From positions 991,001 to 1,055,000 of the forward strand of contig NZ_AP024619.1 in the NCBI RefSeq assembly GCF_019668485.1: 64,000 nt of DNA, given 5' to 3'. The notes under the pieces were generated by a model, which did not search any database, had not been told where the DNA came from, and worked only from the letters and a program-made list of their open reading frames with translations. The position numbers and the translations under genes are program-made. The DNA comes from Gelria sp. Kuro-4 (GTDB lineage: Bacteria > Bacillota > DTU030 > DUMP01). This document shows positions 1-64,000 of this stretch, one piece after another (within the stretch, counting starts at the first letter, position 1; each line of letters begins with the position of its first letter).

Positions 1-2
1 AG

Positions 3-1313
3 GATATGGTCAAAGGGATAGCTGTATGTCCGGAATGCTATATGTCTTTTGTTTACGGAGCTAACGCGTTCATGAAACTTGCAGCGCCGCTTGATGATTG
101 GTTGACCAGGGAGATCTTTTCACCGGTGGCAAGTGCACGCCGCAAGGAGACATCGCGCAAAGGAGGAAGGGCAGCGACAATTTTCGGGTGCGCGTACGCT
201 CTTCCGCTGTTAGATGAGTCGCCGGGGCAAGTTGACTCCGAGGGATTTGCTACCGGGCTGCAGCGGATGCTGACGCGGGATGAGCACAGAAATAAGCTGG
301 ACGTGCATCTTGGAGAGATTACGGGATTTGAGATGGTGCTGCCTGAGGAATTCTCCAAGGACGATTACCGCCTCACCCTCACATACTATTCAGGCGACCC
401 CGGCAGGGGGGATATTCACCTGAGAGCGACGGTCGAGGACGTGATCCCGTCAACAGCACGAAGCCTGACTAACCTTGCGAGACACTCTGGAGATTACGCT
501 CTGGAAGTCGCAAAGCACATTTACGGCAAGGTTTCAGATAGGCAGGCGGCGTTCCTCCGTATAAGGTATTCTTCGCTACCTTACTTACTAAATGCGGCAT
601 TCGGCGCCCCATATCTGTGGAGTACACTTGCGAGCTTTATGCACAGAGCCCCTATCTCTCGGCAAAGGTTCTTGTCAAATAGCGCGGCCCGGATGGGACA
701 ACTAAGCCATGGGCTCCCGGATACACGCAGCAGCCTAATAGAGGAAGTTATCTTCTACCTGACCTTTGATGAACTTCTAAGGAAATACACTGCTGAACTC
801 ATGGGAGACTTTAATGACCCTAAGGCACGGCGACAGATGCTTGGGAATTACCAAGCCGATCTCTTACTAAACAACGGAGGTGATCGCAGAATGAGGGAAT
901 GGAAGGAACTACAACACATGCTGGAGAAGGTGCCGGCAGAAGAGATGGCCTTTGTGGATTCGGAGGAACTAGGGTTCGGCTGTGGACACCTTATTTCCTT
1001 GTTTTCCCGCCAATACTGGAAGGCGACTAAAACTGGGGATGATGGAAAGGACTTCCTCAAGCACAGGGTCATGACCTTTGGAAGTGACCTTGGCCCGGAT
1101 AGCATATGGAAGCAGGGCCTCTCGAAGATGGAGGAATATGCGCGGCGGCTTGACATGCACCTCACTTCAGACTTCAGGAAACGCCTTGGGATTGTGCTTG
1201 TTGAATACAGTAAGCTCCGGACAGACATTGCGAAGAACAGAGATGCCTTTATGGCAGCATTCTGGGCGGGGTACGAGTTGGCCGGGGCTCCAAGCAAGGC
1301 TGAAGAATCTTGA
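3..1313 (+). CDS. cas8b: Cas8b/Csh1-like large subunit of type I-B Cascade, 5' end outside the window
   Basis: The reading frame is open to the left window edge. The first ATG (position 6) has no ribosome site at a usable distance, so this is most likely the C-terminal part (about 435 residues) of a longer protein. It lies directly upstream of cas7, cas5 and cas3, where type I-B operons carry the large Cascade subunit that recognises the PAM and recruits Cas3. A CPEC pair near the visible start (residues 8-11 from the first ATG) fits one half of the zinc finger found in the middle of Csh1/TM1802 proteins. The rest is a mixed, partly helical sequence with no motif I can name. The call rests mainly on position and the CxxC pair. 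A different Cas8 subfamily is possible. Confidence 0.62.
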   Translation, partial: DMVKGIAVCPECYMSFVYGANAFMKLAAPLDDWLTREIFSPVASARRKETSRKGGRAATIFGCAYALPLLDESPGQVDSEGFATGLQRMLTRDEHRNKLDVHLGEITGFEMVLPEEFSKDDYRLTLTYYSGDPGRGDIHLRATVEDVIPSTARSLTNLARHSGDYALEVAKHIYGKVSDRQAAFLRIRYSSLPYLLNAAFGAPYLWSTLASFMHRAPISRQRFLSNSAARMGQLSHGLPDTRSSLIEEVIFYLTFDELLRKYTAELMGDFNDPKARRQMLGNYQADLLLNNGGDRRMREWKELQHMLEKVPAEEMAFVDSEELGFGCGHLISLFSRQYWKATKTGDDGKDFLKHRVMTFGSDLGPDSIWKQGLSKMEEYARRLDMHLTSDFRKRLGIVLVEYSKLRTDIAKNRDAFMAAFWAGYELAGAPSKAEES

Positions 1314-1445
1314 TACTACGAACTCGAGTGCTGCCTTTGGGTCAGTATTCAACGGGAGTGGGAATCCAAGCAAGGGCTCTGAGTATACAAGAAGGACAAT
1401 GCAGGGAATCAAAGTTCCATTTTAAAGAAGGAGGAGGTAAACGAG

Positions 1446-2405
1446 ATGTCAATCAACAGTGCCGAGATTTTGTTCGTCAAGTGTGTAAAGGATGGGATTC
1501 CCAATCGCGATCCTCTAAATGACAGCGACGCTCGACGTATATTCGGGGAGGAGGACGGACGCATCTCCCTTTCAGATGTTAGCATCAAGAGGGACGTTAG
1601 GGACTACGTACTGGCCAAGTACCCCGATGGTGGCGGGGATAAAAAGGACTTCGTCTTTTGCCGTGAGGAACGGACGGAAGACGGTGAGCTGCTTGGCAGG
1701 GGAACACTGGCCCAAAGGATTCTCGAACGTGCAGGCCGCAGTTCCAAGACGGATGTGCGGAAAAATCTTATGGAGGTAGCGTTCGACGTGCGCGTATTCG
1801 GGGCCGTGTACAGCGTGAAGAACGGGACGTTCCACCAGACCGGGCCGGTTCAGTTCGGATGGGCTCATTCCCTGCATCCGGTCCAAACCAAGTATGTGCA
1901 GGGGACCGTAGTCATGCCGAGCAAAGATATCAAAGAAGGGGAAAGTGGCAAGGAAAAGGGGAGCCAGCAGGGAACGATTTGGACAACTTACACTCTCCCG
2001 TTTGCCGTCTTCGCGATGCCCGGGGTCATTAATGCTTCAATTGCAGCTGAAACCGGAGTAAGCCCAGATGATGTTGAACTTCTCCTCGAAGGGCTCTGGA
2101 AAGGCACTCAGCACCGGCAGGCAAGGGGCCGGGGTATCCAACAACCCCTCTTCCTAATCCATGTCGAGTATTCAGATCCTTTTTACCGGATTGGGTACCT
2201 GGAGGACTACATCAAGATCCACCCTGAGCGCAGCGTCTGGCTTGGGAGCATCCCTCCAACTTCGATTCGGGACATCGCACTTAACGTAACTGACCTTGGT
2301 AGAGTTATCCGCAACTGCCCTAAGGTTGCGAGGGTGCGCTATTGGACTCATCCAGAAGTTAAAATGAATGGGGATCTTCCGGCAGAGCATTGCACGCCAT
2401 GGTAA
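1446..2405 (+). CDS. cas7: Cas7b (Csh2), backbone subunit of type I-B Cascade
   Basis: This 319-residue protein matches the Csh2 type of Cas7, the RAMP-fold protein that polymerises along the crRNA. The N-terminus carries a form of the family motif (DGIPNRDPLNDSDARRIF, where many members have NGDP). The central stretch DVRVFGAVYSVKNGTFHQTG is the usual Cas7 signature of the I-B and I-C branches. The C-terminal half has the insert-rich region expected before the thumb. The ATG follows an AAGGAGGAGG ribosome site. A 132-bp gap separates it from cas8b and 75 bp from cas5. Length and gene order fit the family. Confidence 0.9.
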   Translation: MSINSAEILFVKCVKDGIPNRDPLNDSDARRIFGEEDGRISLSDVSIKRDVRDYVLAKYPDGGGDKKDFVFCREERTEDGELLGRGTLAQRILERAGRSSKTDVRKNLMEVAFDVRVFGAVYSVKNGTFHQTGPVQFGWAHSLHPVQTKYVQGTVVMPSKDIKEGESGKEKGSQQGTIWTTYTLPFAVFAMPGVINASIAAETGVSPDDVELLLEGLWKGTQHRQARGRGIQQPLFLIHVEYSDPFYRIGYLEDYIKIHPERSVWLGSIPPTSIRDIALNVTDLGRVIRNCPKVARVRYWTHPEVKMNGDLPAEHCTPW

Positions 2406-2480
2406 CACTACGGGGTACTGCGACAAAGCGCAGGCCGGGCTTCGGACCTTCCCGGGTTCGGGATTGGAGGTGACAATCGC

Positions 2481-3185
2481 TTGGAGGTGCTTGTCTTCGA
2501 CCTGAAGGGGGAGATTGGCCATTTCCGGCGGCCCGATACGACCGTCACCCACGCGTCATATCCATTGATAACGCGTACCGCCCTGTGGGGACTTCTGGGT
2601 TCAATACTGGGGCTTGAACAACTCCGCGGGGAGAACTGGATTGGGATCCGGTTAATGTCTAGGGTCGCCACCGTGTCCCAGGAACTCTCCATGCTCGGCA
2701 AAGGGTGGCTCGGCAACGGGCCGGAATTCAACCGTCCCACTTCAATCGAACTGGTCGTCCGGCCGAGTTACCGCATATACTATGCTGGCGAGCACCTGGA
2801 CCGCCTACGCGACATGATTTCAACTGGACGCAGTTGTTATCATACGTATCTTGGCAGCGCGTACTGCCTGACGTTCCCCCGGTATGTGGGTACGGTTGAC
2901 GCAGATGAGCTACTCCCGCCTTACCCACAGGAATTAACTACTTATACTGTTGTGCCAAGCCAGGCCATCGCCAGGCTCATCCTTCAGGCGGGACTCCAGT
3001 ATGGGCGTGTGGGTGGGCTCCAGTATGAGCATCTGGGGGAACGGGAATTCAGAGGAACTATCAACCTCATATATGAGGTGTGCGGACAGAGATACAGCTT
3101 CGTACCTCAGCCGGCCCCACCTACTGGCACGCATCCTTATCGTTTTTGCACTTTGCCAGAGGGAGAGGTGATTTGCCTGTGGTAG
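2481..3185 (+). CDS. cas5: Cas5b (Cas5h), Cascade subunit that caps the crRNA 5' handle
   Basis: The 234-residue product begins with the Cas5 N-terminal RAMP strand (VLVFDLKGEIGHFRRPDT), followed by the family stretch that ends SYPLITRTALWGLLGSILG. In type I-B, Cas5 binds the 8-nt crRNA 5' handle and contacts Cas8. The start is a TTG with a GGAGGTG ribosome site eight bases upstream. There is no in-frame ATG near it that would keep the conserved first strand. The stop codon lies inside the beginning of cas3, so the two are probably translationally coupled. Confidence 0.87.
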   Translation: MEVLVFDLKGEIGHFRRPDTTVTHASYPLITRTALWGLLGSILGLEQLRGENWIGIRLMSRVATVSQELSMLGKGWLGNGPEFNRPTSIELVVRPSYRIYYAGEHLDRLRDMISTGRSCYHTYLGSAYCLTFPRYVGTVDADELLPPYPQELTTYTVVPSQAIARLILQAGLQYGRVGGLQYEHLGEREFRGTINLIYEVCGQRYSFVPQPAPPTGTHPYRFCTLPEGEVICLW

Positions 3186-5614
3186 TCCCGTTCCTAGAAT
3201 GCATAGCGCGACCACACGATGAACCAAGCAAAGGGCAGAACCTACTTGCAGACCACCTCTTGGCTGTTGCCAGGTCATGGGGGGATCCCACCGGGGATCC
3301 TCCCTCCCGCCTGAAGTTTTTGGCAGGACTGCTTCACGACGCTGGCAAAGCGAGAGCGCGCTGGCAGGAATATATAAATGAGCCAGCAACGAAAAAAAGG
3401 GGCTCGGTGAACCATGCCCCCCTTGGGGCTGCGCTATTCTACTACTGTGCGACAACTCTCCTCAAGTTCCTACACCTGCCACCTGGCGAGCTAAGAGAAT
3501 TGCACTTTTTAATTACTGCACTTTGCTATGACATCTATGACCACCACAGAGAACTAAGTGACTACAACCTGGCCCCCCCGTGGGCCAACACCCTCTCTAA
3601 AGAAGACCTCGAAGAGTGCGACCTTGGCGGAATATGGACATTTGTTGAAATGTTCTTTCCGGAGCTTGGCGCCGGAGGTGCCCTGCATCCTTGTGCATCC
3701 AATTCAGATGCTCTCGCCGATGAGGTATTCTCATGGTTGAGAGGGGCGGAGAAGACCTGGGAAGAAAGGGTGGGCAGGGGAGAAGCAAGGCTTCGACATC
3801 AGATCAATTCCTCACAGGACAGGTATCACCTGGCCGCACAGCGATGCCTGCGGGAACGCACTTGCGGGCTGATAGTCGCAGACAGGTATGATGCTGCGAA
3901 GATGAACAGTTCTGGGCTGACGTGTGATGATGCCGTCCACGGTCTCCACAGACTCCTGAGATTCTGTGAAGCCAAGGGGGCAGCAGCTCTTGTATCCAGT
4001 AAAGGAACGGCCAACCTTCTGGAACAGAGGCGACACCTGCAGGACGTATGCTGCGAAGCGTATAACAGGACTCCGGGCGAAGGCTTTTATACCCTGGTTT
4101 TGCCCACTGGGCTGGGCAAAACCTTAACCTCGCTACGAATAGCTTTGGCGGCGTGTGCAAGCGGAAGGTGTCGTAGGATCTTATATGTCGCACCTTATTT
4201 ATCCATCCTATCCCAGGCCACTCAGAATATCAGAAATGCAACAGGGCTTGAAGTGCTCCAGCACCATCACCTATCCATGCTTGCTCAGGAGGAACTGGAA
4301 ACCTTTGATTCCCTCCTCTTGGAGTCCTGGCAAGCTCCAATCGTGACGACTACATTCAACCAGCTTTTCCGGGCACTATTCCCAGTAAGGGCTCAACACA
4401 CCTTGAGACTTAACGGCCTATGTCGGGCCTTCTTAATAATCGACGAACCTCAGGTTATCGACGGGGCGGTATGGAATCTATTCTTGCATATGCTTCAGGC
4501 CGCGACTGAGGTTTATGGGTGCCAGATACTCCTTTCGACCGCTACATTACCGCCATTGGAATCTGGAATTAGCCGCAACATCATCCCACTCGCGCCGGAC
4601 GTGGAATCGCCGAGCAGATATGAGATTTGCAGCGTTCCTGACCCGCTTGATGAGGAAGGTGTGACGCATGCAGCTATCGAAGAACTCGAACGGTCCGGCA
4701 GTGTAGCGGTAATCATGAACACCGTAGCGGATGCTGCGTCTATCTACTCCAGAGTGAAGGAAAGCCTTCCCGCAGACGTTGCCTGCTACAACCTTACCGG
4801 TTGTATGACGCCGTTGCATAAGGCCCACCGTATTCAAGAGATCGCCTCCCGGCTAGAGTCCGGTGACAAGGTAATGGTGATCTCTACACAGGTTCTGGAA
4901 TGTGGTGTAGACCTGAGTTTTCGTTCCATGTTGAGAGCAACGTCGACGATTCCCTCTATTGTTCAGTCTGCCGGAAGGGTAAACAGGCATGCGGAAGGGG
5001 GTCTGGCTCGCGTAATGGTTTTTAGATTCCTGCGCGGTGGCGAACTAGATACACGGAGGTATGTGTATGGAACGGGGGCCGCAGCACAGGAAACAGACGA
5101 GAGCCTTTCCCGCCACCCTTCATGGGAGGAACCTCAGACACTGGAAGTGGTACAAGAGTTTTACCACAATGTCATGACACGCAACACGAACACTGCCGCG
5201 CTTGAGGCACTAGTCGAGGCGGCCTGCGGGAAATGGAGTGCGCTGGCTAGCCAGGACCCGTTTGGTCCTGACTACCCTCACATTGATACGTTTGTACCAT
5301 ATGGTGAGCAGTTTCTGTCGCCGCGGATGTGGGATCTCCTTCTTAGTTTTGCACCCGGCGGATGTGAGGAGCTCTATGAGAAGTATCTGGACAAACGGTA
5401 CTGGGCAAAGCTCAGTTTTGCGGAACGGAAAAGGTTCATAGGTCTCCTCCAACATTTCGTCGTCTCGCTAGATCCAAGAGTGGCGGGACATATTGTGGTT
5501 CCAGCTCCGGAAATCGGCATATGCCGGATAGTGGATGTGAAGATTTATAGCCCTGAGACTGGACTCGCCCACAAAGTCGGACATGGATACGATGTGTCAG
5601 ATAGTATCTTGTAA
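3173..5614 (+). CDS. cas3: Cas3, HD nuclease-helicase of the type I-B system
   Basis: This 813-residue enzyme is recruited by Cascade and unwinds and degrades target DNA. The N-terminal HD nuclease has H28, the LLHDAGK motif (H55, D56) and a DHHRE stretch further on. The SF2 helicase part has Walker A (LPTGLGKT, near residue 315), a DEPQ version of the DEAD box (near 424), STATLPP (motif III), STQVLECGVDLSF and QSAGRVNRH (motifs V and VI). I chose TTG 3173: GGGAGAGGTG lies just ahead, the frame upstream is not Cas3-like, and the 13-bp overlap with cas5 is typical of a coupled operon. A decayed partial copy of this gene lies near 25.5 kb. Confidence 0.92.
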   Translation: MPVVVPFLECIARPHDEPSKGQNLLADHLLAVARSWGDPTGDPPSRLKFLAGLLHDAGKARARWQEYINEPATKKRGSVNHAPLGAALFYYCATTLLKFLHLPPGELRELHFLITALCYDIYDHHRELSDYNLAPPWANTLSKEDLEECDLGGIWTFVEMFFPELGAGGALHPCASNSDALADEVFSWLRGAEKTWEERVGRGEARLRHQINSSQDRYHLAAQRCLRERTCGLIVADRYDAAKMNSSGLTCDDAVHGLHRLLRFCEAKGAAALVSSKGTANLLEQRRHLQDVCCEAYNRTPGEGFYTLVLPTGLGKTLTSLRIALAACASGRCRRILYVAPYLSILSQATQNIRNATGLEVLQHHHLSMLAQEELETFDSLLLESWQAPIVTTTFNQLFRALFPVRAQHTLRLNGLCRAFLIIDEPQVIDGAVWNLFLHMLQAATEVYGCQILLSTATLPPLESGISRNIIPLAPDVESPSRYEICSVPDPLDEEGVTHAAIEELERSGSVAVIMNTVADAASIYSRVKESLPADVACYNLTGCMTPLHKAHRIQEIASRLESGDKVMVISTQVLECGVDLSFRSMLRATSTIPSIVQSAGRVNRHAEGGLARVMVFRFLRGGELDTRRYVYGTGAAAQETDESLSRHPSWEEPQTLEVVQEFYHNVMTRNTNTAALEALVEAACGKWSALASQDPFGPDYPHIDTFVPYGEQFLSPRMWDLLLSFAPGGCEELYEKYLDKRYWAKLSFAERKRFIGLLQHFVVSLDPRVAGHIVVPAPEIGICRIVDVKIYSPETGLAHKVGHGYDVSDSIL

Positions 5615-5671
5615 GTACAGGCGTTCTGTGAGCAGGGCTTTCTTGTACGGAGGATTTTTCGCAAACTGTCT

Positions 5672-5866
5672 ATGCGGGCAGTCCCGGTGCCGCCAAAGTT
5701 GTTGGACGAGTGGTTTCAGCGCACCGGCTCGATGGTTATGGATGAGGAAGAGGTTTATCCTGCCGGACCGGGCCAGTGGGTGGTGCGTGGCGCCGGGATC
5801 GGGCAGATTTACCGGCCAGATGTGGGGTTTGTGCCGCCGGAAATGGCTGAGCTGCTGGAGGGGTGA
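5672..5866 (+). CDS. small uncharacterised protein encoded between cas3 and cas4
   Basis: This is a 64-residue acidic protein, not recognised. It begins MRAVPVPPKLLDEWFQRTGS, has a central acidic patch (MDEEEVYP), a GPGQWVVRGAGIGQIYRPD stretch and a proline-rich end (FVPPEMAELLEG). It shows no signal peptide, membrane segment or cysteines. It is in the same frame as cas3, 57 bp after the cas3 stop, and its own stop directly abuts the cas4 start, so it is probably cotranslated with cas4. No match for an AGGAGG site was seen ahead of its ATG, which lowers confidence. It could be an accessory subunit, an adaptation helper or the relic of a longer gene. Confidence 0.5.
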   Translation: MRAVPVPPKLLDEWFQRTGSMVMDEEEVYPAGPGQWVVRGAGIGQIYRPDVGFVPPEMAELLEG

Positions 5867-6376
5867 GTGGTGACCGACCACGATCTGCCGGTAAACGGTA
5901 CCCTGATCTGGTACTACACAGTGTGTCACCGCCAGGTTTGGCTGATGGCGCGTCACCTCACCCCCGATGAACAGGACGACAATGTTGTCCTGGGACGCTT
6001 TATACATGAAAGCACCTATCAACGCGACAAGCATGAGATCCTCATCGGCAACATCAAGATTGACCTGGTACGCGGGGCTAAAGGCAGCGCTCTCGTCGGT
6101 GAAATCAAGAAATCATCCCGGTCAGAGGCAAGTGCTCGGTTGCAGCTCAAGTACTACCTCTATGTCCTTAAACAGTACGGAGTGGACATCAAGGGGATGC
6201 TGTTCTTCCCGGAGGAGAAACGCAACGAAGAGATCGTACTGGATGAAGAAGGCATCAGAGAAGTCGAGAACGCCATAGCCGGGGTGAAGAGAATTGTTTC
6301 CATGCCTGCTCCAGATCCACCGGTGAAAACGCGGCGGTGTAACCATTGTGCGTATGCGGAATTCTGCTGGGCGTAG
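5867..6376 (+). CDS. cas4: Cas4 exonuclease of the type I-B adaptation module
   Basis: Cas4 trims prespacers and selects the PAM side before integration by Cas1-Cas2. The 169-residue product has the four iron-sulphur cysteines in the expected places: one at YTVCHRQVWL near the N-terminus and three in CNHCAYAEFCWA at the very C-terminus. The RecB-like nuclease core shows GEIKKSSR (the E-x-K element) and a QLKYYLYVL helix. The GTG start directly follows the stop of the small gene upstream. cas1 starts 18 bp downstream. A short piece of a second copy survives at 25981-26033. Confidence 0.92.
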   Translation: MVTDHDLPVNGTLIWYYTVCHRQVWLMARHLTPDEQDDNVVLGRFIHESTYQRDKHEILIGNIKIDLVRGAKGSALVGEIKKSSRSEASARLQLKYYLYVLKQYGVDIKGMLFFPEEKRNEEIVLDEEGIREVENAIAGVKRIVSMPAPDPPVKTRRCNHCAYAEFCWA

Positions 6377-6394
6377 CAGCCGGGGGTAGAAGGC

Positions 6395-7387
6395 ATGAAG
6401 AAGTCTATTTATATCTTTAAGGACGGCCAATTGAAGCGGGAATCCAACACCCTTTGCCTCATAACGGAGGAAGGGAAACGCTTTCTCCCTATTGAAGATA
6501 TCAGTGAGGTACACATCCTAGGCGAAATGGACTTAAACAAACGGCTTTTGGAATTCCTCGCTGAGAAAGAGGTTATCCTGCACTTCTATAACCACTATGG
6601 TTACTACACTGGGACTTACTACCCCCGGCAACACCTCAATTCCGGTTTCATGATCGTCAAGCAGGTGGAGCACTATACTGACCCCGTGCGGCGGTTAGAA
6701 CTGGCCCGCTCTTTCGTGACCGGAGCTTATAAGAACATCAGACAGGTTCTCGTGTACTACGAACGACGGGAGAAGCAGGTGGGTGCCACCATCGCGCACA
6801 TAGATGATTTGGGAAGCGCCTTGGAGTCGACAAGTACCATTGAACAGCTTATGGCCGTTGAGGGTAATATTCGGGACGCTTATTACGGCAGTTTCGACAC
6901 CATCATCGGGGACCCGGATTTCCCTTTTGTGGAACGGAGCAAACGCCCGCCCGGCAACGAGCTCAATGCCTTAATCAGTTTCGGTAATTCCCTCATGTAC
7001 ACCACTACACTGAGCGAGATATATCGTACTCATCTTGATCCGAGAATCGGGTTCTTGCACGCGTCCAATTTCCGCCGTTTTTCCCTCCAGCTCGATGTCG
7101 CTGAGATCTTTAAACCAATCATAGTAGATCGAGTCATCTTCACCTTACTAGGAAAGCACATGCTGAAGAAAACCGACTTTGAGAAGCATCTTAACGGTAT
7201 GGCGTTGACCCAAAAGGGGCGGACCACGTTCATCAAAGAGTTCGAGCAGAAGATGCTGACCACCCTCAAACACCGTGACTTGGGGCGTGAAGTAACTTAC
7301 CGCCGCCTGGTGCGGATGGAGTTGTATAAGTTGGAGAAGCACCTGATGGGCGAGCGCAAGTATGAGCCCTTTGTGGCTAGGTGGTAA
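6395..7387 (+). CDS. cas1: Cas1 integrase of the type I-B system
   Basis: The 330-residue Cas1 forms the spacer integration complex with Cas2. The beta-sandwich N-terminus (MKKSIYIFKDGQLKRESNTL) is followed by the helical catalytic domain. This has the glutamate of AVEGNIRDAYYGSF and the IGFLHASNFRRFSLQLDVAEIFKP stretch, which supplies the catalytic histidine and acidic residue. The ATG is preceded by GGGGGTAGAAGG. The 3' end overlaps cas2 by 7 bp. The sequence belongs to the I-B-type branch and differs clearly from the second Cas1 at 19.2-20.3 kb. A decayed N-terminal piece of a second copy lies at 26037-26167. Confidence 0.94.
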   Translation: MKKSIYIFKDGQLKRESNTLCLITEEGKRFLPIEDISEVHILGEMDLNKRLLEFLAEKEVILHFYNHYGYYTGTYYPRQHLNSGFMIVKQVEHYTDPVRRLELARSFVTGAYKNIRQVLVYYERREKQVGATIAHIDDLGSALESTSTIEQLMAVEGNIRDAYYGSFDTIIGDPDFPFVERSKRPPGNELNALISFGNSLMYTTTLSEIYRTHLDPRIGFLHASNFRRFSLQLDVAEIFKPIIVDRVIFTLLGKHMLKKTDFEKHLNGMALTQKGRTTFIKEFEQKMLTTLKHRDLGREVTYRRLVRMELYKLEKHLMGERKYEPFVARW

Positions 7388-7653
7388 ACGTGTTTGTCAT
7401 CGAGGTGTATGACGTTAACCAGAAGCGCGTTGCCAAGGTTCTTAAAATCAGCCGTAAGTACCTGTACTGGGTCCAGAACTCCGTCTTAGAAGGGGAGATC
7501 ACGGAAGCCTATTTTAGAATGCTGAAGGCCGAGCTGGCGCGGACGATTAATAATGAAGAGGATTCAATAATCTTCTATACCTTTCGCACCACGAAGTATT
7601 CTGAGCGGGAGTCCATGGGGATCGTCAAAGGTGGGGAAGAAAAAATCTACTGA
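7381..7653 (+). CDS. cas2: Cas2 of the type I-B system
   Basis: The 90-residue ferredoxin-fold protein bridges two Cas1 dimers. The first strand FVIEVYDVNQKRVAKVLKI has the expected shape with the conserved aspartate, followed by YLYWVQNSVLEGEITEAYFR, the usual QNSVFEG-type segment, and DSIIFYTFR near the end. The annotated GTG overlaps cas1 by 7 bp. A second GTG three codons later (7390) is equally possible. cas6 starts 6 bp after the stop. Confidence 0.93.
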   Translation: MVNVFVIEVYDVNQKRVAKVLKISRKYLYWVQNSVLEGEITEAYFRMLKAELARTINNEEDSIIFYTFRTTKYSERESMGIVKGGEEKIY

Positions 7654-7659
7654 GGAGCG

Positions 7660-8409
7660 GTGTTTGTGCGGGTCCAAATAGAGTTCGTGCCGGCGGATGG
7701 CCGTGAGCACGTAGGGGTACCCCTGCATTACAACAAGGCGGTGCAGGGCCTTATCTACGCACTGATTCGGCCGACACTGCCTCACTTGCACGATGAAGGT
7801 TACACCAGCAGCGGCCGCGCAATGAGGTTGTTCGTGTTTTCGCGCCTGCTGGGAAAGGTGATTGAGGTTAAGAATGGCTGCCTGGTCTTCCGCGCCCCTG
7901 TCGCCGTCAAGGTCGCCAGTCCCCATGACAGTTTTATCGAAGCGCTGGCTGAAGGGCTTCTGCGTACGCCTACCATCGACCTTGCAGGTGTGAAGCTCGT
8001 ATTCAGCGGCCTATCTGTACAAAAGGCCGCCGGTTTCCCAAGCAACTGTGCACTGTTCACAGCCATCTCGCCCGTGACCGTCTACTCAACTCTTTTTACT
8101 TCCGAAGGTAAGAAGAAAACGTATTACTACCACCCTTCAGAACCTGAGTTCGCCCAGCAGATAAAAGTAAACCTGGGGAGAAAGGCGGCCCTCCTCGGCC
8201 TCGGTCCCAAGATTACCGAAAGCATCGCCCTCAAGTCCGTCCGGGTACGAAGCAGTGATCAAAAGGTGCTTTACTTCAAAGATACCGTGGTCAAAGGCTG
8301 GCTGGGACAATATGTATTTGAAGGTGACCCCGCTATGCTGCAGGTGGCACTCGATTGCGGTATCGGCGCCAAGAACAGCCAGGGCTTTGGGATGCTGGAG
8401 CTGATTTAG
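7660..8409 (+). CDS. cas6: Cas6 crRNA-processing endonuclease
   Basis: The 249-residue RAMP nuclease cuts the 30-bp-repeat precursor transcript and leaves the 8-nt 5' handle. The C-terminal glycine-rich loop (GIGAKNSQGFGMLELI) is the Cas6 hallmark and ends the protein as usual. The N-terminal RAMP strand begins FVRVQIEFVPADG, and a histidine at LHYNKAV is a candidate catalytic residue. GTG start, with GAGGAGCG just upstream. It is the last gene of the operon; the stop codon touches the leader of array 1. The type I-C system next door has no cas6, as expected. A 3' fragment of a second copy lies at 26169-26281. Confidence 0.9.
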   Translation: MFVRVQIEFVPADGREHVGVPLHYNKAVQGLIYALIRPTLPHLHDEGYTSSGRAMRLFVFSRLLGKVIEVKNGCLVFRAPVAVKVASPHDSFIEALAEGLLRTPTIDLAGVKLVFSGLSVQKAAGFPSNCALFTAISPVTVYSTLFTSEGKKKTYYYHPSEPEFAQQIKVNLGRKAALLGLGPKITESIALKSVRVRSSDQKVLYFKDTVVKGWLGQYVFEGDPAMLQVALDCGIGAKNSQGFGMLELI

Positions 8410-8556
8410 CCCTTGTCGTCGATCCTCAGTAGTGTCAAGAACCGGGGGGATCGACACCAGCACAAACACCGGAGTTACGGCCTTTTCCCAAGCAGACTGA
8501 CTCAAAAGAGCCGAGAAGGCGTAAGGAAAAGGCCAGTATTTTCAGCCCCGCGACGG
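8410..8556 (+). promoter_or_regulatory. leader of CRISPR array 1
   Basis: These 147 bp separate the cas6 stop from the first repeat. The leader side is inferred from three facts: it adjoins the adaptation and processing genes, repeats next to it are perfect, and repeats at the far end are degraded. It contains the direct words GGCCTTTTCC and AAGGAAAAGGCC, which are inverted copies of each other around the AGACTGACTCAAAAGAGCC segment. A copy of the same length with about nine substitutions is found at 26282-26428, again between a cas6 end and an array, which supports a functional leader. No clear promoter was assigned. Confidence 0.75.
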
Positions 8557-11500
8557 GTTCTGAGCCTACCTACGAGGAATGGAAACTCGTCCCGGGCGGG
8601 GGCGCTTTCGCTCCGGGCACGCGTTCTGAGCCTACCTACGAGGAATGGAAACCCCCTACGCACTACTACCCGGCCCTTGCGCTCCCCTAGTTCTGAGCCT
8701 ACCTACGAGGAATGGAAACAGCTCAAAGAGACTTATGCCAAAGAGGCTGCAGCTTGTTCTGAGCCTACCTACGAGGAATGGAAACTCGGCCCGCCCAGCG
8801 GCCAGTTTCTGCGCATACAGCGTTCTGAGCCTACCTACGAGGAATGGAAACTCCATTCGCCCCCCAAATAGGGGATAGTGCCGTAGGTTCTGAGCCTACC
8901 TACGAGGAATGGAAACTGGCATGACATTTTCGCCCGATCCATCTATTTGCCCGTTCTGAGCCTACCTACGAGGAATGGAAACAACAAAAAGGTCAAGGAA
9001 ATCAATGCGTTCTTTCGCTCGTTCTGAGCCTACCTACGAGGAATGGAAACCCGCTACCTGCACCTCCAACTTCTCTAGCCGCGCCTGGTTCTGAGCCTAC
9101 CTACGAGGAATGGAAACTGAAAAAGGTTCGTAGCATCGTGTCCACCACCTGGCCGTTCTGAGCCTACCTACGAGGAATGGAAACGCGAAAGCAGCGGTGT
9201 TGGTGACGGCCGTCACCCCGTTCTGAGCCTACCTACGAGGAATGGAAACATGTGCAGTACCATCGGAAAGGGCCATGCTGGAAGGTTCTGAGCCTACCTA
9301 CGAGGAATGGAAACCGGATAACGTCTAGGGCGTTTTCCCCCAGTGCATCCACGTTCTGAGCCTACCTACGAGGAATGGAAACTCTGCAATCATCATCGCG
9401 AAGTTGGCAACGTCCGCTGCGTTCTGAGCCTACCTACGAGGAATGGAAACCGGATGCGGCCAGCATGACTGAGGCCACGAATCTGGTTCTGAGCCTACCT
9501 ACGAGGAATGGAAACTCCATCCCAGCCTCATATAAGGGGTAGATAAAGGAGTGTTCTGAGCCTACCTACGAGGAATGGAAACCTTACAGGCAACAGGAAC
9601 GTTTGGCGAGGGAGGCTAGTTCTGAGCCTACCTACGAGGAATGGAAACCATACCTCCCAATTGTCGTAGCTCCCATAACAACCGTTCTGAGCCTACCTAC
9701 GAGGAATGGAAACACGCATCAAGAAGCATTGTCATTTCTCCTTTCGCCTCGTTCTGAGCCTACCTACGAGGAATGGAAACCCGGCCCGCGGGCCTGGTTC
9801 GGTTTCTGGAACCAGTAGTTCTGAGCCTACCTACGAGGAATGGAAACTGGTGTCGATAATTTGCTTTAGCTGAGCATCGGTGAGTTCTGAGCCTACCTAC
9901 GAGGAATGGAAGCATGCTCCTCGCCGCCGCGCCCTACGTACTCGGCGCGGGTTCTGAGCCTACCTACGAGGAATGGAAACTAACTCCCATTTTCTTTGCC
10001 TCTTTAATGCTCCTCGCGTTCTGAGCCTACCTACGAGGAATGGAAACCTTTTTCGTTGTGATGGCTGTGGTTTGGTACCCTATGTTCTGAGCCTACCTAC
10101 GGGGAATGGAAACTAGGTCTGAAAGTCCTCCTCGATTGTAGTTTCCCTGTTCTGAGCCTACCTACGAGGAATGGAAACCGGGAGCGCCCGCGCTTAGGCA
10201 AGTTGCCCCAGCGGGTTCTGAGCCTACCTACGAGGAATGGAAACCCCGGCATCTGTTACGCTCTCAACGCCCATCGTGTTCGTTCTGAGCCTACCTACGA
10301 GGAATGGAAATCCTGACACCACACACAAAACTTAGTGGCTTCTCATCGTTCTGAGCCTACCTACGAGGAATGGAAACTCGATGAGGCTCTCCAGCCGCAG
10401 GACCAGCCCTGCGACGTTCTGAGCCTACCTACGAGGAATGGAAATCCATGGGGACGGATATATCATCGTCCAGGACTGGGAGTTCTGAGCCTACCTACGA
10501 GGAATGGAAATTGGTAAGGACGAGTACGACTGGCACGAGCAAGCGAGGTTCTGAGCCTACCTACGAGGAATGGAAATTGGGCATGGCCCCGAATGCTTCG
10601 CGCATACTGAGGGTTCTGAGCCTACCTACGAGGAATGGAAACGCGGCGGGAACAGGCGCGGAGGGCGCGGCGGGCGCGGGTTCTGAGCCTACCTACGAGG
10701 AATGGAAACCGGGGGGTGGAAATCGCCCGCCACGCCCCCACCCGCAGTTCTGAGCCTACCTACGAGGAATGGAAACTCACCCCTCTCACCCCTGGCCATC
10801 GAAAGCCGACCGTTCTGAGCCTACCTACGAGGAATGGAAACGTGTTTCTTTTGCTAGGAAGTCCGGCGAATCAGTTAGTTCTGAGCCTGCCTACGAGGAA
10901 TGGAAACGCGAAAGCTGGGAGCGGGTTGGGGACGCGGACCCGGAGTTCTGAGCCTACCTACGAGGAATGGAAACATTTTTCGACCATTTTCTTTTTTGCG
11001 CTGTAATTGGTTCTGAGCCTACCTACGAGGAATGGAAACGCGCATATGTTCAGCCGGAAGCGCTGGGGGCGTGAGTTCTGAGCCTACCTACGAGGAATGG
11101 AAACTTCGTAATGCGAATGTTCCTGATAACCGCAAAGGCAGTTCTGAGCCTACCTACGAGGAATGGAAACGCAGCAACCGTGTTTACCATGATTATGATT
11201 TACATGTTCTGAGCCTACCTACGAGGAATGGAAACTACGGTGCAGAAAATGACAAGATTCGACGTCGTGTCGTTCTGAGCCTACCTACAAGGAATGGAAA
11301 CCCACTCACACCAGTCCATGGCACAGTGTCAGCTCCAGGTTCTGAGCCTACCTACGAGGACTGGAAACCAGGGGCTGAGGTTCTGGAGCGCTGGTCGGGA
11401 AAAGGTTCTGAGCCTACCTACGAGGACTGGAAACGGTCTTCTGTAGCTGGTTTTGGTGGTCGTGTTGTGGTTCTGAGCCTACCTACGAGGACTGGAAACT

Positions 11501-12865
11501 CCGCTGGCGCGCCTCTCGCGGTGTGGCCGCCTCTCCGTTCTGAGCCTACCTACGAGGACTGGAAACGCGTTTCAGTCTCGAAAATCCTGACACCAGGAAT
11601 GGTTCTGAGCCTACCTACGAGGACTGGAAACCACACCAACTGGGGGCGTTCATCCTTGAATGTCAACGTTCTGAGCCTACCTACGAAGACTGGAAACTTG
11701 GCTCGCAGGTCTCCGACTACTACGGCGCGGATGTTCTGAGCCTACCTACGAGGACTGGAAACTGCGTTCGTCAAGGCGCAGATTCTGCGGGATGCAGGTT
11801 CTGAGCCTACCTACGAGGACTGGAAACACTTACAACCGCAATCCCAAGAGCAACCGACCGCGCGTTCTGAGCCTACCTACGAGGACTGGAAACCAGCCAA
11901 AATAACAGCCTCACGCAGTTCGCTAGGTGGTTCTGAGCCTACCTACGAGGACTGGAACCAGTAGAACTCGTCAGGGGTAATCCCCATGCGCTGGAAGTTC
12001 TGAGCCTACCTACGAGGAATGGAAACCTGAGATGGGTAGCTACCGGTTTTTCAAACAATGGGTGGTTCTGAGCCTACCTACGAGGAATGGAAACGTAGAA
12101 GAGGCCATCCCGGTCAATCCTGACCGTCCGTTCTGAGCCTACCTACGAGGAATGGAAACCTATGGCATTTACCTCGGCCCCTCTCCAGCTGCTGTGTTCT
12201 GAGCCTACCTACGAGGAATGGAAACCCCTGGCAAGCTCCAAGACCGAGCTTTTTGCCGTGGCGTTCTGAGCCTACCTACGAGGAATGGAAACATGTGTGG
12301 TCTCACTTGCTCCCATACCTCGTCCGGAGTTCTGAGCCTACCTACGAGGAATGGAAACCTTCGCTGCTCTACAGTGTCTGCCGGCATGAAGCCCGTTCTG
12401 AGCCTACCTACGAGGAATGGAAACCATCGCTGTACCTACCATAACCCACCTGCGGCCCAAGTCTTCAGCCTACCTACGGAGGAATGGAAACACGGCCTGG
12501 CCCTCACCTGGGATGCGTTGGAGGTGGTCTTCAGCCTACCTACGAGGAATGGAAACCTGGGTTAAGCCCCTGGACCACCATGTCCAGGAGGGCGTCTTCA
12601 GCCTACCTACGAGGAATCCGAAACGAAGTAATGATGGTGGGGAGCTGCTCGGCGTACCTGTCTTCAGCCTACCTACGAGGAATGGAAACCGGATAAACGA
12701 GCTTCCATAGCTACGGTAGCAATGTGTTCTGAGCCTACCTACGAGGAATGGAAACCCTCACTGTATCTGCTATAACCCACCTGCGGCCCAACGTTCTGAG
12801 CCTACCCAAGATTCCTGGCAACCGTAATACTTTTGGTTCTGGGCCTACCTACGAGGGATGGAAAC
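8557..12865 (+). CRISPR. CRISPR array 1 (type I-B), 66 repeats of 30 bp
   Basis: By hand count there are 66 repeat units starting at 8557, with spacers of about 34-39 bp. The consensus starts GTTCTGAGCCTACCTACGAG and ends GAATGGAAAC, so the 8-nt crRNA handle would be ATGGAAAC. Repeats 43-52 (11339-11959) share GAGGACTGG instead of GAGGAATGG. Repeats 27, 29, 30 and 31 end in T. Repeats 60-63 (12461-12689) begin GTCTTCAGCC. The last units (12793 and 12836) are degenerate. Units at the leader side are perfect, so newest spacers are at the 8.6-kb end. The apparent reading frames with repeated SEPTYEEWK or VLSLPTRNGN are the repeat translated and are not genes. Confidence 0.99.
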
Positions 12866-13131
12866 GCGGGTCCTGCCGGGCCGCAATTTCACCGGCCTCG
12901 TTCTCCAGACTCAAAAGTTTACCCCAAAAGTTTTTCACCCCGTCCGCAGATGACGGGGTGAGTTTGTTATATTGAAGAAAAAGAGAAAGGAGTCCAGCTA
13001 AATAACCTAAGCCCAAAGCGACTTTGGCTGAAAGATTGACCTAGTCAGAAAAGACTTCCTGATGAAGAAGGATTTACCTCAAATATGTCGAAGTACTAGT
13101 ATAACGAAGTAAGTTCAAAGGAGGCAGACTT
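12866..13131. promoter_or_regulatory. spacer region between array 1 and the type I-C operon, with hairpin
   Basis: This stretch holds no gene. It has a perfect 9-bp inverted repeat with a 7-nt loop (CACCCCGTC at 12936-12944 and GACGGGGTG at 12952-12960), followed by AGTTTGTTATATTG. It may terminate array 1 transcription. About 50 bp starting at the hairpin recur near 25485-25530, ahead of the fossil cas3. The promoter of the I-C operon should lie in 12965-13115, but I could not assign boxes with confidence. The cas3 ribosome site AAGGAGG is at 13118-13124. Confidence 0.55.
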
Positions 13132-15282
13132 GTGCTGGCTCATTCCGGCAATAAATACCACAAGACCCACGACCTGAGACAGCACTTGACCGCTACGGCT
13201 GCCCTTGCTCGTTCCTTTGCTCTTTCCCTGGGTGCTCCGCAGTTGGCCTATGTAGCGGGGTTGCTTCATGACCTTGGCAAGTATCATCCGCAATTTCAAG
13301 AATATCTGCAAGGTTTACGGCGGCATGGCCCCAAGCACTCAGCGGTTGGCGCCATTTACGCGTCGCGCTTCTTGGATCTTTTGGCGTTTATCATTGCCGG
13401 ACACCATGGTGGTTTGCCGGCTGCTTCCGAACTAAAAGAACGTTTAAGCCAACCCGCCGAGCAGAAGCTTGCTCAAGAAGCTTTGGCTTCTGCTAAAAAA
13501 GATGCAGGGGAACTGCCACAGGTACCAGACGCCAAGCATTTACTGCCATCTTTTTTGCTGCAACCAGGGGGCGACGCCCGGCTTAAGACAGAGCTCTTCA
13601 TCCGCTTTCTTTACAGCGCATTGGTGGATGCTGACTTCCTTGATACGGAGGCTCACTTTGAACCGGAAAAAGCTGAGGAACGCGGATCGGTTCTGGACAT
13701 TGCGGAGCTGTGGGACCGCTTTGCCCAAAACCAGGCCCACCTTATGGGGCGCAAGGACGGCCCAGTGAATAAAGCACGCCGCGAGATTTATGAATACTGT
13801 GTCGAGGCTGCCGGCTGGGAACCAGGTGCTTTTTCGCTAACCGTGCCCACGGGGGGTGGGAAAACGCGCTCGGCAATGGCGTTTGCCCTGCGCCATGCTC
13901 TTGCCCACCACTTCGAACGGGTGATCGTTGCCATCCCCTATACCTCCATCATAGAACAAACGGCAGATGTCTACCGCGAGATTTTTGGGCCGGAGGCGGT
14001 TTTGGAACATCACAGTGCGGTACCTGTAAATGAGGACGACGAGAATTCATTGGCTGAGCTCAGGGCGCGCTTGGCCGCTGAAAACTGGGATGCCCGGATT
14101 ATTGTTACCACCACAGTGCAGCTTTTCGAAAGCCTCTTTGCCAACAAGGGCACACACTGCCGTAAACTGCATAATATCGCGGACAGCGTCCTCATCCTAG
14201 ATGAGGTCCAGACGCTTCCCACCAACCTCTTATCGCCCATTCTGGAGGTACTGCAGCAACTGGTTGATTATTACCATGTTAGCATTGTATTGTGCACAGC
14301 TACACAACCAGCCCTGGCGGAAGGACCACTACGCCGGGGACTTCGCAACGTCCGCGAGATCGTACGCAATCCGCAGCATTACTTTACGTCTCTCCAAAGG
14401 GTTTCCTATGAGTTCCCGTCGGCTGAGGAGACGTGGAGCTGGGAACGGGTCGCGGAAGTAATGCGTGAAGAGGAACAAGTTTTGGCGGTAGTCAACACCA
14501 AGAAAGACGCTGTTGCTCTGCTGGATGCCCTGGGTGAGGAAGAGGGACTGTATCACCTCTCAACGCTTCTTTGCGGCGCTCATCGCCGTGACGTCTTACA
14601 AAATATTCGAAAACGGCTTGCGGCTGGTGACCCGTGCCGGGTTGTTTCCACCCAGGTGGTGGAAGCCGGTGTGGACTTAGACTTTCCCACTGTTCTTAGG
14701 GCTGTAGGGCCTCTGGATAGAATCATTCAGGCCGCTGGCCGGTGCAACCGGGAAGGTAAAAGGCCCACAGGGCGAGTGATTATCTTCAACCCCGAAGCCG
14801 GTGGCATGCCGCGGGGCGCTTACCGGGCGGGCATGGAAACCTTTACTACCATGTTGAGAAATGATAAAGAGATGGACCTGTCCCGGCTCGACGTTGTCAC
14901 AGCCTACTTCCGCTTGCTGTACCAGGCGGCGGAACTCGATAGCTACGGTATTGAAGAGCTTCGCCGGCAGTTAAATTACCCCGAGGTTGCCCATCGCTTT
15001 CGTTTGATAGCTGATGACACGGAACAGGTAATCGTGCGCTACGGCGATGTAGAGGAAGTGAACAGTCACATTGAAGCCATAAAACACAGCGGCCCCAGCC
15101 GGCGCCTGCTGCGGCTGCTCCAACCGTACCTGGTGGCGGTTAACCGGCACCTGCTCCCGCGCCTTCAGAGCGAAGGGGAGGTTGCTCCTCTGGCGCCGGG
15201 TCTTTGGCAGTGGTTGGGTGGGTATGACAGCCTACGCGGCTTAACCATGTCCCACCATGACCCGGCCGAGTTGATTGGATAG
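13132..15282 (+). CDS. cas3: Cas3, HD nuclease-helicase of the type I-C system
   Basis: This 716-residue effector nuclease is the first gene of the I-C operon. The HD domain shows H11 and the GLLHDLGKYHPQFQEYL motif, then HSAVGAI and a GHHGG element. The helicase has Walker A (VPTGGGKTRSAMAFAL), LILDEVQTLP (DEVQ box), CTATQPAL, STQVVEAGVDLDFP and QAAGRCNREGKRP. GTG start with AAAGGAGGCAGACTT upstream, ideal spacing. It is quite different from the I-B Cas3 at 3.2 kb: shorter HD region and DEVQ rather than DEPQ. A 27-bp gap leads to cas5. Confidence 0.93.
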   Translation: MLAHSGNKYHKTHDLRQHLTATAALARSFALSLGAPQLAYVAGLLHDLGKYHPQFQEYLQGLRRHGPKHSAVGAIYASRFLDLLAFIIAGHHGGLPAASELKERLSQPAEQKLAQEALASAKKDAGELPQVPDAKHLLPSFLLQPGGDARLKTELFIRFLYSALVDADFLDTEAHFEPEKAEERGSVLDIAELWDRFAQNQAHLMGRKDGPVNKARREIYEYCVEAAGWEPGAFSLTVPTGGGKTRSAMAFALRHALAHHFERVIVAIPYTSIIEQTADVYREIFGPEAVLEHHSAVPVNEDDENSLAELRARLAAENWDARIIVTTTVQLFESLFANKGTHCRKLHNIADSVLILDEVQTLPTNLLSPILEVLQQLVDYYHVSIVLCTATQPALAEGPLRRGLRNVREIVRNPQHYFTSLQRVSYEFPSAEETWSWERVAEVMREEEQVLAVVNTKKDAVALLDALGEEEGLYHLSTLLCGAHRRDVLQNIRKRLAAGDPCRVVSTQVVEAGVDLDFPTVLRAVGPLDRIIQAAGRCNREGKRPTGRVIIFNPEAGGMPRGAYRAGMETFTTMLRNDKEMDLSRLDVVTAYFRLLYQAAELDSYGIEELRRQLNYPEVAHRFRLIADDTEQVIVRYGDVEEVNSHIEAIKHSGPSRRLLRLLQPYLVAVNRHLLPRLQSEGEVAPLAPGLWQWLGGYDSLRGLTMSHHDPAELIG

Positions 15283-15309
15283 GTTGGCACACTGAAAGGA
15301 GGTGAAAGG

Positions 15310-15948
15310 ATGTACGAAGATGCTCCGCTGGTTGTCAAGTTGTGGGGAGATTTTGCTTGCTTTACCCGGCCGGAAATGAAAGTGGAACGCGTAAGCTACC
15401 CAGTGCTGACCCCTTCCGCCGCTCGCGGGGCTTTGGAAGCCATCTTTTGGAAACCGGAGTTTCGCTGGCGGGTGAAGAGGATTGATGTTCTCAAACCCAT
15501 TCGCTATTTTTCTCTGCTGCGCAACGAGGTCAACAATAAGGTGGCAGTTTCTTCGGTCAAGGGCTGGGGCCCGGACCACGGCTATTATGCCGACCTGGAT
15601 CGGGCCCAGCGGCACACCCTGGCGCTCAGGGACGTGGCTTACTTGGTGTGGGCAGACGTGGACCTGGCACATCATGCGAGCGGGATTGATCCGGCCAAGT
15701 ACCGTGACCAGTTCCGGCGGCGCGTTGCCCGGGGGCAGTGTCGTCACCAGCCGTACTTGGGCTGCCGCGAATTTGCCGCCTTCTTTAGCCCACCGGACGG
15801 GCGTGAGCAACCTTTCCCGCTTACCGAGGACCTGGGGCTGATGCTTTTTGACATCGACTATGCTCCGGACGGATCCGGGCGCGGGAAGCCGCGCTTCTTT
15901 CGAGCAAAGCTGGTAGGCGGCATCCTTGATATACCGCAGGAACTATAA
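15310..15948 (+). CDS. cas5c: Cas5c (Cas5d), crRNA-processing subunit of type I-C
   Basis: In type I-C systems Cas5 replaces Cas6 and cuts the repeat RNA itself, then stays on the 5' handle. The 212-residue product has the family N-terminus (VVKLWGDFACFTRPEMKVER) and SYPVLTPSAARGALEAIFW, the RVKRIDVLKPIRYFSLLRNE stretch and the YLGCREFAAFF motif near the middle of the second domain. The ATG follows GAAAGGAGGTGAAAGG. No cas6 is found in this operon, which agrees with the role of Cas5c. Confidence 0.93.
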   Translation: MYEDAPLVVKLWGDFACFTRPEMKVERVSYPVLTPSAARGALEAIFWKPEFRWRVKRIDVLKPIRYFSLLRNEVNNKVAVSSVKGWGPDHGYYADLDRAQRHTLALRDVAYLVWADVDLAHHASGIDPAKYRDQFRRRVARGQCRHQPYLGCREFAAFFSPPDGREQPFPLTEDLGLMLFDIDYAPDGSGRGKPRFFRAKLVGGILDIPQEL

Positions 15949-15972
15949 GAAGGGAAGGAGGTGTGAGCGGGT

Positions 15973-17655
15973 ATGCTGCTGCAGAAGCTCAAAGAGTATG
16001 CCGCCCGGTCGCCGGCGGCCGATCTACCACCCATGTACCTGGCCACCCCGATCAAATGGTTGATTCATCTCGACCAGGAAGGGAAGTTTCTGGGCTTTGT
16101 CTCTACCTCGAGCGGAACGAAAAAGAAGAACGACCGGGGAAAAGAGTACCCTGCTCCCTCGTTGGTTCGTGCCTATGGTATCAAGCCCAAGCTGCTGGCT
16201 GACCGGGCGGATTATGTGCTCGGCTTTATTGAGGAAGACGCCAAGCCTAAAGATAAGAAACGAGCGCAGGACTGCCATAATGCCTTCGTTGCCTTGATCA
16301 AGGAGTGTGTGCGGGCTACGCGCGTGCCTGAGGTCCTAGCCGTGGAGAAGTTCTTGGACAACTTGGACTTGACAACGCTGTCCCTTCCGGCCGACATTTC
16401 CTCCGGCGACAATGTCACCTTTGTTGTCGATGGGACCATGCCCATAGACCTTCAGAGGGTACGGGAATTCTGGGCCCAGACGCAGGCATCATCCGAAGAA
16501 CTGGCGCAGTGCCTGGTCTGCGGACAGCTTAAACCTCCCATGAAGCGCCAGCCCATTAAGGTTAAAGGCATCCCGGGCGGACAGCCCTCCGGAATGGCGC
16601 TGGTTTCGGCAAACGCGGCTGCTTTTGAATCGTATGGGCTAGAGGCGTCATTGGTTGCTCCTATCTGCCGGGAGTGCGCGGAAGGCTACGGGCGGGCGCT
16701 GGAACAACTGATTCGTGGTGAAGATACCCATCTTACCATCGGCCCTTGCGTCTACCTGTTTTGGACTCGAGAAGACCAGGGGTTCTCACCGGTGAGTATC
16801 CTTGCGTCGCCCGAGCCTGGTGATGTTAAAGCCCTTCTACGTTCGGTGTACGGCACCCGGGGTGCCATGCCACTCAACCCGATGGATTTCTATGCTATAG
16901 CCCTTTCCAGCAGTGGTGGCCGGGTAGCAGTACGTGATTGGCTGGTCACGACGGTAGGTGAAGTGCAGCAAAACCTGGCCTGGTACTTCCGGTTGCAACG
17001 CCTGGCCGACCGCGATGGCCGACCGGTGGGCCTATTCCCGTTAACGGCCAGCTTGGTAGCAGCCAGCAAAGACATTCGAGTGAACATTCCAGAAGCCTTT
17101 GTCAACCTGGCGCTTAAAGGTACGCCTCTGCCCAGGTGGATCCTTTACGAAGCCGTGCGCCGGTCGGCAGTGGAGCAACGAGTTACACGACCACGCGCCT
17201 GCGTTATTAAAATGGCGCTGCTCAGTCAAGAAAAGGGGACGAGGGAGGATGGTTATATGGAACAGCTCGACCTTGCTAACCGTAACCCGGCGTATCTGAG
17301 TGGCAGGCTCCTTGCCGTCCTGGAGTTTATTCAGGAGGCGGCCTTGCCGGGCATCAAGGCTACTATCGTGGACCGTTACTACGGCACTGCGTCTTCCGCC
17401 CCGGCTTCTGTTTACGGCCGCCTGCTTAGAACGGCGCAATCCCATCTGGCCAAACTGCGCAAGGATAAGAAGGGTGCTTACACAGTTCTGCAGCGCCTTT
17501 TGGAAGAAGTCTTAGCCGGGCTGAAGATGTTCCCGGCAACCCTGAACCTGCAGGACCAGGCCCTGTTTGCACTTGGCTACTACCATCAGCGTGCAGCCGG
17601 GTGGTCGGCGGGTGTCACGGCAGCGGCCAAAGACCATCCTGAAGATGAAGAATAA
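15973..17655 (+). CDS. cas8c: Cas8c (Csd1), large subunit of type I-C Cascade
   Basis: The 560-residue Csd1 protein recognises the PAM in type I-C Cascade. The start MLLQKLKEYAARSPAADLPP and the LVRAYGIKPKLLADRADYVLGF region are typical. A CLVCGQLKPPMK and an ICRECAEGYG segment form a CxxC...CxxC pair that may bind zinc. SSGGRVAVRDW is a conserved Csd1 element. Length is close to the usual 570-600. The ATG lies 12 bp after GGAGGTGTGAG. Csd1 genes often carry an internal start for a small Cas11c subunit in the C-terminal third. I could not decide which internal codon would serve here. Confidence 0.92.
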   Translation: MLLQKLKEYAARSPAADLPPMYLATPIKWLIHLDQEGKFLGFVSTSSGTKKKNDRGKEYPAPSLVRAYGIKPKLLADRADYVLGFIEEDAKPKDKKRAQDCHNAFVALIKECVRATRVPEVLAVEKFLDNLDLTTLSLPADISSGDNVTFVVDGTMPIDLQRVREFWAQTQASSEELAQCLVCGQLKPPMKRQPIKVKGIPGGQPSGMALVSANAAAFESYGLEASLVAPICRECAEGYGRALEQLIRGEDTHLTIGPCVYLFWTREDQGFSPVSILASPEPGDVKALLRSVYGTRGAMPLNPMDFYAIALSSSGGRVAVRDWLVTTVGEVQQNLAWYFRLQRLADRDGRPVGLFPLTASLVAASKDIRVNIPEAFVNLALKGTPLPRWILYEAVRRSAVEQRVTRPRACVIKMALLSQEKGTREDGYMEQLDLANRNPAYLSGRLLAVLEFIQEAALPGIKATIVDRYYGTASSAPASVYGRLLRTAQSHLAKLRKDKKGAYTVLQRLLEEVLAGLKMFPATLNLQDQALFALGYYHQRAAGWSAGVTAAAKDHPEDEE

Positions 17656-17670
17656 GGAGGAAGAAGGCAG

Positions 17671-18579
17671 ATGACAGAGAAGGTGTATTTGGATACGAAC
17701 CGGCGCCACGACTTTGTACTGTTGTTCGATGTTAAAGATGGGAACCCAAATGGTGACCCTGATGCCGGGAACCTGCCGCGCGTTGACCCTGAAACCATGC
17801 AAGGGCTTGTAACCGATGTGTGCCTGAAGCGGAAGATTCGCGATTGGGTGGACCTTACGCGGGGCAATGAAGAGCGCATGAAGATTTACGTAGAACATCA
17901 TGGCATTCTCAATCTCCAGCACGAGCGCGCCTACAAGGCCATTGGCAAAAAACCTTCCGGTAGCAAACAAGATCGTGCCACGGTCAGCGAGGCCCGGGCC
18001 TGGATGTGCGAAAACTTCTTTGATGTTCGTACCTTCGGTGCTGTGATGACCACGGAGGTGAACTGTGGCCAAGTCCTGGGTCCCGTGCAGCTTACCTTTG
18101 CCCGCTCTATTGATCCTATTGTTCCTCTCGATCTTTCGATTACCAGAGTTGCTGTTACCCGCCCTGAAGATGCTGAAGTTCAAGTCAGTGAAGATGGTAA
18201 GGAAGGAAAAGGCAAGGTTACGGAAATGGGGCGCAAAGCCGTAGTTCCCTACGGGCTTTATCTGGGGTATGGCTTTTTTAGCCCCTTCTTTGCTCAAGAT
18301 ACCGGCATGAACAGCGAAGACCTGGAGGTTCTGTGGGAAGCGTTAGAACATATGTGGGAGCTAGACCGTTCTGCCAGCCGGGGACTTATGGCCTGCCGGG
18401 GGCTCTACGTCTTCAGCCATGAAAAACCTGTGGGTAATGCGCCGGCGCAGGACCTCTTTGAACGTGTCAAGGTTAAGCGCGTTTCCACGACTCCTCCCAG
18501 GACGTTTGCGGACTACCATGTTACTGTGGAGGAGGAGAACCTGCCTGCTGGTGTGACCTTGACTCGCCTGGTGGGCTGA
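17671..18579 (+). CDS. cas7c: Cas7c (Csd2), backbone subunit of type I-C Cascade
   Basis: The 302-residue protein forms the crRNA-bound filament. It has the classic DVKDGNPNGDPDAGNLPRVD N-terminus, CLKRKIRDWV, then the FFDVRTFGAVMTTEVNCGQV stretch and TFARSIDPIVPLD. The ATG follows AAGGAGGAAGAAGGCAG. cas4 begins one base after its stop. It aligns in motif order with the I-B Cas7 at 1.4 kb, which has NRDP in place of NGDP. Confidence 0.94.
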   Translation: MTEKVYLDTNRRHDFVLLFDVKDGNPNGDPDAGNLPRVDPETMQGLVTDVCLKRKIRDWVDLTRGNEERMKIYVEHHGILNLQHERAYKAIGKKPSGSKQDRATVSEARAWMCENFFDVRTFGAVMTTEVNCGQVLGPVQLTFARSIDPIVPLDLSITRVAVTRPEDAEVQVSEDGKEGKGKVTEMGRKAVVPYGLYLGYGFFSPFFAQDTGMNSEDLEVLWEALEHMWELDRSASRGLMACRGLYVFSHEKPVGNAPAQDLFERVKVKRVSTTPPRTFADYHVTVEEENLPAGVTLTRLVG

Positions 18580-18580
18580 C

Positions 18581-19219
18581 ATGGAAGACGAGGATTATAC
18601 CATTGCGGGCTTTGAACCCGTCTTTCTCTCTGCTCTAGAGCATTACAGCTACTGTCCGCGCCAATGTGCCCTCATTCACGTTGAGCAAACCTTCGATGAA
18701 AACATCTACACCTTGCGGGGCAGGGCTGTGCACCAACGCGTGCATGAGGTTGACTCTTTTTCGGAAGAGGGTGTGCGAGTAGAGCATTCGCTGGCCTTGT
18801 GGAGTAACCGGCTGGGGCTCGTAGGGCAGGCGGATCTGGTTGAATTTCACGAGGGTGTACCCTACCCGGTCGAGTATAAGTATGGTAAGTACCGGGAACG
18901 GGACATCGAGCACGCGGCTGTACAATTGGGCGGGCAGGCCATCTGCCTGGAGGAAATGACGGGGATTGCCGTACCGAAGGGGGCGGTCTACTGCCACAAC
19001 TCACACCGGCGGTATGAGATTACCATTACGTCAGAGCTGCGCAGCAAAGTACAGGCGATAACTGCTGCCGTACGTGCCATGCTGCTTGCTGGAGAGTTGC
19101 CACCTCCTGCAAACGATAAACGCTGCCGGAACTGCTCTTTAAATGCCGTCTGCATGCCGTCGGCCATTGGGGACGGGTCCAAAGCGCGTTCCCTTGTGGC
19201 CGGCCTTTTCCGGCTTTAG
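18581..19219 (+). CDS. cas4: Cas4 exonuclease of the type I-C system
   Basis: This 212-residue Cas4 has the N-terminal cysteine in HYSYCPRQCALIHVEQ and the three C-terminal cysteines in KRCRNCSLNAVC. Nuclease residues are seen in GQADLVEFHEG and VEYKYGKYRERD (the D and E-x-K elements of the RecB-like fold), and QLGGQAICLEEM is the QxxxY-like helix. It is longer than the I-B Cas4 and has the canonical arrangement. The ATG starts one base after the cas7 stop. Confidence 0.93.
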   Translation: MEDEDYTIAGFEPVFLSALEHYSYCPRQCALIHVEQTFDENIYTLRGRAVHQRVHEVDSFSEEGVRVEHSLALWSNRLGLVGQADLVEFHEGVPYPVEYKYGKYRERDIEHAAVQLGGQAICLEEMTGIAVPKGAVYCHNSHRRYEITITSELRSKVQAITAAVRAMLLAGELPPPANDKRCRNCSLNAVCMPSAIGDGSKARSLVAGLFRL

Positions 19220-19244
19220 GACCAACGGAAAAGGGTTGAAGGAC

Positions 19245-20276
19245 ATGGAGCAGCTCTTAAACACACTTTACGTAATGACACAGGGTGCCTACGTGCGTTT
19301 GGATCACGAAACCCTCAAGGTAGAGGTCGAAGGATCAACGCAGGTGCAGGTACCCTTGCACCATTTGGGCGGGATTATCTGTTTAGGGAACGTTTTGATT
19401 AGCCCAGGGGTCATACACGCCTGTGCCGACGATGGCCGCTTTATCGTCATGCTGGATCATGTCGGACGCTTTAAAGCCCGTGTAGTGGGACCTACTACCG
19501 GCAACGTACTATTGCGACGCGCTCAACATAAGGCCCTTGACGATTCACAAAAGACCTTGGCCATTGCGCGCAACTTGGTGGCGGGTAAAATAAGGAACGC
19601 GCGAACGATAGTACTGCGGGGGGCGCGAGAGGCAGAAGAAAAAGAAGACGAAGCTGGTTTGCGGGAAACCGCCAATAGGCTGGCGTGTTCCTTGTCGCAT
19701 CTAGAACGAAGCACCGCAATAGAAGAGGTGCGCGGCATTGAAGGTGAGGCTGCACGGACCTACTTTAGCTCTTTTGCCCGACTCATTCGTGCCGACCGGG
19801 CTGCATTTACCCCTAAGGGACGAACCCGACGCCCGCCACGGGACCGCATCAATGCTTTGCTTTCCTTTTTGTACGCGCTTGTTTTAACTGATTGCCTGGC
19901 CGCGGCGGAAGGAGTTGGACTTGATCCGCAGGTAGGGTACCTCCACACGCTGCGTCCGGGGCGCCCTGCCTTGGCCCTAGACTTAATGGAGGAGTTCCGC
20001 ACTGTTCTGGCCGACCGCGTCGCCTTAACCCTCGTGAACCGGCGGCAGATTACACCCGATCACTTCGAAGAGCGACCCGGTGGTTCGGTCTACTTAAACG
20101 ACAGTGGGCGAAGGGAGGTGGCGGTGGCTTATCAAAAGAGGAAGCAGGAAACGGTTACGCACCCTTTGTTGGAGCGAGCGGAGCCGCTGGGAATGATGCC
20201 GCATATCCAAGCGCGCCTGCTGGCCCGGACACTACGGGGTGATTTACCAGAGTACCCGCCATTTACTTACCGGTAG
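19245..20276 (+). CDS. cas1: Cas1 integrase of the type I-C system
   Basis: I chose ATG 19245, giving 343 residues that begin MEQLLNTLYVMTQGAYVRLD, the standard I-C Cas1 start. The frame is open further upstream but overlaps cas4 and does not look like Cas1. The catalytic domain shows EVRGIEGEAARTYFSSF (glutamate), VGYLHTLRPGRPALALDLMEEFR (histidine and acidic residue) and RDRINALLSFLYALV. cas2 follows immediately. The protein differs strongly from the I-B Cas1, so each system carries its own adaptation module. Confidence 0.94.
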   Translation: MEQLLNTLYVMTQGAYVRLDHETLKVEVEGSTQVQVPLHHLGGIICLGNVLISPGVIHACADDGRFIVMLDHVGRFKARVVGPTTGNVLLRRAQHKALDDSQKTLAIARNLVAGKIRNARTIVLRGAREAEEKEDEAGLRETANRLACSLSHLERSTAIEEVRGIEGEAARTYFSSFARLIRADRAAFTPKGRTRRPPRDRINALLSFLYALVLTDCLAAAEGVGLDPQVGYLHTLRPGRPALALDLMEEFRTVLADRVALTLVNRRQITPDHFEERPGGSVYLNDSGRREVAVAYQKRKQETVTHPLLERAEPLGMMPHIQARLLARTLRGDLPEYPPFTYR

Positions 20277-20285
20277 GTGGTAGTT

Positions 20286-20576
20286 ATGGAGATCTTGGTG
20301 TCCTACGATGTCTCCACTGAGTCAGAAGGCGGCCGCAAACGACTGCGAAAGGTTGCCCAGGCTTGTAAGGACTACGGCCAGCGGGTCCAAAAGTCTGTCT
20401 TCGAGTGCTCAGTTAATGACGTCCAGTACGAGCGCCTAAAGCAGCGGCTTCTGGAGTATATCGATGAAAAAGAAGACAGCCTTCGCATCTACATGCTTCG
20501 TGAACCCCGCGCTAAATATGTAGAAACCTTTGGCGTAGACCTAAGGATAGACTTCAACGACCCGCTAGTTCTGTAG
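20286..20576 (+). CDS. cas2: Cas2 of the type I-C system
   Basis: From ATG 20286 the product has 96 residues, the usual I-C length, and begins MEILVSYDVSTESEGG. A GTG at 20277 would add three residues. The conserved core KACxxYGxRVQxSVFEC is present as QACKDYGQRVQKSVFEC, followed by EDSLRIYMLREP. It forms the bridge of the integration complex. The stop is followed by the leader of array 2. Confidence 0.94.
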   Translation: MEILVSYDVSTESEGGRKRLRKVAQACKDYGQRVQKSVFECSVNDVQYERLKQRLLEYIDEKEDSLRIYMLREPRAKYVETFGVDLRIDFNDPLVL

Positions 20577-20741
20577 CGCGAACCGGGAGCCGTGACAAAA
20601 AGTAGGAGGATTCGCGATGCACGCCAGTCAAGGGCTTGTCCGCTCTTTTATTAAGATCTCCTTTAGAAGAAGAGCTGGAAAGAGCGGGTTCGCGCATTTG
20701 CACCGTGGAACCAAGAGCCCAAGCCTGCTGGCGCGAATGCT
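20577..20741 (+). promoter_or_regulatory. leader of CRISPR array 2
   Basis: These 165 bp lie between cas2 and the first 37-bp repeat. Two inverted repeats are nested in it: GCGCGAACC (20576-20584) with GGTTCGCGC (20687-20695), and CGCTCTTT (20641-20648) with AAAGAGCG (20679-20686). The right halves touch each other. They could be binding sites or an RNA structure. The leader side is supported by the adjoining adaptation genes and by repeat decay at the other end. An AGGAGG at 20606-20611 precedes a short ATG frame but I do not see a conserved protein in it. Confidence 0.65.
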
Positions 20742-23700
20742 GTCGCACCCGGCCTCCAAGCCGGGTGAGGATTGAAACATTGAGTCGGACTTACTTCCCA
20801 AGCAGATTAACGTCGCACCCGGCCTCCAAGCCGGGTGAGGATTGAAACCTCCATTAACCGGGTAACGGTTGCAATCTGCTCGGGAGTCGCACCCGGCCTC
20901 CAAGCCGGGTGAGGATTGAAACCCGGTCTACAGGGGACAGGGTTTTGAGCACGTCTGTCGCACCCGGCCTCCAAGCCGGGTGAGGATTGAAACATCCAAG
21001 GCCTTGCAGCGGGTCTTGGTGATTATGGTCGCACCCGGCCTCCAAGCCGGGTGAGGATTGAAACCTGCCTATGGATGACCGTCAGTACGAGGTGGGCAGT
21101 CGCACCCGGCCTCCAAGCCGGGTGAGGATTGAAACACCAACCTGACCACCACGTGGGGCGGCGTGTTTGTCGCACCCGGCCTCCAAGCCGGGTGAGGATT
21201 GAAACCTGGTAGTAAGTAATCCCATCAATAGGCCGTAGACTGTCGCACCCGGCCTCCAAGCCGGGTGAGGATTGAAACAATATCCCTAAAGGCTGCCGCC
21301 CGCTTGGTTCGTGTCGCACCCGGCCTCCAAGCCGGGTGAGGATTGAAACCTGGAGACGGCCCAGCTAACTATTCGGCAGATCGCGTCGCACCCGGCCTCC
21401 AAGCCGGGTGAGGATTGAAACGGCACCGGGTGTCGATCCAGCAGCCCGTCAAGACCCGTCGCACCCGGCCTCCAAGCCGGGTGAGGATTGAAACGCAGGC
21501 CGTTACGGGCAACACCGCCGTGGAGTGGGTCGCACCCGGCCTCCAAGCCGGGTGAGGATTGAAACCTCGGTGCCAAGGCCGCCGGCGTATTGGTTTGCCG
21601 TCGCACCCGGCCTCCAAGCCGGGTGAGGATTGAAACGGCACCGGGTGTCGATCCAGCAGCCCGTCAAGACCCGTCGCACCCGGCCTCCAAGCCGGGTGAG
21701 GATTGAAACCATGGAATGCTACCACGCCAGCGGGCACCAGCGTGTCGCACCCGGCCTCCAAGCCGGGTGAGGATTGAAACCCCCCATTGCTTAAAGAAGA
21801 AAGGCACCTGCGCCTGTCGCACCCGGCCTCCAAGCCGGGTGAGGATTGAAACATAGGCGATTCTGTCCACACTTCGACTACCTTAACGTCGCACCCGGCC
21901 TCCAAGCCGGGTGAGGATTGAAACCGCGTACAGCCGCACCAGTTTGCGCGCCGCCGCACGTCGCACCCGGCCTCCAAGCCGGGTGAGGATTGAAACCGCT
22001 TATACTGGGCAGTGATGTCCGCCCAGTATAAGTCGCACCCGGCCTCCAAGCCGGGTGAGGATTGAAACATCTTTTGCTTTCCAACTCTCCAATGCCGTTT
22101 TTATCGTCGCACCCGGCCTCCAAGCCGGGTGAGGATTGAAACTCAATAAAGTACTTGGCAGACGTATTCCGGATCGCCGGTCGCACCCGGCCTCCAAGCC
22201 GGGTGAGGATTGAAACCCCGTATCTCTATCAAGTCGTCACATGGCTTAAAGGTCGCACCCGGCCTCCAAGCCGGGTGAGGATTGAAACCTTACGGCGGTC
22301 ATAACCTGCTCTACTGTGCTAGAGTCGCACCCGGCCTCCAAGCCGGGTGAGGATTGAAACTTCCAGCACAGCATCATAGCCGTAGTCGTTATAGGTCGCA
22401 CCCGGCCTCCAAGCCGGGTGAGGATTGAAACTCCGACCTTTGGGGTAGATTTAACGCACGTCTGTTCGTCGCACCCGGCCTCCAAGCCGGGTGAGGATTG
22501 AAACGTCATTCGGCTGGTCGTGCAGGAGCCAGGCCACAGTCGCACCCGGCCTCCAAGCCGGGTGAGGATTGAAACAACGTCATGTTCACGAGCATGGGCT
22601 TCGGTGAACGTCGCACCCGGCCTCCAAGCCGGGTGAGGATTGAAACCTAGCCTGTGAGCGGCACCTGCGCGACCTGGATACGTCGCACCCGGCCTCCAAG
22701 CCGGGTGAGGATTGAAACGTCGAGCGCGTGAACATCGGCGAGAACCAGACCCGTCGCACCCGGCCTCCAAGCCGGGTGAGGATTGAAACAGCAGGGCCGC
22801 CATCCCCGCCACACACTGGACAGGTCGCACCCGGCCTCCAAGCCGGGTGAGGATTGAAACCACAAAGTCCTGTGCCATCACATAGGCTTCTAGTGTCGCA
22901 CCCGGCCTCCAAGCCGGGTGAGGATTGAAACACAGCTATCTTTTTCGCACCCTCTATCACGAACGTCGTCGCACCCGGCCTCCAAGCCGGGTGAGGATTG
23001 AAACACCGAAGATATTGCTGGCTGGAATCCTGGCGATTAGTCGCACCCGGCCTCCAAGCCGGGTGAGGATTGAAACTCGCCCATAATAACCTCATGCAGC
23101 CGCTGGTACGCGTCGCACCCGGCCACCAAGCCGGGTGAGGATTGAAAGGGATGGCATCTTTGCTTCCTGCCACCGCGTCGAAGTCGCACCCGGCCACCAA
23201 GCCGGGTGAGGATTGAAAGACATAGTACGTTGCCATTGCTTTCGTCCCCCTGCCGTCGCACCCGGCCTCCAAGCCGGGTGAGGATTGAAACAGCACCCTA
23301 TCTCGTAAGGCCGGCGGCACTGTGCGTCGCACCCGGCCTCCAAGCCGGGTGAGGATTGAAACCTACGTCCTTGGTATCCTCTGGGCTTGGCGCTTCGCCC
23401 GTCGCACCCGGCCACCAAGCCGGGTGAGGATTGAAACTCCGGATATGGTTCCACTCAAGACTCAAGAAGTTGCGTCGCACCCGGCCACCAAGCCGGGTGA
23501 GGATTGAAACGCCATACTCTGCCCTACCTGACCAGCGATGTCCCGTCGCACCCGGCCACCAAGCCGGGTGAGGATTGAAACGGCGCCGCCGGTGGTTCCT
23601 GCCACGCCACGCCCAGGTCGCACCCGGCCACCAAGCCGGGTGAGGATTGAAACCTGCCGGATCACATGATAGTCCTGCCCTCTGACCGTCGCACCCGGCC

Positions 23701-24589
23701 ACCAAGCCAGGTGAGGATTGAAACCGTGATGGTGGTAAGTGGTGGGCAGAGACTAAGGTGTCGCACCCGGCCACCAAGCCGGGTGAGGATTGAAACGTTG
23801 CTCCAGCTGGCACCCTTGATGGACACATGGCCAGTCGCACCCGGCCACCAAGCCGGGTGAGGATTGAAACGCCGTCGAGGGAGTGAGAACCGCCGACAAG
23901 CTCAGTCGCACCCGGCCACCAAGCCGGGTGAGGGTTGAAACTCACCGAAGTAAGGGCAACAAAACGCGCACGTTTTCGTCGCACCCGGCCTCCAAGCCGG
24001 GTGAGGGTTGAAACCACTCCCCAACTTCTCTCGCTAGCGCTGCAAAGTCGTCGCACCCGGCCTCCAAGCCGGGTGAGGGTTGAAACAACTCAGCCACGGG
24101 CACCACGCTCCCCTCCTCGGGTCGTCGCACCCGGCCACCAAGCCGGGTGAGGGTTGAAACCTGTTAGCGTACGGCCTGTTATTCGCGGGAAGGAGGTCGC
24201 ACCCGGCCACCAAGCCGGGTGAGGGATTGAAACTAGCAAACTGCACAACGGCTGCTGCAGCCTGCCAGTCGGACCCGGCCACCAAGCCGGGTGAGGATTG
24301 AAACCGGCCCGAGAACGCGAAATCTGAACCGATACCCGTCGCACCCGGCCACCAAGCCGGGTGAGGATTGAAACGTGAACGGCAAACTGGTAATCAAAGA
24401 CAGGCCGCGTCGCACCCGGCCACCAAGCCAGGTGAGGATTGAAACGGAAGCACAACCGTAACCTTTACCTTCTCATCACCGTCGCACCCGGCTTCCAAGC
24501 CGGGTGGGAATTGAAACGCCCTGCCGGCAACGACGATGAACTCATCGCCGCCGTCGCACCCGGCATCCAAGCCAGGTGAAGATTGAAAC
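20742..24589 (+). CRISPR. CRISPR array 2 (type I-C), 54 repeats of 37 bp
   Basis: By hand count there are 54 repeats of 37 bp, with spacers of about 33-37 bp. The consensus starts GTCGCACCCGGCCTCCAAGC and ends CGGGTGAGGATTGAAAC. CCCGGC and GCCGGG form a stem around the TCCAA loop, as in type I-C repeats. From repeat 34 (23112) the loop often reads ACCAA. Repeats 45-49 have GAGGGTTGAAAC (49 with an extra A). The last two repeats carry stem changes. Spacer 10 (21422-21457) and spacer 13 (21637-21672) are identical. Leader at the 20.7-kb end; degeneration at the 24.5-kb end. Frames with repeated FQSSPGLEAGCD or FNPHPAWRPGAT on the minus strand are the repeat translated. Confidence 0.99.
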
Positions 24590-24794
24590 AAGGTAAGGAT
24601 TGCAACAGGCGGGTTGGCATGTCATAATTACAATAAAACGCATCTCTTTTCAGTAGTCTGGGAGCGATTCAGGGCTGCATTACGCTAGGAGAAGAATGAA
24701 ACGCGAGCAGCAAAGGATAAGATTGACAAGGTCTTACCGACATTTTTTAGAGCACCTGCAAATCGGGAATTGATAAGCAGGTGAGGATTGAAAC
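24590..24794 (+). repeat. decayed tail of CRISPR array 2
   Basis: Past the last full repeat three scraps resemble the 3' end of the 37-bp repeat: AAGGTAAGGATTGCAAC at 24590-24606, AGGAGAAGAATGAAAC near 24687-24702, and GCAGGTGAGGATTGAAAC at 24777-24794. Their spacing (about 90 bp) is longer than a normal unit, so they are relics and not working repeats. They mark the old, trailer end of the array. Confidence 0.6.
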
Positions 24795-24949
24795 GTTATA
24801 CTAGTTAACTATTGCAGCGGTTATTGCGGGTAGCGTGCCACTCCGCCTTTCTTTTTTGCTTGGAGAGTTTGCGGCTGGATACTAATCGAGTCTAACCATG
24901 ATGGTTCAGTTGCTCGACCTCTGGGATGAACAGCTAAGAGTTGGAAGTG

Positions 24950-25254
24950 ATGTCTACCGCCAGCAGTGCCGAGGTGGCAGCGTGTACGGGTCAAGGGGCG
25001 GGCTTGCCCGCTTGTGCCGACGGCGAGCACATCTGTCTCAGCACGGTGCCGATCTTTGCCGCTCTCAGCCGGGCCGAACTGCAGCAGGTGAACGACCTGC
25101 TGCTGACGAAGAAGGAGTTCAAAAAGGGAGAGCTCCTATTTAAGCGCAGGGAGCTGGAGAACCGGCTCTGCATTGTGCGCACGGCCGTGTGAAGCTCTAC
25201 ACGCTTTCGGCGGAGGGGTGCCAACAGACGGTGCGGATCTTAGAGCACGGAGAT
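24950..25254 (+). pseudogene. Crp/Fnr-family regulator, N-terminal remnant with frameshift
   Basis: The frame from 24950 encodes a cyclic-nucleotide-binding-domain start: ICLSTVPIFAALSRAELQQV, then KEFKKGELLFKRRELENRLCIVRTA, and stops at 25192. The continuation is in another frame from 25189: KLYTLSAEGCQQTVRILEHGD. Together they give the first 90 or so residues of a Crp/Fnr regulator with one frameshift. The rest of the sensor domain and the HTH are missing; the sequence runs straight into a P-type ATPase tail. Non-functional as it stands. Confidence 0.72.
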
Positions 25255-25258
25255 ATGC

Positions 25259-25477
25259 CGCCAGACCCTGCGCAACATCAAAAAAAGTGTTGCCTTCGCT
25301 GTACTGGTGGTGCTGCTCCTGGTGGGCGGGGTCATCGGACAGGCGGTAGTACTGGGTTTCGGCATGTTGGTCCACGAGGCCAGCGTGCTCCTCGTGATCC
25401 TCAAACGCTATGCGGCTGCTGAACTACCGGGAAGGTTTGAAGTAGATAGACGCAGCCTGATCAAAAATATCGCGTAA
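25259..25477 (+). pseudogene. C-terminal remnant of a heavy-metal P1B-type ATPase
   Basis: The frame reads RQTLRNIKKSVAFAVLVVLL, then a hydrophobic stretch ending GMLVHEASVLLVILKRYAA. That is the last two membrane helices of CadA/ZntA-type metal ATPases, whose HE(A/G)S(V/T) element is conserved. About 70 codons survive, with no start. It abuts the Crp/Fnr remnant, so one deletion probably removed the regulator end and most of the ATPase. Crp/Fnr-like regulators often sit beside such pumps. Confidence 0.65.
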
Positions 25478-25479
25478 AG

Positions 25480-25538
25480 TCAACACCGTCTGTAGATGGC
25501 GGGGTGAGTTTGTTATAGTGAAGCAAGAGAAAGCGGCA
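25480..25538 (+). repeat. copy of the element found downstream of CRISPR array 1
   Basis: The sequence CACCGTCTGTAGATGGCGGG followed by GTGAGTTTGTTATAGTGAAG resembles 12936-12990, where it forms a perfect hairpin followed by GAGTTTGTTATATTGAAG. In this copy the stem has mismatches. It lies directly ahead of the fossil cas3, so it may be part of an ancestral cas promoter or a terminator moved with the duplicated locus. Confidence 0.6.
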
Positions 25539-25542
25539 CAGT

Positions 25543-25958
25543 CTCCAATTGTGACGACTACGTTCAACCAGCTTTTCCGGGCACTGTTTCCGGTGAGGGC
25601 TCAACACACCTTGAGACTGAACAGCCTGTCTGATGCCTTTATAATCATCGCCGAACCTTATCGGTGGGACGGTATGAAACCTCTTCTTGCGAATGCTCCA
25701 GGCCGCAACGGAGCTTAATGGCTGCCGGATACTCTTTTCGACTGCCCCCTGGCGCCAGAAGTGGAATCGCCGAGAAGGTATGAAATCTCTAGCGTTCCAG
25801 ACCCGTTCGACGAGAACTCGAGGCCGCCTGCGGGAGATGGAACGCGCCAGCTGGCCAAGATCCGTTTGGGTCCGATTACCCTCACGTTGATACGTTCGTA
25901 CCGTTCGGAGAGGATCTGCTGGCGCCACGGATACGGAACCTCCTCCTCTATTTTGCGG
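25543..25958 (+). pseudogene. fossil of a second type I-B cas3 (two joined fragments)
   Basis: The segment starting CCAATTGTGACGACTACGTT matches the intact I-B cas3 around 4335-4660 (the TTTFNQLFRALFPVRAQHTL region), with small deletions and frameshifts; the DEPQ box reads AEPY. From about 25867 the text jumps to the match of 5262-5350 (PDYPHIDTFVPYG region). The first 1.1 kb and much of the helicase are gone. It is decayed and cannot make a Cas3. Confidence 0.88.
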
Positions 25959-25980
25959 GGCGTTACGTGAACTGGGTTTT

Positions 25981-26167
25981 ATCGGCAACATCAAGATTGA
26001 CCTGGTGCGCGGTGCCAAAGGCAGTGTTCCCGTAAAGCGTGAAGCCAACACGCTCTGCCTCGTAACCGAGGAAGGGAAACGCTTCCTACCCGTGGAAGAA
26101 TCAGTGAGATCCACGTCCGGAAAGCTTGACTTGAACAAACGGTTCCTGGAACTCTTCACGGAAAAAA
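25981..26167 (+). pseudogene. fossil fragments of a second type I-B cas4 and cas1
   Basis: Positions 25981-26033 match cas4 at 6043-6095 (IGNIKIDLVRGAKGS). Positions 26037-26167 match the cas1 N-terminal region at about 6434-6570 (ANTLCLVTEEGKRFLPVEE then LDLNKRFLELF). The two are fused by a deletion that removed the end of cas4 and the start of cas1. Both pieces keep the order of the intact operon. Confidence 0.88.
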
Positions 26168-26168
26168 G

Positions 26169-26281
26169 GGCCGGCTGGGACAATATGTATTAAAAGGTGA
26201 CCCCGCTATGCTGCAGGTGGCACTCGATTGCGGTATCGGCGCTAGGAACAGCCAGGGCTTTGGATGCTGGAGCCGATTTAG
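26169..26281 (+). pseudogene. fossil 3' end of a second type I-B cas6
   Basis: This 113-bp piece matches the last part of cas6 (about 8296-8409): GWLGQYV, DPAMLQVALDCGIGARNSQG, with a one-base loss near GFG that shifts the final codons. cas2 and most of cas6 are missing. It is immediately followed by the copied leader. Confidence 0.88.
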
Positions 26282-26428
26282 CCCTTGTCGTCGATCCTCA
26301 GTAGTGTCAAGAACCGTGGAGATCGACACCAGCACAAACCACAGAGTCACGGCCTTTTCCCAAGCAGACTGACTCAAAAGAGCCAAGAAGGCGTAAGGAA
26401 AAGGCCAGCATTTTCAGCCCCGTGACGG
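26282..26428 (+). promoter_or_regulatory. conserved copy of the type I-B CRISPR leader
   Basis: The 147 bp have exactly the length of the leader at 8410-8556 and differ by about nine substitutions and no net indel. The neighbouring cas fragments, in contrast, are full of deletions. This points to retention by use, for instance as an integration site for the intact Cas1-Cas2, or to recent gene conversion. Confidence 0.82.
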
Positions 26429-26721
26429 GTTCTAAGCCTACCTACGAGGGATGGAAACAAATCACATCATACCCAAACTTCCGAGACTGGGAAGTTCTAA
26501 GCCTACCTACGAGGGATGGAAACACTCGACCTCGGCCTTCCTCGTAGCGGCCAGCTCGCTGTTCTAAGCCTACCTACGAGGGATGGAAACCCGTAAACAT
26601 GGTACGGTTCCCACGCCCTGGATTCGTTCTAAGCCTACCTACGAGGGATGGAAACAATGCTCGCTGGTGGCTTCAGGTGTTGGCAGCAACCGTTCTAAGC
26701 CTACCTACGAGGGATGGAAAC
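26429..26721 (+). CRISPR. CRISPR mini-array 3, five repeats of 30 bp
   Basis: Five identical repeats start at 26429, 26494, 26561, 26626 and 26692, giving four spacers of 35-38 bp. The repeat differs from array 1 at two positions: GTTCTAAGCC for GTTCTGAGCC, and GAGGGATGG for GAGGAATGG. The 8-nt handle ATGGAAAC is unchanged, so the intact Cas6 and Cascade could use its RNAs. All five are identical, without the decay seen at the ends of arrays 1 and 2. Confidence 0.97.
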
Positions 26722-26818
26722 ACCCAAAAGCCAACGCCGCACCATCCACCGCACGGAGGATTCTTTTCCCATTTCGGCACCATGGTTTTTCAGGGGACTC
26801 TAGTTAAGGAGGTGCACA

Positions 26819-26932
26819 ATGCCACCCCGTCGGCGTGATGATATCAGTCGTGCCCTGCACAGCCCGGACAAATCTTGCAGGAAGGTTACTTGCTGGAGGA
26901 GACACAGGCTCAGTAGTAAAGCCTCTGGATAA
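26819..26932 (+). other. possible 37-codon reading frame or remnant upstream of the SWIM gene
   Basis: An excellent ribosome site (AAGGAGGTGCACA) precedes an ATG that opens a 37-codon frame starting MPPRRRDDISRALHSPDK. In another frame the following bases read GQILQEGYLLEETQAQ and then stop, which looks more like protein. The likely reading is a small gene with a frameshift. The rest of 26722-27002 shows nothing I can name. Confidence 0.3.
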
Positions 26933-27002
26933 AAGAAGTTTTCAGCTCGAGCCAACGATGCGTAAAGATTTATAAGCTAAGCGGGAGGAAGAGCGGCTTT
27001 CC

Positions 27003-28010
27003 ATGAAGAATGGCAGTGCGCAGCGTTTAACCGAGGCGGCCATCCGCGAACTGGCAGATGAGCGTAGCTTTGAGCGCGGGTGGGATTATTACAAGGATGG
27101 GGCCGTCCAGGAGCCGGCACGCCGCAGAAACGAGCTTTACGGATTGTGTTACGGATCGAGAGATGAGCCTTACAGGGTGAAAGTTGTTCTGGAGGACAGC
27201 GGTATTCGTGAGGCCTACTGTACCTGCCCCCGCGGCGGGTTCTGCAAGCATATCGTGGCCTTGTTACTCACGTACGTTCATGAACCCGAGGCTTTTTCTG
27301 GCTTGGATGAGCTGGAGGCCATGCTGGCTCGCTTGAGTAAAGAAGAACTCGTGAGGCTAATAATCGATCTGGTTCAGTGCGACACCTCTCTCTTGGCAGC
27401 GGTGAGGCGGGCGGTCTCTTTGTCTGCCGACGAGGTGGACGCGGCCATGCTGCGCCGGGAGGTGCAGCGAATTTTGCGCTACAGGGATCCCTACGACATG
27501 GAAGAGGGTTTGCAGGACTTGCTGGCGATGGCCGAAAGCCTGGCGGCTAAAGGAGAGTGGGTGGGAGCAGGTTTGGTTTATAAAGAGCTGCTGGCCGTCC
27601 TGGCCGCCTGTTACGAAACTAATCTGCGCAGCATGGACGATGATGGGATCCTGGCTGCCCTGGCGGGGGACTGCGTGGAAGGTTTAAGCGAATGCTTGAG
27701 GAAAAGCTGCGTTGATACGGGCACGAGGCAGGCGTGGCTGGCTGCTCTCTTGGAGGCCGAACTGGCCGATATCGCGGTCGGCGGGGTGGACTTCGGCGAA
27801 GGCGCTTTCGAGGTAATTCTGGATCTCGCTACTCCCGAGGAGTGGCCTCCCCTGGAGGAGCGGGTGCGCGCGCTTATTCTCCAAAGCGACGGTTGGGCCA
27901 GAGATAATCTGGTGGCTCTCTTGGTAAAGTGGAACGAAAAACACGGCCGGCACGAGGAGGCCCGGCGAGTGATCCGCGAGCTGGGCACCCCGAAGCAGAT
28001 AATGTCGTGA
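27003..28010 (+). CDS. SWIM zinc-finger domain protein
   Basis: This is a 335-residue protein. The SWIM motif (CxC...CxH) is clear at residues about 74-84: CTCPRGGFCKH, followed by the usual IVALLL helix. The N-terminal part (ERGWDYYKDGAV) is typical of SWIM proteins that accompany SNF2 helicases. The remaining 250 residues are helical and resemble the repeat-rich tails of these proteins. ATG start after AAGCGGGAGGAAGAGCGG. No SNF2 partner is next to it; upstream is the CRISPR graveyard, downstream a decayed antitoxin. SWIM domains bind DNA or proteins. The role here is unknown. Confidence 0.75.
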   Translation: MKNGSAQRLTEAAIRELADERSFERGWDYYKDGAVQEPARRRNELYGLCYGSRDEPYRVKVVLEDSGIREAYCTCPRGGFCKHIVALLLTYVHEPEAFSGLDELEAMLARLSKEELVRLIIDLVQCDTSLLAAVRRAVSLSADEVDAAMLRREVQRILRYRDPYDMEEGLQDLLAMAESLAAKGEWVGAGLVYKELLAVLAACYETNLRSMDDDGILAALAGDCVEGLSECLRKSCVDTGTRQAWLAALLEAELADIAVGGVDFGEGAFEVILDLATPEEWPPLEERVRALILQSDGWARDNLVALLVKWNEKHGRHEEARRVIRELGTPKQIMS

Positions 28011-28142
28011 GAGGACAAGCCTGGGTTGTTGGTAGATGCTAATGGATACCAGAAGCTTAAAGCAGGAAGAGATCACAGGAGGTGTGATCTATGACTCGAG
28101 TTATAGTAAACCAAACGAATACAAGAAAGGAGGGGATGCTTC

Positions 28143-28414
28143 ATGTCCGCACCGTTAGTGCGCTTAACCAGCAAAGGACAGATCACTATTCCTCAAAGGG
28201 TCAGAGAAAACTTGGGCCTGAAGGCGGGCGATTATTTGACCGTCAGGTTAATGGCGATGGGCTACGTTTAAAAAAAGTTCGGCTGGTGAAGCCCTTGAGT
28301 AAAGAAGACCCCATCTGGAAATTAGTTGGTGCCGGAGATTCCGGTCTTAAAGATGTTGCCGCCAAACATGATCACTACCTGGCTGAAGGTAAATGTAGTT
28401 CTAGCGTTCGATAA
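28143..28414 (+). pseudogene. AbrB/MazE-like antitoxin, frameshifted
   Basis: The frame from ATG 28143 reads MSAPLVRLTSKGQITIPQRV, then RENLGLKAGDYLTVRL, a textbook SpoVT/AbrB swapped-hairpin DNA-binding domain, but stops at 28271. The continuation is in another frame: NGDGLRLKKVRLVKPLSKED, then PIWKLVGAGDSGLKDVAAKH, up to 28414. One indel near 28245-28255 would join them into a protein of about 85 residues. A AAGGAGGGGATGCTTC site precedes the ATG. Its partner toxin is absent. It could still make a short DNA-binding peptide. Confidence 0.7.
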
Positions 28415-28487
28415 TCATTTTACGCCCTCTTACCTTCCGATCGCGGGAAAAAGTCGCGGGCGGTGTTTGCAGCTTTGTGACTGGGTG

Positions 28488-28516
28488 TTGACTCCTGCGG
28501 TGGAATAATGTACCAT
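28488..28516 (+). promoter_or_regulatory. sigmaA-type promoter of the agr-like operon
   Basis: TTGACT (28488-28493) and TACCAT (28511-28516) are separated by 17 bp. The start would lie near 28523, about 35 bp ahead of the first gene of the agr-like cluster. Confidence 0.55.
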
Positions 28517-28556
28517 AAAATTGGACTTATAAACTCATGGGAAACGGAGCCGTAGA

Positions 28557-29033
28557 ATGAAGTTAGTGGGATTGATTATTTTACAGGGGCTCCTGGAAAT
28601 GACGGGAACGGTGGGCTTGTCTCTCGTGCTTGCGCGTACGCAGTTCTCCTGGAAAAAAGCCTTTCTTGTCGGGTCAGGGTTGTTTGTTGTCCTGCAGATT
28701 GTCCGGCACCTACCTCTGTTCTTTGGGCTACATACACTAATCGGGTTGCTGATATCCACCGTGTACCTAATCCGATGTGAGAAGGTTTCAGTTGCTAGAA
28801 GCTTCATGGCGGCCTTTCTAAGCCTCTTCTTCCTTGGTTTACTGGAGTTCGCTTTCAATGAGTTGTTTCTTTCCGTTCTTCACATTAGCGGTGAGGTTGT
28901 GGTGACGAACCCGATAAGATGGGCACTAATAGGCCTTCCTCAGGGAATTGTGATGATATTGTCAGCTTGGGGCGCAAGCAGGGTGATGAAGCCGTATTCG
29001 AGGGAAAAAGATGAGTTATCTCGGCTTAAGTAG
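28557..29033 (+). CDS. membrane protein of the agr-like cluster, resembles the sensor part of AgrC-like kinases
   Basis: This 158-residue protein has about five hydrophobic segments (near residues 3-25, 33-52, 58-72, 80-103 and 121-141) and a short charged C-terminal tail. It overlaps agrB by 23 bp, which implies coupling. The pattern (an FFGLHTLIGLL segment, then an arginine-rich turn and NPIRWALIGLP before the last helix) recalls the N-terminal membrane domains of agr-linked histidine kinases in Clostridia. No kinase domain follows. I infer a peptide receptor or processing partner; this is not proven. It could also be an unrelated small transporter subunit. Confidence 0.55.
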   Translation: MKLVGLIILQGLLEMTGTVGLSLVLARTQFSWKKAFLVGSGLFVVLQIVRHLPLFFGLHTLIGLLISTVYLIRCEKVSVARSFMAAFLSLFFLGLLEFAFNELFLSVLHISGEVVVTNPIRWALIGLPQGIVMILSAWGASRVMKPYSREKDELSRLK

Positions 29034-29634
29034 GCGAATCGCCGGATACTTGTCAACACGGACGGCTACACGCGTTTCGGAAGATGTTCTTGCCTACGCG
29101 GTCGAAGTTGTGTTATTAAACACGGCTAACGTACTGGTAACAGTCTTCCTTGGCCTCTGGGCCAGGGCACTTCCCGAAACACTTGTTGTCATGGCAACAG
29201 TGGCTGCCGTTAGGACTTTTGCAGGTGGAGCACACAGTGCCTCACGTGTTCGGTGTACGATGGTAACAGGTTCGGTATTCCCTTTGTTAGCCATAGCTTC
29301 TATAGCAGTTTCAGGGTTGAATCCCGCACTACCGATGGGTCTACTAACTGCTGCCTTTATTCTTGGGATTGTAGCGATGGTTACATTTGCACCGGTGGAC
29401 TGTCCGGCAGCACCGATTATCTCACAAGCAAGGAGAAAGCGCCTTAAGAATGGTTCGGTTTTTATGGTCACACTTCTTACAGGACTTGCTCTAGTACTGG
29501 CAAACCGTACTCTTGGAGTCGCAATAAGCCTGGGCATCCTCTGGAGTGCGTTCGTCCTCACTCCCGCTGGGCATAAGCTATTTCAATTCATTGATTCTCT
29601 TGGTATTTGGTGGAGAGGAGGTGAAAAGAAGTGA
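29011..29634 (+). CDS. agrB: AgrB-like peptide-processing membrane protease
   Basis: AgrB cuts the AgrD precursor and helps to form and export the cyclic thiolactone peptide. This 207-residue protein has the catalytic pair in the family setting RTFAGGAHSASRVRC (H75, C82) and six or so membrane segments. The ATG lies inside the end of the preceding gene and the stop overlaps the agrD-like GTG by 4 bp. Length fits AgrB. No agrC or agrA gene is present downstream, where a terminator follows agrD. Confidence 0.85.
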   Translation: MSYLGLSRRIAGYLSTRTATRVSEDVLAYAVEVVLLNTANVLVTVFLGLWARALPETLVVMATVAAVRTFAGGAHSASRVRCTMVTGSVFPLLAIASIAVSGLNPALPMGLLTAAFILGIVAMVTFAPVDCPAAPIISQARRKRLKNGSVFMVTLLTGLALVLANRTLGVAISLGILWSAFVLTPAGHKLFQFIDSLGIWWRGGEKK

Positions 29635-29762
29635 GAAAACTTATGAACTGGCTTCTAAGGGTTGCCGTCGTAGGCCTTGCTCTTGTCGCCAACGCAGCTT
29701 CGGCATCCGCCTGTTACTTGGGGCATTACCAGCCGGAGGTTCCCGAGACGTTGCGGAAGTAG
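29631..29762 (+). CDS. agrD: AgrD-like cyclic autoinducer peptide precursor
   Basis: This 43-residue peptide starts with GTG and overlaps the agrB stop (GTGA); GGAGAGGAGGTG lies upstream. It has an amphipathic N-terminal leader (MRKLMNWLLRVAVVGLALVA), a small-residue stretch ending ASA, one cysteine at residue 28 (ACYLGHYQPEVPE), and the charged tail QPEVPETLRK. That tail is the conserved C-terminal recognition part of clostridial AgrD proteins. The mature ring probably starts at or near the cysteine. The exact residues released cannot be told from sequence. Confidence 0.85.
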   Translation: MRKLMNWLLRVAVVGLALVANAASASACYLGHYQPEVPETLRK

Positions 29763-29776
29763 TCCCGGTCTTAGCA

Positions 29777-29811
29777 GCAAAGAGGTGGCGGTAACCCACC
29801 TCTTTGCCTTT
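29777..29811 (+). terminator. intrinsic terminator after the agr-like operon
   Basis: GCAAAGAGGTGG (29777-29788) pairs perfectly with CCACCTCTTTGC (29796-29807), with a 7-nt loop and a following CTTTT. It ends the agr-like transcription unit 14 bp after the agrD stop. The next gene starts 8 bp later. Confidence 0.8.
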
Positions 29812-29818
29812 TGGGGTG

Positions 29819-31528
29819 ATGATGGTGAGCCCAGAGCTGGAACGGAAAAAACGTATTCATAATCACATAATGGCCATGCACCTGGGGTGCACGTTTGTTC
29901 TTATGGGCACAGTGTTTCGGTACTTGGATCTGAAACCCCAGGATGCGCATCCGACCTTCATCCTTTACTTTCTTGGCTTGTCCTCCCTTTTTCTCGTCGA
30001 AATCTTTATTCTCCGCGATTATGATGAATCCCGCCTGGGCGAGCGCGTGCGGGGGCTCTTGTATACGCTTTTCCCTACTGTAGTAGCTGCGCTGGTTCTC
30101 TTCATCACCGGGGACCACGTGCCTTATGCTAAAGTGGTTCTCCTGCTGCCGGTGCTCACGGCCGGTTCGCTGGCGGGGCGGGGGGCGGCGTATGGTACGG
30201 GAACCTTTGCCGGCTTGGCCCTCTTGGGTTATGATGTGTGGCGGGGGACGCCGCCGGCTGCGGCCGCGAATACCAACTTCGTGCTCCTTGCTATTATCGC
30301 CCTTGTGGCCTGGTACGCCGGCGGCCTGTCCGAGCTGGAGGAGAACCACCGCCAGAAGCTGACCCACCTGATGTACACCGACGACCTCACCGGCGTGTAT
30401 AACCAGCGTTACCTGTACGAGCGCCTGACGGCGTTGGACAGGGAGGCGTCTGCTTTGCGGCCCCTGTCGCTCGTCTTTATCGACGTGGACAACTTTAAGT
30501 ACTGCAACGATGTCTTCGGGCACCAGCAGGGGGACAGGGTACTGGCCGCTATCGGCGGCATCCTGCAGGGCGCGCTGGAGCCGCCGGCCTTTGCGGCGCG
30601 CTACGGGGGCGAGGAGTTCGTAGCGGTTTTGCCCGGCTACAGTACGGAGAAGGCTGCCAAGGTGGCGGAAAAGATCCGACGGCAGGTGGAGGAGCATCCT
30701 TTTTTTACGGAGGCGAAGCAGGAGGAAGTGGCCATTACCGTCTCCTGCGGCGTGGCTTCGCTGCCTACGCATGCCCCAAATTACAAGGAGCTCATCAAGC
30801 GGGCCGACCACGCGCTCTATGAAGCCAAGTCCCTCAAAAAGAACCGGGTGTGTGTCTACTCCGGCGTGTTTGAGGACCTATTGGGCGCTGCGGAAGAAAA
30901 AGAGAAAGAGCTGATAAACTCCGTTCAGACGCTGGTTTCCGTGATCAATGCGAAGGACCAGTATACGTACGGCCATTCGCTGCGCGTCCTCCGGTACGCG
31001 AGCGACCTGGCGAAGCGCCTGCACCTGGGCACGGAGGAGGCCAGGTTGCTGCGCTGCGCCGCCTTTCTCCATGATGTGGGGAAGCTTGAAATAGACCGGT
31101 ACCTCTTGAACAAGGTGGAGGCGCTCACCGAGCAGGACCTCTGCACGCTGCGGCAGCACCCGCGCTGGGGGAGCGAGATAGTGGGCTCCATACCGGCGCT
31201 GCGGGAGATAGCGGGGGTTATCCTTTACCATCACGAGAACTACGACGGTTCGGGCTACCCGGCGAAGCTCAGGGGCGCGGGCATTCCCCTGCCGGCGCGG
31301 ATAATCCGGGTGGCGGACAGCTACGACGCCATGACCACCGACCGCCCCTACCGGAAAGCCATGTCTCCACAGAAAGCGCTGGAGGAGATCCGGCATTACG
31401 CAGGTACCTGGTACGACCCACAGGTGGTCGAGGCCTTCCGCAGCCTGCTGGTGGGCGGAAAAGGCGGCGCAACCCTCAAACCATCGCAGAGTGCCGGCGG
31501 CGAGAAATCGGCTACGGCAGGGATCTGA
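29819..31528 (+). CDS. membrane-bound diguanylate cyclase/phosphodiesterase (GGDEF + HD-GYP)
   Basis: From ATG 29819 this is a protein of 569 residues. Six or so membrane helices occupy roughly residues 20-175. The GGDEF domain (about 185-345) has the active-site form RYGGEEF and the DDLTGVYNQRYLYERL start. The inhibitory RxxD motif is not seen five residues before it. The HD-GYP domain (about 365-545) has HDVGK and the HHENYDGSGYP signature. It could therefore both make and break cyclic di-GMP. A second ATG follows directly (29822). A c-di-GMP riboswitch lies 8 kb downstream. No ribosome site stands out because the terminator of the agr unit is so close. Confidence 0.9.
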   Translation: MMVSPELERKKRIHNHIMAMHLGCTFVLMGTVFRYLDLKPQDAHPTFILYFLGLSSLFLVEIFILRDYDESRLGERVRGLLYTLFPTVVAALVLFITGDHVPYAKVVLLLPVLTAGSLAGRGAAYGTGTFAGLALLGYDVWRGTPPAAAANTNFVLLAIIALVAWYAGGLSELEENHRQKLTHLMYTDDLTGVYNQRYLYERLTALDREASALRPLSLVFIDVDNFKYCNDVFGHQQGDRVLAAIGGILQGALEPPAFAARYGGEEFVAVLPGYSTEKAAKVAEKIRRQVEEHPFFTEAKQEEVAITVSCGVASLPTHAPNYKELIKRADHALYEAKSLKKNRVCVYSGVFEDLLGAAEEKEKELINSVQTLVSVINAKDQYTYGHSLRVLRYASDLAKRLHLGTEEARLLRCAAFLHDVGKLEIDRYLLNKVEALTEQDLCTLRQHPRWGSEIVGSIPALREIAGVILYHHENYDGSGYPAKLRGAGIPLPARIIRVADSYDAMTTDRPYRKAMSPQKALEEIRHYAGTWYDPQVVEAFRSLLVGGKGGATLKPSQSAGGEKSATAGI

Positions 31529-31665
31529 ATTTTGGGAACATAATAGGTAAAAAGACGAAAGACCGGGGACAACCCCGGGTTCACTACTTGTCATGCCATG
31601 TGAACACGGCATTCCAATAAGGCTTGTCCAAGATGGGCGCTTGCAGGCACCGGAAAAAGGGTCAT

Positions 31666-31899
31666 TCAGTCCACGGCCGGCCCGTGCCAAAACTCGGCCT
31701 CAGTTACTTTGAGCTGGTATTTGAGAATCGCCTGCCACTGACCTGGTGGGATCTCCTTGTGCAAGGCGTGGCTTACTCTAGTCCGCAATACGGTGCCGTC
31801 GGCCAGGACCTTCTGATAATAAAAGTGGTCTGTATTCCGCACCAAGACCCAACCGTGGGTTTCTAAGTAACGCTTCAGATCGCGGAATCTAGGCGGCAT
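31666..31899 (-). CDS. HicA-like toxin of a type II toxin-antitoxin pair
   Basis: From ATG 31899 this is a 77-residue protein: MPPRFRDLKRYLETHGWVLV, then RNTDHFYYQKV, and a C-terminal segment with RTRVSHALHKEIPPGQWQAI. The small size, the GW(V) element and the late histidine in an S-H context (HALHKEIPPG) resemble HicA mRNA interferases, which carry a catalytic histidine in a GxHxxY or GSHxxF context. The start overlaps the antitoxin gene by 11 bp. The frame is open further upstream but that part overlaps the antitoxin and looks random. Confidence 0.65.
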   Translation of the reverse strand: MPPRFRDLKRYLETHGWVLVRNTDHFYYQKVLADGTVLRTRVSHALHKEIPPGQWQAILKYQLKVTEAEFWHGPAVD

Positions 31900-32326
31900 T
31901 TTCAACCTCAATAAGGCTACGGATTTCTTCGTCGGAGTTGCAGAGCAGCACCCGCAGCAGGTAGGGGAAATGGTGGCGCCGGTTGGGGGCATGGAAGAAG
32001 AGCGCCGACTGCGCAAAGAAGTCCCGAGCGTAGGCTTTCAGTTCGGTGACCAGCTCATCGACGGCCTTATCGCGGGTAGGTCCATTGACCACCAGTTCGA
32101 GGACGGGCATAACTAGAGTGACTGAGCTGTCCGGTTCCTGCACTTCCTGTGCCTGCAAAGGGTAGGCGCGCAGGGTATCCTGCACCAGGTCGCGGCGCAG
32201 CATAAGAACCTCTTCGTCCCGCCGGCGCTTGATGAGGATGGGGTTGTACTCCCTGTAAGCTTGGTCGTACAGGCTGGAGAAGTTGTTCCGGGCAGCAGTA
32301 AGGTTAAGCTCCGGTAGCATTGACAT
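31889..32326 (-). CDS. Phd/YefM-like antitoxin with HicB-like extension
   Basis: From ATG 32326 (GGAGGTGGGAGGA directly upstream) this is a 145-residue protein. The N-terminus LNLTAARNNFSSLYDQAYRE followed by NPILIKRRRDEEVLML is the Phd/YefM DNA-binding and dimerisation fold. The remaining 90 residues (VVNGPTRDKAVDELVTELKA) are longer than in Phd and may contact the toxin. The gene precedes and overlaps the HicA-like toxin. A relic of the same N-terminal coding region is found at 40243-40312. Confidence 0.7.
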   Translation of the reverse strand: MSMLPELNLTAARNNFSSLYDQAYREYNPILIKRRRDEEVLMLRRDLVQDTLRAYPLQAQEVQEPDSSVTLVMPVLELVVNGPTRDKAVDELVTELKAYARDFFAQSALFFHAPNRRHHFPYLLRVLLCNSDEEIRSLIEVENAA

Positions 32327-32473
32327 TCCTCCCACCTCCATTCTAATCCATTCTCGGCATTCTGTACAGAGTGGCGTTCTTAGGATATGCCGAACAGCGG
32401 AGACTATTTCCTTTGGTGCTACTTGGGTAGGAAGGATTTAGCTTGGCGAGGGTGAATAAATACAGAGTGCTAT

Positions 32474-32505
32474 GGCCCGGGGTGCGCCCGGGTTTAGTTT
32501 TACGG
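32474..32505 (+). repeat. CCCGGGGTG-type hairpin element, copy 1
   Basis: CCCGGGGTGCGCCCGGGTTT followed by AGTTTTA forms a small GC-rich hairpin with a T-rich tail. Similar text is found at 40389-40412 and 41903-41923. Copy 1 lies about 37 bp before the MFS gene. The copies may be terminators or a minor repeat family. Confidence 0.4.
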
Positions 32506-32533
32506 GGAGGGGAAGGACATCAGCATAAGTGGT

Positions 32534-33778
32534 GTGGCGCGGGGGCAGGGCATGCAAGGGTGCGCAGTTGAGGAACAAGGGGTGGGTGCGGGTCAGAACG
32601 GCATGCTGCTCATCCGCACAGTAGCACTTCTGGCGCTGGGCGCGCTCCTTATGTATGCGGACCGGACTACGCTCTACCCCATGCTGAAGGTAATTGGCGA
32701 GGGTTTCGGCCTTTCCGGGACGGCTACCGGGGCGATAACCAGCACTTATTTCTTTCTTTACGTGGCCATGCAGGTGCCGGCCGGGCTCCTAGGCGACCGG
32801 CTGGGGCTGAAGCGCGTGCTGGCCGGGTTCTTCGCTTTGGGGGGAGTTGCGCTCCTTTTGCTCGGCCTTTTGGCGCGGAGCTACGCACTCTTGGTGCTCC
32901 TTGTGGGGCTGCACGGGGTGGGCATGGGAGCCGTGTACCCCACGTCTTACGGCATCAACATCGGCACGGTGCCGAAGGAGCGGCGGGGCCTGGCCTCGGC
33001 GGTGATCAACTCCGGGATGTCGGTGGGCACGGCGCTGGGGCTTGCCTTTTCCGGCCCCCTTTACCTCTGGTCCGGAAACTTCCGGCTGCCCTTCCTGGTG
33101 CCGGCGGTGCCCACGCTTATCGCGCCGGTGCTCTTTTGGCGCGGCCTGCCGGAGGTGCGAAAGGCCAGGCCCAGGGGCGCAGCAGGGAACGCCGGGTTTT
33201 CTTTGGGGCAGATCCTGCGCGATAGGGACCTCTGGGCGCTGAACCTGGCGGCCTTTTGCTCGGGCTACGGCTTCTGGGTGGCCCTCACCTGGGGCCCGAG
33301 CTTCTTCGCCACGGAGCGGGGCCTGAGCATCGCCGGCGCGGGGGCGCTCACGGCCCTGCCGGCCGTCTCGGCCATACCGGCGGCGCTCTATGTAGGCCGG
33401 CTGTCGGACAGGGTGGGGCGGCGGCGACTGACGCTTCTACTCTATCCGCTGGCGGCGCTCGCCATTTTCGCCCTGGCGTACGTGCGCTCGCTGCCGGCCC
33501 TGATTACGCTCCTTATCATCTACGGGCTTATCGGCCGCACGGTCTCGGACACCATCGTGATCTCCTGGTTCGGGGACCATGCCTCCCGCAAGGTGCCGCA
33601 GGCGCTGGGCGCCGCGGTGGGGGTGTTCAACCTCATCGGCATGTCATCGGCCATTGTAGCGCCCCTCGTGAGCGGGGTGGTGAAGGACCTCACCGGGAGC
33701 CTTACCGGAGCATTTTACCTGGGAGCGGTAGTGGTGCTGGTGGGCATGGGATTTGGAGCTCTGGCTGAAGAGGCCTGA
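32534..33778 (+). CDS. MFS transporter
   Basis: This is a 414-residue protein with about twelve membrane helices. It has the MFS signature between helices 2 and 3 (AGLLGDRLGLKRVLAG), the matching loop between helices 8 and 9 (VGRLSDRVGRRRLTLL), and a GMGAVYPTSYGINIGTVPKE stretch in helix 5. It belongs to the organic anion/sugar-acid-like part of the superfamily by general look; the substrate is not predictable. GTG 32534 is the longest start; ATG 32602 (MLLIRTVALLALG) begins right at helix 1 and may be the true one. Confidence 0.8.
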   Translation: MARGQGMQGCAVEEQGVGAGQNGMLLIRTVALLALGALLMYADRTTLYPMLKVIGEGFGLSGTATGAITSTYFFLYVAMQVPAGLLGDRLGLKRVLAGFFALGGVALLLLGLLARSYALLVLLVGLHGVGMGAVYPTSYGINIGTVPKERRGLASAVINSGMSVGTALGLAFSGPLYLWSGNFRLPFLVPAVPTLIAPVLFWRGLPEVRKARPRGAAGNAGFSLGQILRDRDLWALNLAAFCSGYGFWVALTWGPSFFATERGLSIAGAGALTALPAVSAIPAALYVGRLSDRVGRRRLTLLLYPLAALAIFALAYVRSLPALITLLIIYGLIGRTVSDTIVISWFGDHASRKVPQALGAAVGVFNLIGMSSAIVAPLVSGVVKDLTGSLTGAFYLGAVVVLVGMGFGALAEEA

Positions 33779-33915
33779 TGCCAAACCCCAAGGCTCACGC
33801 GCCGTCGACCTCATTGCCGGCCACCAATAAGTAGGTTTTTTCATGCCCTTTTAATCTAAGCGGGGTATCCTATATGAGAAGGATTCGTCGTATTTCGTTC
33901 CAGGAGGTTTTCCCT

Positions 33916-35400
33916 GTGCGGCGTCTGCGGACCTGGCTGGCTGTTCTAACTGGAAAAGTGACGTTGGCCCTCTGCCTACTGCTGAGCCGCTTTCGGACCG
34001 GGTGGGGCGGCACCTCGCTCCCCGGCCTGGCGGCCAGAAAAGTAGACCCAAGCATCCTCGGTCACCTCAGGAGCTGCTGTCAGCAGGTGGTGCTCATCAC
34101 CGGTACCAACGGCAAAACCACTACCACCGCCCTGTTGGCAGGACTGCTTCGAGCAGATAGGGAGGTTGAGGTTGTCACCAATGGCGAGGGCGCTAACATG
34201 CTGGCCGGAATCACCACTGCTCTCCTTAAGACCCAGCCTTTGCTGTTGGCCCGGCGTGGGCGGCAGACAGGGTACTGCCGACGTGTTGCCGTGCTGGAGG
34301 TGGACGAGGGGAGCCTCGAGGCGCTAAGTAACGAGATAGGACCTGTGGATGTGGTGCTAGTGACCAACCTTTTCCGCGACCAACTCGACCGTTACACCGA
34401 GGTGGCTGTCTTAGCCAACCACATGGCGCGCGGCCTTAAAGCCTGGCCGGACGCTCAATTGGTGCTCAACGCGGATGACCCAATGGTGGCCAGCTTTGCG
34501 GTGGGGCGCAGCAGGGTCGTGTACTACGGCGTTGCTGGGGCAGCCGGAGGCAGTAGTGTTGCCGCGTCAGGCGGTGAACAGGAGGCCAACGATACGGTAC
34601 TATGTCCCCACTGCCAACGTCCACTCAGCTTTACCCAGCGCAACTACAGCCACTTGGGTTATTTTCGCTGCCCTGGCTGTGGGTTCGCCCGGCCACCAGC
34701 GCAGTACGAAGCCGAGCTCCTTAAACCAACAACTGCGGGAGCCGGCACCAGCTTTAGGCTGCGCCTGCCAGGAGAGCGGGAGATCACCCTGCAGGCTCAT
34801 CTTCCTGGTTTGTACAATGTTTACAACATGACGGCCGCCTTGGCGACCGCGGCCGAGCTCGGCCTGCCGCTTGAAGGGGCATTGCCCAAGCGACTGGCGC
34901 GTTTTGCGGGTCCACCCGGCCGAGCGGAAAGGTTCCACTGGCCGGCGGTAGGCAAGGAAGCGACGTTGGTATTAGTGAAAAACCCGGCTGGACTAAGCCA
35001 GGCGCTGCGCACAGTGTTAGCCGGTGGGAAGGGAAACACGCCTCCCGCTACCCTGGTGCTGGCAATCAACGACCTAGCGGCCGATGGACGCGATGTTTCC
35101 TGGCTGTGGGATGTGGATTTCAGCGCGCTGGCCGTTGCCGGGAACACCTCCGTTGTTTGCAGCGGCCGGCGGGCCGGCGACCTAGCTGTTTGCCTCAAGT
35201 ACCACGGGGTGGCGCCCGAGCGGCTGTGTGTGCTTCCCGACCTAGAGGAAAGCGTGCGCGTAGGGCTCAAAGGTACGGGACGTCACTTTGCCGTTCTTTG
35301 CACCTACACGAATCTGGCTGCCTATCGCCGCATTCTGCTGCGCCAAGGAGGCATAAGCAGTGAAACTGCGAATCGCCCACCTTTACCCCGGGCTTCTTAA
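33916..35400 (+). CDS. murT: MurT, ligase subunit of lipid II isoglutaminyl synthase
   Basis: MurT with GatD amidates the D-glutamate of the lipid II stem peptide. The 494-residue product has a membrane-like N-terminal helix, the Mur ligase P-loop (LITGTNGKTTTTALLAG), LVTNLFRDQLDRYTE, a four-cysteine zinc ribbon inserted in the middle domain (CPHC...CPGC), and the C-terminal DUF1727 domain. I chose GTG 33916, which has AGGAGG eight bases ahead; the frame is open 42 bp further but lacks a site. gatD overlaps its end by 41 bp. Confidence 0.93.
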   Translation: MRRLRTWLAVLTGKVTLALCLLLSRFRTGWGGTSLPGLAARKVDPSILGHLRSCCQQVVLITGTNGKTTTTALLAGLLRADREVEVVTNGEGANMLAGITTALLKTQPLLLARRGRQTGYCRRVAVLEVDEGSLEALSNEIGPVDVVLVTNLFRDQLDRYTEVAVLANHMARGLKAWPDAQLVLNADDPMVASFAVGRSRVVYYGVAGAAGGSSVAASGGEQEANDTVLCPHCQRPLSFTQRNYSHLGYFRCPGCGFARPPAQYEAELLKPTTAGAGTSFRLRLPGEREITLQAHLPGLYNVYNMTAALATAAELGLPLEGALPKRLARFAGPPGRAERFHWPAVGKEATLVLVKNPAGLSQALRTVLAGGKGNTPPATLVLAINDLAADGRDVSWLWDVDFSALAVAGNTSVVCSGRRAGDLAVCLKYHGVAPERLCVLPDLEESVRVGLKGTGRHFAVLCTYTNLAAYRRILLRQGGISSETANRPPLPRAS

Positions 35401-36178
35401 CCTTTACGGTGACCGGGGAAACATCCTGGTCCTGACGCAGCGCGCCAAGTGGCGGGATCTCGATGTAGAAGTAGACGAGCTCTCCTTAGGTGATGTTTTA
35501 CCTGCCGGTGCGTACGATCTTCTTTTTCTCGGTGGAGGCCCCGACCAAGAGCAGTCAATTGTCGGGCAGGATTTGCAGCAAAAGGCTGCCGCACTGCTAG
35601 AGTCTGTGGAGGATGGGGCGGTGCTCCTCAGCATCTGTGGCGGTTACCAACTCCTCGGCCAGTACTATCGGACGCGTGCGGGGGAGGAAATACCGGGAAT
35701 CGGTTTATTTTCTGTTTATACTGAGGCTGGTACCCGCCGCCTGGAGGGTAACATTGCCGTTAGCGTGCCCTTCCTTCAGGCGGCCTGTCCAGTGATTGGG
35801 TTTGAGAACCACTCAGGACAGACTTTCTTTCTGAGTGATACGGCAAGCAGAGGGGAGGAGACCACCCTTCCCTTGGGCCACGTTTTGTTCGGCTTTGGCA
35901 ACAACGCATCAGAGGGGTTGGAAGGCGCCCGCTACAAAAACGCCTTTGGGACGTACCTGCACGGGCCGCTTCTGGCCAAGAATCCCCACCTTGCGGACTA
36001 CCTTTTGACTTTGGCCCTGGCGCGCCGGTATGGCCCGGTGCGTCTGGCACCGCTCACCGATACGTTGGAGTACCAGGCCAATAGTGCGGTTTACCAGCGG
36101 TACCGCCCCGGCTGGTGGGCGCGCCTGCTGAGACAACGGCGGGGACCGAGGCCGACGCTCCTCGACCGGCGACACTAA
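35360..36178 (+). CDS. gatD: GatD, glutamine amidotransferase subunit of lipid II isoglutaminyl synthase
   Basis: This 272-residue class-I-like (CobB/CobQ type) amidotransferase supplies ammonia to MurT. The nucleophile lies in LLSICGGYQLLGQYY, the glutaminase histidine in FGTYLHGPLLAKNP. The N-terminus LRIAHLYPGLLNLYGDRGNI is typical of GatD. The start ATG lies inside murT with AAGGAGGCATAAGCAGTG upstream, so the subunits are made in equal amounts by coupling. The C-terminal tail is basic. Confidence 0.93.
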   Translation: MKLRIAHLYPGLLNLYGDRGNILVLTQRAKWRDLDVEVDELSLGDVLPAGAYDLLFLGGGPDQEQSIVGQDLQQKAAALLESVEDGAVLLSICGGYQLLGQYYRTRAGEEIPGIGLFSVYTEAGTRRLEGNIAVSVPFLQAACPVIGFENHSGQTFFLSDTASRGEETTLPLGHVLFGFGNNASEGLEGARYKNAFGTYLHGPLLAKNPHLADYLLTLALARRYGPVRLAPLTDTLEYQANSAVYQRYRPGWWARLLRQRRGPRPTLLDRRH

Positions 36179-36247
36179 GTGGACAGATTTTCTCAACAGA
36201 ATCTTAATGCGCTTCGTGTACAATAGCCCCATCAGGGATGGTGCCTT

Positions 36248-36415
36248 GTGCGTCTCTTAGTGGTGGAATATGAGTCGGGCCTGGCCCAGGTATCGTTCGG
36301 CGGGTTAAGGAAAGCAGGCTACGCGGTAGACCTGGCGGGCGATGGCGGGGAAGCGTTGGGCGAAGCTATCGGCCAAAAGCGGAACTTTTTAATTGGTTAT
36401 TTTAGGAATTTCTAA
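36248..36415 (+). pseudogene. OmpR-type response regulator, N-terminal remnant
   Basis: A GTG frame reads MRLLVVEYESGLAQVSFGGL, RKAGYAVDLAGDGGEALGEA and then unrelated residues to a stop after 55 codons. Normal regulators read VVEDE at the acidic pocket; here it is VEYE. The phosphorylated aspartate, the rest of the receiver and the HTH are missing. The following 300 bp to 36717 hold no gene I can see. Confidence 0.7.
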
Positions 36416-36717
36416 CTAGGCAATTTCAAGTTAGAAACCTTCTGAGATAGTGTCAAGAATTAGTAGGCGGGGTTTCTTAAGAGTACGTGCAAATACTGAT
36501 TTATCGAAAGAATGGCAGGAAATGAATCGCTTATGCGCGAAACATATATAAGGTAATCCGAGGTGATAAGCTGAAGCTAAGATCTAACACGCTACAGGCC
36601 GGATGCGTTATCGTGGTCGTTTCCGGGCAGCCATGCAGGTCTTACTCATCTTTATTTGTCTAAACGTCAAGTGAATTTATTGAAAAAGGGCAATTTTGAA
36701 TGCAGAGGTGGAAGACC

Positions 36718-37998
36718 ATGGTACTGAACATTTACGGCTATCCTGCGGTTAATCCTTTTTCCTTTTGGACCGGTCTTTTAGGCACTCAGGCTTCAAACCC
36801 GCTGAGCAGTGCAGTCCAGGCCATTGCTCTTGAGCGGCTTCTTGCGTCTCAAGCTATCGCCCAACGGCAAGCGCTGCTTATCCAAACGTTAACCGGGCTT
36901 CAAAGTTATGGGCAGCAGCTGTATACGGCCGCTAACGCGCTTACTCTTAATAATGTAAACAACGTTTTCGCGCAGCGAGCAACTACCTCTTCGGCACCAG
37001 ATATACTCACGGCTCAGGCCCTTCCCAATGCTACAATTACCTCCTACCAGATAACGATTACGCAACTGGCGGTCGCCCAGCAGAACGTTGGCACAGCGTT
37101 GACCAGTACCAGTACTACGGCAGTTACCCCAGGAACGAACACCTTCACGCTCACAGTAGGCGGGACCACTTACAACCTTTCCGTGAACATCCTCAGCACT
37201 GATACTAACCAGACTGCACTAGGAAAGATTGCCAATGTAATCAACGCGGCCAACGCTGGGGTAACCGCCAAGGTGATTAACGACACAACTGCCGGCACCT
37301 CGCGACTTCAGATCATGGCCAACAAAACCGGTACGGCCAGCGCCTTCACTCTGGCCGATGTTACCGGAAACGTAGTTACTGCCACCGGGGCGAATACGGT
37401 TAACACTATGGCAGCCAACGCGCAGTACACCGTAAACGGTATAAGCTATACCTCCCAATCGAATACGGTGTTGCTTGATCAGGGGCGCCTTACCGTAAAC
37501 TTTTTTAAAACAAGCACGGCTCAGGTCACCCTTACGGTCGGGCCGGATACCCAGGCCATCAGCGGTGCGGTGAATAACTTAGTCAATGCCTACAACTCAC
37601 TTAAAAGTTATGCTACTCTGAACGCAGGCTTCCTGGTCCCCCGGATCGGCCAGAGCCTAACTAATGCTTATGAGTTGAAAGCTCCTGAGCTTAACGCCCT
37701 GGGTATTACCCGCAACTCCAACGGAACTCTGACCGTGGACCAGAGTAGACTTACCATGGCGGTCAGCCAGAGCCTCGGAGCAGTAAAATCTGCCTTTGGA
37801 GGGGCGGACGGTTTTGCAGTTAACCTGGCACTTCTAGGCCAGGAAATCACCACCAGTCCGCTCTGGAATTTTGCGGCACCGCAGGCTTACCAAACGGTTT
37901 TCTTTCCCAGGATTTATTCCTACCTGTTGACCCTGAACCAGAGCCGGTTTACCGCAGCGATCCTCCCAACCGGAACTCTAGTAAACCTTCTTGTATGA
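36718..37998 (+). CDS. FliD-like (flagellar hook-associated protein 2-like) protein
   Basis: From ATG 36718 (AGAGGTGGAAGACC upstream) this is a 426-residue Ala/Thr/Asn-rich protein without a signal peptide. The central part contains a flagellin hook IN-like repeat (LGKIANVINAANAGVTAKVI, then TSRLQIMANKTGTASAFTL), as in FliD. A C-terminal stretch (AVNNLVNAYNSLKSY) and the end resemble FliD coil regions. No other flagellar gene lies in the window. It may cap a filament or be a secreted adhesin. A cyclic-di-GMP riboswitch follows downstream. Confidence 0.6.
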   Translation: MVLNIYGYPAVNPFSFWTGLLGTQASNPLSSAVQAIALERLLASQAIAQRQALLIQTLTGLQSYGQQLYTAANALTLNNVNNVFAQRATTSSAPDILTAQALPNATITSYQITITQLAVAQQNVGTALTSTSTTAVTPGTNTFTLTVGGTTYNLSVNILSTDTNQTALGKIANVINAANAGVTAKVINDTTAGTSRLQIMANKTGTASAFTLADVTGNVVTATGANTVNTMAANAQYTVNGISYTSQSNTVLLDQGRLTVNFFKTSTAQVTLTVGPDTQAISGAVNNLVNAYNSLKSYATLNAGFLVPRIGQSLTNAYELKAPELNALGITRNSNGTLTVDQSRLTMAVSQSLGAVKSAFGGADGFAVNLALLGQEITTSPLWNFAAPQAYQTVFFPRIYSYLLTLNQSRFTAAILPTGTLVNLLV

Positions 37999-38269
37999 AA
38001 AGGCAGGTGTTCAGTAAACAGGAAAGAGTATATGATCCGGGACTGGTCCGCCAGCTTCCTTCATTCAGCCATATACTTTTTCAGTCCGACAGCGGCGGAA
38101 GGCTTCTGCGGGCAGAGGGATTCCAGCTTGGCAGAGGATGACCGCGCTGAAGGGAGAGCTATAGGTTGACCCGGCGGTATTCGCCTGCACGCCCCGACAA
38201 GGCGAGAGAAGATTATTGAAGAAAACCCTAACAAATAGGGGAAAGAAATGCCGTATTATTTATAAAGGA

Positions 38270-38362
38270 GTCCCTACCAAAGGTAAACCCGGCGAAAGCT
38301 GGGGGCGCAAAGCCATGGGGCCTAAAGCGGTTAATCCGCTACGGCAGCCCGGCTGCTGGGGA
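38270..38362 (+). ncRNA. cyclic-di-GMP-I (GEMM) riboswitch aptamer
   Basis: The core matches the GEMM-I consensus: AGGTAAACCCGGCGAAAGCT (with the GAAA tetraloop in P1a), then GGGGGCGCAAAGCC, a GGCCTAAAGCGG segment with its own short hairpin (AGCGG-TTAA-CCGCT) and ACGGCAGCCCGGC. These are the invariant CGCAAAGCC and CCUAA/ACGG-x-AGCC elements. It precedes a secreted-protein gene by about 140 bp, and a terminator hairpin lies between. It probably makes expression depend on cyclic di-GMP. Confidence 0.88.
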
Positions 38363-38378
38363 GGCAAAACGAGACTGT

Positions 38379-38443
38379 CCCCCGGCGGCCAGCAGTCCGT
38401 GGAAAAAGAAGGGGGTGGGAGCTTGCGGCCGGGGGTGTTTTTT
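38379..38443 (+). terminator. riboswitch expression platform: terminator hairpin
   Basis: CCCCCGGC (38379-38386) pairs with GCCGGGGG (38428-38435), followed by TGTTTTTT. The intervening 40 nt contain CCAGCAG (38389-38395), which is complementary to CTGCTGG at the 3' edge of the aptamer (38353-38359). Pairing of the latter two could compete with the aptamer or the terminator. Whether ligand turns the gene on or off cannot be told by eye. Confidence 0.7.
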
Positions 38444-38499
38444 GGTTAGCTTTTGGTGTGTTTTAATACGTCAATTTTATCCAACAGGAGGGAACAGAG

Positions 38500-39636
38500 A
38501 TGAACAAGCAAACCAGGCTGTTCTTGGTTATGTTGATTGTGGCAGCCTTTCTCTTTGGGACAATAAAAGTGGCGTTCAGCATGGAGAGAAGGTGGCGCGG
38601 TGGTGCGGGTGATGCTGCGAAGGTATTCCAGGAGAACTCCGTTGCGGCGGACGTATACCAGCATGGAGAGAAGGACGACTTTAAGGACAAGACCCGCACA
38701 CACGACGAAGGCGACGAACTGCAGGTAGGGATGGAGCAGGGGTCCGAGTGGGGGATCGCCGAGGGAGAAGACGGAGAATTTGAAGACGGCGAATTTGGAG
38801 ACGGAGAGGTTGGAGACGGAGAGGTTGGAGACGGGGAATTTACTGAATCGGGAGCAAAAGGCCTCGCGAAGCGCATCGCCGAACTGGAAAAGAAGCTGGC
38901 GGAAGATCCTAACAACACGAAACTGCTTTGGAAGCTGGTGGTGGCCTACCGCAATGCTGCAGAGTACGATAAGGCCATCGCGGTGCTCAGGGAACTGCAG
39001 AAGCAATTGCCACACCCCACGGCGAAAGTTACAGTGCTGCTAGCCCAGTGCCTCAGGGCCAAGGGCGACCGCGAGGCAGCGCTCGCCGAACTAGGAAAGC
39101 TGCTTGAATCGCCCGCGACCGTGCCAGGTGCTGTGTACGCCTACGAAGGCATTCTGAAAGAGGAGCTCGGCAAGGTAGAGGAAGCGACGGAGGACATGGA
39201 GAATGCCATCACTACCGAACCGAAAGCTGAGGACCTGTACAAGAAAGTCGGCGAACTCTACAAGAAAGCGGACAAGAAAGGTATCAAGGTGTTCGTGAAG
39301 GGCAGAAAACTCTCTAGTGACGCTGAACCCTTTGTCGAGAATGGCCGCACCATGGTACCGGTCCGGGCTATCGCGCAGGCCCTGGGGCTGAAGGTAGACT
39401 ACGACGGCAAGAAAGACGTGGTCGTCATCTCGAACCCCGACAGCAGTAAGACACTGGTCCTTTACCTGGGTCGCGCCGAGGCGATGGTTGACGGGCAGAA
39501 GATGGCCCTCGACATGCCTGCCCGGGTGGTCCCGCCGGGGCGGATGGTCGTCCCGCTCCGTTTTGTGAGCGAAAACCTGGGTGCGGACGTTAAGTGGTTC
39601 GAGGAGGGGCAGGTGGTGGCGGTCAACGAGCAGTAG
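38500..39636 (+). CDS. secreted protein with acidic repeats, TPR and copper amine oxidase N-terminal domain
   Basis: This is a 378-residue protein. An N-terminal membrane/signal segment (residues 6-27) is followed by an acidic low-complexity region with EDGEF/GDGEV units (about 88-112), a helical TPR-like region (about 120-255: DPNNTKLLWKLVVAYRNAAE, YDKAIAVLRELQ), and a C-terminal copper amine oxidase N-terminal-like domain (about 260-378; GRTMVPVRAIAQALGLKVDY and GRMVVPLRFVSENLGADVKW). Such domains occur on exported clostridial proteins and probably bind the cell wall. AGGAGGGAACAG precedes the ATG. Expression is likely controlled by the upstream riboswitch. Confidence 0.82.
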   Translation: MNKQTRLFLVMLIVAAFLFGTIKVAFSMERRWRGGAGDAAKVFQENSVAADVYQHGEKDDFKDKTRTHDEGDELQVGMEQGSEWGIAEGEDGEFEDGEFGDGEVGDGEVGDGEFTESGAKGLAKRIAELEKKLAEDPNNTKLLWKLVVAYRNAAEYDKAIAVLRELQKQLPHPTAKVTVLLAQCLRAKGDREAALAELGKLLESPATVPGAVYAYEGILKEELGKVEEATEDMENAITTEPKAEDLYKKVGELYKKADKKGIKVFVKGRKLSSDAEPFVENGRTMVPVRAIAQALGLKVDYDGKKDVVVISNPDSSKTLVLYLGRAEAMVDGQKMALDMPARVVPPGRMVVPLRFVSENLGADVKWFEEGQVVAVNEQ

Positions 39637-40040
39637 GAGCTGACATAGAGCCCGGCGTCCGGTCGGAGGATGTCAGACTTTTAGCTAGCAGTCGAATCGA
39701 CCTAACGCTAATCGAAAGAATAAAAACATAGACATTCCTTATTGGTTCCCCCCAACCTAATCCTGAAAGGAAATGAGACTGGCGAAGCGCTACGCATAGA
39801 CCGCCAAACGCTGCGTTGGCATGTACGTGCCTTCCCGGCGTTTTAGTCCTTAGGGCGATACCTCCCCGGCCCTGGCGGCTTCTCCTTAAGCTCCGTCAGA
39901 AATCCTGCGAAGAACCAGTCCCGGGGGTAGAACTGGGGGCAGGAAAAGAGAAGTAACCTGTGCAAAAATACCAGAGTAAAAATACAAAAGGAGCGGGTGC
40001 GATGCTCGTTTTGGTAACGGGTGGGGCAGCCGGTTGTCTG
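39637..40040. other. intergenic region without an intact gene
   Basis: About 400 bp without a convincing gene. Near 39770-39845 one frame reads ETGEALRIDRQTLRWHVRAF before a stop, which looks like the relic of a helix-turn-helix. Nothing else could be supported. Confidence 0.4.
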
Positions 40041-40166
40041 CCGTACCCCCGCCATAAACGGTATTCCTGCCGGCACTGCCTCACGGCGCCTCCGGCTGAG
40101 ATTATCGTACACCACCACCTCGTAGCCCGCCTGCACCAGGCGCCGCGCCGCATGGCTTCCAATACG
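40041..40166 (-). pseudogene. UDP-glucose 4-epimerase-like N-terminal remnant
   Basis: On the minus strand the text reads RIGSHAARRLVQAGYEVVVY, then DNLSRRRREAVPAGIPFMAG. That is the Rossmann start of GalE-type epimerases, after the lost GGAG(Y/F) loop. About 42 codons survive, and no start or downstream domain is present. Confidence 0.65.
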
Positions 40167-40242
40167 GCTCGCGCCGCGCCAGAGACCCAACGCCACCTCC
40201 CCTACTCATGCCCTGGCATTCTCTAAAAGGTGTGTCAAAGAT

Positions 40243-40312
40243 GGGCGTTTCGTCCCGCCGGCGCTTGATGAGGATGTGGTTGTACTCCCTGTAAGCTTGG
40301 TCACACGGGCTG
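40243..40312 (-). pseudogene. relic of the Phd-like antitoxin gene
   Basis: About 65 bp including CGTCCCGCCGGCGCTTGATG, AGGATGTGGTTGTACTCCCT and GTAAGCTTGGTC match 32213-32275, inside the antitoxin gene on the minus strand, with few changes. Only the codons for roughly YDQAYREYNHILIKRRRDE remain. Confidence 0.75.
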
Positions 40313-40388
40313 GTTATGGACGGCAGAGGTGTCTGCTTGGGTCAAAAGGATTTCGCCCGACGAGGGCGAAATGGATAGGTGATACCAG

Positions 40389-40412
40389 GGCCCGGGGTGT
40401 GCCTGGGTTTAG
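40389..40412 (+). repeat. CCCGGGGTG-type hairpin element, copy 2
   Basis: GGCCCGGGGTGTGCCTGGGT followed by TTAG matches copy 1 at 32474-32497 with two differences, again about 35 bp ahead of a gene start. Confidence 0.4.
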
Positions 40413-40446
40413 TGGCGCCGCGCGTGAGCAGAAGGGGGAAAGTGCC

Positions 40447-40911
40447 ATGCCCAAGCGAGTGCTGAAGGACGAACAAACCATCACTGCGCTCCTGGAACGG
40501 ACCCCGGTGGGGGTGCTGGCCACGTGCGCGGGGGACCAGCCGTGGGCGGTGCCGATGAACTTCGTGTACGACGCGGCGGCCCGGCGGGTGTACCTGCACG
40601 CGGCGCCCACGGGGCGCAAACTGGCGAACATCCAGGCCAATCCCAAGGTGCGCTTTCTGGTCTATGTACCGGGGAAGCTGGTGCGGGGGGAGACGCCCTG
40701 CCGCTTCGGCCAGCGCTACCAGAGCGTGATCCTTGCCGGGCGTGCGCGGGTGGTGAGCGACCCGGCGGAAAAGCAAACGGCCCTCAGCCGGCTGGTGGCC
40801 AAGTTTGCTGAAGGCCGGGAGCTCGGCCCGATTCCTGCGGCCGAGCTCGAGCGCGTGGCGGTGCTGGCGATAGACGTGGAGGAAATCAGCGGAAAAGAGA
40901 ACGTGGACTGA
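40447..40911 (+). CDS. pyridoxamine 5'-phosphate oxidase-family flavin-binding protein
   Basis: From ATG 40447 (AGAAGGGGGAAAGTGCC upstream) this is a 154-residue protein. It has the split-barrel fold features of the PNPOx-like family: VGVLATCAGDQPWAVPMNFV, then VYLHAAPTGRKLANIQANPK, VRFLVYVP and SVILAGRARVVSDPAEK. Members bind FMN or related cofactors (5-nitroimidazole resistance NimA-like proteins have this architecture). The histidine at LHAAPTGRK is the NimA-like cofactor residue position. The substrate is unknown. Its stop overlaps a possible ATG of the next gene. Confidence 0.78.
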   Translation: MPKRVLKDEQTITALLERTPVGVLATCAGDQPWAVPMNFVYDAAARRVYLHAAPTGRKLANIQANPKVRFLVYVPGKLVRGETPCRFGQRYQSVILAGRARVVSDPAEKQTALSRLVAKFAEGRELGPIPAAELERVAVLAIDVEEISGKENVD

Positions 40912-41024
40912 TGCCGTCCCGCTGCCGGAGGGTCGAGTCAGGGCCGGGGCGGCTTCCCTTGCAGCTAAAGGAAAAACATGGTATCGTTAAGCTGAAGAGG
41001 GGGACGTGCCCGGGGGGTGATGGC

Positions 41025-41462
41025 TTGCAGGCAGAAGATGAACTGGCTGCGGACAGAGAGGCTATGACCGGCGTCTTAAAGGACTATTTTCGTACGCGGC
41101 AGGATGTCGCACTAGCCTTTGTTTTCGGTTCGGTGGCCAAGGGTAAGGCGACCAAGCGCTCGGACGTGGATGTAGCCGTATACTTCAGCACTCCCTACGA
41201 TGTGCAGAAACTCAGGAAGCTAAGCGGGGAACTGGAGAACCTGCTGCACAAGGACGTTGACCTGATCGTCCTCAACGACGCCAACCCCTCCCTGGCGTGG
41301 TCGGCCCTGCGCGGCATTCCCCTCCGGATAGCGGACCGTGGCTTCTACCTGGAATACATGTTGGACGTCTCGCGGGAGGCGGAGGACTTTCGCGAGTTCA
41401 TCTTTGACCTTTGGCGCCTGCGGCAGGAGCGGCGGCAGCGGCAGTCCCAAGATGTAGGCTAA
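41025..41462 (+). CDS. mntA: MNT-family nucleotidyltransferase (MntA-like antitoxin)
   Basis: MntA proteins transfer AMP to a tyrosine of the HepT toxin and so silence it. The 145-residue product has the core FVFGSVAKGKATKRSDVDVA (GSx(10)DxD), and LHKDVDLIVLNDANPSL with the third acidic residue. I chose TTG 41025 with GGGGGGTGATGGC ahead. The frame is open to ATG 40911, which touches the previous stop, but the extra 38 residues look non-conserved. ATG 41064 is a third option. hepT starts directly after. Confidence 0.82.
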   Translation: MQAEDELAADREAMTGVLKDYFRTRQDVALAFVFGSVAKGKATKRSDVDVAVYFSTPYDVQKLRKLSGELENLLHKDVDLIVLNDANPSLAWSALRGIPLRIADRGFYLEYMLDVSREAEDFREFIFDLWRLRQERRQRQSQDVG

Positions 41463-41466
41463 GGAG

Positions 41467-41898
41467 GTGTTCCCTCTGGAAGAAGCGACAAAACACAGCC
41501 TTCTCCGCCGGCTGGAGTTCGCGCGCAGCGAGCTCAACGACCTTAAAGAGTACACAAACCTGGACTACCAGACATACAGCACCCAGCGAGTAATTCGGCG
41601 CAATGTCGAGCGCATGATCGAGAACATCTGCAACGCGCTCACAGACATCGGGAAGATTATCATTGCGCAGTCGGATGATGAGATGCCGGAGACCTATAAA
41701 GAGGTTTTCGTTCGGCTGGGAGCGTTGGGCTTTATCGACCAGGACGTGGCTGCTGCACTTGCCGGGGCAACGAAGCTGCGCAATGTGCTGGCGCATCAGT
41801 ATCTTGACATCAAGTGGCAGTACATCCGGGAGTTCTTGGTTCATGATGTAAAGGAAGCGGAAAGGTTTGTAGCCGTGGTCGAGAGGTGGCTCTCTTGA
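41467..41898 (+). CDS. hepT: HepT-like HEPN toxin (DUF86)
   Basis: This is a 143-residue helical protein, 134 in length from the in-frame CTG at 41476 plus one. The RNase motif Rx4-6H is present as RNVLAHQY (KLRNVLAHQYLDIKW). YTNLDYQTYSTQRVIRRNVE matches the DUF86 N-terminal part. The GTG at 41467 begins within the AAGGAGG ribosome site (41461-41467), so translation may really start at CTG 41476, eight bases after it, or at GTG with a weaker site. Pairs with mntA. A CCCGGG hairpin with a T-rich tail follows its stop. Confidence 0.85.
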   Translation: MFPLEEATKHSLLRRLEFARSELNDLKEYTNLDYQTYSTQRVIRRNVERMIENICNALTDIGKIIIAQSDDEMPETYKEVFVRLGALGFIDQDVAAALAGATKLRNVLAHQYLDIKWQYIREFLVHDVKEAERFVAVVERWLS

Positions 41899-41902
41899 AG
41901 TT

Positions 41903-41930
41903 GCCCGGGATGTGCCAGGTTTACTTTTGA
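41903..41930 (+). terminator. hairpin after hepT, CCCGGGGTG-type element copy 3
   Basis: GCCCGGGATGTGCCAGGTTT followed by ACTTTTG lies 4 bp after the hepT stop. It resembles the elements at 32474 and 40389 and can fold weakly. A terminator role for hepT is likely. Confidence 0.4.
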
Positions 41931-41973
41931 GGAAGGCGGGCAGCTTCAGCGAGGAACCAGGCAGGATCCTTAG

Positions 41974-42100
41974 TCATTGAGCCTGTACCTCCTCGGCCCC
42001 AGTTTTTCCAGCAGCCCAGAAGCCAGGGCCTCCTGCCAACGCCGCCTGTCAAGCTGGGTTAGCAGTTGTTCCTCTTGGGGATCGCGCGGGCGACGCCGGG
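41974..42100 (-). pseudogene. C-terminal remnant of an unknown protein, minus strand
   Basis: A frame just beyond and out of phase with the HEPN gene reads RDPQEEQLLTQLDRRRWQEA, then LASGLLEKLGPRRYRLND and a stop near 41974. It looks like coding sequence and could be the true tail of the HEPN gene displaced by a frameshift, or the end of a lost gene. Not recognised. Confidence 0.4.
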
Positions 42101-42520
42101 GTAAGCGCCAGGTGGCAGCATCGGCGGCCCGGTGTACCTGGCGTGCCCTCGTGCCCCGGCAATGGCCCGCTCGGCGTCCGCCTGCGTGTATTCTTCCGTT
42201 GGGATGAAGTCGACTTCACCATAAAGAGCGAACTCGCCCTCTTTACGCAACCACTTGGAGACTTCTGCCAGCTCCTTGGCTTGCGCGCGTACGGGAGCCG
42301 GCAGGCGGTCGGCAAAGTCAAGCAGCAGGCCGCCGACATCGTGGAGCTTGGGCGGCTCTACGCCCACGTGGCGCAGGATGCCCTTAAGGGCCAGTTCTAC
42401 AGTTTCCTGGGCCTCGCGCACGACGTCGGAAAAAGCCCCCTCGGCCAAGAGCAGGTCGAGGACCTTGAGCCTGGTCCGGCACTTCGTCAAGTAGCTTTGA
42501 GCCAGCGCTTCGTTGGTCAT
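42059..42520 (-). CDS. HEPN-domain protein of a second HEPN/MNT pair
   Basis: This is a 153-residue protein. It has the PF05168-like pattern: an N-terminal helix (ALAQSYLTKCRTRLKVLDLL), SDVVREAQETVELALKGILR, and EPPKLHDVGGLLLDFADRLP, the usual P-x-x-HD element. The last 30 residues are proline- and glycine-rich and may stem from a frameshift, since a good-looking frame follows (see the neighbouring remnant). Its ATG overlaps the stop of the nucleotidyltransferase gene (ATGA). Confidence 0.78.
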   Translation of the reverse strand: MTNEALAQSYLTKCRTRLKVLDLLLAEGAFSDVVREAQETVELALKGILRHVGVEPPKLHDVGGLLLDFADRLPAPVRAQAKELAEVSKWLRKEGEFALYGEVDFIPTEEYTQADAERAIAGARGHARYTGPPMLPPGAYPGVARAIPKRNNC

Positions 42521-43005
42521 AGCTCGAAAACCTCCCCCGGCTGGTAATCGGCTTTTACCACCCAGTACCAGGCGCCGCCGCGCTGCACTTTGTAAGCACC
42601 GAGGCGCTGTAACCGGGCCCTGAATTCCTGGAGGAAGGTAGCGAAGAATGAATCCCGGTCGTACAAGAGGCGTGCATCATCCACAAAATCCAGGAAGAGC
42701 AGACTGCCCAGCCTGACTTCCGCGGGGGTTTTGAAGACCGGTGCCAGGTATGTTTCCACGCCGGCCTGCTTGGCGCTGGCAAGGGTAGGGGCAAGGAGGT
42801 CCTCTATCGCTGCGAATTCCTCCACGCGCGCCAGCCGGCGCCGCGCCAGGCCTTCCGCCACAACGAGGAGATCGATGTCGGAATCCGGCCGCGGGGTACC
42901 GCGGGCCACAGACCCGAACACCACAAGAGAAACGAGCCGTTCCCCGTATACTTGGTGCGCGGCGCCCGGCAGGGCGGCCAGTATGTTCTCAAAGGCTGCC
43001 AGCAT
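42517..43005 (-). CDS. MNT-family nucleotidyltransferase of the second HEPN/MNT pair
   Basis: From ATG 43005 this is a 162-residue protein with LVVFGSVARGTPRPDSDIDL (GSx(10)DxD) and ETYLAPVFKTPAEVRLG further on. TTG codons 24-27 bp upstream behind GGGAAGGG could also start it. It is upstream of, and coupled to, the HEPN gene. Pairs of this kind act as toxin-antitoxin or as regulators of HEPN ribonucleases. The 220 bp between this start and jetD show nothing I can name. Confidence 0.8.
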   Translation of the reverse strand: MLAAFENILAALPGAAHQVYGERLVSLVVFGSVARGTPRPDSDIDLLVVAEGLARRRLARVEEFAAIEDLLAPTLASAKQAGVETYLAPVFKTPAEVRLGSLLFLDFVDDARLLYDRDSFFATFLQEFRARLQRLGAYKVQRGGAWYWVVKADYQPGEVFEL

Positions 43006-43225
43006 TGTGGTGCCGTGCAAAGTCAACAACCCTTCCCTGATACTTTTGCGCCGCCCCGCCAGTCCCCGGCGCGGGTTGCCCCAGTCTCCAGCCGGACGGG
43101 AACCAGCGCACTGCAAGCACATTGTACTACCTGGACAAGAAATATGCAACCAATTCCGAACCATCGGTCCAGCCTCCGGCGGCTTCCGCGGTGACAGGGG
43201 GCGTTACCGGAATTGCACCGGTTGG

Positions 43226-44527
43226 TCAATCTCGTCGTCGCTGAACCGGAACCGGCGGCCTGCCGCGCAGGTCGGCCAGAAGATTTGGGACCATGGCTTC
43301 CTGGTAGACCACGACGCCGCGCGCCCGGATGGCGGCAGGCAGCTGGGGGTCCCAGGGGACGCTCAGGGCGGCCAGGCGCCCGGCTTGGGTGGGCGTGAGG
43401 GGCAGGCCGGCGGGAGCAGCCTGGTACGCCCTGGTGTCGAAGAACCAGGGGCGAAAGGCGGAGCCGCAGCGCTCGGCCACCCGTAGGCCTATCTGCAGCC
43501 CTTCCCAATCGAAGTCGCCGCTGTAGTAGATGGGTGCGCCCGCTGCGGCCAGCTCGTCGAGGAGGGTGAGGGCGGCGACGCTGGGCTGCCCGCTCACGTT
43601 GATGAGGGGCGGCAGCTCCCAGCCTGCATCTGCGGCATCGAGGATGGCGCTGAACACCGTGGGGTTTTCCACTACATACACCGGGGCCGCGGCCCAGGCG
43701 GTCTCCTGCTGAAAGAAACGCAGCGGCAGAAGCAGTGGGGTGGCGGTGGCCTGGGACGCGGCGAAGATTGCCGCCCGTGGGTCATGGGGCCGAACCTTGA
43801 GCCCCGCCACCGCCACGCTGGAAGAGATGTCGTCATCGCCCAGCCCGGCCCGACGCCAGGCCTCACGCTGCTCGGCGGCGGTGAGGGGCGTCTCACCCAG
43901 GCCGAGGACGCAGGTAATGCCCGAGAGGACAAGCCTCCCCAGGGAAGTGTTCAGGTCCAGAGCGTGGGGGTTGCCGGTGAGCTCTGCCGCGAAAACCGGC
44001 AGCCGCGTGCGGGATATTTCCCACACGGGCAGCCTGTCCAGAGCCCGGAGGCAGGTGTCCAGCGTGGCCAGCGCCTGCTCGCGGCTCCGGCGGTAGAGGG
44101 CGAGCAGGGTGCGGTAACCGGCACCGCGGCCGGCTTTCAGTTCGGCCAGCCAGCGAGCGGTTTCCTTTCGGCGCGGGGTTTTTTCCAGGGCGGCGAAGAA
44201 GCCTTCCCAGGCCTGTGCGGCGGCGCGGCGGCGGTCCCGGCGGGTCTTGAGGTCGGCGCCGTAGATAACCTCCAGGGCTTCCACCAGGGTACAGCCGAAA
44301 CGGCTGGCCCTCAGGGCCGCATCCACGCGGGCCAGCGCCACCTTACACTTCGCCTGCCCGCTGAGATCCAGCGCCAGCAGGCCGCCGATAGCCTCGCGCT
44401 CGGGAGGGGTCAGGGCGGTGAGCTTTACGCTTCCGCCCACCCGCCCCAGCGCTTCGTATTTTCTTTTCACCGCAGGCCAGAGGCGTTTCAGGCCGCTCTG
44501 GTTGAGGTAAGCTTCCAGGTCGGTCAT
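43226..44527 (-). CDS. jetD: JetD, nuclease subunit of a type II Wadjet system (TIGR02679/DUF2399)
   Basis: JetD cuts closed-circular plasmid DNA after JetABC has extruded it. The 433-residue protein begins LNQSGLKRLWPAVKRKYEAL and LTPPEREAIGGLLALDL, typical of TIGR02679. The Toprim-like catalytic part is seen at about residues 330-345: IYYSGDFDWEGLQIGLRVAE with the acidic pair, preceded by LLPLRFFQQETAW and INVSGQPSVAAL. It is the last gene of the operon, 12 bp after jetC. Lengths and gene order match Wadjet type II. Confidence 0.9.
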   Translation of the reverse strand: MTDLEAYLNQSGLKRLWPAVKRKYEALGRVGGSVKLTALTPPEREAIGGLLALDLSGQAKCKVALARVDAALRASRFGCTLVEALEVIYGADLKTRRDRRRAAAQAWEGFFAALEKTPRRKETARWLAELKAGRGAGYRTLLALYRRSREQALATLDTCLRALDRLPVWEISRTRLPVFAAELTGNPHALDLNTSLGRLVLSGITCVLGLGETPLTAAEQREAWRRAGLGDDDISSSVAVAGLKVRPHDPRAAIFAASQATATPLLLPLRFFQQETAWAAAPVYVVENPTVFSAILDAADAGWELPPLINVSGQPSVAALTLLDELAAAGAPIYYSGDFDWEGLQIGLRVAERCGSAFRPWFFDTRAYQAAPAGLPLTPTQAGRLAALSVPWDPQLPAAIRARGVVVYQEAMVPNLLADLRGRPPVPVQRRRD

Positions 44528-44539
44528 GGCGCTCTACTC

Positions 44540-47500
44540 CTATTCTCCTTCTTCTTCAGCGGCAGCGGCTGCTTCGGCCGCTGCGGTGTCGGCGGCCGGC
44601 GCGCGCCGCCGCCCGTTCCAGACGTAGTGGATCAAGGAGACGTAAGGGGCGTCCTTGGGCCGGTAGAGTTCGTAGATGGAGACGGCCGGGACGGTATCGT
44701 AACAGCCCCAGAGGTGCTGGCTGGTCATGATGTAATCCAAGTCCATCTGCGTGAGAAGGGCAAACATGTCGCGCAGGTTCTCTTCGTCCACGCCGGCGAA
44801 GGCTTCGTCCAGGGAGATAAGATGCGGTGCCTCGGGGTTGGCATCGTTGTAGCGGGAGTACACGGCGGCGAAGAGGGGGATGTACATGGCCATGGCCTTT
44901 TCGCCCCCGCTGAGCACGTTGAAGCGCCCGTCCGTGAGCTCGCGCCGCGGTCCCTCGCCTTTTTCGTAGTAAAGCGTAAAATGGAACCAAAGGCGGTAAT
45001 CCAGGAGCCGGCCCACCCATTCCCGCAGGGTGTCGCCGGCCTCGGATTCTTCCTGTGCCCGTTTGATGCGGGCGCGGAAGTGCCGCACCATGCGGTCGAG
45101 CTGCTCTTCGCGCAGAAGCTGCGGGTCGGTGCGCAGCAGCTGCACCAGCTCCTCGGTGTCGAGTTCCTCTTCGCTCTCGGCGGCGCGCGGTTCCCAGCGC
45201 AGGGAAAGGCGGAAGCCGCTGGAGGTTTGCCGCGCCTGCATAAGCTGGTTCATCTGCTTTACCCACTGCTGGGCGCGCGCGATCTTCTGCTTGATGGCCC
45301 GGCCGACGCTGTGGATGAGAATCTCTTCGTAAAGCTCCCGGTCCTTTTCGCTGAGAAGCAGGCGTTGCTCTTCCTCGGCCGCCTTAAGCTCCGTAAGGAG
45401 CATGTCGGGCGTCAGCGGGTTCTGCCGGTCGCGGCGCAGGAGGATCAAGAGGCGGCCGGCGGGGTCTTCCTCCAGCTCCGGCACGTAGGGGAGCAGGGTC
45501 TGGCGCGTGTTGTAAAACTCCTCGTGCAGGCGGTTGGCCGCCTGGTCGGGGCGGGTACCCTCGTAGCGGCGGTAGTGCTGTATGATGGTGCGGCAGAGTT
45601 TCACGAGCTCTGCCCCGTCCCCGCCCGGGACCTCCGTGGCGGCCCACTGCGGTAGCAGCTGCCTTTGCCACTCCCGCTGCCAGGTCGCGAGCTGTTCGGC
45701 CCAGGCTTCCTCCGCAGCGCTGCGGGCGGCGGCCAGGTTTTGTAGCTCGCTCCGGCAGACGGCCCGACGTTTGTCCACCTCGTGCTGGGCTTTTTCTTCC
45801 TGCTTCAGGGCGGCGCTGAGCTTCTCTTCTTCCTCTTTTAGTCGCGCGAGGCGGGCGTGCAGGTCGTACAGGCCCAGCTCGCGCAGCAGGCCTTCCAGGG
45901 TTTTGCGCCGGGCCAGCAGGTCCTGTTGGCGCTCCTTCAGGTTCGCGGCCTGTTCGCTTTCGCGTACCAGGTTTTTCTCGGCTTCGGACCGGCCCGCGCG
46001 CGCCTGCGTCAGCTCGCCGTGGAGGCGGCGCCATTCTTCGCAGCAGAGGCGCAGGTCGCCGAAGAACTTTTCGTAAGAGCGGAGGGCGTCAAGCGCCGCC
46101 GACAGCCCGGCTTCGGTCCGGGGAACCCCCCAGCCGGCCATAAACTGGTGCAGCCGTGCACGGGCGGCCGACCACTCTTGTACCAGGGTTTGATGCCGCT
46201 TATGGCGCTCCTCTTCCTCCTTCCGGGCGCTGTCAAAGGCAAGGCGCAAGCGTTCCAGTTCGCGGAAGGCCTTTCTCAGTTCCTCCCCGGTGGGGAAGTC
46301 TTCGTATTCGCGGGTGAGGGCCGCCGCCTGTGCCTCCAGCTCCGCCAGTCGGGCGCTCAAGGCGGCAATCTCTGCCTCCTCGGCCGCAATAAGCTGCTGG
46401 AGCCGCTCCATCTCCGCCAGGCGGGTGCGTCGGCGGCTCTCTTTGCCGATGAATTCGGCGCGGGGTTTGGGCACCGCCTGGCCGCAGAGGGGACCGAGCT
46501 GAAAGGTGCCGTCGGCGGCCACGTAGCCCCCGGGCGCTTCCCCGCCGTGGTCGACGCGGATGGTGCGCAGCACGGCATCCACGGCCGCCAGGCCGCTTCC
46601 TTCCGGCGGGGTGGGCACCAGGTAGTCGGCCAGGGTACGGGCCGAAAGCTGGGGCTGTGGCTTTATCCACACCTCTTCTTCGCCGGGTTCCAGGGCCAGG
46701 CCCTCTGCCGTCACCCAGGCATCCAGGAGTCCGGCCTGCTGCAGCGCAGCTTCCAGGGCGGCCCGGGCGGCTTCGGGGAGGTCGGGGCGGAACTCACAGG
46801 CGGCGAAGAGCGGAGCACCGGGCTCGCCGGCGGCCTGGCGGCGGCGCCGGGCAGCTTCCCGGGCCGCACTCCGCGGTGGCTCCGGCTCCCTTCGGCTTCG
46901 CCACTCCTCGAGCCGGCGCTGAAGCTCCTCCTTGGCTTCTTGGTGCTTGTCCCGTGCGGCTTCGCACTTGGCGTGGAGCCGGTCCAGGTCGCGCGCCGCC
47001 GCACGGTAGGCCGTGGCCACCGGCTCCTTCACCTCGTCGTAGGGCAGCTCGTCGAAGTGCGCCAGGCGGTACAGCACTTCCTGGAGGGTTTCGGGGGAGA
47101 GGGGGAGCCGGTGCAGCTCCTTTTTCCAGGCGAAGATCTCTTCCTGCACCCGGTCGCGGGCCTTTTCCGCCGCTTCTTCTCCCCGGCGCAGCGCTGCTTC
47201 GCGCTCGTCGCGCACCTTACGGGCGGCGCTGAGCTCACGTTCGGCCTGCTCGGCGCTCCCTTTGAGCCGGGCTTCGGCGCGGGCCAGGTCGAGGGCTTTT
47301 TCCAGCTCCGCCCGGCGCTCTTCGATGTCGCGGCGCCAGGCGGGCCAGAAATCGGTGCCGCTGGGCGTGCCCGCCTGCCAGTAGGATTGGTAGGCGGCGT
47401 GGGTGAGAAACTCCGCCGCGCGCGCCCGTTCCTCCATGGCTTGGAGCAGATCCTGCTGCTCCCGGGTTTTCGCCTGGAGCGCGGGCTCCTGGCGCGCGAT

Positions 47501-48631
47501 TACCTCCTCAGCCTGGCGCCGGCGCTTGTCCCAGTCGCGGAGGCGCTCCTCGGCCGCCGCCAGTGCCCGGGACACTTCTTTTTCATCCGCCTGGACGCGT
47601 TCCAGGTCCCTTTCTTTGTCCAGCGCCTCGCTGGCGCTTAAGGTTTCGTACTCGGCCCGCACCTGGGTGAGTCTCTCCCCGAGGTGGGTAACAGCGTCCT
47701 GGCGCTCCTTAAAGGCTTCGTCCAGTGCGGCCGCTTCCTGTTCTTTAGCCGCCTGTGCCTCCATCCTCGCCCTTCTTTCCTCCCAGCGCTCGCTCAGGGT
47801 GCGGGAGACGGCGTAAAGCTGGAACTCGTTGTACTGAGCGTAGGCGCGGCTCAGCCGCTCCGCCTCCCGGCGGTGGGCGGCGAGTTCGCTTAAACGGTCG
47901 CTGATCTCGTTCATGTCGCCGAGGACTTCGGCCAGAGGGCGCAGGTCGTCTTCCTTGAGGGGCGGCAGGGCGGAGGTGAGGATCTCGTAGATGGTGGAGG
48001 GTTTGAAGTCTTTAGAGAGCTTCGGGCTCCGTATCTGGATGAGGAGGTCCAAGAGCTCGTCGTAGGACTGCAGGTCTTCGTAGCCGAAGAGGAGCTTGTT
48101 GACCCGCCGCTTGTACTCGCCCTGCTCAGTAACCACCCAGCCGCCGCTGCCGATGGCTGCTTCGAGCTGGGGGCGGGTCAGGGGAATGTGGGCCTCCTTG
48201 CCCTGGCTGAAGTCACGCTCGTACAAGAGAAAGTCGCGGCCGATGCGCCGGTTGTCGGTCAAGGCGAAACCCCAGAAACCCACCGGGGAGCTGCGCCGGG
48301 CTCGGAGGCCGATGCCGATGGTGAGGTAGTGCGCCTGCTCCGGGTGGTGGAACTCCAGGTAAAGGTAGCTGGTACGCTCGGTGGTGCTGCTGTCGGCGTC
48401 ACCCAGGAGATAGTACTCGATGCGGCGGTCGCGGGAGCCGAAGGGGTCCAGCCGCCAGGGCCGCTTATCGCCGTCGAGCACCAGGGGGATGAGGCTCTGC
48501 ATGGTGACCGACTTGCCGGAGCCGTTGGCCCCGCGCAGGATGAGCCGCCCGGCGGAGAACTGAAACTCCGCCTCGTCGTAGAGCCAGAAGTTCAAGAGAC
48601 CGGCTCGTTCTATGTGCCAGCGCGTGGCCAC
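44540..48631 (-). CDS. jetC: JetC, SMC-like ATPase of a type II Wadjet system (TIGR02680)
   Basis: JetC is the loop-extruding motor. From GTG 48631 it has 1363 residues, close to the family length. Walker A is GANGSGKS (residues 34-41) in the start WHIERAGLLNFWLYDEAEFQ. About 220-1030 is a long coiled coil with a hinge-like middle. The ABC signature FNVLSGGEKAMAMYIPLFAA (about 1237) and Walker B ISLDEAFAGVDEENLRDMF (about 1273) close the head. The C-terminus ends in an Ala/Glu-rich tail. GGAGGAATGAAAGC precedes the GTG, 4 bp after the jetB stop; the frame runs on upstream but over jetB. Confidence 0.93.
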   Translation of the reverse strand: MATRWHIERAGLLNFWLYDEAEFQFSAGRLILRGANGSGKSVTMQSLIPLVLDGDKRPWRLDPFGSRDRRIEYYLLGDADSSTTERTSYLYLEFHHPEQAHYLTIGIGLRARRSSPVGFWGFALTDNRRIGRDFLLYERDFSQGKEAHIPLTRPQLEAAIGSGGWVVTEQGEYKRRVNKLLFGYEDLQSYDELLDLLIQIRSPKLSKDFKPSTIYEILTSALPPLKEDDLRPLAEVLGDMNEISDRLSELAAHRREAERLSRAYAQYNEFQLYAVSRTLSERWEERRARMEAQAAKEQEAAALDEAFKERQDAVTHLGERLTQVRAEYETLSASEALDKERDLERVQADEKEVSRALAAAEERLRDWDKRRRQAEEVIARQEPALQAKTREQQDLLQAMEERARAAEFLTHAAYQSYWQAGTPSGTDFWPAWRRDIEERRAELEKALDLARAEARLKGSAEQAERELSAARKVRDEREAALRRGEEAAEKARDRVQEEIFAWKKELHRLPLSPETLQEVLYRLAHFDELPYDEVKEPVATAYRAAARDLDRLHAKCEAARDKHQEAKEELQRRLEEWRSRREPEPPRSAAREAARRRRQAAGEPGAPLFAACEFRPDLPEAARAALEAALQQAGLLDAWVTAEGLALEPGEEEVWIKPQPQLSARTLADYLVPTPPEGSGLAAVDAVLRTIRVDHGGEAPGGYVAADGTFQLGPLCGQAVPKPRAEFIGKESRRRTRLAEMERLQQLIAAEEAEIAALSARLAELEAQAAALTREYEDFPTGEELRKAFRELERLRLAFDSARKEEEERHKRHQTLVQEWSAARARLHQFMAGWGVPRTEAGLSAALDALRSYEKFFGDLRLCCEEWRRLHGELTQARAGRSEAEKNLVRESEQAANLKERQQDLLARRKTLEGLLRELGLYDLHARLARLKEEEEKLSAALKQEEKAQHEVDKRRAVCRSELQNLAAARSAAEEAWAEQLATWQREWQRQLLPQWAATEVPGGDGAELVKLCRTIIQHYRRYEGTRPDQAANRLHEEFYNTRQTLLPYVPELEEDPAGRLLILLRRDRQNPLTPDMLLTELKAAEEEQRLLLSEKDRELYEEILIHSVGRAIKQKIARAQQWVKQMNQLMQARQTSSGFRLSLRWEPRAAESEEELDTEELVQLLRTDPQLLREEQLDRMVRHFRARIKRAQEESEAGDTLREWVGRLLDYRLWFHFTLYYEKGEGPRRELTDGRFNVLSGGEKAMAMYIPLFAAVYSRYNDANPEAPHLISLDEAFAGVDEENLRDMFALLTQMDLDYIMTSQHLWGCYDTVPAVSIYELYRPKDAPYVSLIHYVWNGRRRAPAADTAAAEAAAAAEEEGE

Positions 48632-48635
48632 GCTT

Positions 48636-49802
48636 TCATTCCTCCTCGTCGTCGTACTCGCCGTTCCAGCGCGCCAGGGCCGGTGCCAGGAAAACCGTGG
48701 CGCTGTCCAGCTCGCCGCCCAGCCCCCATTCCTTAAGATGCTGGAGCAGCTCGGCGGCCAGTTCCGCGGTGGTGGCGCGGCGGTACTGCTGGGACCAGTA
48801 GCTCCCGTATTTTGCGCGCAGCTTAAGGAGCAGGCCTTCAAACTCAAGGCGGGTGAGATGGAGCCGCCCCTCTCCGTCGGTGGGCAGGGAGCGGCCGGCG
48901 GCGGCACGGCGCCGCACCTCCCCCGCCAGCGCCAGGGCGATGTCTGAGATGGCCCGGGCGGTGGGGAAAAGCTCCATCTCGCCGCTGGCCTCGGGGTAAA
49001 AAAAGAGCAGTCCTTCCCGGTAACGCTGGCCCTCCAGCCCCGCCAGGCGCGCCAGCTGCTCCACGATAAAGTGGCGTTGGGTCAAAACGTAGTAACGTTC
49101 TTCCTCGGACCACTCGGCGTCGTACACCACCGGTTCCTGAAGCAGGCGGCGGAAGATGCGGTGTTTACGGGCCTTGAGCTTTCCTTCCGGGGTGTCCGGG
49201 TACATTCCCTCCCCCAGGGCCTCCGGGGTGCTGTACTCGCGGAGGTCGCGCGGGAAGCGGCGCAGGACGTAGCGGGCGTAGAGGGAGCTTTCGTAGAGTA
49301 CATTGTGCTCTTCTCTACTCTGGGCCCACTCCATTTCATCTCCGTCCACCGCCACCAGCGCACTCAGCGCTTTGAGCTGGCGCAAAGCCCGGGCCATGGA
49401 CAGGCGGTGGTCGTAGAGGTTCCAGTCCATGGTTACGCCCAGCCCCAGGAGGTGCTGGCGAACGGCTTCCACCAGGTCCGTGAGGAGGAATTGCTCATTT
49501 TCCCCTTTGTCCTCCAGGTACCAAAGGCAGTAAGTGAAGAGGGCGTAGTCGCGCGGGTGCATGAAGCTTGGAAAACCCATCCACGGTTGGGCTTCGCCCG
49601 GCACCTTCTCCAGCTTCGCGAACTGGCGGGTGAGGATAAGGCTGAAGCCGCACGTTTCCAGAAACCATTCTTTAAGCTCCAGGTAGTGCTGGCGAATGGC
49701 GCGGAAAAGCTCCAGGTCGGCCGCTTTATCTATCCAGTAACGGTTGAGCAGGGCCTCCACGCAGGCCTGCTTTTCCTCCTGAAAGCGATCTTGCTGTTTC
49801 AT
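48636..49802 (-). CDS. jetB: JetB, KITE-like subunit of a type II Wadjet system (TIGR02678/DUF2398)
   Basis: This is a 388-residue protein. The pattern EALLNRYWIDKAADLELFRA, then YLELKEWFLETCGFSLILTR and WMGFPSFMHPRDYALFTYCL is characteristic of DUF2398. JetB dimers bridge the JetC head and JetA, as KITE proteins do in MukBEF. A RFPRDLREYSTPEALGEGMY region and a winged-helix-like C-terminus follow. The ATG overlaps the jetA stop by 4 bp (ATGA). Confidence 0.9.
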   Translation of the reverse strand: MKQQDRFQEEKQACVEALLNRYWIDKAADLELFRAIRQHYLELKEWFLETCGFSLILTRQFAKLEKVPGEAQPWMGFPSFMHPRDYALFTYCLWYLEDKGENEQFLLTDLVEAVRQHLLGLGVTMDWNLYDHRLSMARALRQLKALSALVAVDGDEMEWAQSREEHNVLYESSLYARYVLRRFPRDLREYSTPEALGEGMYPDTPEGKLKARKHRIFRRLLQEPVVYDAEWSEEERYYVLTQRHFIVEQLARLAGLEGQRYREGLLFFYPEASGEMELFPTARAISDIALALAGEVRRRAAAGRSLPTDGEGRLHLTRLEFEGLLLKLRAKYGSYWSQQYRRATTAELAAELLQHLKEWGLGGELDSATVFLAPALARWNGEYDDEEE

Positions 49803-51319
49803 GCTTTTCCCCCCGTGGAAGCGGCGGCGGCAGCCGGCGGGCTCAGCGCCGCAAAGCGCAGGGTGAAATCCGGCAGCTCCAGGTCCCCGTCGCTAGAGTG
49901 AAGCACGGTGCGCTCCCCGGCGGGCGGGGGCACAAGGGTGATGCGCACGCCCTCGGGGGTAAAGGTCTGGCGGCTCGGGCTGGCCAGGCAGCGCCCGATC
50001 CAGGTGAGCAGGGTTTGGCGCACCGCCGGAGGCTGGAGCCCCAAGGCCGATAGAACCACCTTTTCCCGTGCCAAGAAGGAGCGGAGCAGGGTCTCTTCCA
50101 CCCGGCGCTTGGCCAGATACTCCGCCTGGGCGCGCGCAGCTTCCCGCCGGCGGGTGCGGATGGGGTGGGGGCCGCCCTCGCCGGAGCGCTTGCGGCTGCG
50201 TGACCTCAGCTCGCGGCCGTTGGGCGGCACCTGCCACATGGAAACCTCGGCGCTGTCCGTGCCTTTTTCGTCGTACCCTTGAAAGTGGCGCGTGCGGTAA
50301 AGGCCGAAGGCGTAGGCGGCCAGGCGGTGGGCGGCGTCTAAGTCGGGGCAGGCGAAAAACCAGCGTCCCAGGTAGTCCAGCTCCTGGCGCCGGCTCACCC
50401 CCGCGCGCTGCCGGTCTTGAATGCGCAGGGCGCAGCGCACCACGCGGGCGATGGCATCTTTGGTGGCCTGCTCCAGAAAAGCCACGTCGCTCACCTCGCT
50501 CGGCCCGCCGGCAAACCAGCGCCTGAGGTTTTCCCACTCCTGCCGCAGCTTCTGCTCTTCTTCTTCGGGGGTGGGCGGCTCCTCCAGCTGCGGGATGCGG
50601 TGCCGGTCGCGGCGCAGGGCGGTGACAAAGGCGCTGAGCGTGTCTTCCGGGATCTGGGTGATGACGCCCTGAATCCTAAGGGCGGTGCGCTGTAGGCTGT
50701 GCACGAAATCGCGCAGGTACACAGTGAGCGAATCCTTGTAGGCCAGGAAAGCCTCGGTGAGCATCAGCTCTTCCGCGCGGGCGCTGTTTAAGGCGGCGAG
50801 ATAATTGGAGGCGTTCTTCACCAGCTCCTGGAAGGGGTTGTAGATACCCCGCCATAAGGTTTCGGCCTCGCCTTCCGGGAGCAACCCGCGCGAGGCGGCC
50901 AGGCGCTCCAGGCCGCCCAGGATGGCATCGAAAAGCGACGGCTCCAGCGAACCGCCGTAGCCGCGGATGTTCTCGAGGCCGGCCACCAGGCGCTCGATCT
51001 CGATGGCGTAAGGGGTCATCTGGTAGCGGAACTTCTTGCGCAGGTATTCCTCCACGCTGGTGGCCCGGCCGCCGTCGTGGCGCGGAATCAGGTCCTTCCA
51101 TTCCACCAGGCGGTCCAGGTCTTGCTGGCACTCCTCCGGGGTGTAGCTGGGTAGAAGGCCGTAAGCCAGGACGCCGGCGTGGACATCCTCCGGGCGCAGC
51201 CAGTTGCGCATGCGCTGGTGCTGCTCGTAAAAGTAGCGCATTACCAGGCGGTAACGCCCCACATTGGGGGCGGTGAGGTAACTGAGTTCCACGATGGGTT
51301 TGAGCAGCGTTTCCGACAT
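49799..51319 (-). CDS. jetA: JetA, kleisin subunit of a type II Wadjet system (TIGR02677/DUF2397)
   Basis: This is the first gene of the operon, 506 residues from ATG 51319 (AAAGGGGTGCCGCA upstream). The start ELSYLTAPNVGRYRLVMRYF and QHQRMRNWLRPEDVHAGVL, then DLIPRHDGGRATSVEEYLRK, is typical of TIGR02677. The kleisin closes the JetC ring. A basic C-terminal part (SRKRSGEGGPHPIRTRRREA) may contact DNA. The promoter should lie in 51320-51400, next to a foreign-looking oxidoreductase fragment. Confidence 0.9.
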   Translation of the reverse strand: MSETLLKPIVELSYLTAPNVGRYRLVMRYFYEQHQRMRNWLRPEDVHAGVLAYGLLPSYTPEECQQDLDRLVEWKDLIPRHDGGRATSVEEYLRKKFRYQMTPYAIEIERLVAGLENIRGYGGSLEPSLFDAILGGLERLAASRGLLPEGEAETLWRGIYNPFQELVKNASNYLAALNSARAEELMLTEAFLAYKDSLTVYLRDFVHSLQRTALRIQGVITQIPEDTLSAFVTALRRDRHRIPQLEEPPTPEEEEQKLRQEWENLRRWFAGGPSEVSDVAFLEQATKDAIARVVRCALRIQDRQRAGVSRRQELDYLGRWFFACPDLDAAHRLAAYAFGLYRTRHFQGYDEKGTDSAEVSMWQVPPNGRELRSRSRKRSGEGGPHPIRTRRREAARAQAEYLAKRRVEETLLRSFLAREKVVLSALGLQPPAVRQTLLTWIGRCLASPSRQTFTPEGVRITLVPPPAGERTVLHSSDGDLELPDFTLRFAALSPPAAAAASTGGKA

Positions 51320-51404
51320 TGCGGCACCCCTTTGCACGGGTCCTTTGGGGCTTATACTTCTCCTGATACGGCGGGGATTCCTCCTCCAGCCGGGTCTTCC
51401 CGCA

Positions 51405-51690
51405 CGGGGCGCACTTTTCTACAGCGAGGCCGCGCTCCAGGACGATGGGTGCGTGCCCCTCTTCGGCGAGCGGCAGGGCGGCGAGCGGCCGGCCGGGCCG
51501 CTGCCTACCACCACACGGCGGCGGGACAGGGGCCCGCTTCCTTTCCCGGGCGGGCGATACTCCGCGTCCGGAGCGCGGCCGCGCGCGCCTCGTGCACTGC
51601 GTCGACGTCAACGGTGTAAACGAAGGTGATCTCGCCGCGCCGCCTATGTATCGTGTAGGCCGGAGCTCCGGGGCGGAGATGCCGAGGCGC
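51405..51690 (-). pseudogene. fragment of the FAD-dependent oxidoreductase gene (duplicate of 59945-60230)
   Basis: The sequence from GCGCACTTTTCTACAGCGAG to CTCGCCGCGCCGCCTATGTA matches the intact gene at about 59945-60225 on the same strand, with some deletions (the GGGCG stretch near 51580 is shortened). It corresponds to roughly residues 40-130, including the GSGPAGLFAALLLAEEGYAP segment, here damaged. Frames through it are broken. It lies right upstream of jetA. Confidence 0.85.
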
Positions 51691-51715
51691 TCGAGGGTTT
51701 TTTCTCGAGCGCCTC
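51684..51715. other. perfect 12-bp hairpin with T-rich loop
   Basis: GAGGCGCTCGAG (51684-51695) and CTCGAGCGCCTC (51704-51715) are perfect inverted copies around the loop GGTTTTTT. There is no T-run after either arm, so it is not an ordinary terminator. It sits at the edge between the Wadjet island and the sigma54 operon. 51716-52002 holds no supported gene. Confidence 0.6.
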
Positions 51716-52002
51716 CCGGCCCTAACGGGAGAACGAAGGATAATTTGCCGGTTGACCAGGACTCAAAGAGAAAGATACGGCACTGCGTAAAGCGGCAACC
51801 TGGTAACGCGCCGGAGACGGAAAACCGCCGACAGGCAGTACAAAGGTGCCGGACTTACGTCCGACATAACTGGGATGGCATTGTCACCATCGTGGCTCAC
51901 GAATGCTTGTCTAATTTGCTCCGAAGGTGTTATGTTATTCATGGGCCTCGGCTCGTTGGCTGTAAGGAAAGATTTACAAAACGTTGGTTTTGGAGGGGCA
52001 AA

Positions 52003-53883
52003 ATGAAAATCGTACTTATTGCTCCATATAGGGATCTTCTAGAAACCGCCAGGGAGGTTAAGAAGGACCTGGATGTTGATGTCGAACTAGAGCTGGGGGA
52101 TATGAGCGAAGGCGTTAAAGTGGCGAGAGACTGGGAAAAAAGAGGCGCCGACGTCATAATAAGCCGCGGGGGCACGTACCAGCTTATAAGAGACTCGGTT
52201 TCTGTCCCCGTAGTAGAAATCAAGGTGAGCGCCTTTGATATTTTACGACAGTTTAAGGGCTTGATAGGATGTAAAGAAACTGTAGGCGTAGCCGGATATA
52301 AAAGTGTAATCTACGGCTGTGAAGTTATCGGCGAGATATTAAATTTGAATTTGGTCACGATCATCATTGAAAAGGAAGAGGAAGGCCTGCGGCGGGTCAC
52401 CGCGGCCCAAGAAAAGGGTGTAAGTTTGATCATCGGTGACACGGTCGGCGCTCACAGCGCCGAGAAGATAGGGCTGAAAAGCCGTCTCATTACTTCCGGA
52501 AAGCAGGCCGTGGCGGCCGCCGTAAACGAGGCCTTCAGACTGGCCTACGCGCTTAAGGCGGAGAAGGAAAGAGCCGAACAGATCAAGACTATAGTAGACT
52601 TCGTACACGATGGGATCATCGCTGTAGATAAAGAAGGCAGAATTTCCATATACAACCGTACGGCCGAAAAAATCTTCAACAAACCGCGTTTTGAAGTCCT
52701 CGGTCAAAAAGTTGAGACGGTGATTCCCAACACCAGGCTTTACGAAGTGATGAGGACAGGTAAGTCCCAGATCGGTGAGCTGCAGGAAGTTGCAGAGACC
52801 AGGATCGCCACTAACCGGGTACCGATTACAGTAGGGGACGAGGTCGTGGGGGCGGTGGCGACTTTCCAGGACGTCACCATGCTCCAGAAAATGGAACAAA
52901 AGATAAGGAGGCAGCTTGTCGACAAGGGCCTGGCGGCTGTGTACAAATTCGAGGATATTGTCTTTTCAAGTGAAAAAGTGAAGGATGTGGTGAATCAGGC
53001 GAAAAGATACGCGCTGCTGGATTCCACGGTGCTTATCTTCGGTGAGACCGGCACGGGCAAAGAACTTTTTGCCCAGAGCATTCACAACGCCAGCAGGAGG
53101 AAAAACGGCCCTTTTGTAGCCATAAACTGCGCCGCCCTACCCGAAAACCTGCTGGAAAGCGAGCTTTTCGGCTACGCGGAAGGCGCTTTTACCGGTGCCC
53201 GGAAGGGTGGAAAAGCCGGATTGTTCGAGCTGGCCCACCGGGGGACCATTTTTCTTGACGAGATCGGCGAAATGCCCCCGGGCCTGCAGTCGAAGCTGCT
53301 GCGGGTAATTCAGGAAAGAAGGGTTATGAGGATAGGGGATGATAGGTTGATCCCTGTAGACGTGAGGGTGATATGTGCCACAAACAAAGATCTGGCTGAA
53401 ATGATAAAACAGGACAAATTCAGGGCGGATCTGTTCTACCGCATAAACGTCTTGCAGATTAATATACCGCCTCTCAGGGCGAGAAAAGATGACCTGGATG
53501 TGCTGGTGCCCCACTTCATAAGAAAACATTCGCTCGGCTGCGGAAAGCGTATAAAGGGTATAACTTCAGGGGCGATGGACCTTTTGAGAACCCTCAGCTT
53601 TCCGGGAAACGTGAGGGAGCTGGAGAGCATTATAGAAAGGGCGTGCGCCCTCTGCCGAGGAACTTTGATAGACACTGGGGACATACGGTTTTACTACCGG
53701 GAGGAGACTGATACAACGCCGGAAAAAGAAATTATTAAAATAAAGCCGCTGGAGGAGATGGAAAAGGAATATATTGTCAAGGCTATAAAGCTGACTGGAG
53801 GCAATTTATCGGAGGCCGCCCGGAAGCTGGGCGTGAACAGGACGACTCTCTGGAGGAAGCTGAGGAAGAGAGCTCAAGGATAG
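52003..53883 (+). CDS. PrpR-like sigma54-dependent transcriptional activator
   Basis: From ATG 52003 (GGAGGGGCAAA upstream) this is a 626-residue protein. A PrpR_N sensor domain spans about 5-190 (VIISRGGTYQLIRDSVSVPV), then a PAS domain (about 200-300; IVDFVHDGIIAVDKEGRISI). The AAA+ domain has Walker A GETGTGKE (347-354), the sigma54-contact loop GAFTGA (394-399), and a FLDEIGEMPPGLQSKLLRVI Walker B. A Fis-type HTH ends it (GGNLSEAARKLGVNRTTLWR). PrpR_N domains sense small organic acids. It most likely activates the divergently spaced but same-strand operon that begins at 54048. The frame is open upstream but lacks similarity. Confidence 0.92.
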   Translation: MKIVLIAPYRDLLETAREVKKDLDVDVELELGDMSEGVKVARDWEKRGADVIISRGGTYQLIRDSVSVPVVEIKVSAFDILRQFKGLIGCKETVGVAGYKSVIYGCEVIGEILNLNLVTIIIEKEEEGLRRVTAAQEKGVSLIIGDTVGAHSAEKIGLKSRLITSGKQAVAAAVNEAFRLAYALKAEKERAEQIKTIVDFVHDGIIAVDKEGRISIYNRTAEKIFNKPRFEVLGQKVETVIPNTRLYEVMRTGKSQIGELQEVAETRIATNRVPITVGDEVVGAVATFQDVTMLQKMEQKIRRQLVDKGLAAVYKFEDIVFSSEKVKDVVNQAKRYALLDSTVLIFGETGTGKELFAQSIHNASRRKNGPFVAINCAALPENLLESELFGYAEGAFTGARKGGKAGLFELAHRGTIFLDEIGEMPPGLQSKLLRVIQERRVMRIGDDRLIPVDVRVICATNKDLAEMIKQDKFRADLFYRINVLQINIPPLRARKDDLDVLVPHFIRKHSLGCGKRIKGITSGAMDLLRTLSFPGNVRELESIIERACALCRGTLIDTGDIRFYYREETDTTPEKEIIKIKPLEEMEKEYIVKAIKLTGGNLSEAARKLGVNRTTLWRKLRKRAQG

Positions 53884-53891
53884 TCGCTGAA

Positions 53892-53925
53892 ACCGCTGTT
53901 GCAAAAGGCAGCAGCGGTTTTATTC
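53892..53925 (+). terminator. terminator of the activator gene
   Basis: AACCGCTG (from about 53891) pairs with CAGCGGTT, with TTGCAAAAGGCAG between and TTATT after it. It lies 8 bp after the activator stop. Confidence 0.6.
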
Positions 53926-53945
53926 TGCAACACCATCTGTTGCAG
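53925..53945 (+). promoter_or_regulatory. probable upstream activating site for the PrpR-like activator
   Basis: CTGCAACA (53925-53932), a 5-bp spacer and TGTTGCAG (53938-53945) form a perfect inverted repeat about 62 bp before the -24 box. A further GTTGCAAAA half-site is found at 53898. The distance and symmetry fit the binding site of a Fis-type HTH dimer. Confidence 0.65.
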
Positions 53946-54006
53946 ACTTCTATCGCCCCATGATCAACTGAGCTCGAATAGACGTGCTGGCCAATAACCA
54001 GTGTTA

Positions 54007-54022
54007 TGGCACAACCCTTGCA
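54007..54022 (+). promoter_or_regulatory. sigma54 (-24/-12) promoter of the sugar-acid operon
   Basis: TGGCAC (54007-54012), five bases and TTGCA (54018-54022) match the -24/-12 consensus, with GG and GC in the invariant places. Transcription would start near 54033, 15 bp before the first codon. Confidence 0.85.
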
Positions 54023-54047
54023 TAACTGTTTTGCGGAGGTGATTTCC

Positions 54048-54350
54048 ATGAAAAAACTGGCGGTGGTGGTGCACCCTGAAGATAATGTGGCCACTGCGGT
54101 ACAGAATCTAAGCAAGGGGCAAGAGGTGCATGTGGATGTAGAAGGCAAAGAGGTATCGGTGAAACTGATGGATGACATTCCTTTCGGCCACAAGTTTGCG
54201 CTCCGGGACATCGGGGCGGAAATGGAGGTTGTAAAATACGGCGAGGTGATCGGCAGGGCCACCCGGCCCATTGAAACGGGACGGCACGTTCACGTTCAGA
54301 ACATAGAAAGCCTGCGGGGCAGGGGTGATTGGGAGGATGAGAAAAAATGA
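54048..54350 (+). CDS. UxaA-family dehydratase, small (SAF-domain) subunit
   Basis: From ATG 54048 (GGAGGTGATTTCC upstream) this is a 100-residue protein with a SAF fold: LAVVVHPEDNVATAVQNLSK, then DIPFGHKFALRDIGAEMEVV and KYGEVIGRATRPIETGRHVH. In altronate and galactarate dehydratases this domain is fused to the catalytic part. Here it is a separate gene whose stop overlaps the next start (ATGA), as in two-subunit versions of the family. The GEVIGRAT region is a conserved SAF element. Confidence 0.88.
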   Translation: MKKLAVVVHPEDNVATAVQNLSKGQEVHVDVEGKEVSVKLMDDIPFGHKFALRDIGAEMEVVKYGEVIGRATRPIETGRHVHVQNIESLRGRGDWEDEKK

Positions 54351-55504
54351 AAATAATGGGCTATGTCAGACCGGACGGTAGGGTAGGCATTCGAAATCAC
54401 ACGGTTGTAATACCTTCTTCGGTTTGTGCCGGCGAGGTGGCCATGCGCATAGCTTCCCACGTGGAAGGAGCGGTGGCTCTTCCCAACCAGCACGGCTGCT
54501 GCCAGGTCGGTGCCGACTTGGATCTTGTAACCAATACCCTCATCGGTCTGGGTAAGAACCCGAACGTGGCGGCCGTACTGGTGGTGGGGCTGGGCTGTGA
54601 AGGCGTTCCCGCAAAAAAGGTTGCCGGGGAAATAGCGACGACCGGCAAAAGGGTGGAGTATATAACAATCCAAGACTGCGGCGGGACGCTGAAGGCTGAA
54701 GAGATCGGGACCAGAATAGCACGGCAGATGGCCCAGGAAGCCGCGCTGCTGAAGAGGGAAGAAGTGGATATGGCTGATTTAATACTCGCGGTGGAATGCG
54801 GCGGTTCCGATACGACTTCAGGACTTGCTTCGAATCCGGTGGCGGGCTACGTCTTAGATAAATTAATTGAACTGGGCGGCACATCCATGTTTTCGGAGAC
54901 CACCGAGATAATAGGGGCTGAGCATCTGCTCGCCAAGCGCGCCGTTTCCAGAGAGGTGGCTGATAAACTCCTGACGTTCGTAAGAAGGTGCGAAGAAAAG
55001 GCCAAGACGATGGGAGTGGACATGCGGGGAGGACAGCCTACTCCCGGGAACATCGAGGGAGGCATAAGCACCATAGAGGAAAAATCCCTGGGCTGTATAT
55101 ATAAAGGCGGTACGAAGCCGGTTCAGGGAGTCCTGGATTATGCGGAATCGCCTGCGGGGAAGGGCCTTTATATCATGGATACCCCCGGGCAGGACATAGA
55201 ATCAATCACCGGGATGACTGCGGGCGGAGTCCAGCTGGTGATCTTTACGACCGGCAGAGGCACGCCTACCGGTTCGCCGATTGCACCGGTTATAAAAATA
55301 ACCGCCAACCCCGATACGTATAAAAAGATGGAGGACAACATCGACTTCAACGCCGGCACCATAGTCGAGGGCGACGAAACCGTCAGAGAGGCTGGGGAAC
55401 GGCTGTTCCAAGAGCTGGTCGAAGTCTGCAACGGTAAACTTACGAAAGCCGAGGTGCTCAAGCACAGGGAGTTTGGGATGTACAAGCTTATCTCCACTTT
55501 CTGA
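54347..55504 (+). CDS. UxaA-family dehydratase, large subunit (altronate dehydratase-like)
   Basis: This is a 385-residue protein of the altronate/galactarate dehydratase family, which removes water from sugar acids. The family start GYVRPDGRVGIRNHTVVIPS is present, along with HGCCQVGADLDLVTNTLIGL, VVGLGCEGVPA, then ILAVECGGSDTTSGLASNPV and PTPGNIEGGISTIEEKSLGC. The cysteines (GCCQ, GCEG, SLGC) may hold iron, as in related enzymes. The natural substrate is open: the kinase and dehydrogenase downstream point to a four-carbon acid. Confidence 0.87.
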   Translation: MKIMGYVRPDGRVGIRNHTVVIPSSVCAGEVAMRIASHVEGAVALPNQHGCCQVGADLDLVTNTLIGLGKNPNVAAVLVVGLGCEGVPAKKVAGEIATTGKRVEYITIQDCGGTLKAEEIGTRIARQMAQEAALLKREEVDMADLILAVECGGSDTTSGLASNPVAGYVLDKLIELGGTSMFSETTEIIGAEHLLAKRAVSREVADKLLTFVRRCEEKAKTMGVDMRGGQPTPGNIEGGISTIEEKSLGCIYKGGTKPVQGVLDYAESPAGKGLYIMDTPGQDIESITGMTAGGVQLVIFTTGRGTPTGSPIAPVIKITANPDTYKKMEDNIDFNAGTIVEGDETVREAGERLFQELVEVCNGKLTKAEVLKHREFGMYKLISTF

Positions 55505-55522
55505 AGCAGAGGATGAGGTCTG

Positions 55523-56467
55523 GTGAAGATTTGGAAAGCCGTTGACCGGGTACCCGGAGGTTTGATGGTAGTTCCGCTTTTACTCGGGGCGATAATCAAC
55601 ACGCTCTTCCCGCAAGTCCTGCAGATAGGGGGCTTTACCACGGCCCTCTTAAAACAGGGAGCTATGCCCTTACTTGGCCTGTTCCTGCTGTGCAACGGGG
55701 CGCAGATTAAGATCAGACAGGCCGGAGTTTCTCTGGGCAAGGGCGTTGCACTAACGGCCGTGAAGTTTCTTATAGGTGCCGTTCTCGGGTGGCTGGTTGG
55801 GAAATTCATGGGTCCGTCCGGATTGCTGGGCCTTTCGTCGCTGGCCATTATCGGGGCAGTTACTAATTCCAACGGCGGCCTTTATACGGCCCTCGCTTCT
55901 CAGTACGGTGACCCAACCGATGTGGGAGCGGTGGCGGTAATATCCATAAACGATGGTCCCTTCCTCACTATGGCGGCCATGGGGGCCACCGGCCTGGCCG
56001 ACATCCCCTTCGTGACCCTTGTAGCGGTTGTGGTTCCGATTGTTATCGGCATGGTGCTGGGCAATCTGGATGAGGAGTGGAAAAAATTCCTAGAGCCGGG
56101 GCAAAAACTCCTCATACCGTTTTTCGCTTTTCCACTGGGCGCGGCCCTGGACTTCAGGACGATTTTTAAGGCCGGCCTGCCTGGAGTCCTGTTGGGACTT
56201 GTAACGGTGGTACTTACGGGCCTGGGAGGTTATTTTACAATAAAATACGTTTTCCGGGAGAAAAAGGGCGTTGGAGCGGCTATCGGTACCACGGCGGGCA
56301 ATGCCGTGGCCACCCCTGCCGCAGTTGCCGCCGCCGACCCGACCCTGGCGCCTCTGGTCGCCGGTGCTACGGCTCAGATTGCGGCATCGGTCATAATTAC
56401 GGCCGTACTCTGTCCACTGCTGGTCTCCTACTTAGACAAGTTGGAGCGGGGAAACGATGTCCTTTGA
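55523..56467 (+). CDS. KdgT-family sugar-acid permease
   Basis: This is a 314-residue membrane protein with about ten helices. It has the 2-keto-3-deoxygluconate permease signatures: VPGGLMVVPLLLGAIINTLF at the start, AIIGAVTNSNGGLYTALASQ in the middle, SINDGPFLTMAAMGATGLAD, and GTTAGNAVATPAAVAAADPT near the end. KdgT works by proton symport. Here it probably imports the sugar acid that the operon degrades. GTG start, 18 bp after the dehydratase stop. Confidence 0.9.
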   Translation: MKIWKAVDRVPGGLMVVPLLLGAIINTLFPQVLQIGGFTTALLKQGAMPLLGLFLLCNGAQIKIRQAGVSLGKGVALTAVKFLIGAVLGWLVGKFMGPSGLLGLSSLAIIGAVTNSNGGLYTALASQYGDPTDVGAVAVISINDGPFLTMAAMGATGLADIPFVTLVAVVVPIVIGMVLGNLDEEWKKFLEPGQKLLIPFFAFPLGAALDFRTIFKAGLPGVLLGLVTVVLTGLGGYFTIKYVFREKKGVGAAIGTTAGNAVATPAAVAAADPTLAPLVAGATAQIAASVIITAVLCPLLVSYLDKLERGNDVL

Positions 56468-56479
56468 GGAGAAAGGAAG

Positions 56480-57763
56480 TTGTACAGAGTCATAGTCATA
56501 GCCGATGATTTTACCGGGAGCAACGATACCGGGGTGCAACTGGTAAAGCACGGGTACTCTGCGATCACCCTGACTGATACGAAGCAGATAAAAAAATACG
56601 AGGATGTTACCGACGCCCTGGTGATCGACACCGAGACTCGAAGTATACCGGCTGCAAGCGCCTATGAAAAACTGAAAGAAGTATCAAACCTTGTCGGTGA
56701 GTATGGGGAGGCGGTGGTCTACAAAAAAATCGACTCTACCCTGCGGGGCAACATCGGAGCCGAAATCAGGGCGCTGCGCGAGGGACTCAAGCCTGAGCTT
56801 ACGATATTCGCCCCGGCCTTCCCCAAAAACGGGCGCACCACTGAAAAGGGCATTCACTACCTGAAGGGCGTGCCGGTGGATAAGACTGAACTTGCCAGGG
56901 ACCCCAAAAACCCAGTAACGACGGCGGATGTTAAAAGAATCCTGGAAAAAGGCCTGGGAGTCGCGGTTAAACATAAGATCCTGGAAGAAGGGGAAACAAA
57001 CCAGGCTTTACGTAAGTACCTGGAAGCTGAGCTGAGAGAATGCGCTGTATTCTCCTTTGATGCGAAGACCGACGCTGATTTGGCAAGAATAGCTACCGGC
57101 GTGCTGGACTTGAAGAAAAAAACACTTTGGGTTGGTTCCGCCGGGCTGGCCGAGGCTTTAATGGCTTCTCTTGGGACCGCAGGAAAAAAGAATTCCGTAC
57201 TCGTTATAGCGGGGAGCGTCAGCCGGGTAACCAGGAGGCAGGTGTTCCGAGCGCTGAAAGACAGCCGCATCGTCTTGGTAAAACTCGACGTGAAAAGGGC
57301 TCTGACGCATCCCGAAGAGGAGAGAGAGCGAGTCCGAAGAACAGCCCTGGATTTTATGAACGCGGCAAAGGATGTAATAATAGCGTCGGCGGTGGAGGAA
57401 GACGCGATATCCGAGGCACTTACGGCGGGGAGGGAAAAGGGGCTTTCTTCCTGGGATACCAGTGAGGCCCTGGCGCATGTTCTGGGCGAAACCACCTGCT
57501 CGCTGGTAGCGTCAAGAAGGCCGGCAGGTCTGGTGCTCACCGGCGGAGATACGGCCATACACGTGGTGAAGAGGCTTGCCGCTGCGGGAGGCAGGATAAA
57601 TTCTGAGCTGGAACCGGGCGTACCGGAGCTCGTGCTGATTGGAGGACCGGCAAACGGCCTCAGAGTGGTGACGAAGGCCGGGGCTTTCGGGAGCGATGAA
57701 GCGATTTTGCAGTCGGTGATATCTCTGAGGGGGGATGGCAGATGCGACCTTTCGTGGCGATAA
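56480..57763 (+). CDS. dtnK: four-carbon acid sugar kinase (DUF1537, DtnK/OtnK family)
   Basis: This is a 427-residue protein. The DUF1537 N-terminal domain starts VIVIADDFTGSNDTGVQLVK and has YKKIDSTLRGNIGAEIRALR, FAPAFPKNGRTTEKGIHYLK. The C-terminal nucleotide-binding domain has VLVIAGSVSRVTRRQV, GLVLTGGDTAIHVVKRL and GVPELVLIGGPANGLRVVTK. Kinases of this family phosphorylate threonate, erythronate or their keto forms. TTG start with GAGGAGAAAGGAAG ahead. It overlaps pdxA2 by 22 bp, which is the pair known for D-threonate/D-erythronate degradation. Confidence 0.9.
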   Translation: MYRVIVIADDFTGSNDTGVQLVKHGYSAITLTDTKQIKKYEDVTDALVIDTETRSIPAASAYEKLKEVSNLVGEYGEAVVYKKIDSTLRGNIGAEIRALREGLKPELTIFAPAFPKNGRTTEKGIHYLKGVPVDKTELARDPKNPVTTADVKRILEKGLGVAVKHKILEEGETNQALRKYLEAELRECAVFSFDAKTDADLARIATGVLDLKKKTLWVGSAGLAEALMASLGTAGKKNSVLVIAGSVSRVTRRQVFRALKDSRIVLVKLDVKRALTHPEEERERVRRTALDFMNAAKDVIIASAVEEDAISEALTAGREKGLSSWDTSEALAHVLGETTCSLVASRRPAGLVLTGGDTAIHVVKRLAAAGGRINSELEPGVPELVLIGGPANGLRVVTKAGAFGSDEAILQSVISLRGDGRCDLSWR

Positions 57764-58785
57764 CCACGGGGGACCCGGCGGGGGTCGGCCCGGAGATAAG
57801 CCTGAAAGCCGCGGCGTCGGCGGAAGTTTCCGGAGCGGCAAGGCCCTTGCTTCTGGGTTCCGGTCCGGTGCTCCAGCATTATGCGGACCTGCTGAAGCTG
57901 CCCGTGCGGCTGCGGAGAATAGATTCGGCGGCGGATTTCCAGGATGGATGTGTAAATTATATACCCGTGAATAATCTTTCCCCGTCCGACTTTGAAACAG
58001 GGAAGGTCTCGCCGCTCTGCGGGCGGGCGGCGTACGAGTACGTGGAGGCCGGCGTAAGGATGGCCCTCCGGGGCGAAGTTTCGGCCGTTGCCACAGCTCC
58101 TTTGAATAAAGAGGCCCTTCACCGGGCCGGCCTGGACTTCGCCGGTCACACCGAGATGCTGGCCAAGCTGACCGGAACTAAAGATTACGCCATGATGCTG
58201 GTCGCGGGGAACCTGCGGGTGGTTCACGTATCCACGCACGTGGCCCTTAGAAAGGCGTGCGCTCTGGTTGAAAAGGAAAGGGTTTATAAGACAGTAACCT
58301 TGGCGGCCGCTGCCGCCAATTCCGTGGGAGTGCGCAATCCCCGGATAGCCGTCGCGGGACTCAACCCCCATGCAGGGGAAGGAGGGCTTTTCGGGGACGA
58401 AGATATGTGCGAGATAGCGCCCGCCGTGGAAATGGCCCGGAAGGAGGGTTGCAGCGTTTACGGACCGCTGCCTCCCGACACGGTTTTTTGGAAGGCGTCA
58501 AGAGGCGAGTACGATGTGGTTGTGGCCATGTACCACGATCAGGGGCATATAGCCGTCAAGATGGCGGGATTTGAAAGAGGAGTAAACGTAACGGTAGGTC
58601 TTCCCATAATCCGCACGTCGGCGGACCACGGTACTGCTTTCGACATAGCGGGCAGGGGAATCGCCTCGGAGAAGAGTATGGTGGAAGCCATCAAACTTGC
58701 CGCCGCGATGGTGAAATACGCAGGGCGTGAACGCGAGGCGGAGAGTGCGGCGAGGAGGGATCAAGGAGATCCGGGCGGGGCGTAG
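57742..58785 (+). CDS. pdxA2: PdxA2-like dehydrogenase (4-phospho-D-threonate/erythronate type)
   Basis: This is a 347-residue PdxA-family enzyme: FVAITTGDPAGVGPEISLKA, ATAPLNKEALHRAGLDFAGH, then TEMLAKLTGTKDYAMMLVAG, PHAGEGGLFGDEDMCEI and a MYHDQGHIAVKM metal site with the late histidines. PdxA2 enzymes oxidise and decarboxylate a phosphorylated four-carbon acid to dihydroxyacetone phosphate, in contrast to PdxA of vitamin B6 synthesis. The operon context with a DUF1537 kinase supports PdxA2. Its 3' end overlaps the convergent oxidoreductase by 25 bp. Confidence 0.9.
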   Translation: MRPFVAITTGDPAGVGPEISLKAAASAEVSGAARPLLLGSGPVLQHYADLLKLPVRLRRIDSAADFQDGCVNYIPVNNLSPSDFETGKVSPLCGRAAYEYVEAGVRMALRGEVSAVATAPLNKEALHRAGLDFAGHTEMLAKLTGTKDYAMMLVAGNLRVVHVSTHVALRKACALVEKERVYKTVTLAAAAANSVGVRNPRIAVAGLNPHAGEGGLFGDEDMCEIAPAVEMARKEGCSVYGPLPPDTVFWKASRGEYDVVVAMYHDQGHIAVKMAGFERGVNVTVGLPIIRTSADHGTAFDIAGRGIASEKSMVEAIKLAAAMVKYAGREREAESAARRDQGDPGGA

Positions 58786-60338
58786 CGGCGGATGACGGCT
58801 TCGGCGGCCCGGAGGCCGTCCACGGCGGCGGAGACGATGCCGCCGGCGGGGTAGAGGCCGCCTAAAGAGGCTTCGCCGTTTTCGTCGCGCACGATGCGCA
58901 CGGGAGAAGAACTCCGGGTCTCGACACCGGTAAGGACGGCATCGGCGAGGTCGAAGCCTTGAAGCTTACGCGCCCAGACGGGGATGGCGGCGCGCAGGGT
59001 CTCGATGACGTAGGGCGGGAGGCACGCGCCGAGGTCTCCGGGCGTGACGCCGCGCGGGTAGCTGGGGGCGACGCTGCCCAGGCCTGCCGAGGTGCGCCCG
59101 GCGAGGAAGTCCCCCATGAGCTGGGCGGGGGCCCGGAAGGCGCCGCCGCCCGCCTGAAAGGCGGCCGCCTCGAAGCGGCGCTGGAACTCCACGCCGGCCA
59201 GGGGGTGGTCACTGCCAAAGTCGGCTGGGGCGACGCCCACCAGGAGGGCGCTGTTGGCATTGGGAGCGGAGCGGGCGTACTCGCTCATGCCGTTCGTCAC
59301 CACGCGCCCCGGCCCGGAGGCGGCGGCCACCACCACGCCGCCGGGGCACATGCAGAAGGTGTAGGCGGAGCGGCCGGAAGGGGCGTGGTAGACCAGCTTG
59401 TAGTCGGCCGGGCCCAGGCGCGGGTGCCCGGCGAATTCTTTGTACTGCGCGGCGTCGATGAGGGCCTGGGGGTGCTCCACGCGTGCGCCGACGGAAAAAG
59501 GCTTGGGGACCAGGGTCACGCCGCGCTGAAGGAGCATGTGGAAGGTGTCGCGGGCGCTGTGGCCGATGGCCAGGATGAGGACGGAGCAGGGGAGAAGCTC
59601 CTCTTTGTTCACCCGCACGGCGGTGAGGCGACCCTCGCGGCTTACGATATCGGTTAAGCGGCTTTGAAAGCGCACCTCGCCGCCGGCGGCCGTGATGCGC
59701 CCGCGCAGGCCCTGCACCACGGCCCGCAGGCGGTCCGTGCCCACGTGGGGCTTGGCGCTGTACAGGATCTCGGGCGGGGCGCCGGCGGCCACGAACTCTT
59801 TAAGCACCTTGCGGCAGCGCGGGTCGTGGATGTTGGTGGTGAGTTTGCCGTCGGAAAAGGTGCCGGCACCGCCCTCGCCGAACTGCACGTTGCACTCCGG
59901 GTCCAGCTCGCCCGTTTCCCAGAAGCGCTGCACGCGCCGGGTGCGCTTTTCCACAGCGAGGCCGCGCTCCAGGACGATGGGTGCGTACCCTTCTTCGGCG
60001 AGCAGCAGGGCGGCGAAGAGGCCGGCCGGGCCGCTGCCTACCACCACAGGGCGGTGGGGCAGGGGCCCGCTTCCTTTCCCGGGGGGATGATACTCCGCGT
60101 CCGGGGCGCGGCGCGCCGCCTCGCCCAGGCGCGCGGCCGCGCGCGCCTCGTGCGCCACGTCGACGTCGACGGTGTAAACGAAGGTGATCTCGCCGCGCCG
60201 TCTGGCGTCCACGGCTTCCTTATGTATCTGGTAGCTCTTGAGCTCCCGTGCCGGCACGCCCAGGCGGCGCAGAAGCTTCTTCTCCAGGGCACTCTGGTCC
60301 TCGTCAAGACCGAGACGAATCCCGCTTATTCGTAGCAA
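58761..60338 (-). CDS. FAD-dependent oxidoreductase (COG2509-like)
   Basis: This is a 525-residue protein. The N-terminal segment (residues 1-90) is a regulatory/RNA-binding-like domain (LRISGIRLGLDEDQSALEKK, DVDVAHEARAAARLGE), followed by an FAD Rossmann motif VVGSGPAGLFAALLLAEEGY and ECNVQFGEGGAGTFSDGKLT. A PASGRSAYTFCMCPGGVVVA region and the C-terminal GLYPAGGIVSAAVDGLRAAE (FAD-binding GxGG-like) complete the fold. The family has no assigned reaction. A broken duplicate of its N-terminal part is found at 51.4-51.7 kb. GGAGGTTAGAGTTTG precedes the start. Confidence 0.87.
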   Translation of the reverse strand: MLRISGIRLGLDEDQSALEKKLLRRLGVPARELKSYQIHKEAVDARRRGEITFVYTVDVDVAHEARAAARLGEAARRAPDAEYHPPGKGSGPLPHRPVVVGSGPAGLFAALLLAEEGYAPIVLERGLAVEKRTRRVQRFWETGELDPECNVQFGEGGAGTFSDGKLTTNIHDPRCRKVLKEFVAAGAPPEILYSAKPHVGTDRLRAVVQGLRGRITAAGGEVRFQSRLTDIVSREGRLTAVRVNKEELLPCSVLILAIGHSARDTFHMLLQRGVTLVPKPFSVGARVEHPQALIDAAQYKEFAGHPRLGPADYKLVYHAPSGRSAYTFCMCPGGVVVAAASGPGRVVTNGMSEYARSAPNANSALLVGVAPADFGSDHPLAGVEFQRRFEAAAFQAGGGAFRAPAQLMGDFLAGRTSAGLGSVAPSYPRGVTPGDLGACLPPYVIETLRAAIPVWARKLQGFDLADAVLTGVETRSSSPVRIVRDENGEASLGGLYPAGGIVSAAVDGLRAAEAVIRRYAPPGSP

Positions 60339-60546
60339 ACTCTAACCTCCCTCGGGCATCCTCCGTGTCCGGACGTACCGCTTAGATAATAATTTACCCT
60401 TCGTGGCCGGGTTACCTGCCTGTTGACGGCGTACAATTTTATCGGCCGGGGATTTGCCGCCGGCCGGCGCGGGCAAATCAACCCTGCTGTTTGCCTTCGA
60501 CAGGCAGGTTCAGGCTGCTGATTTGACCAATATTTGTCACCATGTC
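60339..60546. other. intergenic region between divergent genes
   Basis: The 309-bp gap between the oxidoreductase and the actin-like gene has no coding signal. It contains the GC-rich inverted words CGGCCGGGGATTTG and GCCGCCGGCCGG, but no clear structure. Confidence 0.35.
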
Positions 60547-60576
60547 TTGACAAAAGCTTACAATTTTGGCTAAAGT
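60547..60576 (+). promoter_or_regulatory. sigmaA-type promoter of the actin-like gene
   Basis: TTGACA (60547-60552) and TAAAGT (60571-60576) are separated by 18 bp. The start would be near 60584, about 64 bp before the GTG. Confidence 0.5.
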
Positions 60577-60647
60577 AGAACCAGGAACACGGAATTTGTC
60601 CAGAGTGTTCCGGTATTCCGCCTACCGTGTTAAGGGGGGTAAGAAGC

Positions 60648-61655
60648 GTGGGCCAGTTCATAGGTCTGGATGTGGGCTACGGTTTTGTGAAGGTGACCGA
60701 CGGTGAGAGCGGGTATGCTTTTCCCAGTGTGATAGGCAACGGCCATACCAAGTCGGTGTATCGCACCTTTTCGCAGCCGGTGGAACAAATAAATCATTTA
60801 CGGCTGGGCGTAGACGAGCAGCTCTATTTTGTCGGTAAGTCCGCCGTACGCCATTCCGCGTTTGCTTTCCGTGACCTTTCCACCACGCGCACCGTAGGCG
60901 GCGATCTTAAGATTCTTTTTCTAGCCGCGCTCAGCCTTTTCTGCTCCGGTCCCACGAATAAGTTCAGGGTTGTGACCGGCCTTCCGCCCGGGCGGATGTA
61001 CCTTATGGATGAATTGGTCCGCCAGTTTACACGCGAGCACACCATTACGCTGTACCGCAACCAGTCGCCCGAAGAAGTCAGTGTCGCGGTGACCCATCTG
61101 GAAGTTGTGCCCCAGCCCCTCGGCACCTACTGGTCTCAGGCCTTGGATCTCTGGGGGCGGGACAGGCACGCTTTGGAAGGCGGCCGCATCGGCGTCATAG
61201 ATATCGGGTTCAGGACTACGGACTTGGCCGCCATCGAAGACGGCGAGTTCATTCCCGAAAACAGTTGCACGGTTCCGGTGGGGATGGCCGGCGCCTACAG
61301 CGAGATCGGGAACAGGCTGTTGGCCGATTACGGATTGGAACGGGAGACCTTCGCTCTCGACGAAGCGGTGATTAAGGGCAGGGTCAACATAGCCGGGCGT
61401 ACGGTCGACATTTCCGAGCTGCGCGACGCGGTCTTTCAACAACTGGCCACCAAGGTCCTCGTTGAGATCATGTCCAAGTGGCGGGTGCCGGAGTTTGACC
61501 ACCTTTTGCTCAGCGGCGGCGGCGGTCAGGCCCTGAGCGGTTACCTGCTGCCGCAGCTTGTACAAGGTGAGCTCATATCCGACTCCTTCACCGCCAACAG
61601 TAAAGGTTATCTGTCCTGGGCCAACAGGCTCTGGGGGGGCGCGATCCAAAGTTGA
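60648..61655 (+). CDS. ParM/StbA-type actin-like ATPase
   Basis: From GTG 60648 (TTAAGGGGGGTAAGAAGC upstream) this is a 335-residue protein. Phosphate 1 motif is FIGLDVGYGFVKVT, phosphate 2 motif is RIGVIDIGFRTTDLAAIEDG, and the adenosine motif is DHLLLSGGGGQALSGYLL. These place it among ParM/StbA or archaeal-type actin homologues used for plasmid segregation or cell shape. No ParR-like partner is next to it; a bactofilin gene follows 31 bp downstream, so it may act with that cytoskeletal protein. Residues DIGFRTTD and the acidic site look active. Confidence 0.82.
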   Translation: MGQFIGLDVGYGFVKVTDGESGYAFPSVIGNGHTKSVYRTFSQPVEQINHLRLGVDEQLYFVGKSAVRHSAFAFRDLSTTRTVGGDLKILFLAALSLFCSGPTNKFRVVTGLPPGRMYLMDELVRQFTREHTITLYRNQSPEEVSVAVTHLEVVPQPLGTYWSQALDLWGRDRHALEGGRIGVIDIGFRTTDLAAIEDGEFIPENSCTVPVGMAGAYSEIGNRLLADYGLERETFALDEAVIKGRVNIAGRTVDISELRDAVFQQLATKVLVEIMSKWRVPEFDHLLLSGGGGQALSGYLLPQLVQGELISDSFTANSKGYLSWANRLWGGAIQS

Positions 61656-61686
61656 GGCCGGGGGGCGAGGCAGGGGGTGTGAGCCG

Positions 61687-62193
61687 ATGCCGGCCTGTTT
61701 TCCCCTGAATTATCTGCTGAACTGCATCAGAACGCTGGGCCGGCGCGGGCCGGGAAAGAATGCCGGGCCGGAACTTGTAATCGAAATTCACGGCAGAGTA
61801 GAAGGCGGGATCTGCAGTCACGCCGGGAAGGTGATCATCACGCCGACCGGGTTGTGCATGAGCAACATCAAAGCCGACTCTATCGATATTGCGGGGGAAG
61901 TGCATGGAGACGTCGAGGTTAAGAACCTGGTGATCGAGCCTACAGGGCGCTTGTACGGCCGGGCGAAGTACCTTAACCTGATGGTGCAGGACGGCGGGAT
62001 TTTGGCCTCCGATCAGGAGGAGAATTTGTCCCCGCCGTCGGCGAAGGCCGGCAACCGCCCGCTTCCCCCCGAACAGGCGGAAAAACAAGACGTCCTCCGT
62101 GAATCCAAGCCGGAGACGGCCGATACTGACGGGGCGGTTGCCGTCGCCAAGCTCGGCGAGCCGAGAGAACCGCACTTTTACAGCAGCTATTAG
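61687..62193 (+). CDS. bactofilin (DUF583) cytoskeletal protein
   Basis: From ATG 61687 (AGGGGGTGTGAGCCG upstream) this is a 168-residue protein with a beta-helical DUF583 core: GPELVIEIHGRVEGGICSHA, then GLCMSNIKADSIDIAGEVHG, DVEVKNLVIEPTGRLYGRAK. The final 55 residues are hydrophilic and disordered-looking. Bactofilins polymerise without nucleotide and anchor other proteins at the membrane. The short N-terminus (PLNYLLNCIRTLG) could be a membrane-targeting helix. Confidence 0.85.
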   Translation: MPACFPLNYLLNCIRTLGRRGPGKNAGPELVIEIHGRVEGGICSHAGKVIITPTGLCMSNIKADSIDIAGEVHGDVEVKNLVIEPTGRLYGRAKYLNLMVQDGGILASDQEENLSPPSAKAGNRPLPPEQAEKQDVLRESKPETADTDGAVAVAKLGEPREPHFYSSY

Positions 62194-62276
62194 TTTTGTC
62201 GGGCGTCCCATTTTAGTGTAGCGGCGCCGCCCCTGCCCTAACCTGCGGTCGCGTCAACCAGGGCGCGATCTTTCTA

Positions 62277-62305
62277 TTGACGAAAGCCGGGACTTATGAT
62301 ATCAT
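62277..62305 (+). promoter_or_regulatory. sigmaA promoter of rpoB
   Basis: TTGACG (62277-62282) and TATCAT (62300-62305) have the ideal 17-bp spacing. The start would be near 62312, leaving a leader of about 190 nt before the rpoB TTG. Confidence 0.75.
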
Positions 62306-62319
62306 AACTAAATGCGAAA

Positions 62320-62375
62320 CCAGGGGTAGTTCTTGCCTTTTTTGGCCGCACAAGGGCACAAAGAATAGCTCCTGG
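62320..62375 (+). ncRNA. structured leader of the rpoB transcript
   Basis: CCAGGGGTAGTTCTT (62320-62334) can pair with AAGAATAGCTCCTGG (62361-62375) along 15 positions as RNA, with one A-A mismatch and three G-U pairs. An inner GCC/GGC hairpin lies within. A T-run (CACTTTTTTGTC) follows near 62401-62412. It may be an attenuator or a binding site for a ribosomal protein. It is not recognised as a known family. Confidence 0.45.
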
Positions 62376-62502
62376 CAAAAACGGGAATAATACCTAGTGG
62401 CACTTTTTTGTCTTCAAGCGAGGTTGCGCACTCTTATGGCCGCCTTGCTTTTCCGCGTTTTGGGGAGCGACCCCTAAATAGCTTGCCGAGGGGTGAAGTG
62501 CA

Positions 62503-64000
62503 TTGCTGCATCCGGTCCGGGGTCACGCCGGCGCGCGCCACAGTTTCGCCAAACTGGTGGACGTGCTGGAACTGCCGAACCTCATCGAGGTCCAGCGCAG
62601 CTCGTACCAGTGGTTCCTCGATGAGGGCCTCCGGGAGACGTTCCAGGAGGTTTCGCCCATCCAGGACTTCACCGGCAATCTCATTTTGGAGTTTGTGGAT
62701 TACAGCCTGGGTGAGCCCAAGTACTCGGTGGACGAGTGCAAGGAGCGCGACGTAACCTACGCGGCTCCGCTGCGCATCCGTGTACGCCTGCACAACAAGG
62801 AAACGGGCGAGGTGAAGGAGCAGGAGGTGTTCATGGGGGACTTTCCCCTCATGACGGACAAGGGCACCTTTATCATCAACGGGGCCGAGCGCGTGGTGGT
62901 GAGCCAGCTGGTGCGCTCGCCGGGCGCCTACTTCGCCCGCACCACAGAGCAGGGGAAGGAACTTTTCGGCGCCACCCTTATGCCGAACCGCGGTGCCTGG
63001 CTGGAGTTTGAGACGGACGCCGGCGACCTCATCGGGGTGCGGGTGGACCGCACGCGCAAGATTCCCGTCACGGTTCTTCTGCGTGCGCTGGGTTACAGCA
63101 CCGACGGGCGCATCCTGGAACTTTTCGACGACGATGCCCGTATCCGGGCCACGCTGGAGCGCGACAACACCAAGTCCGAAGAGGAAGCCCTGGTGGAGAT
63201 CTACAAGCGCCTGCGTCCGGGTGAGCCGCCCACGGTGGACAGCGCGCGGACGCTCCTCGAGAGCCTGTTCTTCGATCCCAAGCGTTACGACCTGGCCGCC
63301 GTCGGCCGTTACAAGCTCAATAAAAAGCTTAAACTAAACATCCCGCAGGATGTCCGGATTCTCACCCGGGAGGATATTGTGGCCACCATCCGTTACCTCC
63401 TGGCCCTGAAAGACGGCAAGGGGAAGACGGATGACATCGACCACCTGGGCAACCGCCGCCTGCGCTCGGTGGGTGAGCTGCTGCAGAACCAGTTCCGCAT
63501 CGGGCTCGCCCGCATGGAGCGTGTGGTGCGCGAGCGTATGACCATTCAGGACGTGGACATCATTACCCCGCAGGCGCTCATCAACATCCGCCCGGTGGTG
63601 GCTTCCGTCAAGGAATTCTTCGGGAGCTCGCAGCTTTCCCAGTTCATGGACCAGACCAACCCCCTGGCGGAGCTCACCCACAAAAGGCGCCTTTCGGCCC
63701 TGGGGCCGGGCGGCCTTTCGCGCGAGCGCGCCGGTTTCGAGGTGCGCGATGTCCACTATTCCCACTACGGGCGCATGTGCCCCATTGAGACGCCGGAAGG
63801 TCCGAACATCGGCCTGATCGGTTCCCTTTCCACCTACGCCCGCATCAACCAGTACGGCTTCATTGAAACGCCGTACCGCAAGGTGGATAAAGAACGCGGC
63901 GTGGTGACGGACGAGGTCGTCTACCTGACCGCCGACGAAGAGGACGAGTATGTCATCGCCCAGGCCAACGAGCCCCTCACGCCGGACGGCCGCTTCGCCA
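62503..64000 (+). CDS. rpoB: RNA polymerase beta subunit RpoB, 3' end outside the window
   Basis: The first 499 codons of rpoB run off the window edge. It begins with TTG 62503, eight bases after GAGGGGTG. Key elements are [60 protein letters not shown] and [20 protein letters not shown]; then [40 protein letters not shown] and the [20 protein letters not shown] (rifampicin region). The rifampicin-site residues look wild type ([13 protein letters not shown]). rplJ and rplL are not directly upstream, as they would be in most bacteria. Confidence 0.97.

Follow-up and report, generated by a model that had tools for sequence, protein, structure and literature searches.

It is common for one cas locus to serve several CRISPR arrays whose repeats are identical or almost so, their origins being duplication, transfer and splitting; for acquisition, a match in the repeat outweighs distance (survey PMC12814883). 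In Clostridioides difficile one I-B machinery serves many arrays, with interference from nearly all of them and acquisition at some, and the leaders carry inverted-repeat motifs (PMC8406132). Orphan arrays that outlast their cas genes are also known, an example being the E. coli I-F arrays, which carry anti-cas spacers (review: PMC8616872).

The locus described here, in Gelria sp. Kuro-4, consists of cas gene debris followed by a leader and a short array (leader 2 and array 2). It resembles the secondary arrays of PMC12814883 in being of the same subtype as the resident operon, with a near-identical repeat, a leader copy and no cas genes of its own; it is unlike them in sitting in the ruin of an older second operon, with a cas6 3' tail that reveals the origin of the module. 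Multiple arrays on one I-B machinery and inverted-repeat leader motifs are shared with C. difficile (PMC8406132), where the evidence is experimental, whereas the present case is inferred from sequence and involves one I-B operon and three arrays in the genome. Array 2 adjoins lost cas genes, as do the E. coli I-F orphan arrays (PMC8616872); however, the genome here also holds an entire cas operon of that array's subtype, and none of the array 2 spacers matches cas genes of the loci compared. By its sequence features array 2 is best read as a secondary array served in trans by the resident cas operon, which is a known kind, and its history is unusually readable for such an array.

The window is the whole 64,000-nucleotide stretch of DNA that was analysed; C1 denotes the single contig of the genome. 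An intact type I-B operon, cas8b to cas6, matches family models and ends at 8409, its cas8b-bearing open frame comprising 752 codons; according to the same models the genome holds full-length I-B cas1, cas2, cas4 and cas6 together with effector genes. Array 1 (8557-12865) follows, then a second cas operon, consistent with type I-C in its genes and its repeat, with an array of its own, and then the fossil.

5867-8409, plus strand: cas4, cas1, cas2 and cas6, all intact by family models; proposed suppliers in trans
8410-8556, plus strand: leader 1, the reference leader in sequence alignment
25483-25533, plus strand: X', a degenerate version of an element that precedes both the I-B and the I-C operon; a 53-bp alignment with 12937-12989 shows 85% identity
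25543-25956, plus strand: cas3 debris in three pieces; 80-85% identity, with frameshifts, deletions and mismatches mainly at third codon positions
25543-25745, plus strand: cas3 piece 1, matching intact 4335-4542
25745-25814, plus strand: cas3 piece 2, matching intact 4585-4654
25818-25956, plus strand: cas3 piece 3, matching intact 5214-5352
25981-26033, plus strand: cas4 fragment, matching intact 6044-6096 at 88.7% identity
26035-26166, plus strand: cas1 fragment, matching intact 6434-6568 at 81.5% identity in pairwise alignment
26166-26281, plus strand: cas6 3' end with a 1-bp deletion, matching intact 8293-8409 at 94.0% identity with changes even over codon positions; the younger tail begins here
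26282-26428, plus strand: leader 2, 147 bp, 93.9% identity to 8410-8556, ungapped
26429-26721, plus strand: array 2, five identical repeats GTTCTAAGCCTACCTACGAGGGATGGAAAC and four spacers, by repeat comparison
26748-26809, no strand assigned: 62-bp relic akin to DNA in front of a transposase gene; counterparts at C1:1659217 and C1:2365799 are 87-94% identical

The initial annotation had recognized pieces of cas3, cas4, cas1 and cas6 in the order of the intact operon, and collinear BLAST matches bear this out for the X'-cas3-cas4-cas1-cas6 debris at 25483-26281, with E-values of 1e-134 to 1e-12 that exclude chance. The fossil begins with the remnant of the upstream element (25483-25533); as this remnant is directly upstream of the cas debris, even the front end of the operon is represented. 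The fossil genes are dead. The cas1-cas6 deletion junction (26166) is flanked by AAA on each side in the intact operon. Assuming that the fossil originally followed the layout of the intact operon, about 10 kb has shrunk to about 1 kb. The possibility of an assembly error was dismissed, since the genome forms a single contig and the differences between fossil and intact operon run along the whole length.

The debris and the tail differ in age, as their alignments to the intact operon demonstrate. The cas3, cas4 and cas1 pieces are about 17% diverged (101/591 mismatches; 24, 12 and 65 by codon position), while the last 263 bp from 26166, comprising the cas6 3' end and the leader, are 6% diverged (16/263; the cas6 part 2, 2 and 3 by codon position); the step is significant (p = 8e-6) and located at the cas1-cas6 junction. 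The third-position excess in cas3, cas4 and cas1 implies that most of their divergence arose under protein-level selection, and judged by these patterns the old operon is a separately evolving, working operon that diverged mainly while functional, and no recent duplicate. A three-way alignment adds a congener (G001), whose operon is also that of JASKKP010000025.1. Fossil cas1 is equidistant, sharing 78.8% identity with the intact copy and 79.5% with the congener, whereas the tail clearly lies closer to the intact copy, and the patterns of private changes differ between cas1 piece and tail (p = 0.001); the tail's common ancestor with the intact operon is thus younger than that of the debris. 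Against this contrast, the 53-bp cas4 piece by itself sides with the intact copy; the difference in history is therefore carried by cas1 and the codon-position pattern.

These results bear on the initial reading, in which one duplicated operon decayed since the intact copy covers in trans, and purifying selection kept the leader and array. The leader is indeed 147 bp long with nine substitutions and no gaps, and a homologous leader sits directly at the first repeat of array 2, whose repeats are intact; the leader is also closer to its intact counterpart than the cas3, cas4 and cas1 pieces are to theirs (9/147 vs 101/591, p = 0.0004). The similarity of the leader is, however, the same as that of the dead cas6 piece beside it (9/147 vs 7/116 changes, p = 1.0), which leaves selection on the leader unsupported. 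Leaders also appear free to diverge between congeners: over the 77 bp that the congener leader covers, it is 71.4% identical to the intact leader, the cas genes being 75-81% identical (22/77 vs 566/2510 differences, p = 0.22), an outcome that the initial annotation had itself named as telling against it. As the congener leader is as diverged as the cas genes, leaders of this lineage are not specially held back; leader 2 looks intact because it is young. A single duplicate should show one divergence time for all of its parts, apart from a constrained leader, but the dead cas6 end matches the leader in its youth, codon-position patterns and histories disagree between the parts, the debris diverged as functional genes prior to decay, and a third copy exists that has the cas6 deletion in common with the fossil. 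Decay of one duplicate under selection for its leader is accordingly considered unlikely. An apparently 'selected' leader can reflect age, for which adjoining dead coding DNA and a congener provide the yardstick.

The promoter scan returned no plus-strand promoter site in leader 2, the scan being uninformative either way, and Rfam holds no RNA family matching the leader, its sole matches being the I-C repeats. The first part of leader 1 (8410-8460) features an inverted repeat of the GTCGTCGA...TCGACGAC type, which recurs in leaders of a second congener and in those of a different family from this phylum that has related repeats.

The third copy lies at C1:2794781-2795420 on the minus strand, about 1.8 Mb away, and comprises a cas6 3' end (from about intact position 8211), a leader and five repeats; no other I-B operon pieces were detected beside it (C1:2.795 Mb), which indicates that the module of cas6 end, leader and array was copied as a unit at least once in this genome. 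It has the 1-bp cas6 deletion of the fossil; this deletion falls within a run of GGG and may be the product of two independent events, and while it unites fossil and third copy, other sites unite the intact and third copies. Around C1:2795048-2795600 the third copy adjoins what looks, by eye, like the 3' end of the adjacent epimerase-like (SDR) gene in broken form, a further gene-end copy at that site.

Array 2 has 30-nt repeats starting at 26429, 26494, 26561, 26626 and 26692, separated by spacers of 35-37 nt. As first noted, its five repeats are identical and share an 8-nt handle with array 1 (last 8 nt ATGGAAAC in both); the array 2 repeat matches the resident I-B repeat at 28 of 30 positions. 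Two private changes had been ascribed to it, of which G6A stands, as it is present in all five repeats and in no other repeat of the loci examined, while A22G also occurs in the last repeat of array 1 (12836) and in two repeats of the third array. The uniqueness of G6A to array 2 implies that its five repeats multiplied from a founder of their own. In the three-copy alignment the 263-bp tail has 12 changes private to the fossil; at that rate about 7 changes would be expected in the 150 bp of array 2 repeats, where there are none (P about 0.001), whereas the third array has five different repeats though its tail has few private changes. In CRISPR adaptation each new repeat is templated on the leader-proximal repeat; given the uniformity of array 2, the pattern is most simply read as spacer gain once the cas6 copy next to it had broken. 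Array 2 would thus have been refilled with Cas1-Cas2-Cas4 acting in trans; repeat homogenisation, or an array that arrived ready-made, could mimic such uniform repeats. The proposal that the intact copy supplies functions in trans thus survives in part: a full I-B gene set exists that could serve array 2 and the uniform repeats point to uptake after the cas6 break, but decay of a whole copy with selection on its leader is not part of it. Uniform variant repeats may provide a testable sign of continued spacer acquisition beside dead cas genes.

It has also to be weighed whether the whole stretch, array 2 included, is inert debris whose repeats look fresh since tail and array were copied recently. 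The gene debris on the left and the transposase-linked relic on the right fit this view, and there are four spacers only, for which protospacers were not found: their matches in the own genome are at chance level, and none occur in phage records or in viral contigs (24-nt pattern with three free positions). The array 2 repeat itself is absent from the viral contigs searched, no plasmid record matched leader 2 with array 2, and folding gives the same weak hairpin for both repeat versions, not better than most shuffles. Recent copying of tail and array together is opposed by the 12 own changes of the tail, as the repeats have none and carry their own variant in five of five; array 2 is therefore younger than the decay of the tail, and inert debris is held to be improbable. 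Array 2 might have been retained to destroy I-B operons that enter the cell, an anti-cas role like that of the E. coli I-F orphan arrays; this has a precedent (PMC8616872) and would fit an array retained next to lost cas genes, but it is hardly credible with a complete I-B operon in the same genome and without any spacer matching a cas gene in the window, in the congener or at the other loci compared.

The locus is quite likely a chimera of two ages, its tail younger than the cas3, cas4 and cas1 debris, in which array 2 most likely works in trans. An old, separately diverged I-B operon (X', cas3, cas4, cas1) collapsed by deletions, as the debris shows; from the cas1-cas6 junction at 26166 rightward the cas6 3' end, the leader and probably the array are younger. 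This tail was probably placed either by gene conversion, with a cas6-leader-array module akin to the intact operon as donor, or by copying of such a module; another copy of the module lies at C1:2.795 Mb. Cas1-Cas2-Cas4 of the intact operon are predicted to add spacers at leader 2, copying the first repeat of array 2, and the intact Cas6 to cut the array 2 transcript at the shared 8-nt handle; that array 2 still works in trans, through both spacer uptake and transcript cutting by these proteins, is judged probable, if with some reserve. A more tentative possibility is that the cas6 3' end, leader and array form a compact module copied as a unit, both onto the remains of a dead operon and to a site far away, with one copy that kept acquiring spacers in trans. 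If true, this would offer a traceable route for the spread of cas-adjacent arrays with the cas6 tail as its footprint. The cas6 tail on two loose arrays is a simple marker of secondary-array origin.

Just past array 2, the transposase-linked relic (26748-26809) is a possible truncation point of the array; its copy at C1:1659217 adjoins a DDE transposase gene. On the other side, between the I-C array and the fossil (24941-25475), lie two more broken gene pieces, which on inspection by eye look like a Crp/Fnr-type regulator and a cation ATPase C-terminus; neither had a match in Pfam. The element of which X' is a remnant, element X (window 12925-12998; C1:988936-989010), features a palindrome CACCCCGTC-n7-GACGGGGTG followed by a promoter-like TTTGTTATATTG. 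It is present upstream of a HIRAN gene and the I-B operon (C1:988936), upstream of the I-C operon and, decayed, upstream of the fossil; there are also weaker copies (C1:672172, C1:1173648). The cas operons could have it as a common operator.

Nucleotide homology to the congener I-B locus starts at 5653, just past cas3, so that cas4-cas1-cas2-cas6-leader are common to both and the effector genes are not; the adaptation end therefore seems to have been joined by recombination to a different effector module. Within the far, degenerate stretch of array 1, the spacers at 12425-12460 and 12756-12792 are near-duplicates that both end in TAACCCACCTGCGGCCCAA, reflecting either internal duplication or related targets.
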